The notes beneath the pieces are model-generated. The model did not search any database, had not been told where the DNA came from, and worked only from the letters and a program-made list of their open reading frames with translations. A program made the translations under genes and the position numbers. Shown here piece after piece: positions 1-64,000 of a stretch of 64,000 nucleotides of DNA (its first letter is position 1; the number at the start of each line of letters is the position of its first letter). The stretch comes from Candidatus Limivivens merdigallinarum. Lineage in GTDB: Bacteria > Bacillota > Clostridia > Lachnospirales > Lachnospiraceae. Location: contig DVFT01000139.1 in NCBI GenBank assembly GCA_018713105.1, forward strand, positions 1 to 64,000. Direction: 5' to 3'.

Positions 1-127
1 TCAGGTTCTGTAGTATGCCAGTATCCTACAAGAGGAGTATAACAAAGAAAAAGAAGAAGCGGGAGATTATCCGAAAAAGGGTTTCATAACCCCATCGGTG
101 CCTTTCGCAGAAAGGTGGTTTATAAGA

Positions 128-766
128 ATGAAGAAAACCGATCATTATGAGCAATGGTGCGAAGAATGGCGTCAGAGATTTCTGGCTGAGGATGTGGAGG
201 AATTAAGAAGAAAGATCCCGGAGCTGGAAGACCGAGGGGATGCCTTGTCTATATGTCATTTCGGACGGAGATACCTGATCCGGAAAGATACGGGGGAGAT
301 CCTGGCACAGGACGGGACGGAACCGATGCGGTATCAGGTGAAGCTGAATATTTACACACTGTTCGGATATGTGCAGAAGGGAGCATCCTTAAGGGGACAG
401 TGGGTGCCTTTCTCGGAGCTTCCCCATTCCCGTCCGTTCGTTCCGGCTTTTCAGAAAGGGATCGTGGAAGCGTTTGCAGGGACATTTGCCGGTCATGTTT
501 CAGAGCTTCGGACGGCATATGAACGGATAGGCGGGAAGACACTGCCGTTTTCAGACGCAGGAGGAGAGATTTACGGGTTTGACTGCATTCCCATGAGATG
601 CTTTTTCTGGGACAGGGATGAGGAATTTGACGCTTCCGCCAACCTTCTCTTTGATGCAGGTGCGTCAGATTTTATCCACATCGAAAGTATTGTGACCATC
701 GCCGGGGAGGGGATTCGGAGACTGGCAGAAGCGGCAGGACTGCCCGAAAATCCAAGACTGTACTGA
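128..766 (+). CDS. DUF3786 domain-containing protein
   Basis: ORF 98..766; ATG at 128 likely start. Resembles the DUF3786 protein at 47457 (shared pattern of 'F.W..DEEF.ASA..LF' near the C-terminus). Confidence 0.7.
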   Translation: MKKTDHYEQWCEEWRQRFLAEDVEELRRKIPELEDRGDALSICHFGRRYLIRKDTGEILAQDGTEPMRYQVKLNIYTLFGYVQKGASLRGQWVPFSELPHSRPFVPAFQKGIVEAFAGTFAGHVSELRTAYERIGGKTLPFSDAGGEIYGFDCIPMRCFFWDRDEEFDASANLLFDAGASDFIHIESIVTIAGEGIRRLAEAAGLPENPRLY

Positions 767-827
767 GGTCGCACTTGACTGGGCGGAAGGATACAGGTAG
801 AATGAATGTTAGCAAGGAGGAACGTAT

Positions 828-1439
828 ATGGAATATACCTTTTATGCCATGTTAGGCTATGTACTGGGCAGCATTCCGTTCGGCTATCTGATCCCGCATT
901 GGCTGAAGGGCGTGGACGTCCGGAAACTGAGCCGGGATGGAAATCCAGGGACTGCCAATGCTTTTTTGTTCGGAGGTTTCTTCTGCGGCTGCCTGGTTCT
1001 GATTTTTGACCTGACGAAGGGAGCGCTTCCGCTGTTTTTGGCAGCCAGGAATGTGGATGTGACCGGTATGGCGTTTGCGCTGATCATGGCGGCGCCGGTG
1101 GTGGGGCACGCTTACCCGGTTTTTGAAAAGACGAAAGGCGGAGGGAAAGCAATCGCGGTATCCTTTGGAGTACTGCTGGGGCTGATGCCGTTCTCCCCTT
1201 GTCTGTTTGTATTGGCATTCTGGTATTTGTTTTACTCTCTGGTCATTGTGATCAAGCCGCACAGCCTCCGGACGATAGCGGCTTATTTCTGCTGGACGGT
1301 TTCAGAACTGTTCCTGCAGAAAAACAGATCGATGATTCTTGGCGTCTCATTGATTGCCGCAGTGGTCATCCGAAGACATTTCAGGGAGGTACGTGCACTG
1401 GAGCAGAAGGAAATTAAAATTTTGTTTGGAAAAGGATGA
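828..1439 (+). CDS. glycerol-3-phosphate acyltransferase, PlsY-like
   Basis: MEYTFYAMLGYVLGSIPFGYLIP...DGNPGTANAF...KGGGKAIAVSFG: PlsY family motifs. Confidence 0.75.
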   Translation: MEYTFYAMLGYVLGSIPFGYLIPHWLKGVDVRKLSRDGNPGTANAFLFGGFFCGCLVLIFDLTKGALPLFLAARNVDVTGMAFALIMAAPVVGHAYPVFEKTKGGGKAIAVSFGVLLGLMPFSPCLFVLAFWYLFYSLVIVIKPHSLRTIAAYFCWTVSELFLQKNRSMILGVSLIAAVVIRRHFREVRALEQKEIKILFGKG

Positions 1440-1442
1440 GAG

Positions 1443-2579
1443 ATGAAAGTATTGATTTTATCCTGCAATACCGGCGGCGGACACAATGCCGCCGGAAGTG
1501 CAGTGAAGGAAAGGCTGCTGGCAGAGGGGCATGAGGCAGAGGTTTTCGATTATTTGACGCTGTCTGGCAAACGGACCTCCCGGCTGGTGGGAGATCTTTA
1601 TGTGGATATTGTCAAAGGGGCTCCAAGGCTTTTTGGGGCAGCCTATCATCTGGGTATGGCGGTAAGCCGTATTTCGAAGAAATCACCGGTTTATTATGCA
1701 AATGCGGTGATGGGGAAGTATCTCAGAAAATATTTAAAGGCAAATCCGGTGGACGCCATCGTCATGCCCCACCTTTATCCGGCGGAGACGCTCTGTTATT
1801 TGAAGAGAAAAGGGGTAAAGCTTCCCCTTACGGTGGCGGTTATGACGGATTATACCTGCATCCCGTTTTGGGAGGAGACGGATTGCGACTATTATATCGT
1901 CCCCCACTCGGATCTGGTGCCGGAGTGTGAGAAGAGAGGAATTCCCGGGGAGAAGCTGATTCCCCTTGGAATTCCGGTAAGCCCCAGATTTCTGGAAGAG
2001 ATCCCTGGGGAACAGGCGAAAGCCCATCTGGGATTTTCAAGGGACAAGAAGCTGCACCTGCTTTTGGGCGGAAGCATGGGGGCAGGAAAGCTGGTGGCGC
2101 TGGCAAAAGGCGTTTACCGGAAAAACGGTAAAAAAGACGAGATCGCAGTGATCTGCGGGAGTAATTTCAAGGTACGGGGAAAACTGGAAAAGGAATTTTC
2201 CGGCTGTAAGAACGTGCGCATTTACGGGCATACGGATGTCATGTACCTGTTTATGAAGGCAGCGGATATCATTTATACGAAGCCGGGCGGGCTGACCTCC
2301 ACGGAGGCGGCTGTGGTGCGAAAGCCATTGGTGCATACCTTCCCGATCCCGGGCTGTGAGACAGCCAACCGGCGCTTTTTCGTCAGCCGCGGAATGTCGG
2401 TTTCTGCCCGGACTGTAAAGGGTCTGGTATCGGCGGGATATAAGCTTCTGCATTCCAAGAAGAAGAAAAAGCGGATGAAAGGGGAACAGGCCAAGCAGAT
2501 CCGTCGCAGTTCTGCAGAAGCACTGGTGAACTTTCTGGAAGAAAAGGTAGAAGAAAGAAAAGGAGAAAAGGTAGAATGA
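1443..2579 (+). CDS. diacylglycerol glucosyltransferase / MGDG synthase-like glycosyltransferase
   Basis: MKVLILSCNTGGGHNAAGSAVKERL...YTKPGGLTSTEA: UgtP/MGDG synthase family. Confidence 0.8.
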   Translation: MKVLILSCNTGGGHNAAGSAVKERLLAEGHEAEVFDYLTLSGKRTSRLVGDLYVDIVKGAPRLFGAAYHLGMAVSRISKKSPVYYANAVMGKYLRKYLKANPVDAIVMPHLYPAETLCYLKRKGVKLPLTVAVMTDYTCIPFWEETDCDYYIVPHSDLVPECEKRGIPGEKLIPLGIPVSPRFLEEIPGEQAKAHLGFSRDKKLHLLLGGSMGAGKLVALAKGVYRKNGKKDEIAVICGSNFKVRGKLEKEFSGCKNVRIYGHTDVMYLFMKAADIIYTKPGGLTSTEAAVVRKPLVHTFPIPGCETANRRFFVSRGMSVSARTVKGLVSAGYKLLHSKKKKKRMKGEQAKQIRRSSAEALVNFLEEKVEERKGEKVE

Positions 2580-3670
2580 ATCAGGAAAAATTGTCAAGGG
2601 TAATCTCTGCGATGGGCGAAGCCGGGATCGATCTGTTTTTGCTCTCGGATCCGATGTCGGTCTACTATCTGACGGGCAAAAAGCTTACCTGCCTTGAGCG
2701 GATGATGGTTCTCCTCCTGGATTGCGAAGGGAATCACAGACTGGTAATCGGAAGGCTGTTTCCGCAGGATGAAGAGGAGCTGGGCGTGAAAGTCGTCTAT
2801 TTTGACGATACCGACGACTGCGTGGAAATTCTGGCAGGGGAAATGCGGAAAGGATGCCGTATCGGGATCGACAAGAGCTGGCCGTCCGGGTTCCTGCTTC
2901 GGCTGATGGAGCTGAGGGCGGGGGAGAGCTATGTCAATGCTTCCAGCCTCATTGACAAGATTCGCCAGATCAAGAGTAAGGACGAACAGGACAAGATGCG
3001 CAAAGCCTCTGCAGTCAATGATGAGTGTATCGGAGAACTGATAAAACGTCTGCCAAAGGATATGACAGAGCTGGAAGCGGGAGATGAGCTTCTCTCTATC
3101 TATCTGGATCATGGGGCAGAGGGACATTCCTTTGATCCCATCATCGCCTATGGAGAGCATGCCGCCGATCCACATCATGAGCCGGATCATTCCAAGGGAG
3201 ATTACGGAGATGCGGTGGTGATCGATGTGGGATGCCTGGTAGACGGATACTGTGCGGATATGACGAGGACGGTATTCTTAGGCGAAGCTACCGATCAGGC
3301 GAAGGAGATTTACCGGATCGTCAGGGAGGCAAACCGCCGGGGGATTGAGGCTGTAAAACCGGGAGTGCGTTTTGCAGATGTGGACCGGGCTGCACGAAGC
3401 TATATTGAGGAGATGGGATATGGTTCCTATTTTACGCACCGGACGGGGCACTGCATCGGGATGGAGGTTCATGAGTTCGGGGATGTGTCCTCTGTCAATG
3501 AGGAGATCCTGAAGCCGGGGATGATTTTTTCTGTGGAACCTGGAATCTATGTGCCGGGAACGGCAGGGGTTCGGATCGAGGATCTGGTCCTGGTGACGGA
3601 GGACGGCGCAGAGGTTCTGAATCATTTTACCAAGGATCTCATTGAAATCCCTTGGGAAGAGGAGAAGTAA
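2576..3670 (+). CDS. M24 family Xaa-Pro peptidase
   Basis: DVGCLVDGYCADMTRT, GHCIGMEVHE, PGMIFSVEPGIY motifs of creatinase/aminopeptidase P fold. Confidence 0.88.
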   Translation: MNQEKLSRVISAMGEAGIDLFLLSDPMSVYYLTGKKLTCLERMMVLLLDCEGNHRLVIGRLFPQDEEELGVKVVYFDDTDDCVEILAGEMRKGCRIGIDKSWPSGFLLRLMELRAGESYVNASSLIDKIRQIKSKDEQDKMRKASAVNDECIGELIKRLPKDMTELEAGDELLSIYLDHGAEGHSFDPIIAYGEHAADPHHEPDHSKGDYGDAVVIDVGCLVDGYCADMTRTVFLGEATDQAKEIYRIVREANRRGIEAVKPGVRFADVDRAARSYIEEMGYGSYFTHRTGHCIGMEVHEFGDVSSVNEEILKPGMIFSVEPGIYVPGTAGVRIEDLVLVTEDGAEVLNHFTKDLIEIPWEEEK

Positions 3671-3702
3671 AAAGAAAAACCGGTTAGGAAGGTACGGATA
3701 CG

Positions 3703-5238
3703 ATGAATGGATTGAGTCAAAAGAGATACCTGAAGCTGTCACCTCCCACAAAGGAGGATCAGCGCTCCTTCCGCCAGAGGATTCTGGACGGGCTGGGGAT
3801 GGAAGAGGGACAGGTGAGGATTCCGGCGTCTGCGCTGAGAAGCCTGTATCCTCTCTGTGAGGAAGCTGGATGGGAGCTGACGGTTTCTCTGGGTTTTGAC
3901 GGGTTTTCCTGGGTTGTCCTCAATCTGGAGAAGGGAGATACTGCTGGTGAACACTTAGGGATCGCGGTGGATCTTGGGAGCACGACCGTGGTGCTAAGCC
4001 TTATGGATATGAATACCGGGGAGAGCCTTGGGAAAGTCAGCGTCTTCAACCGCCAGATTGCCCATGGGCAGGATATCCTATCCCGGATCTTCTACAGCAA
4101 GGATCATCCGGAAGCGTTGGAGGAGCTTCGCCTTAACACGGTGAAAAGCATTCAGGAGGGTATGGAGCTCTTGTCAGGGGAGACCGGAAAGAAAGCATCG
4201 AAGGCGCTTTCTATGGTAATAGCCGGAAACACTGCCATGATCCATTTTCTGGTTGGAATGGATGCATTCTCCGTTTTCGCGGCGCCCTATGCGGTGAGGG
4301 CGGATCGGACGGGGTTTTTGGCAGCCGGGGAGCTTGGAATCCCTATTTCCGGCTATGTGTACTGTTTCCCGGCGAAGGCGAACTACCTGGGCGGCGACAT
4401 CATCAGCGGCTTGACGGCTGTGGGAATTCAGAAAAAGGAGAAGGTGAACGTCTTCTTCGATGTGGGCACCAACGGGGAACTGGTGGTGGGAAACCGGGAG
4501 TTTCTGGTCTGCGGAGCCGGAGCTGCGGGACCTGCCCTGGAAGGAGAAGTGGTAAAAACCGGGATGCGTGCTGTGGATGGAGCCGTGGATGCGGTATCCA
4601 TGGAAGACGGGGCGATCCGCCTTCATACCATCGGGGAAAAGCCGCCGATTGGAATCTGCGGTTCCGGGATCGTGGATCTGGTGGCTGAGCTGTTTCTAAG
4701 CGGCTGGATTGACTTCAGGGGAAGGTATGTGGAGGAAGCGTCTCCGTGGATCCAATACGATGGCGAGTATGAGGAATATGCGGTGGAATATGCCCCGGGG
4801 CTTAAGTTTTATCAGAGTGATATTGAGGAGTTTTTGCGGACCAAGGCAGCCGCTTACACGATGATGGAGTATATCCTGGATGCGGTAGGGCTCACCCTTG
4901 ACGATGTGGAGGGATTTTATATGGCAGGGGCTTTCGGAGCCCATATCCGCAAGGAATCTGCCGTGGCGATCGGGATGTACCCGGATGTGGAGCTTGGACG
5001 GATCCACCAGGTGGGAAACAGTTCCCTTCTGGGGGCAGAACAGATGCTCCTTGACCGAAGCCTCCTTAGAGAGGCCGAAGGGATTCTGGATCTCATGGAA
5101 TATGTGCAGTTTGGGGCGGTGGATAATTTCCTGCAGATTATGAACGCAGCCATGGCACTGCCCCATATGGATCTGGGACGGTTCCCCGCGGTACAGAAGG
5201 AACTTCTGCGCAGGCAAACGCAAAAAGAAAAGAAATAA
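3703..5238 (+). CDS. ASKHA-domain corrinoid activation (RACo-like, DUF4445) protein lacking an N-terminal ferredoxin domain
   Basis: IAVDLGSTTVVLSLMDMNTGE, NVFFDVGTNGELVVGN, ICGSGIVDLVAELF shared with the RACo at 45529; no Cys-rich N-terminus. Confidence 0.82.
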   Translation: MNGLSQKRYLKLSPPTKEDQRSFRQRILDGLGMEEGQVRIPASALRSLYPLCEEAGWELTVSLGFDGFSWVVLNLEKGDTAGEHLGIAVDLGSTTVVLSLMDMNTGESLGKVSVFNRQIAHGQDILSRIFYSKDHPEALEELRLNTVKSIQEGMELLSGETGKKASKALSMVIAGNTAMIHFLVGMDAFSVFAAPYAVRADRTGFLAAGELGIPISGYVYCFPAKANYLGGDIISGLTAVGIQKKEKVNVFFDVGTNGELVVGNREFLVCGAGAAGPALEGEVVKTGMRAVDGAVDAVSMEDGAIRLHTIGEKPPIGICGSGIVDLVAELFLSGWIDFRGRYVEEASPWIQYDGEYEEYAVEYAPGLKFYQSDIEEFLRTKAAAYTMMEYILDAVGLTLDDVEGFYMAGAFGAHIRKESAVAIGMYPDVELGRIHQVGNSSLLGAEQMLLDRSLLREAEGILDLMEYVQFGAVDNFLQIMNAAMALPHMDLGRFPAVQKELLRRQTQKEKK

Positions 5239-5254
5239 AAAGTCAAAAAAGTAG

Positions 5255-5283
5255 TTGACATTTGGGAGATTATAAGATATACT
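5255..5283 (+). promoter_or_regulatory. sigma-A-type promoter for tRNA-Met
   Basis: TTGACA(5255-5260)-N17-TATACT(5278-5283). Confidence 0.8.
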
Positions 5284-5295
5284 GGCAGAGTTCGC

Positions 5296-5369
5296 GGCGG
5301 AATAGCTCAGTTGGCTAGAGCATACGGTTCATACCCGTAGTGTCGAGAGTTCGAATCTCCCTTCCGCTA
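5296..5369 (+). tRNA. tRNA-Met (anticodon CAT)
   Basis: Cloverleaf: GGCGGAA acceptor / TTCCGCT, TAGCTCAGTTGG D-arm, TTCATAC anticodon loop, GAGTTCGAATCTC T-arm; CCA not encoded. Confidence 0.93.
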
Positions 5370-5377
5370 CTGTGAAT

Positions 5378-5403
5378 AGCCCAGTGTATGCTGGGCTTTT
5401 TTT
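5378..5403 (+). terminator. Rho-independent terminator after tRNA-Met
   Basis: AGCCCAG-tgtatg-CTGGGCT followed by a T-tract. Confidence 0.85.
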
Positions 5404-5477
5404 GTGCCAGCCGTATTTTTCTGTTGATTTTTAGAATGATGTTTAGTATATTAATGTATAGCATAGGAGGAAAGAAT

Positions 5478-6476
5478 ATGCAGACGTTAGTCAAAGTGGT
5501 TGTCGATGCCATGGGCGGAGACAATGCGCCGGCAGAGGTGGTGAAGGGGGCCGTGGATGCCGTGAATGCACGGAAGGACATCAAAGTCATCCTGACAGGT
5601 CAGAAGCCTCTGGTGGAGAGAGAATTGCAGAAGTATACGTTTCCCAAAGAGCAGGTGGAGTTGGTCCATGCATCCGAAGTGATTGAGATGGCAGAGCCGC
5701 CTGTGAATGCCGTTCGAACCAAGAGGGATTCCTCCCTGGTGGTGGGGATGAATCTGGTGAGGCGCGGGGAGGCAGATGCGTTGGTTTCAGCAGGGAGTAC
5801 AGGAGCTGTCCTCGTGGGAGGACAGGTTCTCGTGGGCAGGCTCAAAGGAGTGGAGCGTCCTCCGCTTGCGCCCCTGATTCCCACGAAGAACGGGGTGAGT
5901 CTCCTGGTGGACTGCGGCGCCAATGTGGATGCCAGACCGTCCCACCTGCTCCAGTTCGCGAAGATGGGATCCATCTATATGGAGCATGTGGTGGGGATCA
6001 AGAATCCCCGTGTCGGGATCGTCAACATCGGCGCAGAGGAGGAGAAAGGCAACGCGTTGGTAAAAGAGACGTTCCCGCTTCTTAAGGAATGCGGGGATAT
6101 CAACTTTATCGGCAGCGTGGAAGCCAGGGATATCCCATCCGGTGTCTGTGACGTGATCGTGTGTGAGGCTTTTGTGGGAAATGTAATTCTGAAGCTTTAC
6201 GAAGGGGTGGCTTCGACACTGATCGGCAAGGTGAAGGAGGGACTGATGTCCGATCTTCGCAGCAAGGTCGGTGCACTTCTCATAAAGCCTGCGCTGAAGA
6301 CAACGCTGAAGTCTTTTGACAGCAGCAAGTACGGCGGAGCTCCGCTTCTGGGACTGAAAGGGCTGGTGGTCAAGACCCACGGAAGCTCGAAAGCAGGGGA
6401 GATCAAAAATTCCATTATACAGTGCGTTCAGTTTAAACAGCAGGAGATCAACGAAAAGATCAAGGAACGTATCTGA
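5478..6476 (+). CDS. plsX: phosphate acyltransferase PlsX
   Basis: VVVDAMGGDNAPAEVVKGAVDA...; start ATG 5478 after AGGAGG. Confidence 0.95.
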   Translation: MQTLVKVVVDAMGGDNAPAEVVKGAVDAVNARKDIKVILTGQKPLVERELQKYTFPKEQVELVHASEVIEMAEPPVNAVRTKRDSSLVVGMNLVRRGEADALVSAGSTGAVLVGGQVLVGRLKGVERPPLAPLIPTKNGVSLLVDCGANVDARPSHLLQFAKMGSIYMEHVVGIKNPRVGIVNIGAEEEKGNALVKETFPLLKECGDINFIGSVEARDIPSGVCDVIVCEAFVGNVILKLYEGVASTLIGKVKEGLMSDLRSKVGALLIKPALKTTLKSFDSSKYGGAPLLGLKGLVVKTHGSSKAGEIKNSIIQCVQFKQQEINEKIKERI

Positions 6477-6543
6477 AAGGCTTGGAAGGGCAAATGGGCT
6501 TCCTGGCAGATTTAAGAAAAAGATGTAAGAGAGGATTGATGTT

Positions 6544-6774
6544 ATGGAATTCGAAAAATTACAGCAAATTATTGCCGAGGTATTGAATGTAGATGCGGAC
6601 GAGATTACCCCGGAGACTACATTTGTGGATGATTTGGGAGCAGACTCCCTGGACGTATTCCAGATTATTATGGGCATCGAGGAAGAATTTGACATTGAAA
6701 TTCCCAATGAAGAGGCGGAGAAGATCGTATCCGTAGGGGATGCGGTAGAACAGATTAAAAACGCATTGAACTAA
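6544..6774 (+). CDS. acpP: acyl carrier protein
   Basis: [38 protein letters not shown] phosphopantetheine site. Confidence 0.96.
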
Positions 6775-6845
6775 ATGATGTGCTGCGAAAGGGATGTTTT
6801 GCAACATCCCTTTTTCATTCACAGCAATACAAGAAGGAGCAAAGT

Positions 6846-7556
6846 ATGGAGCCAAATTTTTTTCATAAGTTAGAGGAAGCCAGCGGTTATACCTTCCAGA
6901 ACAAGCTTTTGCTCAAGCAGGCGATGACGCACAGTTCCTACGCCAACGAGCGCCGCTATAAAAAGCTGAAGGATAATGAACGGCTGGAATTTTTGGGAGA
7001 TGCCGTGCTGGAGGTCATCAGCAGCGAATATCTGTTTCGGCATTATCCCGAGCTGCCGGAGGGGGACTTGACGAAGCTTCGGGCAAGTATTGTGTGCGAG
7101 CCGACTTTGGCGATGTGCGCCGGGGAGCTGAACCTGGGGGAATATCTGCTTCTGGGAAAAGGAGAGGAGCATACCGGAGGGAGAAACCGGAATTCCATCG
7201 TCTCCGACGCTATGGAGGCTTTGATCGGAGCAATCTATCTGGATGGTGGTTTTGCTAGCGCAAAAGAATTCGTACACCGTTTTATTATGACGGATATTGA
7301 GCACAAAAAACTCTTTTATGATAGCAAGACTATTCTGCAGGAGATTGTACAGAGAGATTTCAAGGATGAGGAGATCAGCTATGTACTCGCCGGAGAGGAA
7401 GGACCGGACCACGACAAGACCTTCTTGGTGGATCTGATGGTGGGAGAGAAGCATCTAAGCAGTGGAAAAGGCAGGACAAAGAAGGCGGCGGAGCAGGACG
7501 CGGCATATCACTGCCTGATCAAATGGAAAGGACAAGAAAAACATCCATGTATTTAA
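6846..7556 (+). CDS. rnc: ribonuclease III
   Basis: NERLEFLGDAVLEVISSEYLF signature and C-terminal dsRBD. Confidence 0.95.
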   Translation: MEPNFFHKLEEASGYTFQNKLLLKQAMTHSSYANERRYKKLKDNERLEFLGDAVLEVISSEYLFRHYPELPEGDLTKLRASIVCEPTLAMCAGELNLGEYLLLGKGEEHTGGRNRNSIVSDAMEALIGAIYLDGGFASAKEFVHRFIMTDIEHKKLFYDSKTILQEIVQRDFKDEEISYVLAGEEGPDHDKTFLVDLMVGEKHLSSGKGRTKKAAEQDAAYHCLIKWKGQEKHPCI

Positions 7557-10500
7557 AAAGCATTGAGGTGCAGGGCTTTAAATCTTTTGCAAACAAGATC
7601 GTCTTTCAGTTTCATAATGGGATCACCGCCATTGTAGGTCCGAACGGCAGCGGAAAGAGTAATGTAGGCGATGCGGTTCGCTGGGTCTTAGGAGAGCAGA
7701 GTGCCAAACAGCTGAGAGGTGCCAGCATGCAGGACGTCATTTTTTCGGGAACGGAAAACCGTAAGCCCATGGGGTATGCCTCTGTGGCGATTACGTTGGA
7801 CAATTCAGATCATCAGCTTCCTATTGAATTCAATGAAGTGACGGTGACCAGGAGAGTATACCGGTCCGGGGAGAGCGAGTATCTGATCAACGGCACGGCA
7901 TGCCGGCTGAAAGACATCAACGAACTATTCTATGATACCGGCATTGGAAAAGAAGGCTATTCCATCATCGGTCAGGGACAGATTGACAAGATCCTAAGCG
8001 GAAAGCCGGAGGAGCGGCGTGAGCTTTTTGACGAAGCTGTGGGAATTGTGAAGTTCAAACGCCGAAAAGCGGCAGCGCAGAAAAAGCTGGAGGACGAACG
8101 GCAGAACCTGGTACGTGTCCGGGACATCCTTTCCGAGCTTACCCGACAGCTGGGACCTCTGGAAAAGCAATCCGAGACGGCAAAGCGCTATCTTGCCAAA
8201 AGGGAAGAGCTAAAGACGCTGGATGTCAATATGTTTCTTTTGGAAATGGAAGCGCACAAAGAGGAGATGGAGTCTCTTCTCTCGAAGCTGGATAACTCAA
8301 GCCGTGAGCTTCAGGAGGCAGAAGAAGCTTATGAGGCAATCCGCCGGAAATATGAGGCGGCAGAGCAGGAACTGGAGCAGTTAAGCCAGGAAGCAGCGAA
8401 TAAGCAGCAGGAGGCAAACGACGGAAAGGTCCGTCAGCAGATGCTTCAGGGTCAGATGGATGTGCTGAAGGAGCAGATTAAGGCAGCACGGGAAAGCCAG
8501 GAGAACTTTCGGAGCCGGACCGGGACGATCGACCGGGAAATCAGCCTCCGCACGGAGCAGCTTGTATCTTCGGAGGACGAGCAGGCGGCCATTCTGGACG
8601 AAGTCCAGACGGCAGCAGAGGCTGAGGAAGAGACGGGACTGGAACAAGATGCGATCTTGGCATCCCTAAGCCACCTGGAGCAGGAGATCGAGGATGGAAA
8701 GAACGAGATCATCCGGCTTTTGAACCAGCGGGCATCCACCAAAGGGAAAATTCAGCGGTATGATACGATTCTGGAGCAGAACCAGATCCGGAAAGCTCAG
8801 GTCAGCCAGCAGGTGTTAAGGCTTAGAAGTGAGGAGAATGAGCAGGAGGATCAGCTTTCGGAGTTAAAGGAAAAATATCAGAAGATCAGCGAAAAAATCG
8901 AAAACCTGACCGAGAATAGCCGGGGGCTGGAGGAACAGGTGGAGGTGATCCGAAAGGAACTGATCGACGACAACCATCAAATGGAGAACGGTCAGGTCGC
9001 CTACCATCGGGAGGCGTCCAGGTTGGAATCCCTGAAAAATATCACGGAACGCTACGATGGATATGGAAACAGCATCCGCCGCGTGATGGAGCAGAAGGCA
9101 AAAGAGCCCGGGCTTCTGGGCGTGGTGGCAGATTTGATCAAGGTGGAGAAATCCTACGAGACCGCCATCGAGACGGCTCTCGGAGGCAGTATCCAGAACA
9201 TCGTCACAAAAGACGAAGATACTGCCAAACGGATGATTGAGTTTTTGAAGAAACATAAATATGGGCGCGCCACCTTTCTGCCGCTGACCAGCATCAACGG
9301 ACGCGGGCAATTCCAGGAGACGAAGGCGCTGAACGAAGAGGGCGTCATCGGCCTTGCCAGCACGCTTGTAAAGGCGGACAGCCAATACAGCGGCCTGATC
9401 CAGTACCTTCTGGGCAGGGTAGTGGTGGCGGATCATATCGACCATGCCATCCTGCTGGCGAGAAAATACAGGTATTCCCTGCGGATCGTCACGCTGGACG
9501 GCGAATCTTTAAGCCCGGGCGGTTCCATGACAGGAGGTGCCTTCAAGAATGCCAGCAATCTGCTGGGAAGGAGAAGGGAGATCGAGGAACTCTCTTCCAG
9601 TGTGGCTCTCCTGAAGAAGGATCTGGAGGCGCTCCAGCAGACCATCGATGGGAAGAGAAGGAAGAGAAACGAACTCCGGGACAAGATCGCAGCCTTAGGA
9701 GAACAGCTTCAGAAAGCTTATCTGGTCCAGAATACCACAAAGCTGGAAATCAGCCAAATGGAAGATAAGAAGCGGGAGACAACATCCGGATACCGCCATT
9801 TAAAAGAAGAAGGCTCGGAGATCGAGAGCCAGATGCGGGAGCTCACCGAAGAAAAGGCAAAGATCCAGGAGGAGCTTTCCCTGTCCGTACAGCGGGAAGA
9901 AGAGCTGAAGGCTTCCATCGAGAAGCTTCAGAAGGAACTAGAAGGGGAAAAAGAATCCTACGAAGAGCAGAAGAAGAAAGCGGAGTCCATTCACCTGAAG
10001 CTGGCAGGGGCGAAGCAGCGGCAGGAGTTCGTGCTGCAGACCATCGCCCGTATCAAGGGGGAGATCAAAAGCTTTAAGGCAGAAAAGCTCTCCGTGGAAG
10101 AGAACATTCAGGCAAAGGAGCAAGAAGCCAAAGAGAAGACAAAACAGATCGGCGAGATGGAGGGAGAAGTTGCCGCGCTTTCAGAACTCCAGAGAAAAGC
10201 CGAGGAGGAAATCAGAAGCTGCCAGGAGAAACAGAAGGAAAAAAGCCTGCAGCAGAAGGAATGTTTCCAAGAACGGGAAGCACTCTCAGAACGGAAAGGG
10301 CTGTTGGATAAAGAAAACTTCCGGCTGGCTTCCCAGAAAGAAAAGGCAGAGGAATGGAAGGAATCCCGGATCAACGATATCTGGGAAGAATATCAGCTGA
10401 CGCCGGGAAGCGCCGCTGAATTAAAGAAGGAAGAGCTTACGGACCGGACAAGGCTTAAGGATCAGGTCCGTACCCTGAAAAACGAGATCAAGGCGCTGGG

Positions 10501-11107
10501 TAATGTCAACGTCAACGCCATTGATGAATTCCGGGAGCTGTCAGAACGACACGATTTCCTGAAAGGGCAGCATGACGACCTGGTGGAAGCAGAAAAATCC
10601 CTTTTGGAGGTGATCCGGGATCTGGATGAGGGAATGAGAAGCCAATTCCTGGAACGGTTTGCCCTGATCCAGAGGGAATTTGACAAAGCGTTCAAACAGC
10701 TTTTCGGCGGAGGACACGGAAGGCTTGAGCTGGTGGCGGAGGAGGATATCCTGGAAGCGGGAATCCGTATCATCTCCCAGCCGCCGGGCAAAAAGCTGCA
10801 GAATATGATGCAGCTTTCCGGCGGGGAGAAGGCGCTCACTGCCATCGCCCTGCTTTTTGCGATCCAGAACCTGAAGCCGTCGCCCTTCTGCCTGCTGGAC
10901 GAGATCGAGGCGGCATTGGATGAGTCCAACGTCAGCCGCTACGCGAATTATCTGCGGAAGTTGACAAAAAACACACAGTTTATTATTATTACACACAGGA
11001 GAGGTACCATGGCAGTGGCTGACCGCCTTTACGGGATCACCATGCAGGAAAAAGGAGTTTCCGCCCTGGTATCTGTGAATCTGATAGAAGACGACCTGGA
11101 TGAGTAG
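7547..11107 (+). CDS. smc: chromosome segregation protein SMC
   Basis: [30 protein letters not shown], coiled coils, hinge, C-terminal [16 protein letters not shown] / [14 protein letters not shown]. Confidence 0.97.
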   Translation: [1186 protein letters not shown]

Positions 11108-12059
11108 GGAGAAGGAGCAGGAAATCATGGGAGAAAAGAAAGGTTTTTTTAGACGCCTGGTGGAAGGGCTGACCAAGACGAGAGACAACATCGTCTCCGG
11201 GATCGATTCCATTTTCAGCGGATTTTCCAGTATTGATGAGGATTTCTATGAAGAGATCGAGGAGATCCTGGTGATGGGAGATCTGGGGATCAATGCCACC
11301 ACGGCGATCATTGAGGACTTAAAGGAAAAAGTGAAGGAGCAGAAGATCAAGGAGCCGATGGAATGCAAGCAGCTTTTGATCGACAGCATCAAGGATCAGA
11401 TGAACGTCGGGGAGACCGCCTACGAATTTGAGAATAGGAAATCCGTGGTGCTGATCATCGGGGTCAACGGCGTGGGCAAGACCACCAGCGTGGGCAAACT
11501 GGCGGGCAAGCTGAAGGACGAAGGCAAGAAGGTCATCATCGCCGCGGCAGATACCTTCCGCGCAGCTGCCGGGGAGCAGCTTTCAGAGTGGGCAAGTCGT
11601 GCCGGCGTGGAGATGATCGGCGGTCAGGAAGGCTCCGATCCGGCGGCAGTGGTCTACGACGCCATCCAGGCGGCAAAGGCAAGGCACGCGGATGTGCTGC
11701 TGTGCGACACTGCGGGAAGACTTCACAACAAGAAAAACCTGATGAATGAGCTGGGCAAGATCAACCGTGTCATCGAACGGGAATATCCGGAAGCTTACCG
11801 GGAAACCCTGGTGGTGCTGGATGGAACCACCGGGCAGAATGCCCTGGCGCAGGCAAGGGAATTCAAGGAGGTCGCAGATATCACAGGAATCATCCTCACC
11901 AAACTGGATGGAACGGCGAAGGGCGGCATCGCAGTGGCGATCCACTCGGAGCTGGGCATTCCGGTCAAATATATCGGAGTAGGCGAGAGCATCGACGATC
12001 TGCAGAAATTCAATGCCGATGAATTCGTCAACGCCTTGTTTAACGTAACGGAAGAATGA
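11100..12059 (+). CDS. ftsY: signal recognition particle receptor FtsY
   Basis: GVNGVGKTTSVGKLAGKLK, DTAGRLHNKKNLM, TKLDGTAKGGIAVAI. Confidence 0.96.
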   Translation: MSREKEQEIMGEKKGFFRRLVEGLTKTRDNIVSGIDSIFSGFSSIDEDFYEEIEEILVMGDLGINATTAIIEDLKEKVKEQKIKEPMECKQLLIDSIKDQMNVGETAYEFENRKSVVLIIGVNGVGKTTSVGKLAGKLKDEGKKVIIAAADTFRAAAGEQLSEWASRAGVEMIGGQEGSDPAAVVYDAIQAAKARHADVLLCDTAGRLHNKKNLMNELGKINRVIEREYPEAYRETLVVLDGTTGQNALAQAREFKEVADITGIILTKLDGTAKGGIAVAIHSELGIPVKYIGVGESIDDLQKFNADEFVNALFNVTEE

Positions 12060-12088
12060 AGTACGAAATAGAAAGAAGGACTTGAAGA

Positions 12089-13306
12089 ATGGATGCATTA
12101 ACGATCGAGAAATTTGAAGAAGCCTTCGAGGTGGTCCGTCAGGCTGCCCAGGAGACGAAATTGGTATACAGCGACTATTTCAGCGTGCAGACAGGCAACA
12201 AGGTTTATCTGAAGCCGGAAAACATGCAGGTGACCGGGGCCTACAAGATCCGCGGCGCTTACTATAAGATCAGTACCTTAAGCCCGGAAGAGCGCGCCAA
12301 AGGTCTTGTGACGGCATCAGCCGGAAACCATGCCCAGGGAGTTGCCTACGCTGCACAGAAGTTCGGTGCACGTGCCGTCATCGTCATGCCGACGACGACC
12401 CCGCTGATCAAGGTCAACCGCACGAAAGGCTATGGGGCAGAGGTGGTTCTCCGGGGGGATGTCTATGACGAGGCATGTGATTATGCCAGGGAACTGGAGG
12501 AGACGGAAGGGCTGACCTTTATTCACCCCTTTGACGACCTGGAAGTGGCTACGGGACAGGGGACGATCGCCATGGAGATTGTAAAAGAGCTTCCGTTGGT
12601 GGACTATATCCTGGTTCCTATCGGCGGCGGCGGGCTTGCCACCGGAGTTTCCACCCTGGCGAAGCTTCTGAACCCGAAGATCAAGGTGATCGGTGTGGAA
12701 CCGGAAGGGGCGAACTGTATGCAGGCATCCCTGAAGGCAGGGCATGTGGTGACGCTTCCAAATGTCAATACCATCGCCGACGGCACTGCGGTGAAAACCC
12801 CGGGAGAAAAGATTTTCCCCTACCTCCAGGCGAACCTGGACGAGGTCCTGACAGTAACCGACGATGAACTGATCGTGGCATTCCTGGATATGGTGGAGAA
12901 CCACAAAATGATCGTTGAGAATTCCGGTCTCCTCACCGTGGCTGCCCTGAAACATTTGAAGCCGGAGGGAAAGAAAGTCGTCTCTATCTTAAGCGGCGGA
13001 AACATGGACGTGATCACGATGTCCTCTGTGGTGCAGCACGGTTTGATCCAGAGAGACCGTATCTTCACCGTATCCGTCCTGCTCCCGGATAAACCGGGTG
13101 AGCTGGTGCGTGTGGCATCTGTGATCGCAGGCGAGCAGGGCAATGTCATCAAGCTGGATCACAATCAGTTCTTCAGTACCAACCGTGCCAAGGCTGTGGA
13201 ACTTAAGATTACCGTGGAGGCATTCGGCACAGAGCATAAGGAGCGGATCGTTGCAGCCCTCAAGGAGAAAGGCTACCGTCCCAAACTTACACTGGCAAAC
13301 CTGTAA
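12089..13306 (+). CDS. ilvA: threonine ammonia-lyase
   Basis: PLP fold-type II (KPENMQVTGAYKIRGAYYKI), C-terminal ACT-like domain. Confidence 0.92.
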   Translation: MDALTIEKFEEAFEVVRQAAQETKLVYSDYFSVQTGNKVYLKPENMQVTGAYKIRGAYYKISTLSPEERAKGLVTASAGNHAQGVAYAAQKFGARAVIVMPTTTPLIKVNRTKGYGAEVVLRGDVYDEACDYARELEETEGLTFIHPFDDLEVATGQGTIAMEIVKELPLVDYILVPIGGGGLATGVSTLAKLLNPKIKVIGVEPEGANCMQASLKAGHVVTLPNVNTIADGTAVKTPGEKIFPYLQANLDEVLTVTDDELIVAFLDMVENHKMIVENSGLLTVAALKHLKPEGKKVVSILSGGNMDVITMSSVVQHGLIQRDRIFTVSVLLPDKPGELVRVASVIAGEQGNVIKLDHNQFFSTNRAKAVELKITVEAFGTEHKERIVAALKEKGYRPKLTLANL

Positions 13307-13332
13307 ATTTTCGCGGACGGAACTTTTTGAAG

Positions 13333-13358
13333 TTTGTCAAGAAAAAATACTTGACAAA
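13333..13358. repeat. perfect 9-bp inverted repeat overlapping the ylxM -35 box
   Basis: TTTGTCAAG-N8-CTTGACAAA. Confidence 0.8.
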
Positions 13359-13379
13359 ATAGATGCGATCCGTTATGAT
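13351..13379 (+). promoter_or_regulatory. sigma-A-type promoter for ylxM-ffh
   Basis: TTGACA(13351-13356)-N17-TATGAT(13374-13379). Confidence 0.8.
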
Positions 13380-13397
13380 AACCAAGGTGACTCGTTT

Positions 13398-13715
13398 ATG
13401 GAAAAATTTGTAGAACGTACTTTGCTTTATGATTTTTACGGAGAACTGCTTACGGAGCATCAGCAGAGCATCTATGAGGATGTGGTGCTGAACGATTATT
13501 CCTGTACGGAAGTGGCTGAGGAGCGTGGAGTCAGCCGCCAGGGGGTTCACGATCTGATCAAACGGTGCGATAAGATCCTGGCGGAATATGAAGAGAAGCT
13601 CCATCTGGTAGAACGGTTTCTGAAAATCAGGAGCAAGGTGATGGAGATTCGGGATAATCCCGATGCCTCCGGGAAGATCAAAGAGATTTCCAATGAAATT
13701 TTGGAGGAATTATAA
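13398..13715 (+). CDS. ylxM: YlxM family DNA-binding protein
   Basis: LLYDFYGELLTEHQQSIYEDVVLNDYSCTEVAEERGVSRQGVHDLIKR; directly upstream of ffh. Confidence 0.92.
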   Translation: MEKFVERTLLYDFYGELLTEHQQSIYEDVVLNDYSCTEVAEERGVSRQGVHDLIKRCDKILAEYEEKLHLVERFLKIRSKVMEIRDNPDASGKIKEISNEILEEL

Positions 13716-13717
13716 GC

Positions 13718-15067
13718 ATGGCATTTGAAAGCTTATCCGAAAAACTGCAGAATGTATTTAAAAATTTGCGGAGCAAGGGTCGCCTCACAGAAGCTGATGT
13801 AAAGACCGCCCTAAAGGAGGTCAAGCTTGCCCTTCTGGAAGCAGATGTCAGTTTCAAAGTAGTAAAACAGTTTATCAAATCCGTCCAGGAGCGTGCCATC
13901 GGGCAGGATGTCATGAACGGCTTGAATCCCGGGCAGATGGTGATAAAGATTGTCAACGAAGAGCTGGTAGCGCTGATGGGATCTGAAACCACAGAGCTGA
14001 AGCTTCTGCCCGCCAGTGAAGTCACGGTCATCATGATGGCAGGACTTCAGGGAGCAGGTAAGACCACCACCACGGCGAAGATCGCCGGAAAGCTCAAATC
14101 CAAGGGAAGGAAGCCCTTGCTGGCAGCCTGTGACGTCTATCGTCCGGCGGCAATCCAGCAGCTTCAGATCAACGGTGAGAAACAGGGCGTGGAAGTATTC
14201 TCCATGGGCGACAAGCAGAACCCTGTGGACATCGCCAAGGCAGCGCTGGAGCATGCCAAGCGCAGCGGATGCAACGTCTTGATCCTGGATACGGCAGGCA
14301 GGCTCCATGTGGATGAGAGCATGATGGAAGAGCTGCAGAACATCAAGAGCGCCATAGAGGTTCATCAGACGGTTCTGGTTGTAGACGCCATGACCGGACA
14401 GGATGCGGTGAACGTGGCGGAGATGTTCAACGAGAAGGTGGGGATCGACGGTGTCATCCTGACGAAGCTGGACGGCGATACGAGAGGCGGTGCAGCGCTT
14501 TCTATCAAAGCGACCTGCGGGAAACCGATTCTCTACGTCGGTATGGGTGAGAAACTTTCTGATCTGGAGCAGTTTTACCCGGATCGTATGGCATCCAGGA
14601 TTTTGGGGATGGGCGATGTGATGACGCTCATCGAGAAAGCGCAGGCGAATATCGATGCTGAGAAGGCAAAGGATATGGAGCAGAAGCTCAAGAAAGCGCA
14701 GCTTGGATTTGACGACTATCTGGAGAGTATGAACCAGATGAAAAATATGGGAGGCATGAGAAAGCTTCTGGAAATGCTTCCTGGAATGGGCGGTTCCCAG
14801 TTAAAACAGATCGAGGACGCCATGGACGAAAAGAAAATGGCGCAGATCGAGGCAATGATTCTTTCCATGACGCCGAAGGAGCGGAGTAATCCAGATCTTC
14901 TGAATCCGTCCAGAAAGAAACGGATTGCCAAAGGCGCAGGAGTAGACATCAGCGAAGTCAACAAGATGGTCAAGCAGTTCGAGCAGTCCAGAAAGATGAT
15001 GAAGCAGATGGGTCCGCTGATGGGCGGCAAAGCAGGTAAAAGAGGCAAGCTTCGGCTTCCCTTTTAA
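13718..15067 (+). CDS. ffh: signal recognition particle protein Ffh
   Basis: GLQGAGKTTTTAKIAGKLK, DTAGRLHVDE, TKLDGDTRGGAAL, Met-rich C-terminus. Confidence 0.97.
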   Translation: MAFESLSEKLQNVFKNLRSKGRLTEADVKTALKEVKLALLEADVSFKVVKQFIKSVQERAIGQDVMNGLNPGQMVIKIVNEELVALMGSETTELKLLPASEVTVIMMAGLQGAGKTTTTAKIAGKLKSKGRKPLLAACDVYRPAAIQQLQINGEKQGVEVFSMGDKQNPVDIAKAALEHAKRSGCNVLILDTAGRLHVDESMMEELQNIKSAIEVHQTVLVVDAMTGQDAVNVAEMFNEKVGIDGVILTKLDGDTRGGAALSIKATCGKPILYVGMGEKLSDLEQFYPDRMASRILGMGDVMTLIEKAQANIDAEKAKDMEQKLKKAQLGFDDYLESMNQMKNMGGMRKLLEMLPGMGGSQLKQIEDAMDEKKMAQIEAMILSMTPKERSNPDLLNPSRKKRIAKGAGVDISEVNKMVKQFEQSRKMMKQMGPLMGGKAGKRGKLRLPF

Positions 15068-15103
15068 CTAATATAATTATGAACCTTAAGGAGGTGAATT
15101 GAA

Positions 15104-15349
15104 ATGGCAGTAAAGATCAGACTGAGAAGAATGGGTCAGAAGAAGGCTCCTTTCTATAGAATCATCGTTGCTGATTCCAGAGCTCCGAGAAACGGTAAAT
15201 TCATCGAAGAAATCGGTACCTACAACCCGAATACCGATCCCAGTGAATTCAAAGTAAATGAGGAGTTGGCAAAGAAATGGCTTGCAAACGGCGCTCAGCC
15301 GACAGAAGTTGTTTCCAAACTGTTCAAGTTGGCCGGAATCGAGAAATAA
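15104..15349 (+). CDS. rpsP: 30S ribosomal protein S16
   Basis: [42 protein letters not shown]. Confidence 0.97.
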
Positions 15350-15367
15350 TTGCGAGAGGTGCGGACT

Positions 15368-15598
15368 ATGAAAGAATTAGTGGAAGTAATTGCAAAATCT
15401 CTTGTTGAATTTCCGGAGGACGTTATCGTTACCGAAAAACAAAGTGGGAAGACCACCGTCCTGGAGCTTAAAGTTGCCGCTTCCGATATGGGTAAAGTGA
15501 TCGGAAAGCAGGGCAGGATCGCTAAGGCGATCCGTTCCGTGGTGAAAGCGGCTGCGTCCAGGGAAGACAAAAAAATAGTGGTTGACATCCTGCAGTGA
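15368..15598 (+). CDS. khpA: KH domain RNA-binding protein (KhpA/YlqC)
   Basis: MKELVEVIAKSLVEFPEDV...MGKVIGKQGRIAKAIRSVVKAA. Confidence 0.93.
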   Translation: MKELVEVIAKSLVEFPEDVIVTEKQSGKTTVLELKVAASDMGKVIGKQGRIAKAIRSVVKAAASREDKKIVVDILQ

Positions 15599-15604
15599 TA
15601 GAAA

Positions 15605-15629
15605 GACCTCGTGAGACACGGGGTTTTTC
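15605..15629 (+). terminator. intrinsic terminator after khpA
   Basis: ACCTCGTG-aga-CACGGGGT followed by TTTTC. Confidence 0.65.
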
Positions 15630-15677
15630 TGGTGTATAGGGAAATTTTGATAGAAAAATGATGTTAGGGAGGAACCT

Positions 15678-16478
15678 ATGGAAAACGTTAGGAAAAAGAG
15701 AGGACTGATCTGTTTCCTTTTTATGCTGGCAATGATGCTGGCTCTGCCGATCGGAGCGTCTGCGGCTACCAAGATTACAATGAACCGCTCCATCAAATAC
15801 GCGAAAAAAGGCTATACGATTTTTGTGTATAACAAGATGAAAGGCAAAAATATCAAGGTCTATAAGCGGACAAACCCCAGAAAAGGAAGCTACTGCACCA
15901 TCGAATACGGGGCAGCCATGGTGGTCAATACCAGCAAGCTCCGCACCGGTAAGAAATATACCATGCTTCCGGTCTATCTCAACAACCGCACCAGAAATGG
16001 GAAGATGGTAACCGGATATGTGAAGGTCAGCCAGGTGGGGATCAAGAGAGTCAATATGAAGAAGGCATCCACCAACAAGACGATCCGTAAGGCAATTTAT
16101 TACGGATTCCGGCATCTCGGCACTCCGTTCCTTTTGGGAGCCGGAGATATCGACAATCAGATCGACTGCGCGAATTTTGTGAAAGCCATCTATGAGTATG
16201 CAGGCAAATCCATGCCCTACCCCCATACGGATTATCTGCAGCAGGTATGTTATGAAATTCCCAAGAGCAGGCTGAAGCCAGGAGATCTTGTCTTCTATCT
16301 CAAGAATGATACGTCCGGCCCTATCGACCATGTGGGAGTATACATAGGCTCAGGGTTGATGATCAATTCCTCAGGCCATTACGGAGATACCTATCCCCAG
16401 GGCGGTATTACCGTGAAGAGGATCAATTACGGCAACCGCAAACCGGTCAGATGCATGCGCATCCGGGGCTTGAGCTAA
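15678..16478 (+). CDS. secreted NlpC/P60 family cysteine peptidase
   Basis: N-terminal signal peptide; IDCANFVKAIYEYAG...LKPGDLVFY...IDHVGVYIGSG. Confidence 0.85.
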   Translation: MENVRKKRGLICFLFMLAMMLALPIGASAATKITMNRSIKYAKKGYTIFVYNKMKGKNIKVYKRTNPRKGSYCTIEYGAAMVVNTSKLRTGKKYTMLPVYLNNRTRNGKMVTGYVKVSQVGIKRVNMKKASTNKTIRKAIYYGFRHLGTPFLLGAGDIDNQIDCANFVKAIYEYAGKSMPYPHTDYLQQVCYEIPKSRLKPGDLVFYLKNDTSGPIDHVGVYIGSGLMINSSGHYGDTYPQGGITVKRINYGNRKPVRCMRIRGLS

Positions 16479-16487
16479 GGGGATTCT

Positions 16488-17000
16488 ATGGAAGTTTTTT
16501 TTAAAGTAGGCGTCATCACTTCCCCGCATGGGATCCGTGGGGAAGTGAAGGTCTTCCCCACCACCGACGATCCGGCGCGTTTCAAAAAATTAAAAGAAGT
16601 GTTTCTGGATACAGGAAAGGAACGCATTGTGCTGCATATTGCACAGGTTAAGCTTTTCAAGCAGTTTGTGATCCTGAAATTCCGTGAATATGACAGCATC
16701 AATGAGGTGGAGAACTTTCGGAAAAAAGAGCTTTGGATTTCCCGAAGCCAGGCGGTTCCGCTTCAGAAGGATGAATATTTTATCGCAGACCTCATTGGTA
16801 TCAGCGTGGAGCTGGAGGATGGCAGGATGCTCGGCGTTTTGAAGGACGTCATCCAGACGGGAGCGAATGATGTGTATGTGGTGGAATGTACAGATGGCAG
16901 GGAGGTCATGATTCCGGCGATCAAGGACTGCATTCTCAGTGTGGATGTGGAAGAAGGCAGGATGGTTGTGCATCTATTGAAAGGACTTATGGAACTATGA
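16488..17000 (+). CDS. rimM: ribosome maturation factor RimM
   Basis: FKVGVITSPHGIRGEVKVFPTTDDPARF. Confidence 0.95.
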   Translation: MEVFFKVGVITSPHGIRGEVKVFPTTDDPARFKKLKEVFLDTGKERIVLHIAQVKLFKQFVILKFREYDSINEVENFRKKELWISRSQAVPLQKDEYFIADLIGISVELEDGRMLGVLKDVIQTGANDVYVVECTDGREVMIPAIKDCILSVDVEEGRMVVHLLKGLMEL

Positions 17001-17719
17001 ACTATCATGTGCTGACACTTTTCCCGGAAATGGTGGAAAACGGATTGAATACCAGCATCATCGGGAGGGCAATGGAGAAAGGGCTTTTGAGCCTGAATAC
17101 CGTCAACATCCGGGACTACGCAGGAAACAAACACGGAAAGGTGGATGACTATCCTTACGGCGGAGGGGCCGGGATGGTCATGCAGGCAGAGCCTGTCTAC
17201 CAGGCATACCTGGCAGTCCGCCAGAAAATCAGCAGTACCCCGCGGGTAGTCTACCTGACGCCTCAGGGAAGTGTGTTTACCCAGGAAAAGGCAAAGGAGC
17301 TGGCAAAAGAGGAGGATTTGGTCTTTCTCTGCGGCCATTATGAAGGGGTGGACGAACGCGTACTAGAGGAAATTGTGACAGATTATCTTTCGGTCGGAGA
17401 CTATGTACTGACGGGCGGAGAGCTCCCTGCCATGGTCATTATCGATGCCGTTTCTAGGATGGTGCCGGGGGTTTTGAGCAATGAGAGCTCTGCATCGGAG
17501 GAATCGTTCAGCGGAAACCTTCTGGAGTATCCCCAATACAGCCGGCCAGAGGTTTGGAGGGATAAGGCAGTTCCGTCGGTTCTTCTCTCCGGACATCATG
17601 GAAATGTGGAGAAATGGCGAAGGGAACAGTCGGTCATGCGGACAGCGAAATGGAGACCGGATCTGCTGGAAAAGGCGGAGCTTACGGAACAAGAGAGAAA
17701 GATGATTCAGGAAATCTAA
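16997..17719 (+). CDS. trmD: tRNA (guanine-N1)-methyltransferase TrmD
   Basis: LTLFPEMVENGLNTSIIGRA, DYPYGGGAGMVM, LCGHYEGVDERV. Confidence 0.96.
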   Translation: MNYHVLTLFPEMVENGLNTSIIGRAMEKGLLSLNTVNIRDYAGNKHGKVDDYPYGGGAGMVMQAEPVYQAYLAVRQKISSTPRVVYLTPQGSVFTQEKAKELAKEEDLVFLCGHYEGVDERVLEEIVTDYLSVGDYVLTGGELPAMVIIDAVSRMVPGVLSNESSASEESFSGNLLEYPQYSRPEVWRDKAVPSVLLSGHHGNVEKWRREQSVMRTAKWRPDLLEKAELTEQERKMIQEI

Positions 17720-17736
17720 GGAAGTGACAGTGTGAA

Positions 17737-19182
17737 ATGAAAGTATGGAAAAAAATCGGATTGCTGTTTTTATTTGTATTCATGCTGGGTATGTGCTCGG
17801 TTTCCGCTTTGGCGGCATATCCATCCAGCGTCTCCGCAAAGCATCCAATCATAGGATACCCGTTAAAGACGACACGGCTGAATGTGTATGAAGACAGCGG
17901 ACTGACGGAGAAGAAGACCTCGCTGACCTATCGGAGCTACAGTATCCAGAAGATCAAAGGAGATGCGCTGTATGTAAAGTATAAGGTGGGAAGCAAATAT
18001 CAGAAGGGCTGGGTATCGGCTGACAAATTTTTCTACGACAGGAGTTATGAGATGCAGCCCTCCTACGCAAACTCTTCGATTACCCTCTACAAAGCCAGGA
18101 GTATCCGTCAATCCTACGTGAAAATTCCAGCTTACACAGGCGGCATTACCCTTGCAGCCTGCCCGAAGTGGTACCAGACGGTATTCTATAGGAATGGGAA
18201 CTATTATCTGGGCTGGACCAGGAAAAAGGTACAGGACAGCACAGTGCGCTATTCCATGGAGACGACCGAACAGCTTCTTGCCAATGGAACCTACGCCATT
18301 GCGCCGAGAAAATGGTCGAAGCGGTATCTGAGCGTAAATGCAGCAACGGGGACAATGTCAGTTGTAAAGTCAAACGAGGAATTGCTGCAGAGATTCGTAC
18401 TGACCCATGTAAAGGACAATTATTATCAGATTGCGTTGGCAGATGGACAGGGCTATCTGGCTGTTTCCGGCGGTAAACTGGTGATTCAGGAGAAGGCGAC
18501 TCAGTGGCTTTTGACCAGAACCGGACGGTATTTTTATCTGACAGACAAGAGCACCAAGAAACGCCTGGCTTATTCCTCGTCAGGTTTGGCACTGAATAAG
18601 GCAAGGAGCAGCAGTTACCAGATGTTTATCTTTACCAAGGACGAGGAAGAGCTGGATGTGGGGAATGTGACCGTATTCTCCCAGTATGACCCCAAATGGG
18701 GCGGTTCCACTTATGCCACCGGATATCTGGGCAGAAAGACCATCTCCACCTCAGGCTGCGGAGTAGTTGCGCTGGTAAATGCCATCTATGCGCTGAACGG
18801 CGAATACATTTCTCCTGAGTTTTTGGCGACCTATTCCAACAAATATGGTCATTACTATTATAATTCCGGTACTTCGGACAGCCTGTACCCGGCATTTGCA
18901 AAGTCCTACGGCAAGCGGTACCATTTCAAATGGGACGGCAAGGTGTATACGCAGGCGGAGCTGAAGGATCATATCCAGGCAGGCGGAGTGGCGGTCGCAC
19001 TGGTTCCGGGACATTATATTGCCATTGTCAACTACCGGGAAAAGACCGATCAGTATCTGGTTCTGGACTCTGCAATTTACGGAAAGAGACCGACTACAAT
19101 CTACGGAGACTGGGTATCGGCATCCACACTGACGGAAGGGACGATGAACTGCGAGTATTATCACCTTTTCAGCAGGAGATAA
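17737..19182 (+). CDS. secreted C39-like papain-fold peptidase with N-terminal repeat/beta-rich region
   Basis: Signal peptide; VFSQYDPKWGGSTYATG...STSGCGVVALVNAIYAL; GHYIAIVNYREKTDQYLVLDS. Confidence 0.8.
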   Translation: MKVWKKIGLLFLFVFMLGMCSVSALAAYPSSVSAKHPIIGYPLKTTRLNVYEDSGLTEKKTSLTYRSYSIQKIKGDALYVKYKVGSKYQKGWVSADKFFYDRSYEMQPSYANSSITLYKARSIRQSYVKIPAYTGGITLAACPKWYQTVFYRNGNYYLGWTRKKVQDSTVRYSMETTEQLLANGTYAIAPRKWSKRYLSVNAATGTMSVVKSNEELLQRFVLTHVKDNYYQIALADGQGYLAVSGGKLVIQEKATQWLLTRTGRYFYLTDKSTKKRLAYSSSGLALNKARSSSYQMFIFTKDEEELDVGNVTVFSQYDPKWGGSTYATGYLGRKTISTSGCGVVALVNAIYALNGEYISPEFLATYSNKYGHYYYNSGTSDSLYPAFAKSYGKRYHFKWDGKVYTQAELKDHIQAGGVAVALVPGHYIAIVNYREKTDQYLVLDSAIYGKRPTTIYGDWVSASTLTEGTMNCEYYHLFSRR

Positions 19183-19194
19183 CAGAAAAAAGAC

Positions 19195-19223
19195 TTGCAA
19201 TCTCCGGGAAAACATGGTAGAAT
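19195..19223 (+). promoter_or_regulatory. promoter for rplS
   Basis: TTGCAA-N17-TAGAAT. Confidence 0.6.
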
Positions 19224-19242
19224 TTAAAACGTTGTGAAGAAA

Positions 19243-19282
19243 GGATGGTCCTCTGTTACAGGACAATGTATTAAGAACATCC
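19243..19282 (+). ncRNA. candidate ribosomal protein L19 leader hairpin
   Basis: Nested pairing GGATG/CATCC and GTCCT/AGGAC upstream of rplS. Confidence 0.5.
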
Positions 19283-19302
19283 AAATTTTAAGGAGGAACA
19301 CA

Positions 19303-19650
19303 ATGAACGATATTATCAAGAACATCGAAGCTGCACAGCTCAAAGCAGAAGTGCCGGAGTTTCGAGTAGGCGATACCGTAAAGGTATATGCAAAGATCAA
19401 AGAGGGTAACCGTGAACGTATCCAGGTATTTGAAGGAACTGTTCTGAAGAAACAGGGCGGAAGCGTGAGAGCAACCTTCACAGTAAGAAAGACTTCCAAC
19501 GGAATCGGCGTTGAGAAGACCTGGCCGCTGCATTCTCCGCATGTTGAGAAGGTGGAAGTAGTAAGACACGGACGTGTAAGACGTGCAAAGCTGAACTACC
19601 TGAGACAGCGCGTGGGCAAGAGCGCAAAGGTAAAAGAGTTAGTAAAATAA
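19303..19650 (+). CDS. rplS: 50S ribosomal protein L19
   Basis: [34 protein letters not shown]. Confidence 0.97.
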
Positions 19651-19660
19651 GAATAGACTG

Positions 19661-19690
19661 GGGACAACTACTTAAAGTAATTGTCCCTTG
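19661..19690 (+). terminator. probable terminator after rplS
   Basis: GGGACAA...TTGTCCC followed by TTGTTT; imperfect U-tract. Confidence 0.5.
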
Positions 19691-19755
19691 TTTGCATCTA
19701 GGTCAAAGAGACTGCGGCGTTCCTGCCGCGGGCAGAACAACAATGAGGTAGAAAC

Positions 19756-20331
19756 ATGGGCAGACAGCATAAGGAGAAACGAACGAAGCCCCAGAGGCGG
19801 AGGAACCCGTTCCTTTATCTGTGTGGGTGGATATTCCAGATTATCCTGGTAATGCTCTTTGCTTACGTGCTGGTCTATTTCTTTGGACAGAGCCGGACGA
19901 ATGTGGGGCAGTCGATGGACGCCACGATTTCCGGCGGGGACAAGGTCCTGTTAGATGAACTGACTTATAAATTCAGCGCTCCGAAGAGGGGAGATATTAT
20001 TGCATTTAAACCGAATGGCAGTGAAAACAGCCATTCCTATATCAAGCGCGTCATTGGCCTTCCTGGGGAGACGATCCAGATCATTGACGGTATGATCTAT
20101 ATCAACGGCAATGTTTATCTGGAGGAGAAGGACTATCCGGCAATTACCGACGCCGGACTTGCGTCAGAGCCGATCACGCTTTCCAGTACGGAGTATTTCG
20201 TGCTGGGAGACAATCGGAATAACAGTGAAGACAGCCGCTACGCAGATGTGGGTAATGTGGAAACCAGTGATATTGAAGGGAAGGTCTGGTTTATCATATC
20301 TCCCAGTGAGCATTTTGGATTCGTAAATTAG
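19756..20331 (+). CDS. lepB: signal peptidase I
   Basis: SMDATISGGDKVLLDELTYKF...YIKRVIGLPGETIQI...FVLGDNRNNSEDSR. Confidence 0.93.
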   Translation: MGRQHKEKRTKPQRRRNPFLYLCGWIFQIILVMLFAYVLVYFFGQSRTNVGQSMDATISGGDKVLLDELTYKFSAPKRGDIIAFKPNGSENSHSYIKRVIGLPGETIQIIDGMIYINGNVYLEEKDYPAITDAGLASEPITLSSTEYFVLGDNRNNSEDSRYADVGNVETSDIEGKVWFIISPSEHFGFVN

Positions 20332-20343
20332 AAAGGTAAGAAT

Positions 20344-21189
20344 ATGAATTATCAATGGTATCCGGGTCATATGACGAAGGCAAGAAGGATGATGCAGGAG
20401 GATATAAAGCTCATTGATCTGGTCATTGAGCTTGTGGATGCCAGGGTTCCCAGCAGCAGCAGGAATCCGGACATTGACGAATTGGCAAAAAATAAAGCAA
20501 GGCTGATCCTGCTGAACAAGAGTGATCTTGCCGATGAAAGGATGAACCAGGCATGGATGGCATTCTTTCAGGAAAAGGGATTCCATGTGGTACAGGTAAA
20601 TTCCAGGAGCGGCGCCGGCATCAAAGCCATCGGCGCCGTCATCCAGGAGGCATGTAAAGAAAAAACGGAGAGGGATCGGAAGAGAGGAATCAAGAACCGC
20701 CCGATCCGTGCTATGGTGGTGGGGATTCCCAATGTAGGAAAATCCACCTTTATCAATACGTATGCAGGAAAGGCGTGTGCCAAGACGGGCAACAAGCCGG
20801 GCGTCACCAAGGGGAAACAATGGATCCGGCTGAACAAGAGTACGGAGCTTCTGGACACGCCGGGAATCCTGTGGCCGAAATTCGAAGATCAGGCAGTTGG
20901 GATGAAACTGGCCATGGTTGGCTCTATCCGGGATGAGATCCTGAACATGGAGGAGTTAGCACTGAAGCTGATCGAGTTTCTGGATCAGGCTTATCCGGGG
21001 ACGCTCTCCGGGCGCTACGGGGTTTTGGAAGAGAAGAGTGCTCTGGAGGTCTTAAACGGGATCGCAAAAAACAGGGGATGCCTTTTGAAGGGAAATGAGC
21101 TGGATTACAGCAAGGCATCATCCATTCTTTTGGACGATTTCCGAAGCGGCCGCCTGGGACGGATTACCCTGGAACAGCCGGAGGCTTAG
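20344..21189 (+). CDS. rbgA: ribosome biogenesis GTPase YlqF/RbgA
   Basis: YPGHMTKARRMMQED...IPNVGKSTFINTYAGK, circularly permuted GTPase. Confidence 0.94.
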   Translation: MNYQWYPGHMTKARRMMQEDIKLIDLVIELVDARVPSSSRNPDIDELAKNKARLILLNKSDLADERMNQAWMAFFQEKGFHVVQVNSRSGAGIKAIGAVIQEACKEKTERDRKRGIKNRPIRAMVVGIPNVGKSTFINTYAGKACAKTGNKPGVTKGKQWIRLNKSTELLDTPGILWPKFEDQAVGMKLAMVGSIRDEILNMEELALKLIEFLDQAYPGTLSGRYGVLEEKSALEVLNGIAKNRGCLLKGNELDYSKASSILLDDFRSGRLGRITLEQPEA

Positions 21190-21238
21190 AGACACAGGCG
21201 TCCCGAACGGGAGCCTTAGGGGAAACAAGAGTGGGAGT

Positions 21239-21763
21239 ATGACGAAACAGAATAAGGGTTTGAAGGGAATCTTAGGTGTCCTCGTCCTGGCGGCAGCCAT
21301 ATTGTTTCTGCTGAACTATGTGGTGCAGCCCACGGAGGTGGAGGGACTTTCCATGTATCCGACCTTGAGCGGAGGAGAGTACCTTTTGCTGGATAAGGTA
21401 AGTTACCGGTTCCGCTCGCCGAGAAGGTATGAGCTGGTGGTCTTTCCGTCCAGGTATCAGGAGGATACCTATTATATCAAGAGAGTGATCGCGCTGCCGG
21501 GGGAAACGGTGGAGATCCGGGACGGTACCGTCTATATCGACGGGGAGCCTTTGGAAGAGAATTATGGATATGAGCCGATCGAGGATGCCGGGCTTGCCGG
21601 GGAGGCATTCGTGCTGGGTACGGATGAATACTTTGTGTTGGGAGACAACCGGAACGATTCCATGGACAGCCGTTTTGCAGAGATTGGGAATGTCACGGCA
21701 CAGGAGATCGTGGGCAGGGCTTTCTTTCGGATCTGGCCGTTTGAAAAGGCAGGAGCATTGTAG
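21239..21763 (+). CDS. lepB: signal peptidase I (second copy)
   Basis: LSMYPTLSGGEYLLLDKVSYRF...YYIKRVIALPGETVEI...FVLGDNRNDSMDSR. Confidence 0.92.
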   Translation: MTKQNKGLKGILGVLVLAAAILFLLNYVVQPTEVEGLSMYPTLSGGEYLLLDKVSYRFRSPRRYELVVFPSRYQEDTYYIKRVIALPGETVEIRDGTVYIDGEPLEENYGYEPIEDAGLAGEAFVLGTDEYFVLGDNRNDSMDSRFAEIGNVTAQEIVGRAFFRIWPFEKAGAL

Positions 21764-21777
21764 GAAACAGGCACAGT

Positions 21778-22554
21778 ATGGAGAAAAAAATATCAGAAAT
21801 CAAAGAAGAATTCGACAGAGCCGATGCAACGGAGCTGGTGCGTCTTATGGAAAGCTATTCCCAAGATCCCAGGTCCGGTGTGATCGGCTTGCTTGCAAAA
21901 TACCGAAAAAAACTGGATGCGCTGGAAAAGGAGCAAAAACGTCTCTGGGAGATGGCAAGCTACGAACGGCAGTACAGCCAGTATGAATGGATCTGCGGGA
22001 TTGACGAGGCAGGGCGGGGGCCTTTAGCTGGTCCCGTGACGGCAGGAGCCGTAATCCTTCCGAAAGACGTGGAAATCCTCTATCTCAACGATTCCAAAAA
22101 GCTATCCCCGGGGAAACGGGAGGCGCTGTTTGAAGAGATCAAGGAAAAGGCTGTGGCATGGTCGGTGGGATTTGCAAGCCCGCAGAGGATTGACGAGATC
22201 AATATCCTGCAGGCAACCTACGAAGCCATGAGACAGGCTGTGGAGGGACTTTCTGTGAAACCGGACCTTCTTTTAAACGATGCGGTTCGGATCCCCGGGA
22301 TTTCCATCCCCCAGGTTCCCATTGTGAAGGGGGATGCGAAGAGCCTGTCCATCGCAGCGGCAAGTATCCTGGCAAAGGTGACCAGGGACCATCTGATGGA
22401 GGAGTACGACCGGCTGATGCCGGAATATGGGTTTAAAGGGCACAAAGGCTATGGCTCCAAAGCGCATATTGAGGCGCTGAAAACCTATGGTCCCTCGCCC
22501 ATCCACCGGAAAACGTTCATCACACATTTTGTGAAAGAGTCAGACCATGAATAA
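21778..22554 (+). CDS. rnhB: ribonuclease HII
   Basis: ICGIDEAGRGPLAGPVTAGAVILP; AAASILAKVTRDHLM. Confidence 0.95.
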   Translation: MEKKISEIKEEFDRADATELVRLMESYSQDPRSGVIGLLAKYRKKLDALEKEQKRLWEMASYERQYSQYEWICGIDEAGRGPLAGPVTAGAVILPKDVEILYLNDSKKLSPGKREALFEEIKEKAVAWSVGFASPQRIDEINILQATYEAMRQAVEGLSVKPDLLLNDAVRIPGISIPQVPIVKGDAKSLSIAAASILAKVTRDHLMEEYDRLMPEYGFKGHKGYGSKAHIEALKTYGPSPIHRKTFITHFVKESDHE

Positions 22555-22900
22555 AAGAAGCGTAGGCTCCAGTTACGAAGCGTTCGCAGAACGTTACCTG
22601 GAGACACAGGGTTACCGGATCCTGGAAAAAAATTACCGCTGCCGCCAGGGTGAGATTGATCTGATCGCCATGGATGGGGAGTATCTGGTATTTGTGGAGG
22701 TCAAATACCGGAAAGATGAGAGAAACGGCAGTCCGCTGGAATCGGTAGACCCAAGGAAACAAAGAAGAATTTCAAGGACAGCATCCTGGTATTTGATGTG
22801 CCATCCGGAAACCTACAGGATGCCATGCCGTTTTGACGTAGTAGGGATAGAAGGTGAACGGATTACCTTGATCCGGGATGCATTTTCCTATATCAGATAA
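22547..22900 (+). CDS. YraN family protein (UPF0102)
   Basis: GSSYEAFAERYLETQGYRILEKNYRCRQGEIDLIAMDGEYLVFVEVKYR. Confidence 0.92.
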   Translation: MNKRSVGSSYEAFAERYLETQGYRILEKNYRCRQGEIDLIAMDGEYLVFVEVKYRKDERNGSPLESVDPRKQRRISRTASWYLMCHPETYRMPCRFDVVGIEGERITLIRDAFSYIR

Positions 22901-22918
22901 AGCAGGGGGAAGAAGCCA

Positions 22919-24298
22919 ATGAAGGATTGGAAACGAAAAAGCACACAGTTTGCCTGGAAGGAGGTAACCAAAGAAGGGGTTCCTTATCTTTCCAGCACCG
23001 TTCTGGAATCCATCGACGGTCTGGTACAAGGATTCTCCACGCGCCTCGGCGGCGTCAGTGAGGGGGATCTTTCTTCCATGAACCTCAGTTTTTCCAGAGG
23101 AGACAAAAAGGAATCTGTGGAGGAGAATTTCAGGAGGATCAGCAAAGCCATGGGATTTTCTCCGGAGCAAATGGTTTTTTCCGCACAGACACACACCACC
23201 AATGTGCGTGTGGTCACGAAGGAAGACAGAGGGACGGGATTTCTCTTTCCGGTGAAGTGGGAGGACGTGGACGGTCTGGTGACGGACCAGGAGGATGTGG
23301 TGCTGGTCACCTTTTATGCGGACTGCGTTCCGCTCTACCTGGTAGATCCGGTAAAAAGAGTGATCGGGCTGTCCCATTCCGGCTGGAAAGGAACCGTGGG
23401 AAAGATGGGTTATGCCACCGTACAGACGATGGTCAGGGAGTTCGGCTGTGATCCCGCAGACCTGTTCGCGGTGATTGGCCCCTCCATCTGCCAGGACTGC
23501 TATGAAGTGAGCTCTGATGTGATCGAGGAGATCAAAAAGGCATTCCCGAGGGACACCTGGCAGAAGCTCTTTTATGAAAAGACGGACGGCAAATTCCAGC
23601 TGAACCTCTGGGAGGCGAACCGTCAGGTCTTTCTCATGTCCGGTATCCCAGAGGAACAGATTACCCTGCCGGATCTCTGCACCTGCTGCAACCCCACGCT
23701 GCTATTTTCCCATCGGGCCAGCCATGGAAAACGGGGAAACCTGGCTGCGTTCCTTGGGCTTACCCGTCCTTGTATCCGGGATGCGGCTCCGGAGGATGCC
23801 GGGGAGCTGGTGGAGATTTATCGTCCCTACGTGGAACATACCGCCATCACCTTTGAGTATGATACGCCATCCCCGGAGGAGTTCCGGGGACGGATCCAAA
23901 ACATTCAGAAGGAGTTCCCCTATCTGGTCTATGAAAAGGATGGAGAAATCCTGGGATATGCGTATGCTTCCAAATTCCACGGACGGGCAGCCTATCAGTG
24001 GGCTGCGGAGCTGTCCATCTATCTCAGGGAGGATCAAAAAGGCAAAGGCATCGGGAAAAAGCTCTACCAGAAGCTGATGGAACGTCTGAAAAAACAGGGG
24101 ATCCTGAAGGTATACGCCCATATCACCTGGCCAAACGAGGCAAGCATCTTCTTTCACAAGAGCATGGGCTTCCGCATGACGGCGAGATTTGAAAAAAGCG
24201 GGTATAAACTTGGAAAATGGCGTGATACCGTATTTATGGAACGGCTCCTGGCGCCTCTTCCGGATCAACCCAAGGAGAGGTGGACAAGAAATCAATGA
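22919..24298 (+). CDS. pgeF: PgeF-type (laccase-domain) peptidoglycan editing factor fused to a GNAT N-acetyltransferase
   Basis: N-terminal FSTRLGGVSEGDLSSMNLSF, LSHSGWKGTVG, VIGPSICQDCYEV, then TRPCIRDAAPEDAGELVEIYRPYVEHTAITFEYDTPS...DQKGKGIGKKLYQKLME GNAT domain in the same frame. Confidence 0.88.
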   Translation: MKDWKRKSTQFAWKEVTKEGVPYLSSTVLESIDGLVQGFSTRLGGVSEGDLSSMNLSFSRGDKKESVEENFRRISKAMGFSPEQMVFSAQTHTTNVRVVTKEDRGTGFLFPVKWEDVDGLVTDQEDVVLVTFYADCVPLYLVDPVKRVIGLSHSGWKGTVGKMGYATVQTMVREFGCDPADLFAVIGPSICQDCYEVSSDVIEEIKKAFPRDTWQKLFYEKTDGKFQLNLWEANRQVFLMSGIPEEQITLPDLCTCCNPTLLFSHRASHGKRGNLAAFLGLTRPCIRDAAPEDAGELVEIYRPYVEHTAITFEYDTPSPEEFRGRIQNIQKEFPYLVYEKDGEILGYAYASKFHGRAAYQWAAELSIYLREDQKGKGIGKKLYQKLMERLKKQGILKVYAHITWPNEASIFFHKSMGFRMTARFEKSGYKLGKWRDTVFMERLLAPLPDQPKERWTRNQ

Positions 24299-24300
24299 AA

Positions 24301-24352
24301 AAGACTTCCGCATTCTGTGATGGATCTGTCACAGAAGCGGAAGTCTTTTTTA
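24301..24352. terminator. bidirectional terminator between convergent pgeF and prs
   Basis: AAGACTTCCGC...GCGGAAGTCTT with flanking A and T tracts. Confidence 0.85.
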
Positions 24353-25522
24353 TCGGCTGTGATATTTTGCCAGGAGCTTGTGGATCTTCTCCGTAGGCGA
24401 CTGTACATGGTTGATGGAGACGTTGTGGTTCATGGAATCAATGATGCTTGCCAGGAATTTGCTCATATCTGCCTCCAGATAATAAGGACGTTCCAGAAGC
24501 TCCGGTCTCCGGTAATGGAGATTTGTGGTCACGACCTTGGAGATGTAGCCTTTCTCATAGTATTCGTCAAACTTTTCCAAACCATCGGTAAACAGACCGA
24601 AGGTGGTGCAGACGAAGACACGTCCGGCTTTCCGGTCTTTCAGCTGTTTTGCCACATCCAGCATACTTTCTCCGGAAGAAATCATATCGTCAATGATGAT
24701 GACGTCCTTTCCTTCCACAGAATCTCCCAGGAATTCGTGTGCCACGATGGGGTTCTTGCCGTTGACGATCGTGGAGTAATCGCGGCGTTTGTAGAACATT
24801 CCCATGTCCACACCCAGTATATTTGCGAAGTAAACCGCACGGTTCATCGCTCCCTCATCAGGGCTGATGATCATCAGATGCTCATTGTCGATGGAGAAGT
24901 TCGGCACAGAATGCGTCAGGGCTTTCAGAAACTGATAGGTCGGCATGAAGTTGTCGAAGCCCTGGAGTGGAATGGAGTTCTGTACTCTGGGGTCATGGGC
25001 ATCGAAGGTGATGATATTGGAAACACCCATGTCAACCAGCTCCCGCAAAGCCAGCGCACAGTCTAAGGATTCCCGTTTGCTGCGCTTGTGCTGGCGTCCT
25101 TCGTACAGGAAGGGCATGATGACATTGATGCGCCGCGCCTTTCCGTTGGCAGCGGAGATGATGCGTTTTAAGTCCTGAAAATGGTTGTCCGGGGACATAT
25201 GGTTCTCATAGCCGCATACACTGTAGGTCAGGCTGTAGTTGCAGACATCCACCATCAGGAACAGATCACATCCGCGGATGGATTCGCGGATGATTCCTTT
25301 GGCTTCTCCGCTTCCGAAACGCGGGCAGGCACATTCCACAAGATAGGTGTCCTCGCAGTACCCCTGGTACGCGATGTTTCCCACTTGATGCGTCGGATTC
25401 AAATGACGGTAATCGACCAAATGACTGTTAACCAAATTTGCAAAATCACGGCATCCTTCCAGGGCTGCAATCTTCAGCGGCGCCAGAGGGATGGCATTTT
25501 GAAGCGGTTCAAAGTTCGGCAT
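24350..25522 (-). CDS. prs: ribose-phosphate pyrophosphokinase
   Basis: MPNFEPLQNAIPLAPLKI...FDAHDPRVQNSIP...VIIIDDMISSGESMLDVAKQLK; start placed at internal Met (25522). Confidence 0.92.
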   Translation of the reverse strand: MPNFEPLQNAIPLAPLKIAALEGCRDFANLVNSHLVDYRHLNPTHQVGNIAYQGYCEDTYLVECACPRFGSGEAKGIIRESIRGCDLFLMVDVCNYSLTYSVCGYENHMSPDNHFQDLKRIISAANGKARRINVIMPFLYEGRQHKRSKRESLDCALALRELVDMGVSNIITFDAHDPRVQNSIPLQGFDNFMPTYQFLKALTHSVPNFSIDNEHLMIISPDEGAMNRAVYFANILGVDMGMFYKRRDYSTIVNGKNPIVAHEFLGDSVEGKDVIIIDDMISSGESMLDVAKQLKDRKAGRVFVCTTFGLFTDGLEKFDEYYEKGYISKVVTTNLHYRRPELLERPYYLEADMSKFLASIIDSMNHNVSINHVQSPTEKIHKLLAKYHSR

Positions 25523-25655
25523 AATAATCCTCCAGAGAATTAACATATTTTCACTTCATCTTAACATTGCAAAGAGGGATAAGTCAAGGAAAAACTGGCA
25601 TTGCATTTTATTCCGTGATTTAGTATGATAAGAAAAGAACATAAAGGAGTGAAAC

Positions 25656-27020
25656 ATGAAAAAAAAATATCATATTATAAGTAAGGTTTTAGAGGGAAGC
25701 ATTGCAGATGAGCTGGGTGTGGAACCGGGAGACCGTCTCCTGTCCATAGACGGGCAGACGGTAGAGGATGTCTTCGACTACCAGTATCTCACCAACGAGG
25801 AATACCTGACCATCCTGATTGAGAAAAAGGACGGAGAGGAATGGGAGCTGGAGATCGAAAAGGAATTTGAGGAAGATCTGGGAATGGAATTTGAGAACGG
25901 GCTGATGGATGAATACCGTTCCTGCAGAAACAAATGCATCTTCTGTTTCATCGATCAGATGCCCAAGGGCATGCGGGAAACCCTGTACTTCAAGGACGAT
26001 GATTCCAGGCTTTCCTTCCTCCAGGGAAATTATGTGACGCTCACCAACATGAGTTCTGCAGACATCGAGAAGATCATCCGGTATCACCTGGAACCCATCA
26101 ATATTTCTTTTCAGACGATGAATCCCAAGCTTCGGTGCAGGATGCTCCACAACCGCTTTGCCGGGGAGGCGCTGAAGAAGGTGGACCGCCTCTATGAGCA
26201 TGGGATCCACATGAACGGTCAGATCGTGCTGTGCAAGGGAATCAACGATGGGGAGGAGCTTCGCTTCAGCATTGAAACGCTGGAACGCTATTTCCCTGTC
26301 CTGGAGAGCGTCTCCATCGTCCCTGTGGGGCTTAGCCGATACCGGGAGGGGCTGTTTCCCCTTGAGCCGTTTGCCAAGGAGGACGCAGAAGAGGTGTTGG
26401 ATCTCATTGAAGGATATCAAAGCCGTTTTTATGAAAAATACGGGCTCCACGGCATCCATGCGGGAGACGAGTGGTATCTATTGGCGGGGCGTGAGATCCC
26501 GCCAGCTAAGCGGTATGACGGCTACCTTCAGCTGGAAAACGGCGTCGGGATGCTGAGGCTTCTGATGGATGAGGTGGAGGAGGAACTGGCAGGCAGGAAG
26601 GGAGATCCTGCTGCCTGCCATGAGGTTTCCATTGCCACGGGGCTTTTGGCTTATCCGACGATCCTTGCATTGTCCAGGAAGGTGCAGGAGAAGTATCCCA
26701 ACGTGGTGATTCATGTCTATCCCATCCGGAATGACTTTTTCGGCGAGCTGATCACGGTGTCGGGGCTTTTGACCGAGCAGGATCTGGAACGCCAGCTGAA
26801 AGGGCAAAAGTTGGGGGAGCAGCTTTTGCTTCCCTGCAACCTGCTAAAGAGCGGGGAGGAGGTATTTCTGGACGATTATACGGTCTCTGAGCTGGAAACT
26901 GCTTTACAAATACCGGTGAATATTGTAAAATCAAGCGGTCGGGCTTTTGTGGAAGCCGTATTGATGGAAAACAACGAGATTTGTCATTCTTATACAGATG
27001 AGGTGAATAAATATGAGTAA
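25656..27020 (+). CDS. DUF512 family protein (PDZ-like + radical-SAM-like CxxxCxFC)
   Basis: [68 protein letters not shown]. Confidence 0.9.
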
Positions 27021-28341
27021 ACCAATCGTAGCGATCGTAGGAAGACCGAATGTGGGAAAATCCACCCTGTTCAACGCCCTGGCAGGAGAGAATATCTCCA
27101 TCGTCAAGGATACGCCGGGCGTGACCAGAGACCGTATCTATGCAGATGTGGAATGGCTGTCCCATAAGTTTACCCTGATTGATACCGGAGGAATCGAGCC
27201 GGATACCAAGGATATCATCCTCTCCCAGATGAGAGAACAAGCGCAGATCGCCATTGATACCGCAGATGTGATTCTGTTTTTGACGGATGTAAAGCAGGGG
27301 CTGGTGGATTCGGATGCCAAGGTGGCTGATATGCTCCGCCGTTCCCGCAAGCCGGTGGTGCTGGCGGTCAACAAGGTGGACAGCTTCAAAAAATATATGG
27401 CGGACGTCTATGAATTTTACAATCTGGGCATCGGAGATCCCCAGCCGATCTCCGCTTCCTCGCGCCTGGGCATCGGGGATATGCTGGATGCAGTGGTTGC
27501 GCATTTTGATAAGGAGCATCTGGAAGAGGAGGAGGACGACCGTCCGAGAGTGGCGATCGTGGGGAAACCCAACGTGGGAAAATCCTCCATTATCAATAAG
27601 CTGACCGGAGAAAACCGGGTTATCGTCTCCGACATTGCCGGGACCACCCGCGATGCCATCGACACGGAGATCGTCTGGAACGGCCGTCCCTATGTCTTCA
27701 TTGACACAGCGGGGCTTCGGCGGAAAAACAAAATCAAAGAAGAGCTGGAGCGCTACAGCATTATCCGCACAGTGACGGCAGTGGAGAGAGCCGATGTGGT
27801 CGTAGTCGTCATTGACGCAAAGGAGGGGGTCACCGAGCAGGATGCTAAGATCGCGGGAATTGCCCATGAGAGAGGCAAGGGCGTGATCATCGCTGTAAAC
27901 AAATGGGATGCCATTGAGAAAAATGACAAGACCATCTACAAATACACCAATGATATCCGGAATACACTTTCCTTTATGCCCTATGCGGAGCTGATGTTTA
28001 TTTCCGCCGTAAGCGGACAGCGCCTGCCGAAGCTTTTTGAGAAGATCGATATGGTGCTGGAGAATCAGACGCTCAGGGTGCAGACAGGGGTACTGAACGA
28101 GATTATCAGCGAGGCAGTGGCACTGCAGCAGCCGCCTTCTGACAAGGGCAAGCGGCTCAAGATCTACTATACTACCCAGGTGGCGGTGAAGCCGCCCACC
28201 TTTGTCGTCTTTGTCAATGACAAAGAGCTGATGCATTTTTCTTATACCAGATATCTGGAAAATAAAATCCGGGATACCTTCGGCTTCCAGGGGACTTCCC
28301 TGAAGTTTATCATCCGGGAGAGAAAGGATAAGGAGAACTAG
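27013..28341 (+). CDS. der: ribosome biogenesis GTPase Der
   Basis: Two GTPase domains: [14 protein letters not shown] and [15 protein letters not shown]-terminal KH-like. Confidence 0.97.
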
Positions 28342-28343
28342 TC

Positions 28344-28991
28344 ATGTGGTTAAGGATTGGATGTATTGCCATCGGTTATCTGTTCGGTTTGTTCCAGACG
28401 AGCTATATTTATGGACGTCTCCACGGGATTGACATCCGGAATTACGGAAGCGGCAATGCCGGGACGACCAATATGCTGCGGACCCTTGGGACCAAGGCGG
28501 GGATCATCACATTTTTGGGAGACTGCCTGAAATGTATTTTGGCAGTTCTCCTGGTTGTGCTCCTGTTTGGAGAAAGCCACAGCGAGATGCTCCCGCTTCT
28601 CAAAATGTATACGGCAGCAGGAACGATCCTTGGGCATAATTTCCCATTTTATCTGAAATTTAAAGGCGGAAAAGGGATTGCGGCGACTGCGGGGCTGATC
28701 ATTGCCTTCGGGCCAGTTACGATCGTTTTGGGTCTTATCACCTTTGTGGCGGTCTTTCTTTCCACACACTATGTTTCATTGGGTTCCCTGCTGCTTTACG
28801 CAGGCTTCCTGGTTGAAGTGGTGGTTTTGGGGCAGCTTGGATATTTCCATATGGCATCACCGCTTCTCTATGAAATGTACGCGGTAGCGGCTTTCCTGAC
28901 GATCATGGCATATATCAAGCATGCCAGCAATATCAGGCGGCTACTCCATGGAGAAGAACGGAAAACCTATCTATTTAAGAAGAATAAATAA
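28344..28991 (+). CDS. plsY: glycerol-3-phosphate acyltransferase PlsY
   Basis: GSGNAGTTNMLRTLG, GHNFPFYLKFKGGKGIAAT. Confidence 0.94.
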   Translation: MWLRIGCIAIGYLFGLFQTSYIYGRLHGIDIRNYGSGNAGTTNMLRTLGTKAGIITFLGDCLKCILAVLLVVLLFGESHSEMLPLLKMYTAAGTILGHNFPFYLKFKGGKGIAATAGLIIAFGPVTIVLGLITFVAVFLSTHYVSLGSLLLYAGFLVEVVVLGQLGYFHMASPLLYEMYAVAAFLTIMAYIKHASNIRRLLHGEERKTYLFKKNK

Positions 28992-29015
28992 GAAGCAAGA
29001 ATGGAGGGATTTACA

Positions 29016-30032
29016 ATGGCAAAAATTGGTGTGATCGGAGCAGGTAGCTGGGGAACCGCCCTGGCGCTTCTGTGTTGCAAAAATGGCCACGAAGTGACAG
29101 TCTGGTCGATCATCAAGGAGGAGGTAGAGATGCTCCGTGAAAAACGGCAGCATGAGACGAAGCTTCCGGGGGTGATCCTGCCACAAGGCATTTGGATCAC
29201 CCATGATCTGAAGGAGGCCATGACGGAGAAGGATGTGCTCATTCTGGCAGTCCCCTCTCCTTTTACCAGAAGTACCGCGAGGAGCATGAAGGAATATCTG
29301 CATGACGGGCAGATCATTGTCAACGTGGCAAAGGGGATTGAGGAACACACGATGATGACGCTTTCCGAGATCATTGAGGAGGAGCTTCCCAATGCGGAGG
29401 TTGCCGTGATGTCCGGACCCAGCCATGCAGAGGAAGTGGGGCTTGGGCTGCCCACCAATATCGTGGTCAGCGCCCACAAAAAGCATGTGGCGGAATACCT
29501 GCAGAATATTTTCATGAGCCCCGTGTTCCGTGTCTATACAAATCCGGACATGCTGGGCGTGGAGCTGGGAGGATCCCTGAAGAATGTCATTGCCCTGGCA
29601 GCCGGGATCGCCGATGGCTTGGGGTACGGCGACAACACGAAGGCGGCGCTCATTACCAGAGGAATCGCAGAGATCGCCCGCCTGGGCGTGAAGATGGGGG
29701 GGCATATCGAGACCTTCTGCGGTCTGACCGGAATCGGAGATCTGATCGTGACCTGTGCCAGCAAGCACAGCAGAAACCGGAAAGCAGGTTACCTGATCGG
29801 TCAGGGGTATACCTATGAGGAGGCGATGAAGGAAGTCAAGATGATCGTGGAAGGAGTATATTCCGCGAAGGCGGCGAAGGAGCTTTCGGAGCGCTATGAG
29901 GTGGAAATGCCCATCGTAGAACAGATCAACCAGGTGCTTTTTGAAGGGAAAAGCGCCAAAGATGCAGTGCAGGAATTGATGCTCCGAGACCGGAAAACCG
30001 AATCCATGGAGCTTCTCTGGGAAGAGAAGTAA
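29016..30032 (+). CDS. gpsA: glycerol-3-phosphate dehydrogenase (NAD(P)+)
   Basis: IGVIGAGSWGTALALL; GPSHAEEVGLGLPTNIV; GLTGIGDLIVTC. Confidence 0.96.
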   Translation: MAKIGVIGAGSWGTALALLCCKNGHEVTVWSIIKEEVEMLREKRQHETKLPGVILPQGIWITHDLKEAMTEKDVLILAVPSPFTRSTARSMKEYLHDGQIIVNVAKGIEEHTMMTLSEIIEEELPNAEVAVMSGPSHAEEVGLGLPTNIVVSAHKKHVAEYLQNIFMSPVFRVYTNPDMLGVELGGSLKNVIALAAGIADGLGYGDNTKAALITRGIAEIARLGVKMGGHIETFCGLTGIGDLIVTCASKHSRNRKAGYLIGQGYTYEEAMKEVKMIVEGVYSAKAAKELSERYEVEMPIVEQINQVLFEGKSAKDAVQELMLRDRKTESMELLWEEK

Positions 30033-30151
30033 ATTTAGAGAAAACAGTTGCTTTTTTTTTCGTTCCGGTGTATAGTACTTATAACTTACTACTTCAGCGA
30101 ATAAAAGCGTTGACGCATCAATGTGCGAATATAATGAGTAAAGGAGAATCT

Positions 30152-31132
30152 ATGATGAAGAAAAAATTTGCTGTTTTGATGATGATGGGACTTGTCGTAT
30201 CCTCCATGATCCTTCCGGTATCTGCGGAAGAAGGAGATACCTACAAGATCGGTGTTTGCCAGTTAATGGAGCACACCGCTTTGGATGCTGCCTATGAGGG
30301 ATTCCTGGAAGGTTTGAAGGAGGCTGGCTATGAAGAGGGTGTCAATCTGGAGATCGACATGAATAATGCCCAGGGCGACCAGTCCAACTGCGCAACCATC
30401 GCTGCAAAACTGAAAAATGAGGACTGTGACCTGGTTCTTGCCATCGCTACGCAGGCAGCTCAGGCATGTGCCAATGAGATCACCGATACTCCGATCGTGA
30501 TTACGGCGGTGACGGATCCTGCAGAATCAGGGCTTGTTGACTCAAATGAAGCGCCTGGCGCGAACTTGACCGGAACTTCGGATCTGACCCCAGTGGCTTC
30601 CCAGATTGCAATGATTCAGAAACTGGTTCCAGATGCCAAGACGGTAGGCGTATTTTACAATTCCAGTGAAACGAACTCCAAGCTTCAGGCAGATATGGCG
30701 ATTGAAGCAGGAGAAGAACTGGGATATACCATGGAAACCTATACGGTATCTGCAACCAATGAAATCCAGCAGGTAATGGAATCTATGGTAGGTAAGGTAG
30801 ACGCACTCTATATTCCTACGGACAACATGTTAGCCTCCAATATGCCCACAGTTGCACTGGTTGCGAATCCGGCGAAGATTCCGGTAATCTGCGGTGAGAG
30901 CGGCATGGTGGAAAATGGAGGCTTGATTACCAACGGTATCAATTATCATGATTTAGGTGTGCTGACAGGACAGCAGGCTGCCAAGATTTTGGAAGGTGCT
31001 GATCCGGCAGAGATGCCGATTGAATATTGTGATGAAAGCAGTTATACCTATACCATCAACGAAGATACTGCAGCTGAAATTGGAATTGAGATTCCGGAAG
31101 AATTTCTTGGCGGGGAGAATGCTGAATCATGA
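30152..31132 (+). CDS. ABC transporter substrate-binding protein (TrpX-like family)
   Basis: Signal peptide; YKIGVCQLMEHTALDAAYEGFLEGLKEAGY; followed by permease and ATPase. Confidence 0.85.
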   Translation: MMKKKFAVLMMMGLVVSSMILPVSAEEGDTYKIGVCQLMEHTALDAAYEGFLEGLKEAGYEEGVNLEIDMNNAQGDQSNCATIAAKLKNEDCDLVLAIATQAAQACANEITDTPIVITAVTDPAESGLVDSNEAPGANLTGTSDLTPVASQIAMIQKLVPDAKTVGVFYNSSETNSKLQADMAIEAGEELGYTMETYTVSATNEIQQVMESMVGKVDALYIPTDNMLASNMPTVALVANPAKIPVICGESGMVENGGLITNGINYHDLGVLTGQQAAKILEGADPAEMPIEYCDESSYTYTINEDTAAEIGIEIPEEFLGGENAES

Positions 31133-32058
31133 GTATCCTGTTAGCAATGTTCAGCGCTGTTTCCCAGGGGATGCTCTGGGCAATGTTGGCGCTGGGAGTA
31201 TATATTACATTCCGTCTGCTCGATTTTGCAGATTTGACCTGTGAAGGGAGCTTTGCCCTTGGCGGCTGCGTCAGCGCAGTGCTCACGGTAAACCTTCACA
31301 TGAATCCATACTTAAGCCTGCTCTGCGGCTTCCTGGCGGGAATGATTGCCGGGCTGGTGACAGGAGTGCTGAATACGAAACTTAAGATCCCTCCGATCCT
31401 GGCAGGAATCCTTTCCATGATTTCCTTGTATTCTATCAATCTCCGGATTATGCTGAATCAAGCAAACGTTCCGATCAATATCAGGGAGGAAGGGGTATCC
31501 AGCATCGTTACGGCGATTCAGGATCTCCTGCCGGAATCCATCACCTCTATGAGCCAGACCCAAAACGTCATCACCCTTTGTATTGGACTTTTGTTCTGTG
31601 TCCTTTCTGTGGCGGTGTTATATTGGTTTTTTGGCACGGAGATGGGATCTGCAATCCGTGCTACAGGAAATAACGAAAAAATGATCCGTGCTTTGGGGGT
31701 CAACACAGATACCACCAAGATCATCGCCTTGGCAATCAGCAACGGCTTTATCGCTTTGTCCGGAGCTTTAGTGGCTCAAGCCCAGAAGGTGGCCGATGTG
31801 GGAATGGGGACGGGCGCCATTGTCATCGGTCTTGCCTCCATTGTGATTGGGGAAGTGCTTTTTAGCAAAGTAATCAGCTTTAAGTGGAAACTGGTCAGTA
31901 TTGTAGTTGGTTCCATCATTTACCGTGTGATAGTTGCCATTGTGCTTCAGCTTGGCTTACGTTCCAGCGACCTGAAGCTGCTTACAGCCATCCTGGTGGC
32001 AGCAGCCCTGTCAATTCCGAGGCTGCTTCCCAAAAAGAATAAAAAGGGGGTGGCATAA
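31129..32058 (+). CDS. ABC transporter permease
   Basis: Multi-TM; GVYITFRLLDFADLTCEGSFALGG...ALSGALVAQAQKVADVGMGTGAIVIGLASIVIGE. Confidence 0.88.
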   Translation: MSILLAMFSAVSQGMLWAMLALGVYITFRLLDFADLTCEGSFALGGCVSAVLTVNLHMNPYLSLLCGFLAGMIAGLVTGVLNTKLKIPPILAGILSMISLYSINLRIMLNQANVPINIREEGVSSIVTAIQDLLPESITSMSQTQNVITLCIGLLFCVLSVAVLYWFFGTEMGSAIRATGNNEKMIRALGVNTDTTKIIALAISNGFIALSGALVAQAQKVADVGMGTGAIVIGLASIVIGEVLFSKVISFKWKLVSIVVGSIIYRVIVAIVLQLGLRSSDLKLLTAILVAAALSIPRLLPKKNKKGVA

Positions 32059-32852
32059 TGCTGTTGCTTCAGAATATACACAAAACGTTTAATCTGGGTA
32101 CCGTAAATGAAAAAAAGGCGTTAAATGGAGTGGAACTGCATTTGAATGCCAAGGATTTTGTCACAGTCATCGGCGGGAATGGTGCTGGAAAATCCACTAT
32201 GCTGAATATGATCGCGGGTGTCTATCCCATTGATGAGGGCAGGATTGTCCTAAACGGCAGGGATATGACCAAACAGCCAGAATATGTAAGGGCAAAATAC
32301 TTAAGCCGCGTTTTCCAGGATCCTATGATGGGGACTGCTTCCAATATGCAGATTGATGAAAATCTGGCTTTGGCTCATCGCCGTGGAAAGAAAAGAGGGC
32401 TTTCCTGGGGAATCACAAAGGAGGAACATGATCTGTTCCGCGAGAAGCTTAAAATTCTGGGACTGGGGCTTGAAGACCGCATGACCTCAAAGGTGGGACT
32501 CCTTTCAGGAGGACAGAGACAGGCGCTGACTCTTTTGATGGCGACGCTGATTAAACCGGAGCTGCTGCTCTTAGATGAACATACCGCAGCCCTGGATCCG
32601 AAAACGGCAGCCAATGTTTTGTCGGTGACGGAGACGATTATCCGGGAGGAACAGCTTACCGCGATTATGGTCACCCACAATATGAAGGATGCTATCCGTT
32701 TTGGAAACCGCCTGATCATGATGCATGAGGGGCAGATTATCTACGACGTGGCGGGTGAAGAGAAAAAACGCCTGGATGTAAACGATCTTCTGGACAAATT
32801 CGAACAGGCGAGCCATGGGGAATTTGCTAACGACAGAATGATGTTAGGTTGA
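32058..32852 (+). CDS. ABC transporter ATP-binding protein
   Basis: GGNGAGKSTMLNMIAG, LSGGQRQALTLLMA, LLLDEHTAALD. Confidence 0.93.
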   Translation: MLLLQNIHKTFNLGTVNEKKALNGVELHLNAKDFVTVIGGNGAGKSTMLNMIAGVYPIDEGRIVLNGRDMTKQPEYVRAKYLSRVFQDPMMGTASNMQIDENLALAHRRGKKRGLSWGITKEEHDLFREKLKILGLGLEDRMTSKVGLLSGGQRQALTLLMATLIKPELLLLDEHTAALDPKTAANVLSVTETIIREEQLTAIMVTHNMKDAIRFGNRLIMMHEGQIIYDVAGEEKKRLDVNDLLDKFEQASHGEFANDRMMLG

Positions 32853-32894
32853 GATTCTGATTTTGCAAAAAAATAAGATTTTGAGGAGTTATAA

Positions 32895-32924
32895 AGGGCT
32901 TTCAGGAAACTGGAAGCTCTTTTT
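32895..32924 (+). terminator. intrinsic terminator after ABC operon
   Basis: GGGCTTTCAG-gaaa-CTGGAAGCTC-TTTTT. Confidence 0.8.
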
Positions 32925-32996
32925 GCTTGCGCATTTGCGCAGTTTCCGATATGATAGTAGTAATAGAAGCTCAGCGGATAGGCAGGGGGAACATGT

Positions 32997-34463
32997 ATGA
33001 AATGCAGAAGATGCGGAACTTATTTTGATTACGACAAAACCTATGGAATCTGCCCCAAATGTGTGGCTTATAACCGTCCGGACGGGGCAGAAAGAGAGGA
33101 AAAGTGGGGAGGCTGGTCGGGAACCGATTATCATCCGCCGGTGCTCTCCGGCAGTATGGAGGAACTCTACGGAGAACTGTACTCCAAAGATGCTGCGGGA
33201 AGGAAGAAACATAGGAAGCATACAGGATCCGGAAAAAAGAATGGGGCAGCCGGACCTGACAAAAATGCCGGGAAGAGTAAATCTGCCGGAATGAATGCTT
33301 CCAGACAAAAGATTTCCGGGCAGGGCGCTTCTGGACGGAACACTTCCAGACCGAATGCACCGGCGGGCAGGGCGGAGTTTTCAAGACATCCTCGGAAGCG
33401 AAAAAGGCTCCTCTGGGCAGCTATATTTGTGATTCTGTTCCTGGCTGTAGGCAGTGCCCTGTCAACCTACAAGCAGCTTGAGAGAGAAAAGACTTACTCA
33501 TGTGAGGATTATCTGGGGGAAGTGGACTACGGCGAAGCGGACGTTTCCTACGAGGAACCTGAGAATGTTGATGGCGGGGATGGTTTCGGGAGTAACAGAG
33601 AAGCTGTAGAGACGGAGGCACTATCCATGGAGGAAACGGAAACCGAGGGCTTCCAGCCAGCGGGAAATTCGGTAAGCCTTGAGGATCAGAAGCTAACGCT
33701 CACCTTCTACGAGCCGGTGGTTTTTGATACGGCTAAGACTCGCAGCGCCTTGGGAGAGGGGTATGTTCTGGTGGGATATCCCATCTCTTCGGATCTGGCG
33801 GTGGAAAATGACTATGATGAGCGGCAGCTCCAGATTTACCTGAAAAGCGGGGAATTCTACCATTATCCGGTCTATCCGTTCCAGCTTGAGGAGGCAGGAA
33901 TTGACGTTCCATGGTGTGAAACCGCATCCTCTCTTTCTTATGGGGAGGACATCTATCTTTGTTTTGCCGTGAGGGAAGAAGAGGCTGATCAGCGCCAGCT
34001 TCTGGTCCAGTTTCAGGAGCCAGCCGAGAAAGAAGGATATTATCGTACGGTGAGCCAGTATCTGGTGAACTGCGAAACGACGCCTTCTTTCACTTCGCAG
34101 GAACTGGGAACACAACCGGAAGCAATGCAGTGCCATGATCCGGAACTTACCTTCGTGGAGGAGACAGGAACCACCAGGCAGTACCGCCTGAGCCAGGAAT
34201 TTACCGCTCCCTGGGATCGGGTCATCTACCTTTTTGAGATGGTTCCTTTTGCAGAAGACGCGGAAGGATTGGGGGAAGTGAAGATTCAGGAGCCGGTTCT
34301 TGATTATGAAGATGAGTTTTATCTGGAAAAGCTGCCCATCCTTCCATGCGGAGTGAGCGGTATCATGGAATTGGACTTAGAGGTGTCCGTCGGTGTAAAA
34401 CAGATTGCCTTATATCTTTCAAATTCGGAAGAGGAATTTCAATGGAAGCTTACGCTTCCTTAA
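32997..34463 (+). CDS. zinc-ribbon, single-TM hypothetical protein
   Basis: CRRCGTYFDYDKTYGICPKC; Lys/Ser/Gly-rich linker; TM LLWAAIFVILFLAVGSAL. Confidence 0.65.
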   Translation: MKCRRCGTYFDYDKTYGICPKCVAYNRPDGAEREEKWGGWSGTDYHPPVLSGSMEELYGELYSKDAAGRKKHRKHTGSGKKNGAAGPDKNAGKSKSAGMNASRQKISGQGASGRNTSRPNAPAGRAEFSRHPRKRKRLLWAAIFVILFLAVGSALSTYKQLEREKTYSCEDYLGEVDYGEADVSYEEPENVDGGDGFGSNREAVETEALSMEETETEGFQPAGNSVSLEDQKLTLTFYEPVVFDTAKTRSALGEGYVLVGYPISSDLAVENDYDERQLQIYLKSGEFYHYPVYPFQLEEAGIDVPWCETASSLSYGEDIYLCFAVREEEADQRQLLVQFQEPAEKEGYYRTVSQYLVNCETTPSFTSQELGTQPEAMQCHDPELTFVEETGTTRQYRLSQEFTAPWDRVIYLFEMVPFAEDAEGLGEVKIQEPVLDYEDEFYLEKLPILPCGVSGIMELDLEVSVGVKQIALYLSNSEEEFQWKLTLP

Positions 34464-34573
34464 GATTGGCAATTTTTTGACAAGAATCCTGAATGCCCGA
34501 TAAAACCAGTCTTTTTTTTCAAGTGTTGATGTGGAAATGGATAAAATTATTAAAAAAAATACAAGGCGTATTG

Positions 34574-34602
34574 TTGAGAATCACGATGCTTTATGTTATA
34601 AT
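34574..34602 (+). promoter_or_regulatory. promoter upstream of the His-rich protein / CODH-ACS cluster
   Basis: TTGAGA-N17-TATAAT. Confidence 0.7.
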
Positions 34603-34680
34603 ACAGCCAAATGAGTAAGAATGAGTACCATGTGTCAATTTTTTAACAAAAACGTGATGATTTAAGGAGGCATTCTGGTT

Positions 34681-34998
34681 ATGCATATCATTAAAGATGA
34701 AAACGGCAACATTCTTCCACACGGTTCCCACGGTCATGCTCATGAGCATGAACATGCCGAGTGTAATGGATGCGGGGGCTGCGGTGAGAAGAGTCCCAAG
34801 GAACAGCTGACCGCTTTGTTGGGATATATGCTTTCCCACAATGAAAGCCATGCCAAAGAGCTGGACGATATGGCGGCAAAGCTTCAGCAGGCAGGGATGG
34901 CAGATGCTGCCGAGCAGATCCGCAAGGGAGTTGCAGAATTCCAGAAGGGAAATATGTATTTAAGCCTTGCTCTTTCTATGGTGAAGGAGCAGCAGTGA
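34681..34998 (+). CDS. small His/Cys-rich putative metal-binding protein
   Basis: MHIIKDENGNILPHGSHGHAHEHEHAECNGCGGCGEK followed by a helical C-terminus; AAGGAGG upstream. Confidence 0.8.
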   Translation: MHIIKDENGNILPHGSHGHAHEHEHAECNGCGGCGEKSPKEQLTALLGYMLSHNESHAKELDDMAAKLQQAGMADAAEQIRKGVAEFQKGNMYLSLALSMVKEQQ

Positions 34999-35084
34999 CG
35001 GCAGTGTGAGTGAGACAGTAAGGCGATATTCCTGAAATATGCAGCCTGAGTGGCGGCAGATTTTCGCGGTAAGGAGGTGTGACC

Positions 35085-35276
35085 ATGTGCCTTGCAACTG
35101 TATATAAGAAACAGGAGGAACCATCCAGCATCCTGCTGGAATATGTGAGCAGGATTGATGTGGACGGTACGACTATCACGCTTACCGACGTGATGGGAGA
35201 GGTAAGAAAGGTGGAGGGAACCATCAAGATGGTGGATCTTGCCAACAGCAAAGTAGTGATTAACTGCGCAGAGTAA
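35085..35276 (+). CDS. CooT-like nickel-binding protein
   Basis: MCLATVYKKQ...ISRIDVDGTTITLTDVMGE-type short protein with the N-terminal Met-Cys of the CooT family; upstream of CODH genes. Confidence 0.75.
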   Translation: MCLATVYKKQEEPSSILLEYVSRIDVDGTTITLTDVMGEVRKVEGTIKMVDLANSKVVINCAE

Positions 35277-35349
35277 TGCGGTTAATCCGGCAGGGACTGT
35301 GTCAGGTACCGTTCCTGCCGGCATGATAAAACTTAGGAGGTATTTAAAA

Positions 35350-36270
35350 ATGAAAAAAATGTCAGAACTGATGCAAGAAAAACAGCTCCTTTCTTTCGAG
35401 CTGTTCCCGCCCAAGACGGACAAGGGAATGGAGAACCTTCCGGGAACCATCGAGAAACTCTGTGAGTTCAAACCGGAATACATTTCCTGTACATACGGAG
35501 CAGGCGGAACCAATGTGGGCAAGAATATGGACGTATGTAAGATGATCCAGGATGCCGGCACTACACCGGTTACCCACTTTACCTGCATCGGAAATACCCG
35601 CGAGGGAATCAAAGAACAGCTGCAGAATTACCTGGACAACGGCGTTGACCATATGCTGGCACTTCGCGGCGACCTTCCCTTTGGCTGGACCGGAACCGGC
35701 GGAGATTTCAAGTATGCAACCGACCTGGTAGCTTTTGTGCGTAAGGAGTTCGGCGATAAATTTGAGATCGCAGTTGCAGGTTCTCCGGAAGGACACATTG
35801 CATGCAGAAGCCTGGAATCTGATATCGCAGTTCTGAAACAGAAACAGGACAACGGAGCTGACTACATCATGACTCAGCTTTGCTGGGATATGGAGCAGTT
35901 CAAATATTGGCTGGATGCCATCTACACCGCTGGAGTTACCATGCCGGTAGACGTAGGTATCATGCCGATCCTGGACCAGGCAGCTACCATCAACATGGCG
36001 CTTTCCAGAAATGCCTGCGTAATGCCGCGTGAGCTCTGCGAGATCATCTCCAAATACTGGATCTTCCCGAATCCGTTCGACAAAGAGCCGTTCGACGCAA
36101 ATGCGGCTCAGAAGAAAGAAGACTTCAAGAAAGCCGGTATCGAATATACCATCAAACAGATCGACGAATACCGCGCACTGGGAATCAACGGCATCCATCT
36201 GTATGCCCTGAATAAATGGAAAGATGTGACGGATATCATCAATATGTCCGGTATCCGTACTCTGGTATAA
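35350..36270 (+). CDS. metF: methylenetetrahydrofolate reductase
   Basis: LLSFELFPPKTDKGMENL; HFTCIGNTREGIKEQL; LALRGDLPFG. Confidence 0.93.
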   Translation: MKKMSELMQEKQLLSFELFPPKTDKGMENLPGTIEKLCEFKPEYISCTYGAGGTNVGKNMDVCKMIQDAGTTPVTHFTCIGNTREGIKEQLQNYLDNGVDHMLALRGDLPFGWTGTGGDFKYATDLVAFVRKEFGDKFEIAVAGSPEGHIACRSLESDIAVLKQKQDNGADYIMTQLCWDMEQFKYWLDAIYTAGVTMPVDVGIMPILDQAATINMALSRNACVMPRELCEIISKYWIFPNPFDKEPFDANAAQKKEDFKKAGIEYTIKQIDEYRALGINGIHLYALNKWKDVTDIINMSGIRTLV

Positions 36271-36310
36271 TCTGACTTTTGAGAGATAAGACAAAAAGGA
36301 GGTGCTTCCA

Positions 36311-37081
36311 ATGGCACATGTGATAGCCGTCGCCGGAAAAGGCGGCGTAGGAAAGACCACGCTCTGCGGCCTGTTGATCCAGTATCTCTGTGAAAAGGGC
36401 AAACGCCCTGTATTGGCGGTAGATGCAGATGCAAACTCCAACCTGAACGAAGTGTTGGGCGTGGAGGTGGAGATGACTCTGGGAGAAGTCCGGGAGGAAG
36501 TCGAGCGTTCTGCGGATGGTGCAGCCAACAAAATTCCGGCTGGCATGACAAAGGCTGATTATATGGAAATGATGGTGAATCGCTGCCTGATCGAAGATGA
36601 TGACTTTGATATGCTGGTCATGGGAAGAACCCAGGGAAAAGGATGTTATTGTTTTGTAAATGGCCTTCTTCAGGCTCAGCTTGCAAAGCTGACGCCTAAT
36701 TATCCCTACATGGTGGTGGATAATGAAGCAGGCATGGAACACATCAGCAGAGGAATCCTGCCGAAAGTGGATACGATCATCCTGGTCAGCGACTGTTCCA
36801 GAAGAGGAGTCCAGGCTGTGGGCCGTATCCGAGACCTCATTGAAGAGTGCCAGCTCAATCCGACTTCCATCGGGCTCATCGTCAACCGTGCCCCGGATGG
36901 GAAATTAAATGCGGGCACCATGGAAGAAATTGAAAAGCAAGGCTTAACCCTTCTTGGAGTTGTGCCTCAGGATGCGACTGTCTATGAGTACGACTGTGAT
37001 GGGAAGCCGACCACACAGCTTCCAGCAGATTCCCCAGTACGCCAGGCTCTCTACCGCGTCCTGGACAAGCTGAACTTTTGA
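36311..37081 (+). CDS. cooC: CO dehydrogenase maturation ATPase CooC
   Basis: MAHVIAVAGKGGVGKTTLCGLL; CxC motif in GKGCYCFVNGLL. Confidence 0.9.
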   Translation: MAHVIAVAGKGGVGKTTLCGLLIQYLCEKGKRPVLAVDADANSNLNEVLGVEVEMTLGEVREEVERSADGAANKIPAGMTKADYMEMMVNRCLIEDDDFDMLVMGRTQGKGCYCFVNGLLQAQLAKLTPNYPYMVVDNEAGMEHISRGILPKVDTIILVSDCSRRGVQAVGRIRDLIEECQLNPTSIGLIVNRAPDGKLNAGTMEEIEKQGLTLLGVVPQDATVYEYDCDGKPTTQLPADSPVRQALYRVLDKLNF

Positions 37082-37178
37082 CAGACTGCCGCCTCCTGAT
37101 GCAAAGGAAAGTACGCTCTGCGAATCTTTCTTTGAAGAAAATTGATGTTCGGAAGGCGGCATATCTTGCGTGAATAAT

Positions 37179-37215
37179 CTTCCTGCAAACATATGCCGGT
37201 AGCAGGAAGTTTTAT
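37179..37215 (+). terminator. intrinsic-terminator-like hairpin between cooC and cooS
   Basis: CTTCCTGC-N15-GCAGGAAG-TTTTATT. Confidence 0.6.
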
Positions 37216-37317
37216 TAAAAAGTGAATCATCCCCCGGGGGCGGATGAAAATGTGTATAGATAAATGACGATAGAGAAAGCCCCTTATTTTACCCAAATGA
37301 AAAAAAGGAGGTTCATA

Positions 37318-39210
37318 ATGGGAAACTTTAAATTGACAACCGTTGAAGAGATGGAAGCCGCTACCAATAAGCTTCTTGAGACTGGTGCAAAGGTGGGCGC
37401 CGATGCATGGCAGTACCGTGTAAAGAACCAGACTCCTCATTGTAAATTCGGTGAGCAGGGTATCTGCTGCCGTATCTGTTCTATGGGACCTTGCCGCATT
37501 ACTCCGAAGGCGCCGAGAGGTATCTGCGGATGCGACGCTCATGGAATTGTTGGCCGTAACTTCCTGAAATTTACGGCAGGCGGTGCAGCTACGCACTCTG
37601 ACCATGGACGTGAAATCTGCCACACCCTGCACTGTGCATCTCCGGATGGCGCATACAAAATCAAGGATGAGGCAAAGCTTTTGAAACTGGCGAAAGAATT
37701 TGGCGTTGAGACCGAGGGAAGGGATATCTATGAGATTGCCCATGAAACCGCTGAAGCCGGACTTATGGAGTACGGAAAGCCCTTCGGTTATCAGAAATTC
37801 ACTGAGAGAATGCCTGCTTCCCAGAGAGATAGACTGTTGGAAAATGAAATGCTTCCAAGAGCAATTGACCGTGAGGTATCTTCTTCCCTGCATATGGCAC
37901 ATATGGGATGTTCTTCCTTGCCGGAAGCTCTCGTGAAACAGTCTGTTCGCTGTGGTATGGGCGATGGCTGGGGCGGTTCTATGATGGGAACCGAGTTCTC
38001 TGACGTCCTTTTCGGAACCCCGAAGCCCATTGATACAGAAGCAAACTTAGGCGTTATGGTTGCCGAGAATGTAAACATTGTTGTTCATGGTCATGATCCA
38101 AGCCTTTCCGAGATGATCTGTGAATACGCAGACGATCCGGAGATGATTGCATATGCGAAAGAGATGGGGGCAAAGGGCATCACCGTATCCGGCGTATGCT
38201 GTACCTCAAACGAAGTAGCAATGAGAAGAGGAATTCCGATGGCAGGTAACTTCCTGCAGCAGGAAAATGTCGTTCTCACCGGTGCCTGTGAGGCAATCGT
38301 TGTGGACGTACAGTGTATCTTCCCGGCTTTAGGGCCTTTGAGCAAATGTTTCCACACCAAGTTCATCACGACCTCCCCGATCGCACAGATGCCGGATTCT
38401 GAATTTATCCGTTTCAGCGCGGAGACAGCTGCAGAAAACGCAAAACTGATCGTTAAGACCGCAATCGAAAACTTCAAGAATAGAAAACCGGAACTGGTAT
38501 ACATTCCTGATATGAAGCAGAAAGCAACCGTTGGTTACTCTGTAGAGGCGATCGTAAAAGTTCTGGACGGTGTTACCAACTCTCAGGTAGATGAGACCGG
38601 AACTACCAAACCGCTTCTTGAGTGCATTACCTCCGGAGTTATCCGCGGAGCTGTGGCAATGGTTGGATGCAACAATCCGAAGATCCGTCCGGACTATGCC
38701 CACATTGAACTGATGAAGAAGCTGATCGCTAACGATATCATCGTAATCGCTTCTGGATGTTCTGCCCAGGCGGCTGCCAAGGCTGGTCTGATGGACAAAG
38801 AAGCCAAGAATATCTGCGGAGCTGGCCTGAAACGTGTTTGTGAGCTGGCTGATATTCCTCCGGTTCTCCATATGGGTTCCTGTGTGGATATTTCCCGTAT
38901 GATGAATCTGGCAGCGGAACTTTCCAAAGATTCCGGAATCCCCATTTATCAGCTTCCGGTAGTTGGATGTGCTCCAGAATGGATGTCTGAAAAAGCAGTC
39001 TCCATTGGTAACTATGTAGTTGGTACTGGTATTGATACCTTCCTTGGAGTAGATCCCTATGTTGCTGGTTCTGACCAGATGGCTGCTCTTCTGACGGATG
39101 GTCTGAGAAAATGGACTGGTGCGGCTTATACTGTAGAGAAAGACATTGACAAACTGGTTGACCTGATGATCGAACGGATCGAAGAGAAGAGAGAGGCTCT
39201 CGGAATCTAG
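37318..39210 (+). CDS. cooS: anaerobic carbon-monoxide dehydrogenase catalytic subunit
   Basis: HCKFGEQGICCRICSMGPCRITPKAPRGICGCDAHGIVGRNFLK; VGCNNPKIRPDYAH; AcsA/CooS family. Confidence 0.96.
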   Translation: MGNFKLTTVEEMEAATNKLLETGAKVGADAWQYRVKNQTPHCKFGEQGICCRICSMGPCRITPKAPRGICGCDAHGIVGRNFLKFTAGGAATHSDHGREICHTLHCASPDGAYKIKDEAKLLKLAKEFGVETEGRDIYEIAHETAEAGLMEYGKPFGYQKFTERMPASQRDRLLENEMLPRAIDREVSSSLHMAHMGCSSLPEALVKQSVRCGMGDGWGGSMMGTEFSDVLFGTPKPIDTEANLGVMVAENVNIVVHGHDPSLSEMICEYADDPEMIAYAKEMGAKGITVSGVCCTSNEVAMRRGIPMAGNFLQQENVVLTGACEAIVVDVQCIFPALGPLSKCFHTKFITTSPIAQMPDSEFIRFSAETAAENAKLIVKTAIENFKNRKPELVYIPDMKQKATVGYSVEAIVKVLDGVTNSQVDETGTTKPLLECITSGVIRGAVAMVGCNNPKIRPDYAHIELMKKLIANDIIVIASGCSAQAAAKAGLMDKEAKNICGAGLKRVCELADIPPVLHMGSCVDISRMMNLAAELSKDSGIPIYQLPVVGCAPEWMSEKAVSIGNYVVGTGIDTFLGVDPYVAGSDQMAALLTDGLRKWTGAAYTVEKDIDKLVDLMIERIEEKREALGI

Positions 39211-39236
39211 TTAAAAGCAAAGGTGGATTTGGAAGT

Positions 39237-39998
39237 ATGAAGATTGCAGTGACCGGTAAGGGCGGCGTAGGAAAGACAACTTTCGCCGCTACATTAGCCA
39301 GACTCTATGCAGAAGAAGGAAAAAACGTACTTGCAGCGGATGTGGATCCGGATGCGAACCTTGGGTTGGCACTTGGCTTTTCCGAGGACGAGTTGGATTC
39401 CATTATTCCCATCACCAAGATGCGTAAGCTGGTGGAAGAGAGAACCGGTGCAAGTGCAGACAATCGATTTTACAAACTGAATCCAAAGGTGGATGATATT
39501 CCCGACACCTATTCCCGAACCTGTAACGGCGTGAAGCTCCTGGTTCTTGGAACCGTGGATACGGCGGGCAGCGGATGTGTCTGCCCGGAACATGTAATGC
39601 TAAAGAGGATCATCAATCATCTGGTGCTTCGCAGCAATGATGTGGTGATCCTGGACATGGAAGCAGGTCTTGAACATTTGGGACGAGGCACCACGGAAGG
39701 TATGGAGCAGTTCGTCGTGGTCATTGAACCGGGTGCGAGAAGTATCCAAACCTACAAAAATGTAAAGCGCCTTGCCTCCGGTTTGGGCGTCAGGAAGGTT
39801 CGGGTGGTTGCCAATAAAGTCCGGAACGAAGAGGACGAGACGTTCATCCGGGAACGAATTCCAGAGGAGGATCTTCTTGGATTTATCCATTATAATTCCG
39901 AAGTCATCGACGCTGACCGCCAGGGGAAATCTCCCTATGATGTCAGCAGATCCGCAGTGGAAGAGATCAAAAAAATCAAAGAAAAACTCGACGCATGA
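39237..39998 (+). CDS. cooC: CO dehydrogenase maturation ATPase CooC (second copy)
   Basis: MKIAVTGKGGVGKTTFAATLARLYAEEG; CxC in GSGCVCPEH. Confidence 0.92.
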   Translation: MKIAVTGKGGVGKTTFAATLARLYAEEGKNVLAADVDPDANLGLALGFSEDELDSIIPITKMRKLVEERTGASADNRFYKLNPKVDDIPDTYSRTCNGVKLLVLGTVDTAGSGCVCPEHVMLKRIINHLVLRSNDVVILDMEAGLEHLGRGTTEGMEQFVVVIEPGARSIQTYKNVKRLASGLGVRKVRVVANKVRNEEDETFIRERIPEEDLLGFIHYNSEVIDADRQGKSPYDVSRSAVEEIKKIKEKLDA

Positions 39999-40026
39999 GC
40001 GATTATCTGAATGGAGGTAAATAACA

Positions 40027-42150
40027 GTGACATTATTTGATGTTGTATTTAACGGTAATGATACCGTTTATGGCTTGACAGAAAACGCTGTCGATGCAGC
40101 GATTGCGCAGCACGGCGCAGACAAAGCGGTGGGATTCCCGCATACTGCTTACAGCCTTCCCTGTTACTATGCCGTAACCGGTACCAAAATTGAAAAGCTG
40201 GGCGATATGAAGGATGCCCTGGCGGTAATCAAGTCCCTGATGACCAGAGAGAAAAGGCTGAACGATGCGTTCATGTCCGGTGTAGCCACCGCTCTCTGCG
40301 CAGAGCTGATCGAGGCTCTGAAATATATCGACGGAGCAACTCCTTACGAAGAACCGTGCTATGGCCATCTGGCTGACGCAGTGATCCGTGAGCTGGGCGT
40401 ACCTCTGGTAACCGGAGATATCCCAGGCGTGGCCGTTATCCTTGGCTCTGCACCCAGTACCGAAGAAGCTGCTGCTCTTGTAAAATCCTATCAGGCACAG
40501 GGTATCCTGGTAACTCTGGTAGGCGGAATCATTGATCAGGTGGCTGAGGCTGGTATGAAGACCGGAGCAAACGTTCGTGTCATTCCTCTTGGCAAGGATG
40601 TAACCAGTGTAATCCACGTTGTATCCGTTGCAGTTCGTGCAGCCCTGATTTTCGGCAATGTGGCTCCTGGCGATGCTGCAGCTCTGATGGAGTACACCTT
40701 CAAACGTGTACCTGCTTTTGTAAACGCATTTGCTCCGCTTGATCCGGTGATCGTAGCCTGCGGCGCAGGCGCAATCGCTCTGGGCTTCCCGGTAATCACC
40801 AACGAGGAAACCTTCCGCGTACCGAAGAGCCTGATCGTTCAGAAAGACGTAAGCAAATTTAACGCGACTTCCCTGGAAGCACGTGACATTAAGATCAAGA
40901 TTACCAATATTGATATCCCGGTTGCATTCGCTTCCGCATTCGAGGGAGAGATCATCCGCCGCGGCGATATGCAGGTAGAATTCGACGGTTCCCGTGTAGA
41001 CTGCTGTGAGCTGGTTCAGACCAAAGAAGCTTCTGAGATCGAAGACCACAAGATCACGATCGTGGGACCGGATGTGGACGAGATGGAGCTTGGAAGCAAG
41101 AACTGCATCGCTTATGTGGTAGAAGTTGCTGGAAAGAACATGCAGTCCGACTTTGAGCCGGTTATCGAGCGTAAGTTCCATAACTACATCAACTGCATCG
41201 AAGGCGTATACCATACCGGACAGAGAGATATGCAGCGTATCCGTATCAGCAAAGACGCTTTTGCTGCAGGTTTCCGTCTGAAACATATCGGAGAGGTTCT
41301 CTACGCTTCTGTAAAGAACGAGTTCGAAGCCGTTGTTGATAAATGTCAGGTAACCATCTACACCGATCCGGAACAGTGTAAACATATGAGACATGAAGTG
41401 GCAATCCCCACCTTTGACAAACGTGATGCCCGTCTCCTTAGCCTTACCGATGAATCTGTAGACGTTTACTACAGCTGTATCCTCTGCCAGGCATTCTCAC
41501 CCAGCCATGTATGCGTGGTTACCCCGGAAAGACTGGGTCTGTGCGGCGCCGTTTCCTGGCTGGATGCAAAGGCAACCAACCAGCTTGACCCCAACGGTCC
41601 CTGTCAGGTGATCACCAAGGAGCGTCTGGTTGACGACAGAATCGGCGAGTATGAGGATGTCAATGAAGCAGTGAAGAAATTCTCCCAGGGCGCCCTGGAA
41701 GAAGTATCTCTGTACTCCATCATGGAGAAGCCGATGACCTCCTGCGGATGCTTCGAGTGTATCTGTGGTATTGAACCCTTCTCAAACGGTGTGTGCATCA
41801 CCAACCGTGAGTACGCTGGCATGACTCCTCTGGGAATGACCTTCCCGGAACTGGCTTCCATGACCGGCGGCGGTGTTCAGACACCTGGCTTCATGGGACA
41901 CGGCAAGCATTTCATCGCTTCCAAGAAGTTCATGAAGGCAGAAGGCGGTATCGAGCGTATCGTATGGATGCCGAAAGCACTGAAAGAGCAGGTTGCAGAC
42001 AGACTGAACGCAACGGCAAAGGAACTGTACGGAATCGATAACTTCACCGATATGATCGGCGATGAGACGATTGCAGAAGATCCTGAAACCTTGCTGGCAT
42101 TCCTTACCGAGAAGAACCATCCGGCTCTTAGCATGGAACCCATGATGTAA
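40027..42150 (+). CDS. acsB: CO-methylating acetyl-CoA synthase, beta subunit
   Basis: TSCGCFECICGIEPFSNGVCITNREYAGMTPLGMTFPELASMTGGG A-cluster region; GTG start. Confidence 0.95.
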   Translation: MTLFDVVFNGNDTVYGLTENAVDAAIAQHGADKAVGFPHTAYSLPCYYAVTGTKIEKLGDMKDALAVIKSLMTREKRLNDAFMSGVATALCAELIEALKYIDGATPYEEPCYGHLADAVIRELGVPLVTGDIPGVAVILGSAPSTEEAAALVKSYQAQGILVTLVGGIIDQVAEAGMKTGANVRVIPLGKDVTSVIHVVSVAVRAALIFGNVAPGDAAALMEYTFKRVPAFVNAFAPLDPVIVACGAGAIALGFPVITNEETFRVPKSLIVQKDVSKFNATSLEARDIKIKITNIDIPVAFASAFEGEIIRRGDMQVEFDGSRVDCCELVQTKEASEIEDHKITIVGPDVDEMELGSKNCIAYVVEVAGKNMQSDFEPVIERKFHNYINCIEGVYHTGQRDMQRIRISKDAFAAGFRLKHIGEVLYASVKNEFEAVVDKCQVTIYTDPEQCKHMRHEVAIPTFDKRDARLLSLTDESVDVYYSCILCQAFSPSHVCVVTPERLGLCGAVSWLDAKATNQLDPNGPCQVITKERLVDDRIGEYEDVNEAVKKFSQGALEEVSLYSIMEKPMTSCGCFECICGIEPFSNGVCITNREYAGMTPLGMTFPELASMTGGGVQTPGFMGHGKHFIASKKFMKAEGGIERIVWMPKALKEQVADRLNATAKELYGIDNFTDMIGDETIAEDPETLLAFLTEKNHPALSMEPMM

Positions 42151-42270
42151 AAAGAACAGCCCATATCCCGCAGGGAACGACGGGATATGGATCCACTCGC
42201 GGCAGCTGCCGAACGGATCCTTAAGATCTCTTTGGCTTGCTGCCTGCGGGAATAAAATACGAAAAACCTG

Positions 42271-42304
42271 TGGTAAAATCCATGAGTGATATTGAATTTT
42301 ACCA
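42271..42304. repeat. 9-bp perfect inverted repeat upstream of acsD
   Basis: TGGTAAAAT-N16-ATTTTACCA. Confidence 0.8.
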
Positions 42305-42376
42305 TCGACTGTTGTAATATGTTATAGATGAAAATCAAAGATTACGAAGGTCACATTTGAAGGAGGTTATTTTAAA

Positions 42377-43318
42377 ATGCCATTTAATGCAAAATCAGGA
42401 AAATTCAGCGCAAGCATCAACACCGTTGAGATTGGCTGCGGAGACAAGAAAATTACGATCGGTGGTGAAAATGTATTACCTTTCTATACATTTGATGCTC
42501 CAGTTGAAAATGCGCCGAAGGTAGGCGTGGAGATCACAGACTTCGGTCTGGAGAATGAGCCGGAATGCATTAAAAAGTATTATGAAGGCTGTGAAACCGT
42601 GGTAGATATGGCAAAGAAAGCAGCATCCTTTGAGGGCGTTGATTTCTTGAGCTTCCGTATGGAAGGCGGAGATCCCAACGGAGCCAACAAATCTACCGAT
42701 GAGCTGATTGCTATGCTCAAGGAGATCGCAGCGGCAGTTGACATTCCGCTGGTAGTTTGCGGATGTAAGCATGTAGAGAAGGATGCGGAGCTCCTTGCGA
42801 AAGCTGCCGAGGCAGTAGAAGGAAAGAACGCAGTGATCCTTGCTGCCAGAGAAGAAAACTACAAAAACGTAGGTGCAGCAGCCGGACTTGCTTACAAACA
42901 GCTGGTAGGCGCTGAATCATCCGTAGATATCAACCTTGCAAAACAGTTGAACGTTCTGTTGACACAGCTCGGTGTTGACGGCAAGAGCATCCTGATGAAC
43001 GTAGGTTCTGCATCTGCGGGATACGGTTTTGAGTATGTAGTTTCTACCATGGACCGTGTGAAAGCAGCAGCACTTTCTCAGGGTGACACCACTTTGCAGA
43101 TGCCGATTATCACTCCAGTAGCTTCCGAGACTTGGGGCGTAAAGGAAGCGGTAGCTTCTGAAGCTGACATGCCGGAATGGGGAAATCAGGAAGAGCGTGG
43201 AATCGATATGGAAGTTGAGACCGCAGCAGCAGTATTGGCTGCTGGTTCCAATGCAGTAATCCTGAAACATCCGGAATCCATCAAAACTATTTCCAAAATG
43301 ATCAAGGAATTAATGTAA
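42377..43318 (+). CDS. acsD: corrinoid iron-sulfur protein, small subunit (AcsD)
   Basis: VEIGCGDKKITIGGENVLPFYTFDAPVENAPKVGVEI; position between acsB and acsC. Confidence 0.93.
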   Translation: MPFNAKSGKFSASINTVEIGCGDKKITIGGENVLPFYTFDAPVENAPKVGVEITDFGLENEPECIKKYYEGCETVVDMAKKAASFEGVDFLSFRMEGGDPNGANKSTDELIAMLKEIAAAVDIPLVVCGCKHVEKDAELLAKAAEAVEGKNAVILAAREENYKNVGAAAGLAYKQLVGAESSVDINLAKQLNVLLTQLGVDGKSILMNVGSASAGYGFEYVVSTMDRVKAAALSQGDTTLQMPIITPVASETWGVKEAVASEADMPEWGNQEERGIDMEVETAAAVLAAGSNAVILKHPESIKTISKMIKELM

Positions 43319-43350
43319 TTGCAATCGCTACATAAGGAGGATAAATAAAA

Positions 43351-44700
43351 ATGGCACTTAAAGGTCTTGATATTTTTAAATTATCACCAAAGAAAAACTG
43401 TAAAGAATGTGGATGCCCTACCTGTATGGCATTCTCTATGAAGGTTGCATCCGGAGCCATGGAGCTGTCCAAATGTCCCTATTTTTCAGAGGATGCCCTG
43501 GCTTCCCTGTCTGAGGCGACTGCGCCGCCAATGAAGACCATCAAAGTCGGCACCGGCGATGCTGAAATGTCCCTGGGCGGCGAGACCGTACTGTTCCGTC
43601 ATGAGAAAACCTTTGTGAGCAAAACCAGATATGCGGTAGCAGTATGTGACTGCATGGACGACGCTGCCATCGAAGAGAGACTCTCTGGCGCAGCAAAGGT
43701 AGATTATGAGCGTATCGGCGAGAGAATGTACGCTGAGATGATCTATGTAAATCATGGCGAGGAAGCAAAGACCGACTACGTAGAGCTGGTGAAGAAAGCC
43801 GCTGCTGTAGAAGGCAGAGTGCTGATCCTGGGCGTAAAAGACGCTGAGCTTGCAAAGGCAGCCCTGGCTGTATGCAAAGACTCCAAGCCGATCCTGAACG
43901 GCGCAGACGCATCCAACTATGAGGCTATGAATGCAGTTGCCACAGAAGCAGGCGTAGTTCTTGGTGTCAGCGGCAAGGATGCCAATGAGATTTACGATAC
44001 CGTAGCAGCTCTTGAGAAGCTGGGCAACAAGAATCTTGTAATTGACTGCGGTACCAGCTCTGTAAAAGAAGCTTATGCCATCGCTGTTCAGTTCAGACGT
44101 GCAGCCATCAAGGACGGCGACCGTACCTGCGGTTACCCGACCATCGTGAATGCAGCTGTCCTGGCACATGGCGACAAACATATGCAGGCAGCTCTGGCTT
44201 CCCTGTTCACCATGAAATACGGTTCCATCGTAGTCGTGGAACAGATGGATTATGCAACTGCACTTCCTCTGTACGGTCTGCGTCAGAACATCTTCACCGA
44301 TCCGCAGAAGCCGATGAAGGTAGAGCCGGGCATTTACCCGATCAACGGCGGAGACGAGAATTCCATCTGTCTGACCACCGTAGACTTTGCACTGACTTAC
44401 TTCGTAGTTTCCGGCGAGCTGGAGCGTTCCGGCGTACCGTGCAACCTGATCATCAACGATGCAGGCGGACTTTCCGTACTGACCTCCTGGGCAGCAGGTA
44501 AATTCTCTTCAAGCTCCATCGCCAAATTCTTCGAGGAGCAGGATATCGCAGGCAAGATCAAGAACCGTAAGCTGGTTCTGCCGGGTAAGGTAGCCGTTCT
44601 GAAGGGCGATCTGGAAGCGAAAATGCCAGGCTGGGAGATCATCGTTGGACCGAAGGAAGCAGTTCAGCTCGTGAAATTCCTGAAAGATATGCAGGGTTGA
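43351..44700 (+). CDS. acsC: corrinoid iron-sulfur protein, large subunit (AcsC)
   Basis: KNCKECGCPTCMAFSMKVASGAMELSKCPY 4Fe-4S motif. Confidence 0.94.
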   Translation: MALKGLDIFKLSPKKNCKECGCPTCMAFSMKVASGAMELSKCPYFSEDALASLSEATAPPMKTIKVGTGDAEMSLGGETVLFRHEKTFVSKTRYAVAVCDCMDDAAIEERLSGAAKVDYERIGERMYAEMIYVNHGEEAKTDYVELVKKAAAVEGRVLILGVKDAELAKAALAVCKDSKPILNGADASNYEAMNAVATEAGVVLGVSGKDANEIYDTVAALEKLGNKNLVIDCGTSSVKEAYAIAVQFRRAAIKDGDRTCGYPTIVNAAVLAHGDKHMQAALASLFTMKYGSIVVVEQMDYATALPLYGLRQNIFTDPQKPMKVEPGIYPINGGDENSICLTTVDFALTYFVVSGELERSGVPCNLIINDAGGLSVLTSWAAGKFSSSSIAKFFEEQDIAGKIKNRKLVLPGKVAVLKGDLEAKMPGWEIIVGPKEAVQLVKFLKDMQG

Positions 44701-44739
44701 GAGAATCCCCATAAATAATAAATAAAGGAGAAAAAAGCA

Positions 44740-45525
44740 ATGGCAAAATTTGTTACTATCGGTGAGAGAATTCACTGTATTTCCCCAGTTATCCGTAAAG
44801 CAATGGAAGAAAGAGATCCGGCTCCCATCCTGAAAAGAGCGAAAGAGCAGCTGGATGCAGGCGCTACTTATCTGGATGTCAACATCGGACCGGCTGAAAA
44901 TGACGGCGAAGAGCTGATGAAATGGGCTGTACAGCTTCTCCAGAGCGAATTCGACAACGTTCCGCTGGCTCTGGATACCGCCAACAAGAAAGCAATCGAG
45001 GCTGGTATCTCTGTATACAACAGAAGCAAAGGAAAACCGATCGTAAACTCTGCAGATGCGGGCGGAAGAATCGAGAATATCGATCTTGCTGCAGCAAACG
45101 ACGCCATCGTAATTGCTCTGTGCTCCGCAGAAGGTATCGCAGCAGACAACGACGAACGTATGATGCACTGCCAGAACATGCTGGAGAGAGGTCTGGAGCA
45201 TGGCATGGAAGCAGAGGATCTGTGGTTTGACCCGCTGTTCCTGGTAGTAAAGGGCATGCAGGACAAGCAGATGGAAGTTCTGGAAGCCATCAAGATGTTC
45301 TCCGATATGGGTCTGAACTCCACCGGCGGTCTTTCCAACAACAGCAACGGTATGCCGAAGCACATCCGTCCGATCATGGACAGCGCTCTGGTTGCAATGG
45401 CTATGATGCAGGGTCTGACCTCCGCAATCGTAAATCCGTGCGATCTGCGTCTGATGGAGACCATCAAGTCCTGTGACGTATTCAAGAACAACACCCTGTA
45501 CGCAGATTCCTATCTGGAGATCTAA
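44740..45525 (+). CDS. acsE: methyltetrahydrofolate:corrinoid/iron-sulfur protein methyltransferase
   Basis: IGERIHCISPVIRKAM...DAGATYLDVNIGPAENDGEELMKW pterin-binding fold. Confidence 0.93.
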   Translation: MAKFVTIGERIHCISPVIRKAMEERDPAPILKRAKEQLDAGATYLDVNIGPAENDGEELMKWAVQLLQSEFDNVPLALDTANKKAIEAGISVYNRSKGKPIVNSADAGGRIENIDLAAANDAIVIALCSAEGIAADNDERMMHCQNMLERGLEHGMEAEDLWFDPLFLVVKGMQDKQMEVLEAIKMFSDMGLNSTGGLSNNSNGMPKHIRPIMDSALVAMAMMQGLTSAIVNPCDLRLMETIKSCDVFKNNTLYADSYLEI

Positions 45526-45528
45526 TAA

Positions 45529-47460
45529 ATGTATAAGGTCACTTTTAAGTTTGAAAACAGCGAAGATGTAACAGTCTTCGCTGCTTTCGGTGAAAGCCTT
45601 CTTGAGGTAGCGAGAAAAACAAACGTAGCTATCGACGCCCCCTGCGGAGGAAACGGGGCCTGCGGAAAATGTAAAGTGAAATTGCTGGGCGGAGAACTGG
45701 AGTCCAAGAAAACCACTCATATTTCCGACGAGGAGTACGCGGAAGGCTGGCGTCTTGCCTGCATCAGCAAGATCACAGCAGATGTGGAGATTCTGGTTCC
45801 TGACATTGCCAGCGCCTATAAGAGCCGGATGAAAATGGCGGATTTGGATTCCGAGGAAGAAGTCCAGATCTTTGAAAATCTGAAGGAACAGATTGCAGAA
45901 GTAGGTATTGAACTTAAAAATAACCTGGAAATCATCGATCTGACCATGGACGTTCCCACCCTGGACGATACCATGCCGGACAACGAACGCCTGGAGTGGG
46001 CGGTAGAAGCGGCGACCGGGATAGAGAAGGTGCGGATCCCCTATACCGTTTTGAAAAAAATGTCCCACGTCCTTCGCGAGAGCAATTTCGACGTGAAGGC
46101 AGTCATCCGTAGAACCAGCAAGGATGTTTTTGTCTACGATCTGGTTCCAAAGGACAAAGAGCACATTGTTGCCGGGCTGGCTGTGGATATCGGTACCACC
46201 AGTGTGGCGGCCATCATCATCGATATGCTGAGCGGAAAGATCCTGGCAAAGGGCAGCACCGGAAACGGACAGATCCGCTATGGCGCGGATGTGATCAACC
46301 GGATCATTGAATCCACGAAGCCGGGCGGAAGGGAGAAGCTTCAGAACGCCATCGTGGAGGAAACCTTAAATCCGATGATCGTGGAGATGTGCCGGGAGGC
46401 GAAGGTAAGCCCGGAGCAGATTTATCGGATCAGCATCGGAGCGAATACCACCATGAACCATTTGCTGATCGGCGTGGACGCGGATCCGGTTCGTATGGAG
46501 CCGTATATCCCCACCTTCTTCAAGACCAATGCGCTGTTCGCATCGGATATCGGGCTTAAAGTAAATCCGGATGCACACATCATTTTGGCTCCCAATATCG
46601 GAAGCTATGTGGGTGGAGATATCACAGCGGGAACCTTTGTCAGCATGATCTGGAACAAACCGGAATTTTCTCTGTTTATCGACCTTGGAACCAACGGGGA
46701 GATTGTATTCGGAAATTCTGATTTTCTCATGAGCTGTGCCTGCTCGGCAGGACCGGCGTTTGAAGGCGGCGATATCAGCTGCGGAATGAGAGCCACGGAC
46801 GGAGCCATTGAGGCTGTCACCATCGATCAGGAGACGATGGAGCCTTCCTATCATGTCATCGGAAAAGAAGGCACCAAGCCGGTGGGTCTGTGCGGTTCCG
46901 GTATCATTGACTTGATTGCAGAGCTGTTCCGCTGTGGGATCATCAATCCCAAGGGGCAGATCGTCCGGGAGGGCGCAAGGATTAAACGGGATGAATTCGG
47001 CATGGGAAGCTATGTGATCGCCTTTGAAAAGGACGCCGGAAGCGTCAAGGATGTGGAATTGACGGAAGCGGATATTGACAGCTTTATCCGTGCTAAGGGC
47101 GCTATCTTTTCCGCGATCCGCACGATGCTGTCCTACTGTGATTTTGACATCAGCATGATCGAGAACGTCTATGTGGCGGGCGGAATCGGAAGCGGAATCA
47201 ACATGGAAAACGCCGTGCGGATCGGAATGTTCCCCAATATTCCCATTGAGATGTTCCATTACGTAGGAAATACGTCTCTGGCGGGAGCATATGCGATGCT
47301 GTATTCCACGGAGTCGGAGAAAAAGGTCTATGAGATCGCAAAGAACATGACCTACATTGAGCTGAGCAATGTTCCCACCTACATGGATGAATTTGTGGCT
47401 GCCTGCTTCCTTCCACATACGGACATGTCTCTGTTTGCGGAAAGGGAAGGTAATTCATGA
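45529..47460 (+). CDS. acsV: reductive activator of corrinoid protein (RACo) with N-terminal 2Fe-2S domain
   Basis: CGGNGACGKCKVKLLGG 2Fe-2S motif, then LAVDIGTTSVAAIIIDMLSG and LFIDLGTNGEIVFGN ASKHA motifs. Confidence 0.9.
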   Translation: MYKVTFKFENSEDVTVFAAFGESLLEVARKTNVAIDAPCGGNGACGKCKVKLLGGELESKKTTHISDEEYAEGWRLACISKITADVEILVPDIASAYKSRMKMADLDSEEEVQIFENLKEQIAEVGIELKNNLEIIDLTMDVPTLDDTMPDNERLEWAVEAATGIEKVRIPYTVLKKMSHVLRESNFDVKAVIRRTSKDVFVYDLVPKDKEHIVAGLAVDIGTTSVAAIIIDMLSGKILAKGSTGNGQIRYGADVINRIIESTKPGGREKLQNAIVEETLNPMIVEMCREAKVSPEQIYRISIGANTTMNHLLIGVDADPVRMEPYIPTFFKTNALFASDIGLKVNPDAHIILAPNIGSYVGGDITAGTFVSMIWNKPEFSLFIDLGTNGEIVFGNSDFLMSCACSAGPAFEGGDISCGMRATDGAIEAVTIDQETMEPSYHVIGKEGTKPVGLCGSGIIDLIAELFRCGIINPKGQIVREGARIKRDEFGMGSYVIAFEKDAGSVKDVELTEADIDSFIRAKGAIFSAIRTMLSYCDFDISMIENVYVAGGIGSGINMENAVRIGMFPNIPIEMFHYVGNTSLAGAYAMLYSTESEKKVYEIAKNMTYIELSNVPTYMDEFVAACFLPHTDMSLFAEREGNS

Positions 47461-48098
47461 ATCTTTCATACGAAAAGGACAACAAGGAGCGGATTCCCTA
47501 TGAGCATTATCTGGAGGAATACCGCGGGATTGACCCGAAAGAAGCGTCCATCCGTTCGGGAATTCCCTATGATGCGGACAACCAACGGTTTTGTCTTCGC
47601 ATGCTGGGTCAGGAGTTTTATCTCTCCTGGCCGGAGTTTGAAGCAGTCCGGGTGAAGGAAGCGGAGGAGGTCTATGCGCCGATCCTTACAGAGACTTCGG
47701 CAAAGATCATGGCAATCCGAATGATCGTCCATGGGGTCTTAGCCGACAGCACCGGAAAGTTTCTGACTTACCGGGAGGTTCCTTGGGGCAATGTGTACTT
47801 ACAACAGTTCACAGGACGCTGCATCAACAGGCTGGCGTTCACCTATGGCAACCGGATTCCGGAATTTTGTTCCATTATGGAGCGAATGGGTGCAAAGAAG
47901 CAAAGCTTCGGGGATGCATCCTATGAGTTTGAGTTTATCAACGGATATTGGGTCCGTTTTATTCTCTGGGCGGGTGACGAGGAGTTCTCTCCGTCCGCAC
48001 AGATTTTATTTTCCGATAATTTTCCCCTGTCCTTCCAGGCAGAGGATATGGCTGTGGTGGGGGATATTACCATCGGAGCCATGAAGAAATGGCAGTGA
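47457..48098 (+). CDS. DUF3786 domain-containing protein
   Basis: PEFEAVRVKEAEEV...FILWAGDEEFSPSAQILFSDNF; overlaps RACo stop. Confidence 0.8.
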   Translation: MNLSYEKDNKERIPYEHYLEEYRGIDPKEASIRSGIPYDADNQRFCLRMLGQEFYLSWPEFEAVRVKEAEEVYAPILTETSAKIMAIRMIVHGVLADSTGKFLTYREVPWGNVYLQQFTGRCINRLAFTYGNRIPEFCSIMERMGAKKQSFGDASYEFEFINGYWVRFILWAGDEEFSPSAQILFSDNFPLSFQAEDMAVVGDITIGAMKKWQ

Positions 48099-48130
48099 AT
48101 GAATTGAATAAACCAAGGAGGTTATGGATT

Positions 48131-48760
48131 ATGGGATTCTCAACAGTACCCTGCAATGAATTTGTGGAAGTATTGGCATCAAAAGCTCCGGTACCGGGGG
48201 GCGGCGGAGCGTCTGCGCTGGTAGGAGCGATCGGAACGGCTCTCGGCAATATGGTCGGCAGCCTGACGGTGGGCAAAAAGAAATATGCGGACGTAGAAGC
48301 TGAAATGTATGAGCTGAAAGCGAAGGCGGACGCTCTGCAGAAGGATCTGCTCCGTCTGATCGAGAGGGACGCAGAAGTGTTCGAACCCCTTTCCAAAGCT
48401 TACGGAATGCCCCGTGAGACGGAGGAGGAGAAGGCTGAGAAAGCGCGGGTAATGGAGATCGTCCTGAAGGATGCCTGCTCCGTTCCCATGGAGATCATGG
48501 AGAAATGCTGCGAAGCCATCGACATCATCGAAGTGTTTGCTGAGAAGGGTTCTACCCTTGCCATCAGCGACGCCGGCGTGGGAGCAGCTTTCTGTAAGGC
48601 TGCCCTGGAGGGCGCTTCCCTGAACGTCTTCATCAACACCAAATCCATGAAGAACAGGGAATACGCAGAAGAGCTGAACAAAAAAGCCGATGAGATGCTC
48701 TCCGTTTATCCGAAAAAAGCGGAAGAGATTTTCCAGAGTGTCATGGGACGCCTGAGATAA
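48131..48760 (+). CDS. fchA: methenyltetrahydrofolate cyclohydrolase
   Basis: MGFSTVPCNEFVEVLASKAPVPGGGGASALVGAIGTALGNMVGSLT; start ATG 48131 after AAGGAGG. Confidence 0.93.
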   Translation: MGFSTVPCNEFVEVLASKAPVPGGGGASALVGAIGTALGNMVGSLTVGKKKYADVEAEMYELKAKADALQKDLLRLIERDAEVFEPLSKAYGMPRETEEEKAEKARVMEIVLKDACSVPMEIMEKCCEAIDIIEVFAEKGSTLAISDAGVGAAFCKAALEGASLNVFINTKSMKNREYAEELNKKADEMLSVYPKKAEEIFQSVMGRLR

Positions 48761-48781
48761 TTACATGGGAGGAACAAAGAA

Positions 48782-49633
48782 ATGGCAAAGAGATTACTGG
48801 GCAAGGAAGTAACCGCTGCCCTGAACGAAAAGATCAAAGCACAGGTTGAGGAGCTGAAAGGAAAAGGGGTAAACCCGACGCTCTGCATCATCCGTGTAGG
48901 TGAGAATGAAAGCGACATTTCCTACGAAAGAGGAGCTACCAAGCGTTGTGAGACCCTGGGGGTTACCTGTGAGAAAATTATCCTTCCGGAGAATATCTCC
49001 CAGGAAGAGATGATGAAAACCATCGACCATGTAAATCAGGATTCCAATATCCATGGAGTTCTGCTGCTTCGTCCCCTTCCGAAGCATCTGGATCAGTCCG
49101 CCATTGAAAATGCGCTGGATCCGGCAAAGGACGTAGACTGCATGACAGACGGTTCCATGTCCGGCGTATTCACCGGAAAGAACGTAGGTTTCCCGCCCTG
49201 CACCCCGCAGGCATGCATGGAGATCCTGGACTACTACGGAATCGACTGTACCGGAAAGAAAGCCGTTGTAGTAGGAAGAAGCCTGGTAGTTGGAAAACCG
49301 GCTGCTATGATGCTCATCAAGAAGAACGCCACGGTGACCGTATGCCATACCAGAACGGTGGACATGCCCTCTGTGGTAAAAGAGGCTGATATTGTGATCG
49401 TAGCTGCCGGAAGAGCAGGCGTTGTGGACGCTTCTTATGTATCTGCAGGCCAGACGATCATCGACGTGGGAATCAATGTGAACGCGGAAGGAAAGCTCTG
49501 CGGCGACGTGGCATTCGACGAGGTAGAGCCTATCGTGGATGCGATCACCCCGGTTCCCGGCGGAGTAGGCAGCGTTACCACTTCTGTGCTGGTAGGCCAT
49601 GTGGTGGAAGCAGCCATGAGGACCGTCAAGTGA
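48782..49633 (+). CDS. folD: methylenetetrahydrofolate dehydrogenase (FolD family)
   Basis: VVGRSLVVGKPAAMMLI; DVDCMTDGSMSGVFTG; ITPVPGGVGSVTTSVL. Confidence 0.93.
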   Translation: MAKRLLGKEVTAALNEKIKAQVEELKGKGVNPTLCIIRVGENESDISYERGATKRCETLGVTCEKIILPENISQEEMMKTIDHVNQDSNIHGVLLLRPLPKHLDQSAIENALDPAKDVDCMTDGSMSGVFTGKNVGFPPCTPQACMEILDYYGIDCTGKKAVVVGRSLVVGKPAAMMLIKKNATVTVCHTRTVDMPSVVKEADIVIVAAGRAGVVDASYVSAGQTIIDVGINVNAEGKLCGDVAFDEVEPIVDAITPVPGGVGSVTTSVLVGHVVEAAMRTVK

Positions 49634-49721
49634 AAATCCCCGCAGTAAGCCGTGCGGCATGAATCTCGCACTGTTCCAGCTGCGGGAATCAGAGCAGCGT
49701 ACCCAAAAAGATGCAAAAGGT

Positions 49722-49763
49722 GCAGTGCCGGAACCTGGAAAAGAAGGTTTTGGCACTGCTTTT
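49722..49763 (+). terminator. terminator at end of the Wood-Ljungdahl cluster
   Basis: GCAGTGCC...GGCACTGC followed by TTTTCT. Confidence 0.75.
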
Positions 49764-49885
49764 CTATATGGGGCGGATGATTCAGGGAAACTTACCGAAA
49801 GGAATGTGGAAAAGGGATATCAAAAGGATACATCCTTCTGCTATGATGGAGATAGAAAAAGCAGAGAATGCTGGGAGGTAGAACT

Positions 49886-51691
49886 ATGAACAAGAAACGT
49901 ATTTGGTTCCTGGTATGCGCCGGCTTTCTGGCGGCATATCTCATGATCATGGCAGGTGTTACCATCTATCTGTCTTTTCGGTATGAAAAGCAGGCTGTGG
50001 ATCGGGAGGAGGATTTTTGGATGGAAGTTTCGGCAGCGCTGGCAGCGGCGGAGGGGCTGGGTGATACCGGAGAAGCGTATTTAAACCGGCTTCAGCTGGA
50101 AAAACAGCTTTTGGACAGCAGGGTGCAGACGACCCTGTGCGCAGGGGAAAAACCGTCCCAACAGCTTCAGGCAGTCTTTTTTGACCAGGAGGGTGAGGTC
50201 TATGCCAAAGCAGCAGAAAACGGGCTCCTGTCCCAAAATGAACTGTTTGGACCGATTTTTCCGACGGTCAGTGGGGAGAATGAGAAGCCTGTCTTTTGGG
50301 ATCTTCGGATGCCCGTGGAAGAGATGGAGAAGGTCGGAACCTATGTTGAGCAGAATTTTGCCCACTCAGGGATTGACCATCCCTATGAGATTTCCGGTAT
50401 GGCGGAAGAGAAAATACTGGAAAGCGGACAGTCGGTCTATTGGCTTACGGAAGTTACCGTTCGGAAAAACACATGGGTTCCCTGCACAAGGGAGGAGATG
50501 CAGAATTATCCGTCGGCCACCAGCCGCACCGGTACTGGTGTCGCCGAGTTTTATGGATTGGAGAAGCAAGAAGAGGTTTACTCCTGGAAGCAGGACGCAC
50601 CATTCCCAAGGAAGGCGGAAACAGGAATCCGTAACGTCAGTCTGAATGCCGTAGAGTACGATTTTATGCTGCGCCTGAGAAAGGACGACTACCGTGATTC
50701 CACGGAATTTGACGCTATGATGAAGGAGAGGAGTCAGGATGGCTTCCTTCAGGGGGCGGAGATTCCTTCCATGATTCAGGATGGGACATTGGATACGTCT
50801 GCCGGTGTGGCTCAGATGTCGAGAGGCTTTTTTCGCAGGCAGTCCTATGCCGTCAGCCGTGTCGAATACCTGGGAACGCCGTATTATCTCTATATTTCCT
50901 CCGTGCGCTATCCGCTTTGGGAGGCTGTCCGTAATCTTAAGGTTCTGTATTTGTATAGCATCGCGATCACTGCAGCGGCAGCGTTGTTCTGCGGCGTTTG
51001 GATGGTTCGGATGCAGAACAAGCGCCAGAGGCTGGAGGATGACCGAAAACAGTTTACCAATCTCCTTGCCCACGAGCTGAAAACTCCCCTTGCCATCATC
51101 GAGAATTTCTCCGAAAATGCTTTGGAGGAAGAGAATGCAGGCAAAAGGCAGCATTATCTGGAACAGATCGTCAGCCAGACCGGGCAGGCGGATGAGATCA
51201 TACGGAGGATCGTGATCCTGTCCGAGCTGGAGAATGAGAAACTTCCTGTATTGGAAAGCCGATTGGATATCAGGGAGCTCTATCAGAAGGAGCGGGATCG
51301 ATTCCTTCCTGCCATAGAAGAGAACGGGCTGGTGCTGTCCGAAGAGATATCGTCCTGCATCCTTCCGGTCAATGAGCGGCTGTTTTCCCAGGTGATCGGA
51401 AATCTGCTCTCCAACGCAGTCAGCTATACTCCATCTGGAGGAGAGATCCGGGTAAAATTGACATCCGATCACTTCTGCGTGGAGAATACCGGAAGCCATC
51501 TCTCCGAAGAGGAGCAAAAACACCTCTTTGATCGCTACTATCATGGGAAAGACCGGGGAGAGGAGAAGGGGCATTTGGGAATCGGGCTGTACCTGGTAAA
51601 GACGATTGCGAAGCGATACCATATGAACATCAAGGCGTCCAACGTCCCTTGCGGAGTCCGGTTTGAACTCCAGTTTCGGTGCAGGCAGTAA
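49886..51691 (+). CDS. sensor histidine kinase
   Basis: Two TM segments, LLAHELKTPLAIIENFSENAL H-box, N and G boxes (LLSNAVSYTP, GHLGIGLYLVK). Confidence 0.92.
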   Translation: MNKKRIWFLVCAGFLAAYLMIMAGVTIYLSFRYEKQAVDREEDFWMEVSAALAAAEGLGDTGEAYLNRLQLEKQLLDSRVQTTLCAGEKPSQQLQAVFFDQEGEVYAKAAENGLLSQNELFGPIFPTVSGENEKPVFWDLRMPVEEMEKVGTYVEQNFAHSGIDHPYEISGMAEEKILESGQSVYWLTEVTVRKNTWVPCTREEMQNYPSATSRTGTGVAEFYGLEKQEEVYSWKQDAPFPRKAETGIRNVSLNAVEYDFMLRLRKDDYRDSTEFDAMMKERSQDGFLQGAEIPSMIQDGTLDTSAGVAQMSRGFFRRQSYAVSRVEYLGTPYYLYISSVRYPLWEAVRNLKVLYLYSIAITAAAALFCGVWMVRMQNKRQRLEDDRKQFTNLLAHELKTPLAIIENFSENALEEENAGKRQHYLEQIVSQTGQADEIIRRIVILSELENEKLPVLESRLDIRELYQKERDRFLPAIEENGLVLSEEISSCILPVNERLFSQVIGNLLSNAVSYTPSGGEIRVKLTSDHFCVENTGSHLSEEEQKHLFDRYYHGKDRGEEKGHLGIGLYLVKTIAKRYHMNIKASNVPCGVRFELQFRCRQ

Positions 51692-51718
51692 GAAAACAGG
51701 AGAAAGGAAGGGAGAAAC

Positions 51719-52408
51719 ATGGCAAGGACGTTGCTTTTGGCGGAGGATGACAAACTGTTGTCCGAAGCCATCTCAGACTACTATGAACGGAAGGGATGGG
51801 CGGTAGTTCGGGCATACAGCGGGAGAGAGGCGCTTACTCGTTACCGGGAGGGAGAATTTGACCTTGTGCTGCTGGATATCATGCTTCCTGACGGGGATGG
51901 TTTTTGGGTATGCCAGGCACTCAGGCGGGAGAGCGATATCCCGGTTTTCTTTATCACAGCCAGGGCGATGGAGAAGGACAGGCTGAAAGGGTATGAGCTT
52001 GGGGCTGACGACTACGTGGTCAAACCGTTTTCCCTTCCAGTACTCTATGCCAAGACCGAGGCGCTGCTCTTTCGGATTCGGGGGAGCCGGGCGGAGGATC
52101 AGTACCGGATGGGGGAACTGAGCCTGGATTGCGGGAACAGGGAGGTGAGGGTTCGGGAGCAGACCGTGTCTCTTAGTCCCAAGGAATATGAACTGCTGTA
52201 TTATCTGATGAAACACAAAGGGCGCATCCTAAGCCGCAGCCAGATCTTGGACGCTGTATGGGGATATGACTTTGAAGGTACGGAACGGGTGGTCGATAAT
52301 CACATCAAAAAGCTCCGAAAAGCGCTGGGACCATGCCAGTCCTATCTCCAGACCATCCCGAAGGCGGGATACTGCCTGAAAATAGTAGTTGACAAGAACT
52401 CCCTCTAA
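51719..52408 (+). CDS. OmpR-family response regulator
   Basis: LLAEDDKLLSEAI, LVLLDIMLPDGDGFWV, winged-helix C-terminus RVVDNHIKKLRKAL. Confidence 0.93.
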   Translation: MARTLLLAEDDKLLSEAISDYYERKGWAVVRAYSGREALTRYREGEFDLVLLDIMLPDGDGFWVCQALRRESDIPVFFITARAMEKDRLKGYELGADDYVVKPFSLPVLYAKTEALLFRIRGSRAEDQYRMGELSLDCGNREVRVREQTVSLSPKEYELLYYLMKHKGRILSRSQILDAVWGYDFEGTERVVDNHIKKLRKALGPCQSYLQTIPKAGYCLKIVVDKNSL

Positions 52409-52417
52409 GCCTATAAT
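52389..52417 (+). promoter_or_regulatory. perfect consensus sigma-A promoter
   Basis: TTGACA(52389-52394)-N17-TATAAT(52412-52417), spanning the end of the response-regulator ORF. Confidence 0.88.
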
Positions 52418-52468
52418 GTAGATGTGTCATTTAATATTGCCGCATCAAGTGAGGGCAAAGGACCATCC

Positions 52469-52614
52469 GCAGGTTCTGCCCTGAGAGGGAATCAGGTGAA
52501 ATTCCTGAACGATCCGGTCACTGTAAGCCAGGAGTGTTGTCTCAAGATCCCATTGCATACCCAATACTGTGAGAAGGGGAGACAAGATGATGAGAGGTAA
52601 GTCAGGAAACCTGC
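52469..52614 (+). ncRNA. cobalamin riboswitch aptamer
   Basis: P1 GCAGGTT/AACCTGC; GAGAGGGAATCAGGTGAAATTCCTGAACGATCCGGTCACTGTAAGCC and AAGTCAGGAAACCTGC match the B12-riboswitch core; candidate 3' hairpin at 52661-52682. Confidence 0.92.
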
Positions 52615-52660
52615 TTGGTGTGTGAGATGTGCTTCCGTGAAGAGCAAAACATCCAACGCA

Positions 52661-52801
52661 GGACGGAATTCCGCAGCCGTCCGGGATCGATGTCAGCCAT
52701 GGGTAGGCAGGCATATTTTTATGAGCAGTTGTATGCATCTCGACGCATATTAAACATACACAAATACCTCCTTCTGAAGCAGGAATTCCGCACCTGCTTT
52801 C
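52661..52801 (+). other. two hairpins with identical AATTCCGCA loop 3' of the riboswitch
   Basis: GGACGG-AATTCCGCAG-CCGTCC (52661-52682) and AAGCAGG-AATTCCGCA-CCTGCTT (52777-52799). Confidence 0.75.
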
Positions 52802-52813
52802 GAATGCAGTAGA

Positions 52814-52857
52814 ACCCCGTCCGGAGATTCCAAAATGGAATTTCTTTGCGGGGTTTT
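52814..52857 (+). terminator. strong intrinsic terminator ending the riboswitch RNA
   Basis: ACCCCG...GAGATTCC-aaaat-GGAATTTC...CGGGGT followed by TTTACTTTTG. Confidence 0.85.
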
Positions 52858-52868
52858 ACTTTTGTATC

Positions 52869-52897
52869 TTGACCTCACACTCAAAATGAAATAAACT
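52869..52897 (+). promoter_or_regulatory. candidate independent promoter for the GGDEF gene
   Basis: TTGACC-N17-TAAACT. Confidence 0.5.
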
Positions 52898-52929
52898 AAG
52901 AGAAAACCATTGAAAAAGGGTGAAGATTC

Positions 52930-54594
52930 ATGTCCCAATCCATATTGCAAAATCTGATGGAACCTATTGTGCCTCCGGCTTTATGCCAGATAAAACTAAC
53001 CTCTGGGCTGCCGGTGGTTTGGATGAACGAAAGATTTTCCCATCTCTTTGAATACGGGAAAGAGAAATGGATGGAACAGGGCGAGAGGCAGCTGGGAAAT
53101 ATTTTGGATCAGGAATCCCAGAAAATTCTTTTTGGCCTATCATGTCAATGGGAAGAAACTTCCGTTCAATCAGGCAATATTGTCTTTGAAGGAACCATTG
53201 ATGCCGGAGAAGAGGGGGTGACCCCGGTTCGGATTCAGGCAAGCAGAATGAACGGCGGAAGCATCGCGATGCTCTCTTTTGAGAAGATTTCAACTATAAA
53301 GAATGCAGAAAAAGCATCTCTTTATGAGAGATACCTGAGGGAATCCCTATGCCATTCCGGCAATGTCTTATACGAATACGAGATTGCTTCCAGAAAAGTT
53401 ACCAGCTTCTACCCAGAGGTTGCATTCTTTCAAGAACCGGATATGTGCAAGAATATTCCTGAGAGCTGGATTCAGGCGGGGAGGGTCTTGTCGTTTAGCC
53501 ATGAACGCCTCCGGAAACTGTTTCGTAAAATCGATGAAGGCGCCGCGGAAGCTGCTGACTTGATCCGGTTTTGCCGTCGCGAAGGTGAAGCGATTTGGTC
53601 TAAGTTATGGATTTCCGTCCTGCAAGAGACAGACGGAACGGCGAAAAAGGCTTTCGTTTTTTCACAGGACGTGACGATGCAAAAAGAAATGGAGCTTACT
53701 CTGTTAAGGGAACAGCAGTACAGGAAAGCATTGGTATCCCATGCGATTGTTTGTGCTCAGATTGATGTGACGGAAGATACTTTTCGGACGATCATGGATA
53801 CGGAGGAGGCAAATCCGCAGTCCTATACCGATTATTTGAAGTTTCGGGAGTGGAGGCGGATCTTTGAAGAGGACAGAGAGAAGTTTTGGGAGTATTTTTC
53901 CAGGGAAGCTCTTCTTAAAGCGTTTCTGGAGGGAAAGAAGGATGTCTTTCTGGAACATCGGCGTTACGATAAGAATGGGAGGATCTTTTGGGCGAATGCC
54001 AAGATTTATTTCATTCAGCCGCCTTTGAGCGGCCATGTGGAAGGGCTGTTCTGCTTGGAGGATATTAATGAGAAAAAGCAAAAAAGCATTCTGCTGAAAT
54101 ATCATTCAGAGACAGATCTTCTCACAACCGTATTCAACCGACAGGCGACGGAGCAGAAGATCCGGGAAGAACTCTTTGCGTCAGTTCCGGCTGAGGACTG
54201 CCACGCGCTTCTGATGTTGGACGTGGATAACTTTAAACAGATTAATGATACTTACGGTCATCTGGTAGGAGATGAAGTCCTTCACCACATCGGCGAGGAG
54301 CTCAAACGCTGTTTCCGCAAATATGATGTGGTTGGAAGAGTGGGAGGTGACGAGTTTTTGGTCTTTATGAAAGGAATTCCTGGTCTTGAGATTGCCAAAA
54401 AGGGTGCTGCAAAGATTCTAAAGATTTTTGTGGAAAACGAGAACGCGCTGAGGTCTGTGTCCGCCAGCATTGGAGTCGCACTTTATCCAAGAGACGGACA
54501 GAATTTTAAGAACCTGTATCAAAAAGCGGATGAAGCGCTGTATCGGGCCAAACAGACCGGGAAAAACAGATATTTTCTGTCTATAGACCTTTAA
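52930..54594 (+). CDS. PAS-like/GGDEF diguanylate cyclase
   Basis: C-terminal LLMLDVDNFKQINDTYGHLVGDEVL...VVGRVGGDEFLVFM. Confidence 0.9.
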   Translation: MSQSILQNLMEPIVPPALCQIKLTSGLPVVWMNERFSHLFEYGKEKWMEQGERQLGNILDQESQKILFGLSCQWEETSVQSGNIVFEGTIDAGEEGVTPVRIQASRMNGGSIAMLSFEKISTIKNAEKASLYERYLRESLCHSGNVLYEYEIASRKVTSFYPEVAFFQEPDMCKNIPESWIQAGRVLSFSHERLRKLFRKIDEGAAEAADLIRFCRREGEAIWSKLWISVLQETDGTAKKAFVFSQDVTMQKEMELTLLREQQYRKALVSHAIVCAQIDVTEDTFRTIMDTEEANPQSYTDYLKFREWRRIFEEDREKFWEYFSREALLKAFLEGKKDVFLEHRRYDKNGRIFWANAKIYFIQPPLSGHVEGLFCLEDINEKKQKSILLKYHSETDLLTTVFNRQATEQKIREELFASVPAEDCHALLMLDVDNFKQINDTYGHLVGDEVLHHIGEELKRCFRKYDVVGRVGGDEFLVFMKGIPGLEIAKKGAAKILKIFVENENALRSVSASIGVALYPRDGQNFKNLYQKADEALYRAKQTGKNRYFLSIDL

Positions 54595-54597
54595 ACA

Positions 54598-54627
54598 GTC
54601 ATAACAAGATACCCCCTTGCATATACT
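54598..54627 (+). promoter_or_regulatory. candidate sigma-E (sporulation) promoter of spoIVA
   Basis: GTCATAA-N15-CATATACT, close to known SigE consensus. Confidence 0.5.
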
Positions 54628-54653
54628 TTACCAGTATAGCGAGGGGGAATTTT

Positions 54654-56123
54654 ATGGAAGAATTTAATCTCTATAAAGATATTCAAGCCCGCACCGGAGG
54701 CGAGATATATCTTGGCGTGGTGGGACCCATCCGTACAGGAAAATCCACCTTCATCCGGAAATTCATGGAAAATATGGTACTGCCGAATCTCAAAGACAAT
54801 GAGAAAAGGGTCGCCTTGGATGAATTGCCTACCAGCGGGAAAGGAAGGGCGGTCACGACGGTAGAACCAAAGTTTGTGCCAAAGGAAGCGGCGCAGATTT
54901 CGCTTCCGGACAATATCAACCTTAAGGTAAGGCTTATCGACTGCGTGGGATTCCTGGCAGAGGGTGTTGGAGAGGAATACGAGCAGCAGAAGGCGAGAAT
55001 GGTGAAAACGCCTTGGTCCAAGGAGGAGATGCCTTTTGCGAAGGCGGCACAGATCGGGACAGAACGGGTGATCCGTGACCATGCTACCGTGGGAGTCCTG
55101 GTAACGACAGACGGGAGCTTCGGCGAGCTTCCCAGGGAAAGCTTTCAGGATGGAGAGGAACGGGCGATTGGAGAACTGATCCGATCCGGCAAACCTTATG
55201 TGGTGGTAATCAACTCCCGGGATCCCTATGGCGCGAAGGCTCATGAGCTGGTAAAACATTTCGAGGAAGACTTTCAGGCATCCGCCCTGGCAGTCAACTG
55301 CGACGCTATGGATCAGGGAGATGTATTCCGGATTCTGAAAAAACTCCTCTATGAATTTCCGCTTATGAAGATGGAGTTTTATATCCCCAAATGGACGGAA
55401 ACCATTCCGGAGGAACATGCAGTCCGAAAAGCGCTGATTCAGGCTGCCTGGAAGCTGATCCAGTCTGTATCCCACATCCGTGATCTGACACCGGAGACTT
55501 TAAAAAGCGACAAGGAGGAGATCAAAGAGATCAGGGTAGAAGATATCCTGCCATCCAGTGGGACGGTGAAGATCCGCATGGAGGTTGACGATACATATTA
55601 CTACGGTATGTTAAGTGACCTGACAGGGGTTCCCTTAAGCGGAGAGTATCAGCTCATTTCCATGATCCAGGAGCTTGCCAAAAAGAAAAAATCCTATGAG
55701 TTGGTGGAGGAGGCGATGAACTCCGTCCGGGATACCGGTTATGGGGTCATCACACCTCTGAAAGAGGAAATCTCACTGGAAGAACCCACAGTCATTAAGC
55801 AGGGAAGCAAGTTCGGCGTCAAGATCCGTGCGGCATCACCCTCGATCCACCTCATCCGCGCGGATATTGAGACCGAGATCGCACCTATCGTAGGAAGTGA
55901 GCAGCAGGCGGAAGATTTGATCACCTACATCCGCGAGAATACAGATTCTAAGGACGGGATTTGGCAGACGAATATTTTCGGAAAATCTGTGGAGCAGTTG
56001 GTGGAAGATGGGATCCGTACCAAACTGAATATGATCGGGGAGGAAAGCCAGAAAAAACTCCAGGATACCATGAAACGGATTGTAAACGAATCAAAAGGCA
56101 GCCTAATCTGCATCATTATTTAA
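54654..56123 (+). CDS. spoIVA: stage IV sporulation protein A
   Basis: MEEFNLYKDIQARTGGEIYLGVVGPIRTGKSTFIRKFMENMVLPNL. Confidence 0.97.
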   Translation: MEEFNLYKDIQARTGGEIYLGVVGPIRTGKSTFIRKFMENMVLPNLKDNEKRVALDELPTSGKGRAVTTVEPKFVPKEAAQISLPDNINLKVRLIDCVGFLAEGVGEEYEQQKARMVKTPWSKEEMPFAKAAQIGTERVIRDHATVGVLVTTDGSFGELPRESFQDGEERAIGELIRSGKPYVVVINSRDPYGAKAHELVKHFEEDFQASALAVNCDAMDQGDVFRILKKLLYEFPLMKMEFYIPKWTETIPEEHAVRKALIQAAWKLIQSVSHIRDLTPETLKSDKEEIKEIRVEDILPSSGTVKIRMEVDDTYYYGMLSDLTGVPLSGEYQLISMIQELAKKKKSYELVEEAMNSVRDTGYGVITPLKEEISLEEPTVIKQGSKFGVKIRAASPSIHLIRADIETEIAPIVGSEQQAEDLITYIRENTDSKDGIWQTNIFGKSVEQLVEDGIRTKLNMIGEESQKKLQDTMKRIVNESKGSLICIII

Positions 56124-56133
56124 ACCCAAAGAA

Positions 56134-56192
56134 GTCCGCCTTGCAGGCGTTGGAGCAAGGTTCTCCCGACACCGTCTGCAAGGCGGGCTTTT
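56134..56192 (+). terminator. terminator after spoIVA
   Basis: GTCCGCCTTGCAG...CTGCAAGGCGGGC-TTTT. Confidence 0.8.
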
Positions 56193-56211
56193 GAAATTCT
56201 TACATATAAGT

Positions 56212-56240
56212 TTGACAAAACATAAGGAATCGTATATAAT
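56212..56240 (+). promoter_or_regulatory. perfect consensus sigma-A promoter
   Basis: TTGACA-N17-TATAAT. Confidence 0.88.
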
Positions 56241-56359
56241 ATATTAAGTTATTTAATATTATTGTAACAAATTGTCCGGCAGGGGGGATGCCAATGGGAC
56301 AGGCTCTCTGTCAGCCACAACAATCGTATGTCAATTCGGCATACCGAAGGAGGATCAGG

Positions 56360-57691
56360 ATGAGAAAGAAACTCGTAATCGCCATAGCTGCAGCTGCAAT
56401 GATGCTGACTTTTGCAGTACCGGTCGGTGCAGATGCGGCGGGCAATACTACGAAATCGAATGTTCATACTGTTAGGACAACGCGTTCTAAAGCCGGTCAG
56501 GCACGGTGGGTACGGCGGAATGGCAAAGAATATTTTTACAAAAAGGACGGTACCAAAGCAATCGGTTGGGTGTTCTATCACGGAAAGCGTTACTACACCG
56601 ACAAAACCGGAGCTAAAGTGACTGGCTGGCAGATCATCAATGGTCATCGTTATTATTTCAGCAAGAGCAAAAATGGAGCGATGCTCCGCAACGGCCTGTT
56701 TAAGATGGGCAAGAACTATTTCTATTTCGAAAAAAATGGACGTGCCTATCACGGCTGGAAAGAGATCAACGGCAAGACTTATTATTTCAATTACAGAGGC
56801 AAGAGAGTCACTGGCCTGAAAGAGATTTCCGGCAGTACATATTACTTTAACACAAAAGGAGTTCAGCAGACCGGATGGCGCACCATCAACGGGAAACGCT
56901 ACTATTTCGATAAAGAAAGCGGCAAGATGGTGACCGGCTTTGTGACTATCAACAATAAGAACTATTTCTTTAACGACGATGGAACGCTCCTGAAAAACGG
57001 AACCATCTCGGTGGATGGGACAACCTATACGGTCAACTCAAGAGGAGTTTGTACGGCGGTACAGATGGCTGATGACAATGACGGGATGGCTTCCTCAAGG
57101 GGAAACTCGTCAGACATTCTTTTCTTTACACAGTATGAATCCGGCGCGGACGCTTACCGCCAGACCGGGGGAGACAATGGAAATGCCTGCGGCAAATACC
57201 AGTTTGATTACCGGTATTCCCTGCTTCCATTTGTGAAATACTGTTATGAGAGGGATCCGGTCACATTCGCAGCCTTCAAGCCCTATGCGCGTCTCAGCCT
57301 GACGAAGAAGAGCAAACTTCAGGGAAACACAAAGTTCTACAAAGCATGGCAGAAGATTTACGATACTTATCCGGAAACCTTTATCAAGTATCAGGATGAT
57401 TATGCTAAGATGGAATATTACGACGCCACAGAGAGGTATCTTCTGAATTATGGGATTGATATCCAAGAGCGTCCCTATGTGGTGCAGGGTGCTGTCTTCA
57501 GCTACTCGATCCAGCACGGACAACTTACCGCAGCTCAGGCGGTGGTGGCAGCGGGCATCACCAACAGTACGTCGGATGAGGACTTCCTCAAAAAACTGTA
57601 CAAGTACCGCATCAGGAAGTTCCCCACCTATACTTCCAGATACACGTCAGAAAGACAGTATGCGCTGAGCATTCTCAGCAAATATATCTAA
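56360..57691 (+). CDS. secreted protein with choline-binding-type cell-wall repeats and a C-terminal hydrolase-like domain
   Basis: Signal peptide MRKKLVIAIAAAAMMLTFAVPVGADAA; repeats of the type GW..INGK.YYF; C-terminus FFTQYESGADAYRQTGGDNGNACGKYQF. Confidence 0.8.
   Translation: MRKKLVIAIAAAAMMLTFAVPVGADAAGNTTKSNVHTVRTTRSKAGQARWVRRNGKEYFYKKDGTKAIGWVFYHGKRYYTDKTGAKVTGWQIINGHRYYFSKSKNGAMLRNGLFKMGKNYFYFEKNGRAYHGWKEINGKTYYFNYRGKRVTGLKEISGSTYYFNTKGVQQTGWRTINGKRYYFDKESGKMVTGFVTINNKNYFFNDDGTLLKNGTISVDGTTYTVNSRGVCTAVQMADDNDGMASSRGNSSDILFFTQYESGADAYRQTGGDNGNACGKYQFDYRYSLLPFVKYCYERDPVTFAAFKPYARLSLTKKSKLQGNTKFYKAWQKIYDTYPETFIKYQDDYAKMEYYDATERYLLNYGIDIQERPYVVQGAVFSYSIQHGQLTAAQAVVAAGITNSTSDEDFLKKLYKYRIRKFPTYTSRYTSERQYALSILSKYI
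56505..57010 (+). repeat. tandem ~20-aa cell-wall-binding repeats within CDS
   Basis: GWQIINGHRYYF, GWKEINGKTYYF, GLKEISGSTYYF, GWRTINGKRYYF, GFVTINNKNYFF. Confidence 0.85.
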
Positions 57692-57698
57692 TCGTAGA

Positions 57699-57733
57699 AA
57701 GGCACTGCAGGCAATTCCCGCAGTGCCTTTCTA
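57699..57733 (+). terminator. terminator
   Basis: AAGGCACTGC...GCAGTGCCTTT. Confidence 0.75.
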
Positions 57734-57742
57734 TTTCCTTTC

Positions 57743-57771
57743 TTGACATCAAAAATCAAAGCCACTATAAT
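57743..57771 (+). promoter_or_regulatory. promoter of cob operon
   Basis: TTGACA-N17-TATAAT, ~30 nt before the cobT ATG; no room for a riboswitch. Confidence 0.85.
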
Positions 57772-57802
57772 AAACAAAGAAAAACGAAACGGGGACGGAA
57801 AG

Positions 57803-58852
57803 ATGAATTTACAGGAATTACTAAGTCAGATCAAGCCTTTGGACCAGAAGGCTATGGAACAATGCCAGAGGCGTTGGGACAGTATCGCCAAGCCCCTTCA
57901 CAGTCTGGGAAAGATGGAAGATTTTTTGGTGAAGATTGCGGGAATAGACGGGAATGCCGGGATTGACCTGGAAAAGAAAGCGTTGATTGTCATGTGTGCG
58001 GACAACGGCGTAGTGGAGGAAGGAGTCACGCAGACCGGGCAGGAGGTTACAGCCATTGTATCCGAGAATTTTCTGGACAAGAAGGCGTCCGCCAGCCTGC
58101 TCTGTTCTATGACGGGGGCGGATATCTATCCAGTGGATATCGGAATTGCCTCGGATACCAGGATCATGAACCGTAAGATCGCCTACGGAACCAAGAATAT
58201 GACCAAGGGACCTGCCATGACCCGGGAGGAAGCAGAACGGGCGGTTCTGGTGGGGATCGATTTGGTGCGTGAGCTGAAGGAGCAGGGGTACCGCATCATT
58301 GCCACCGGGGAGATGGGAATTGGAAATACCACTACCAGCAGCGCCATCGTATCCGTATTTCTGAACCGGCAAGCCGAAGAGGTAACCGGACGGGGAGCAG
58401 GGCTCTCCACAGAGGGGCTGAATCGAAAGATCCATGCCATCAAGCGCGCAATCGCCTTGAATCATCCGGATCCCAAGGATGGGATCGACACCCTTGCCAA
58501 GGTGGGAGGCTTGGATCTTGCAGGGCTTGCAGGCGTGTTCCTGGGAGGAGCAATCTACCGCGTTCCCGTGGTGCTGGATGGGTTTATCTCGGCTTCGGCA
58601 GCGCTCGCCGCATCGGTGATTCATCCTCTCGCAAAGGAATATATGCTGCCTTCCCATGTATCCAAGGAACCTGCTGCCAAAATGGTGCTGGAAGCTCTGG
58701 GGCTTGAGGCAGGGCTTCATATGGATATGTGCCTGGGAGAAGGAACCGGGGCGGTTACCTTGTTCCCGATTCTGGATCTGGCGGCAGGAATTTATCATAC
58801 CATGAGTACCTTTCAGGATATCAACGTAGAAGAGTATAAGCCGTTGGCTTAG
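57803..58852 (+). CDS. cobT: nicotinate-nucleotide--dimethylbenzimidazole phosphoribosyltransferase
   Basis: MCADNGVVEEGVTQTGQEVT; GEMGIGNTTTSSAI; C-terminal GEGTGAV. Confidence 0.95.
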   Translation: MNLQELLSQIKPLDQKAMEQCQRRWDSIAKPLHSLGKMEDFLVKIAGIDGNAGIDLEKKALIVMCADNGVVEEGVTQTGQEVTAIVSENFLDKKASASLLCSMTGADIYPVDIGIASDTRIMNRKIAYGTKNMTKGPAMTREEAERAVLVGIDLVRELKEQGYRIIATGEMGIGNTTTSSAIVSVFLNRQAEEVTGRGAGLSTEGLNRKIHAIKRAIALNHPDPKDGIDTLAKVGGLDLAGLAGVFLGGAIYRVPVVLDGFISASAALAASVIHPLAKEYMLPSHVSKEPAAKMVLEALGLEAGLHMDMCLGEGTGAVTLFPILDLAAGIYHTMSTFQDINVEEYKPLA

Positions 58853-58863
58853 AGGAGGAAGGG

Positions 58864-59391
58864 ATGTTTTTTGTTGTGACCGGCGGGAGCGGAAGCGGGA
58901 AGTCTGCGTTCGCGGAAAGCTTGGTAGAGAGACTTGGGGGATCCTTAAGGATCTACCTTGCCACGATGATGTGCTTTGACGAAGAGGGAAAAAAGCGGAT
59001 CGAGCGCCATCGGAGGATGCGGAAGGACAAGGGCTTTGCAACGAGAGAACAGTATGTTTCCATCGGAGATGCTCCGATCCCGGAGGGAGCCGTCGTTCTT
59101 CTGGAGTGTATGTCCAACCTGGTCGCCAACGAAATGTTCGATGAGAACGGTTCCAAAGAAGACTGCGTAGCTGCTGTGACAGAAGGGATCTCGCAGATCC
59201 TTCAGAAAGCCGGGCACCTGATCGTGGTGACCAACGAGATTTTTTCGGATGGTGTCCTCTACGATCAGGAGACCGTACGCTACCAGCAGTTTTTAGGAGA
59301 AATCAACCGGAGGATGTCAGCCATGGCAGACGGTGTGTTTGAGGTGGTGTACGGCATTCCTCTGTGCCTGAAAGGACAGCATTTGCCATGA
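58864..59391 (+). CDS. cobU: adenosylcobinamide kinase/guanylyltransferase CobU
   Basis: MFFVVTGGSGSGKSAFAESLVERLGG. Confidence 0.88.
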   Translation: MFFVVTGGSGSGKSAFAESLVERLGGSLRIYLATMMCFDEEGKKRIERHRRMRKDKGFATREQYVSIGDAPIPEGAVVLLECMSNLVANEMFDENGSKEDCVAAVTEGISQILQKAGHLIVVTNEIFSDGVLYDQETVRYQQFLGEINRRMSAMADGVFEVVYGIPLCLKGQHLP

Positions 59392-60149
59392 AACATTTAC
59401 TGCAGAGTTTTTTTATTGCATTTTCCATGTATTCCAAAATCCCCATGCCCAGGACAGACTGGACCAAGGATGCCATGAAATATTCCATGTGCTTCTTCCC
59501 GCTGGTAGGGGGAGTGATCGGTCTTTTGATGATGGCGTGGTATACCTTGTTTTATGGGAAGATCGGCGAGCTGTTTTTTACAGCGGTAGCGGTGTTAATC
59601 CCGGTGCTTGTGACCGGAGGAATCCATCTGGACGGGATGCTGGATACGGCGGATGCCCTGAGTTCCTACAAATCCAGGGAGGAGAAGCTGGAAATTCTGA
59701 AGGATTCCCATGCGGGGGCGTTTGCCATCATCGTTGGGATCTGTTATTTTGTCGCTTATTTTGGAGTGTACTCTGAGGTGACGCCGGAGACTGTGCCGGT
59801 GCTCTCCCTGGGATTTCTTCTGTCCAGGATCTATTCTGCCCTGGCGGTCGTCTCCTTTCCGCTGGCAAAAAATACAGGGCTTGTCCATACGTTTTCCGAT
59901 ATGTCCCTGAAGAAGACGGTACGTATTGTGATGGCGGTGGGACTTCTTGTGGTTACTGCCTGTCTGCTTTTCGTGGACTGGGTCTATGGGTTGGGGGCAA
60001 GCGTGGCTGCTGCCCTGACATTTCTATACTATTATCGGATGTCCGGCAAAAAGTTCGGGGGCATCACCGGAGACCTTGCCGGCTTTTTTGTGCAGATTTG
60101 TGAATTGATGATGGCGCTGGTTGTGGTAGTCATCTCTATGATTCGATGA
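59388..60149 (+). CDS. cobS: adenosylcobinamide-GDP ribazoletransferase CobS
   Basis: FSMYSKIPMP...FFPLVGGVIG...GGIHLDGMLDTADAL; start ATG 59388 likely. Confidence 0.93.
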   Translation: MKHLLQSFFIAFSMYSKIPMPRTDWTKDAMKYSMCFFPLVGGVIGLLMMAWYTLFYGKIGELFFTAVAVLIPVLVTGGIHLDGMLDTADALSSYKSREEKLEILKDSHAGAFAIIVGICYFVAYFGVYSEVTPETVPVLSLGFLLSRIYSALAVVSFPLAKNTGLVHTFSDMSLKKTVRIVMAVGLLVVTACLLFVDWVYGLGASVAAALTFLYYYRMSGKKFGGITGDLAGFFVQICELMMALVVVVISMIR

Positions 60150-60163
60150 GAAAGGAGCTTCCT

Positions 60164-60550
60164 ATGCTGTTGGTGATCGGTGGAGCGTTCCAGGGAAAGC
60201 TTGATACGGCATCCCATCTGAGCGGGATTCCCAAGGAGAAATTTCTGGATGGAAGAAGCTGCCCCTTTGAGGAGGTTTTCCGCGGCAGCGGAATCCATCA
60301 TTTTGAAGAATATATCCGAAGATGGATCAAAGAAGGAAAAAACACAGAGGAGTTGACGGAGCGCCTGAAAAAGGAAAATCCCGCCATCGTCGTAGTAATG
60401 CGTGAGGTGGGATATGGGATCGTCCCCATGGACGCGTTTGAACGGGATTTTCGGGAGCGCACCGGACGTGTCGGCTGTGAGCTTGCCAGGACGGCAGGCA
60501 AGGTAGTCCGTGTCATCTGTGGGATTGGGACGGTGATCAAGAATGATTGA
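60164..60550 (+). CDS. CobU-like protein with degenerate P-loop
   Basis: MLLVIGGAFQGKLDTASHL...VVVMREVGYGIVPMDAFERDFRERTGR; resembles CobU but Walker A lacks S/T. Confidence 0.75.
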   Translation: MLLVIGGAFQGKLDTASHLSGIPKEKFLDGRSCPFEEVFRGSGIHHFEEYIRRWIKEGKNTEELTERLKKENPAIVVVMREVGYGIVPMDAFERDFRERTGRVGCELARTAGKVVRVICGIGTVIKND

Positions 60551-61127
60551 GGTAAGCGTTCTCCGCCATTCCAAAACAAAGGGGAATCTGTCGGGACGGT
60601 ATATCGGAGTTACCGATGAGCCTCTCTGCCATGAGGGGATCCTTCTTCTGGAGGGAAAATGTGTTCCGGCGGCTTCCTGTCTGTATGTAAGCCCCCTGAA
60701 GCGCTGCGTGGAGACGGGCAGGATCCTTTACCCTTCTCTTTCGCCCATTCCCAAGGAAGGGCTGGCGGAATGTGATTTCGGGGAATTCGAGAACCGGAAT
60801 TATCTGGAACTGAATGGAAACCCAGCTTATCAAGCGTGGGTGGACAGCGGAGGAACCCTGCCGTTTCCAGGAGGGGAGAGCAGGGAAGCGTTTGCCTTAC
60901 GCTGCCAGAACGCCTTCCTTGAAGTGATCGAAGATGCGTTTCGGTCCGGTGACAGGCAGATTGCCATTATCGCCCATGGAGGGACCATCATGGCGGTTCT
61001 GTCCCGGTTTGCAGTTCCAGAGCGCTCTTTCTATGAATGGCAGGTGAAAAACGGGGAAGGGTATCTCCTTCAAGTGCCGGATGATTTCCTCCGTGTACAG
61101 CATCTGACTGTCTTAAGGAAGCTTTAG
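60543..61127 (+). CDS. histidine phosphatase (alpha-ribazole phosphatase-like CobC)
   Basis: VLRHSKTKGNLSGRYIGVTDEPLCHEG; AIIAHGGTIMAVL. Confidence 0.82.
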   Translation: MIEVSVLRHSKTKGNLSGRYIGVTDEPLCHEGILLLEGKCVPAASCLYVSPLKRCVETGRILYPSLSPIPKEGLAECDFGEFENRNYLELNGNPAYQAWVDSGGTLPFPGGESREAFALRCQNAFLEVIEDAFRSGDRQIAIIAHGGTIMAVLSRFAVPERSFYEWQVKNGEGYLLQVPDDFLRVQHLTVLRKL

Positions 61128-61151
61128 AGTTAAAATGGGATGTGATATTCT

Positions 61152-61514
61152 TTGGAAGGATTAAAGCGAAATGATTATCTGCTGGCAGCGGCAATCCTCC
61201 TGGCGGCGCTGCTTCTATTCCTTCTGCTGTCTTTCGGGATGGCGCCGGGCGCCAGGATCCGGATTCAGGTAGATGGGGAAGAATACGGGGTTTATTCCCT
61301 GGCGGAGGAACAAAAGATTCAGATCGGAGATGGAAATACTGTGCAGATCCAAAACGGAGCTGCACGGATGGAGTGGGCAAACTGCCCGGATCAGCTGTGT
61401 CTCCATCAAAGAGAAATATCCAGATCCGGCGAAACGATCGTCTGCCTTCCCAACAGGATCATAATCACGGTTCTCGGGGGAGAAGAATCGTCCCTGGATG
61501 GAATAGCGGGGTGA
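61152..61514 (+). CDS. NusG domain II-containing protein
   Basis: TM then ARIRIQVDGEEYGVYSL...RMEWANCPDQLCLHQREISRSGETIVCLPNRIIITV. Confidence 0.82.
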   Translation: MEGLKRNDYLLAAAILLAALLLFLLLSFGMAPGARIRIQVDGEEYGVYSLAEEQKIQIGDGNTVQIQNGAARMEWANCPDQLCLHQREISRSGETIVCLPNRIIITVLGGEESSLDGIAG

Positions 61515-61518
61515 AAAA

Positions 61519-62013
61519 ATGGGAAAACGAACAGCACTTTTAGGGGTACTGACTGCCCTGGCGTTAATTTTGTCCTATGTGGAATCCCTGATCCCGATTC
61601 CCCTTCCGATACCGGGAATCAAGCTGGGATTGGCGAATATTGTCTCCATTGCGGCGTTGTACCGCCTGGGAGTGAAGGAGGGCTTTGCCATTTCCTTCAT
61701 CCGGATTCTGCTGTCCGGATTGCTTTTTGGAAATTTATTTTCCATTGTCTACAGCCTGTCGGGCGGCGTGCTGAGTTACCTGACCGCGTTTCTTTTGTAC
61801 CGCACGCAGCAATTTTCCGTGGCGGGCGTTTCCATGGGAGCAGCAGTGGCGCATAATCTGGGACAGCTTATCGTGGCAAGCCTGGTATTGGAGAATGCGG
61901 GAGTGTTCTATTATGGTCCGCCGCTCATGGTGGCTGGCTTGGTGACCGGGCTGGTGACGGGATTGATTTTGATGGAAGTTTTGAAACGTTTGAGGAAGGA
62001 GGAAGCACTGTGA
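61519..62013 (+). CDS. Gx transporter family protein (heptaprenyl diphosphate synthase component I-like)
   Basis: LALILSYVESLIPIPLPIPGIKLGLANIVSIAALY. Confidence 0.85.
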   Translation: MGKRTALLGVLTALALILSYVESLIPIPLPIPGIKLGLANIVSIAALYRLGVKEGFAISFIRILLSGLLFGNLFSIVYSLSGGVLSYLTAFLLYRTQQFSVAGVSMGAAVAHNLGQLIVASLVLENAGVFYYGPPLMVAGLVTGLVTGLILMEVLKRLRKEEAL

Positions 62014-62621
62014 TCGCATATGTGAAAGGGATTGTCGCCATGAAGGATGCTCAGTCTGTCGTCGTGGATGTCAATTCCATCGGATACCGCGTCTATTTGT
62101 CCGGCAGGGATCTGGACCGCCTGCCTCCTTTGGGAGAATCGGTCTTTCTGCACACCTACTTTCAGGTGAGGGAGGATGCGATGCAGCTTTTTGGGTTTCT
62201 GAAGCCCGATGATTTGGAAATGTACAGGCTTTTGCTGGGAGTGAACGGTATCGGCCCTAAGGCAGCCTTGGGCGTTTTGTCTGCGCTGACTGCAGACGAT
62301 ATCCGCTTCGCCGTGCTCTCTGGGGACGAAAAGACCATTTCCAAAGCACCGGGAATCGGCAGGAAAACGGCTCAAAAACTGATTTTGGAGCTGAAGGACA
62401 AGATCAACCTTGAGGAAGCCTTTGAAAAGAAGCTTTCCGGGGAAGAACTTCCAGCCGGGGAAAGCGCTTCTTCCAATGAGGCAAAGTCGGAGGCTGTGCA
62501 GGCACTCATCGCTCTGGGGTATTCCAATACCGACGCCTTACGGGCAGTCAACAGAGCGGCTTCGGAGGATATGGACACCGAGGAGATCCTGAAAGCGGCT
62601 CTCAAGAATATGGCGTTTTAG
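62010..62621 (+). CDS. ruvA: Holliday junction branch migration protein RuvA
   Basis: MIAYVKGIVAMKDAQSVVVDVNSIGYRV; GIGRKTAQKLILELKDK. Confidence 0.95.
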   Translation: MIAYVKGIVAMKDAQSVVVDVNSIGYRVYLSGRDLDRLPPLGESVFLHTYFQVREDAMQLFGFLKPDDLEMYRLLLGVNGIGPKAALGVLSALTADDIRFAVLSGDEKTISKAPGIGRKTAQKLILELKDKINLEEAFEKKLSGEELPAGESASSNEAKSEAVQALIALGYSNTDALRAVNRAASEDMDTEEILKAALKNMAF

Positions 62622-62636
62622 CGATAAAGGAGTTCT

Positions 62637-63641
62637 ATGAAAAAAAGAATCATAACCACAGATTTTCTGGAAGAGGATGCAAAGAACGACCTGCCTTTGC
62701 GTCCTCAGGTCTTGGACGACTATATCGGTCAGGAAAAGGCAAAGAGCAATCTGAAAATATACATCAAAGCGGCAAAGCAGCGGGGAGACGTCCTGGACCA
62801 TGTACTGTTCTATGGCCCTCCGGGACTTGGAAAGACGACCCTGGCGGGGATCATTGCCAATGAAATGGGGGTGCACATCAAGATCACCTCTGGACCTGCC
62901 ATTGAAAAGCCGGGGGAGATGGCTGCGATCCTCAACAATCTCCAGGAAGGGGATGTACTGTTTGTGGATGAAATCCATCGCCTGAACCGTCAGGTGGAGG
63001 AGGTGCTCTACCCGGCTATGGAGGATTTTGCCATTGACATCATGATCGGGAAGGGAGCGACGGCACGTTCCATCCGGCTGGACCTTCCAAAGTTTACCTT
63101 GATCGGCGCCACCACCAGGGCTGGTCTTCTGTCAGCCCCCTTAAGGGACCGGTTCGGTGTGATCCATCATCTGGAATTCTATACCGAGGAGGAGTTAAAG
63201 ACGATCATCCTCCGGTCCGCCAAGGTGCTGAAGGTGGAGATTGACGAGCCGGGCGCCCTGGAACTGGCAAGGCGATCCCGGGGAACGCCGCGTATTGCAA
63301 ACCGTCTTTTGAAGCGGGTGCGGGATTTCGCCCAGGTGAAATATAAGGGGCATATTGACGAACGGATCGCTTCTCTGGCACTGGACCTTCTGGAGGTGGA
63401 CCGCTATGGGCTGGATCAGACAGACAGAACCCTTCTTATGACAATGATTGAAAAATTCAACGGAGGTCCGGTGGGCTTGGATACGCTGGCTGCGGCTACC
63501 GGAGAGGATTCCGGCACCATTGAGGAGGTCTACGAACCATTTCTGATCAAAAACGGATTCCTGAACCGGACCCCCAGAGGACGGGTGGTAACCGACCTTG
63601 CGTACCATCATTTGGGCATTCGTGAAGAAAAAAGGTTGTAA
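62637..63641 (+). CDS. ruvB: Holliday junction DNA helicase RuvB
   Basis: [54 protein letters not shown]. Confidence 0.97.
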
Positions 63642-63698
63642 TCTGGAGGATTTTGTTTATAATAGTAGATAGAACCGAGAGAAAGGAAGAAAAGGGGC

Positions 63699-64000
63699 AT
63701 GTCATCCAAGAACAAAACGGAGGTCCTGATCGCAGGAAAGATTTATACCTTAAGCGGTTATGAGAGTGAAGAGTATCTGCAGAAGGTTGCTACATATATT
63801 AATAACAAACTGGCGGAATTCAAGAAGCTGGACGGATATAATCATCAGACCAAGGAGAACAAGAGTATCCTGTTGGAGCTGAACATTGCAGATGATTATT
63901 TCAAGGCGAAGAAGCAGGTCGAGATGGTGGAGGAAGAGCTGGCGGAGAAAGACAGGGAGCTTTACGAGCTGAAGCATGAGCTGATCAGCACCCAGATCAA
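63699..64000 (+). CDS. zapA: cell division protein ZapA (3' truncated by window)
   Basis: MSSKNKTEVLIAGKIYTLSGYESEEYLQKVATYINNKL. Confidence 0.88.
   Translation, partial: MSSKNKTEVLIAGKIYTLSGYESEEYLQKVATYINNKLAEFKKLDGYNHQTKENKSILLELNIADDYFKAKKQVEMVEEELAEKDRELYELKHELISTQI

Follow-up and report, generated by a model that had tools for sequence, protein, structure and literature searches.

The window analysed here is a 64,000-nucleotide stretch of the Candidatus Limivivens merdigallinarum genome (contig DVFT01000139.1), in which a cobalamin riboswitch lies downstream of folD and a histidine kinase/response regulator pair (49868-52408), and upstream of a GGDEF gene and spoIVA. TTGACA at 52389-52394, a 17-nt spacer and TATAAT at 52412-52417 match the promoter consensus at 12 of 12 positions, just as a first-pass annotation of this DNA had claimed, and scored highest of the three promoter-like sites in the 1.8 kb scanned. 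The segment 52430-52632 matches the full length of the Rfam cobalamin model (RF00174, model positions 1-189; E 8e-23; 96.5 bits against a gathering score of 31.5). This search had been recommended, and it confirms that the B12 aptamer is complete, but two labels given to its parts were wrong. The RF00174 alignment puts P1 at the CGCAUCAAG/CUUGGUGUG helix rather than at GCAGGTT/AACCTGC, and GCAGGTT sits within a variable P2 insertion missing in relatives; AGGTGAAATTCCT, taken for the L5 region, is the P4/L4 hairpin, the true L5 being a CCGG loop at about 52513-52516. The mislabelling is harmless, since nothing depends on those labels. As RF00174 finds no second cobalamin riboswitch in the window, cobTUS has none, as had been stated. 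The window genome contains two further cobalamin riboswitches, both ahead of protein genes, whose products, read from the ORFs, resemble the cobalt transporter CbiM and the binding protein BtuF.

A run of U's after a GC-rich inverted repeat at about 52813-52855 closes the unit; a simple terminator scan missed this terminator because of its long loop. The strong intrinsic terminator reported earlier is thus real, and the start of the unit at 52389 also holds, but its end should be moved from 52857 to about 52863. Aptamer and terminator are some 180 nt apart, and the 440-nt RNA is more stable than its dinucleotide shuffles (z -3.0; 0/100). No other Rfam family matched the region at E<=5. No conserved ORF is present in the ~440-nt unit: a small ORF with a Shine-Dalgarno site common to the relatives was not found, in line with the earlier reading. 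Neither the window nor the relatives read have anything coding opposite the unit. A minus-strand gene with AGAAGGAGGT as its Shine-Dalgarno was considered and rejected, as the short frames differ between species and, judged by eye, no frame is common to them.

Table 1. Features of the orphan riboswitch unit (window coordinates)
Feature	Position	Strand	Basis or remark
Promoter, TTGACA-N17-TATAAT	52389..52417	+	Overlaps 3' end of response-regulator gene; same distance to aptamer in 18/18 units
P0, 5' strand, predicted RNA 5' end GUGUCAUUUAAUAU	52424..52437	+	MFE; permutation test; three Watson-Crick types at pair 4
Cobalamin riboswitch aptamer, class-I, RF00174	52430..52632	+	96.5 bits
UACCC in peripheral P11 loop (L11), proposed kissing partner of H1 loop	52558..52562	+	Co-occurrence
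UGAGA, proposed latch, 5' side	52623..52627	+	Pairs with 52738-52742; in 16/16 rows, 1/5 pairs varies
P13 hairpin, GAUG...CAUC, loop UUCCG (L13)	52626..52653	+	3' strand ACAUC can pair with H1 5' strand as putative antiterminator; mechanism by analogy with PMC10653944
Second UUCCGCA-loop hairpin	~52661-52682	+	UCCGCA/CCCGCA loop count
H1, terminator-like hairpin, AUGUC..GGGUA..GGCAU then U-run	52690..52720	+	Covariance models R1, R2; both-side changes in 3/5 pairs
UCUCG, proposed latch, 3' side	52738..52742	+	Composite alignment
P0, 3' strand AUAUUAAACAUACAC	52747..52761	+	Pairs with 52424-52437; same basis as 5' strand
UACCUCCUUC, anti-Shine-Dalgarno segment with UACCUCCUU	52765..52774	+	UACCUCCUU invariant, 10/10 group A
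H2 hairpin, loop AAUUCCGCA	52776..52800	+	UCCGCA/CCCGCA loop count
Intrinsic terminator, AACCCCG...CGGGGTT and T-rich tail	52813..52863	+	Also formed in MFE; relatives' terminators each unlike in sequence

Homologous units in the Lachnospiraceae

A DNA search of 61 relatives recovered the aptamer together with ~170 nt downstream of it in a congener, Candidatus Limivivens intestinipullorum (G002), and in Hominisplanchenecus faecis. R1, a covariance model built on the downstream part without the aptamer, was applied to 397 family genomes and newly found G166, G371, G275, G147 and G205, each of them immediately preceded by an RF00174 aptamer; scores of 126-151 bits were obtained for the window, G002, G029 and G166. 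All of the stronger R1 matches had such an aptamer directly upstream and none of the weaker ones scanned did, so that L043, L044 and others down to L050 were put down to chance. One weak match, G178 (L051), proved on inspection to be a genuine member. A model from P13 to H1 (R2) yielded one additional orphan unit and a frequency of roughly a dozen in the 397 sampled family genomes. At E<=5e-4, R2 had no match outside the family among 295 genomes sampled at order level, many of the listed ones again being of the same family. All 14 loci recovered when 84,980 species genomes were scanned for a pattern came from Lachnospiraceae.

In all, 18 homologous orphan RNAs, the window included and all from Lachnospiraceae, were assembled into group A (n=10, with the window), group B (n=5; L065, L069, L071, e.g. 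L071:1415-1690, L073 and L077) and group C (n=3; L068:3849-4150, L074:1282-1590 and L089). Those scanned scored 87.7-106.1 bits with RF00174. A sigma-70 site precedes the aptamer in all 18 units, its -10 lying 162-190 nt before CAGGAAACCTGC, i.e. before the aptamer end. Promoter scores were 10.5-12.5 in most of group A and all of group C and 9.5 in group B, against peaks of 8-9 in control windows. No description of these RNAs was found in the open full-text literature, which was the scope of that search.

The R2 matches L090-L092 and L094-L099 were rejected. They are ordinary cobalamin riboswitches whose terminator resembles H1 and whose L11 lacks RCCC. Seven non-orphan riboswitches (L090, L091, L092, L095, L096, L098 and L010) carry another common element after the terminator, ~150-300 nt past the aptamer (GATTAAAYGGCAGG..., with CCTCCGC close to it in several of them); this may be one more RNA motif that has not been reported.

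Conserved helices, hairpins and 3' domains

The predicted RNAs start with GUGUA in most of group A, with GUGCA in Murimonas and groups B and C, and with GUGAAUUAC in H. faecis and SUG64, and their P0 partners (UACAC, UGCAC or GUAAUUCAC) stand directly before the 3' domain. Pair 4 of this closing helix is U-A, C-G or A-U in a composite alignment. Since the alignment was composed of hand-picked segments, a permutation test is the fairer evidence: cognate segments gave -9.1 kcal/mol against -6.1 for permuted ones (0/20000 permutations with all 18 RNAs, 3/20000 with ten representatives), statistics that come from related, not fully independent, sequences. P0 is also present in the MFE structure of the window RNA. 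Covariation downstream of the aptamer, which the first-pass annotation had proposed to look for, is therefore found in the relatives, where the 3'-flanking RNA is conserved. The UGAGA:UCUCG latch is uncertain, because UGAGA:UCUCR is nearly invariant and so offers it little support; in the window MFE structure, UCUC is paired with a different GAGA. In Hominisplanchenecus-type RNAs (L005:1811-1835; L027, reverse strand), GGGGGUAAUUCAC has the anti-Shine-Dalgarno as an alternative local partner (GGGGGUA:UACCUCC), in competition with P0, possibly as a clade-specific switch.

P13 with a GCUUCC...AAAGC hairpin also occurs in the protein-linked riboswitches of the family, with a terminator immediately after it, and H1 occupies the position of that terminator in the orphan RNAs. 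Three of the five H1 pairs counted vary on both sides. Pairing of ACAUC in P13 with GAUGU in H1 is possible in most members and weak in G178 and group C. According to two papers (PMC10653944, PMC5359240), L13 belongs to the expression platform, and a loop of the CCATTG...GAGAAGG type is the peripheral P11 loop; by analogy, that loop in these aptamers would be L11. All 18 orphan aptamers have RCCC in L11 together with GGGU downstream in the H1 loop, and none of 17 protein-linked ones has RCCC there; L11 RCCC had not been a criterion in the searches that found the orphan loci. A loop-loop kiss between L11 and H1 is proposed from this co-occurrence. Covariation between the two loops looked convincing by eye (UACCC:GGGUA vs AACCC:GGGUU) but failed an energy permutation test, in which no cognate preference appeared (8892/20000), and co-occurrence alone is claimed.

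The 3' domains differ between groups. In group A, UACCUCCUU is invariant, UACCUCCUUC is present in nine of the ten RNAs, and the arm, which resembles the 16S rRNA 3' end, adjoins P0. Each group-A RNA also has one or two UCCGCA/CCCGCA loops (10/10; shuffled mean 0.012), and none occur in the eight RNAs of groups B and C. Group C has a hairpin presenting CCUCCAUAAA; CCTCCATAAA in the hairpin loop (CCUCCAU) of L068, L074 and L089 would be a second way of displaying an anti-Shine-Dalgarno. Group B carries a different conserved domain (GUGGAGAAUG...UACUCGCC...CACAUUC). Its GTGGAGAATG...TACTCGCCGGGC...GTGCACATTC lies before the terminator and is absent from Rfam, and the group B and C members tested had no Rfam match in their 3' domains at E<=1. 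The predicted accessibility of the anti-Shine-Dalgarno arm is mixed (unpaired 0.15-0.93 in the ensembles). A 12-nt complement does not recur anywhere in the window genome, and no 12-nt target is common to the relatives, where the few complements are unrelated. A search for an extended antisense target in the window's own genome gave 16/18 as its best other match, antisense within coding-like sequence, which was judged to be chance.

A proposed corrinoid-controlled RNA and its alternatives

We consider it probable, if well short of certain, that the unit is a stand-alone small RNA gene under corrinoid control, stopping at H1 when corrinoid is bound and giving a trans-acting long RNA when it is scarce. 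From a promoter that looks constitutive, RNA polymerase would make the aptamer first. With corrinoid bound, a kiss between L5 and L13 would stabilise P13, so that H1 could form and stop transcription, leaving a short RNA of ~290 nt. With corrinoid scarce, the P13 3' strand (ACAUC) would pair with the H1 5' strand (GAUGU), and transcription would continue. The new 3' segment of the read-through RNA would fold back onto the 5' end as P0, and this ~440-nt form would present the anti-Shine-Dalgarno arm and the UCCGCA hairpin loops. The long form might then act in trans, most likely by pairing to the ribosome-binding sites of target mRNAs. In a repressing corrinoid riboswitch that was tested, corrinoid-bound P13 permits the terminator and the freed P13 3' strand is the antiterminator, as set out in PMC10653944; short RNA with B12 and long RNA without it are predicted here because ACAUC:GAUGU matches that arrangement. 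An orphan B12-riboswitch unit making a regulatory RNA, as first suggested, is supported by these sequence comparisons; that B12 alters its length, and that it acts in trans on this kind of target, we infer.

A closed riboregulator of full length might instead change shape rather than length, with H1, having ceased to be a terminator, docking on L11 and B12 exposing or hiding the 3' arm. The U-run has been lost from H1 in at least 5 of the 18 RNAs (a good one is missing in G147, G178, B_73, B_77 and C_74) with the stem and GGGU loop kept, P0 encloses aptamer and H1 as one domain, and the RCCC/GGGU pair of loops separates orphan from protein-linked aptamers. However, U-runs still end most group-A H1 hairpins, and the permutation test speaks against a cognate L11-H1 preference, so that we regard this alternative as unlikely.

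Less likely still is a cis-acting riboswitch with a long leader, in which the terminal hairpin would be the expression platform and B12 would gate read-through into GGDEF or spoIVA. The GGDEF gene (52930) is indeed on the same strand, 67 nt past the terminator, and in group B those loci that extend far enough have galE next in the same orientation, unlike groups A and C, whose neighbours are convergent or changing. Limivivens intestinipullorum and G178 lack GGDEF and have spoIVA next. A convergent gene follows in both Hominisplanchenecus-type genomes (H. faecis and SUG64; hydrogenase-like), in Murimonas (homocysteine-methyltransferase-like) and at two of the three group-C loci; the next gene is NuoE-like in UBA3316, H. 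murintestinalis and Robinsoniella (~280-340 nt past the terminator in UBA3316 and Robinsoniella) and peptidase-like in G147. These names are sequence readings, while the window genes were checked against Pfam. None of the 18 RNAs has behind it a B12 gene, whose presence directly downstream in related genomes the first-pass annotation had held to tell against an orphan unit, and the structure of the RNAs themselves is conserved. Moreover, the terminal hairpin lies ~180 nt past the aptamer and its sequence is not conserved, whereas H1 is at the position of the family's terminators. On the upstream side, folD directly precedes the RNA in G178, H. murintestinalis and UBA3316, and the kinase/regulator pair between them in the window therefore looks inserted; the ancestral gene order suggested by these sequences is folD - RNA - spoIVA.

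A sponge of the EutX/Rli55 type, whose 3' domain would capture an ANTAR antiterminator at low B12, has the same order of parts, and the window genome does encode one ANTAR protein. We rejected it as very improbable: the RNAs show no enrichment of A1/G4 hexaloops (0.28 per RNA vs 0.18 in shuffles, and the window RNA has none), 9 of the 11 carrier genomes, that of the window among them, lack EutB, and the sole ANTAR protein found in the window genome adjoins glutamine synthetase, not eut. This protein (L079:1111-1662) is flanked by glutamine synthetase and an aminotransferase-like gene, a context that suggests nitrogen control rather than ethanolamine. A decayed riboswitch left over after gene loss would fit the lack of a gene directly downstream but is scarcely credible, since promoter, aptamer, P0, H1 and 3' arm persist across many genera and show compensatory changes.

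Returning to the corrinoid-controlled small RNA gene, we advance a broader proposal more tentatively, at rather less than even weight. The orphan RNAs may form a Lachnospiraceae family of B12-sensing trans-acting RNAs, with one sensory core (class-I aptamer, 5'-3' closing helix and L11-H1 contact) joined to exchangeable effector domains: the anti-Shine-Dalgarno arm with UCCGCA loops, the CCUCCAU loop, or an unrelated structured domain. If so, B12 would set the translation of distant genes through RNA-RNA pairing.

Comparison with known B12-sensing RNAs

To our knowledge, only a few noncoding RNAs controlled by riboswitches have been reported. The proven B12-riboswitch RNAs are a protein sponge or act as antisense at their own locus, and we know of no description of distant-gene translation control via RNA-RNA pairing for EutX, Rli55 or AspocR. 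An anti-Shine-Dalgarno family, if borne out, would add riboswitches that drive mRNA-pairing sRNAs, and its carriers include cultured gut anaerobes (Robinsoniella peoriensis, Murimonas intestini and Hominisplanchenecus faecis). Gene-less riboswitches would thus not be mere annotation debris; the evidence suggests that B12 here controls a small regulatory RNA and not a neighbouring gene.

AspocR of Listeria, which is antisense to pocR, is likewise a noncoding RNA under a B12 riboswitch, but the orphan RNAs face no opposite-strand coding sequence in the window or the relatives read. The family's class-I riboswitches ahead of btuF, cbiM and further B12 genes (L001, L003, L007 and L008) share the aptamer and, in most of those read, the P13 hairpin GCUUCC...AAAGC followed by a terminator-like hairpin; they differ in preceding protein genes and in having neither RCCC in L11 nor the common 3' domain. 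The Priestia megaterium metE riboswitch likewise allows pairing between the 3' strand of P13 and the 5' strand of its terminator, but it controls a protein gene in cis, and the passages of PMC10653944 consulted describe no closing helix at the 5' end.

The nearest precedents in layout, and proven ones for AdoCbl setting short versus long form, are EutX of Enterococcus faecalis, whose RNA is short with B12 and long without it (PMC5821096), and Rli55 of Listeria monocytogenes. Like them, the orphan RNAs are independent noncoding units with their own promoter, a 5' B12 aptamer, a 3' effector domain and no protein gene (none of the 18 having a B12 gene downstream), and possibly a B12-controlled stop, which is predicted in the window family. 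Unlike them, the orphan RNAs have no ANTAR hexaloops, most carriers have no eut locus, and the 3' arm is an anti-Shine-Dalgarno or another structure. Moreover, the eut aptamers are of class IIb (PMC11477304), whereas the orphan RNAs match the full class-I-type RF00174 model. Thus, the orphan RNAs are like EutX and Rli55 in layout without being members of that group, and their aptamer itself is a plain member of RF00174.
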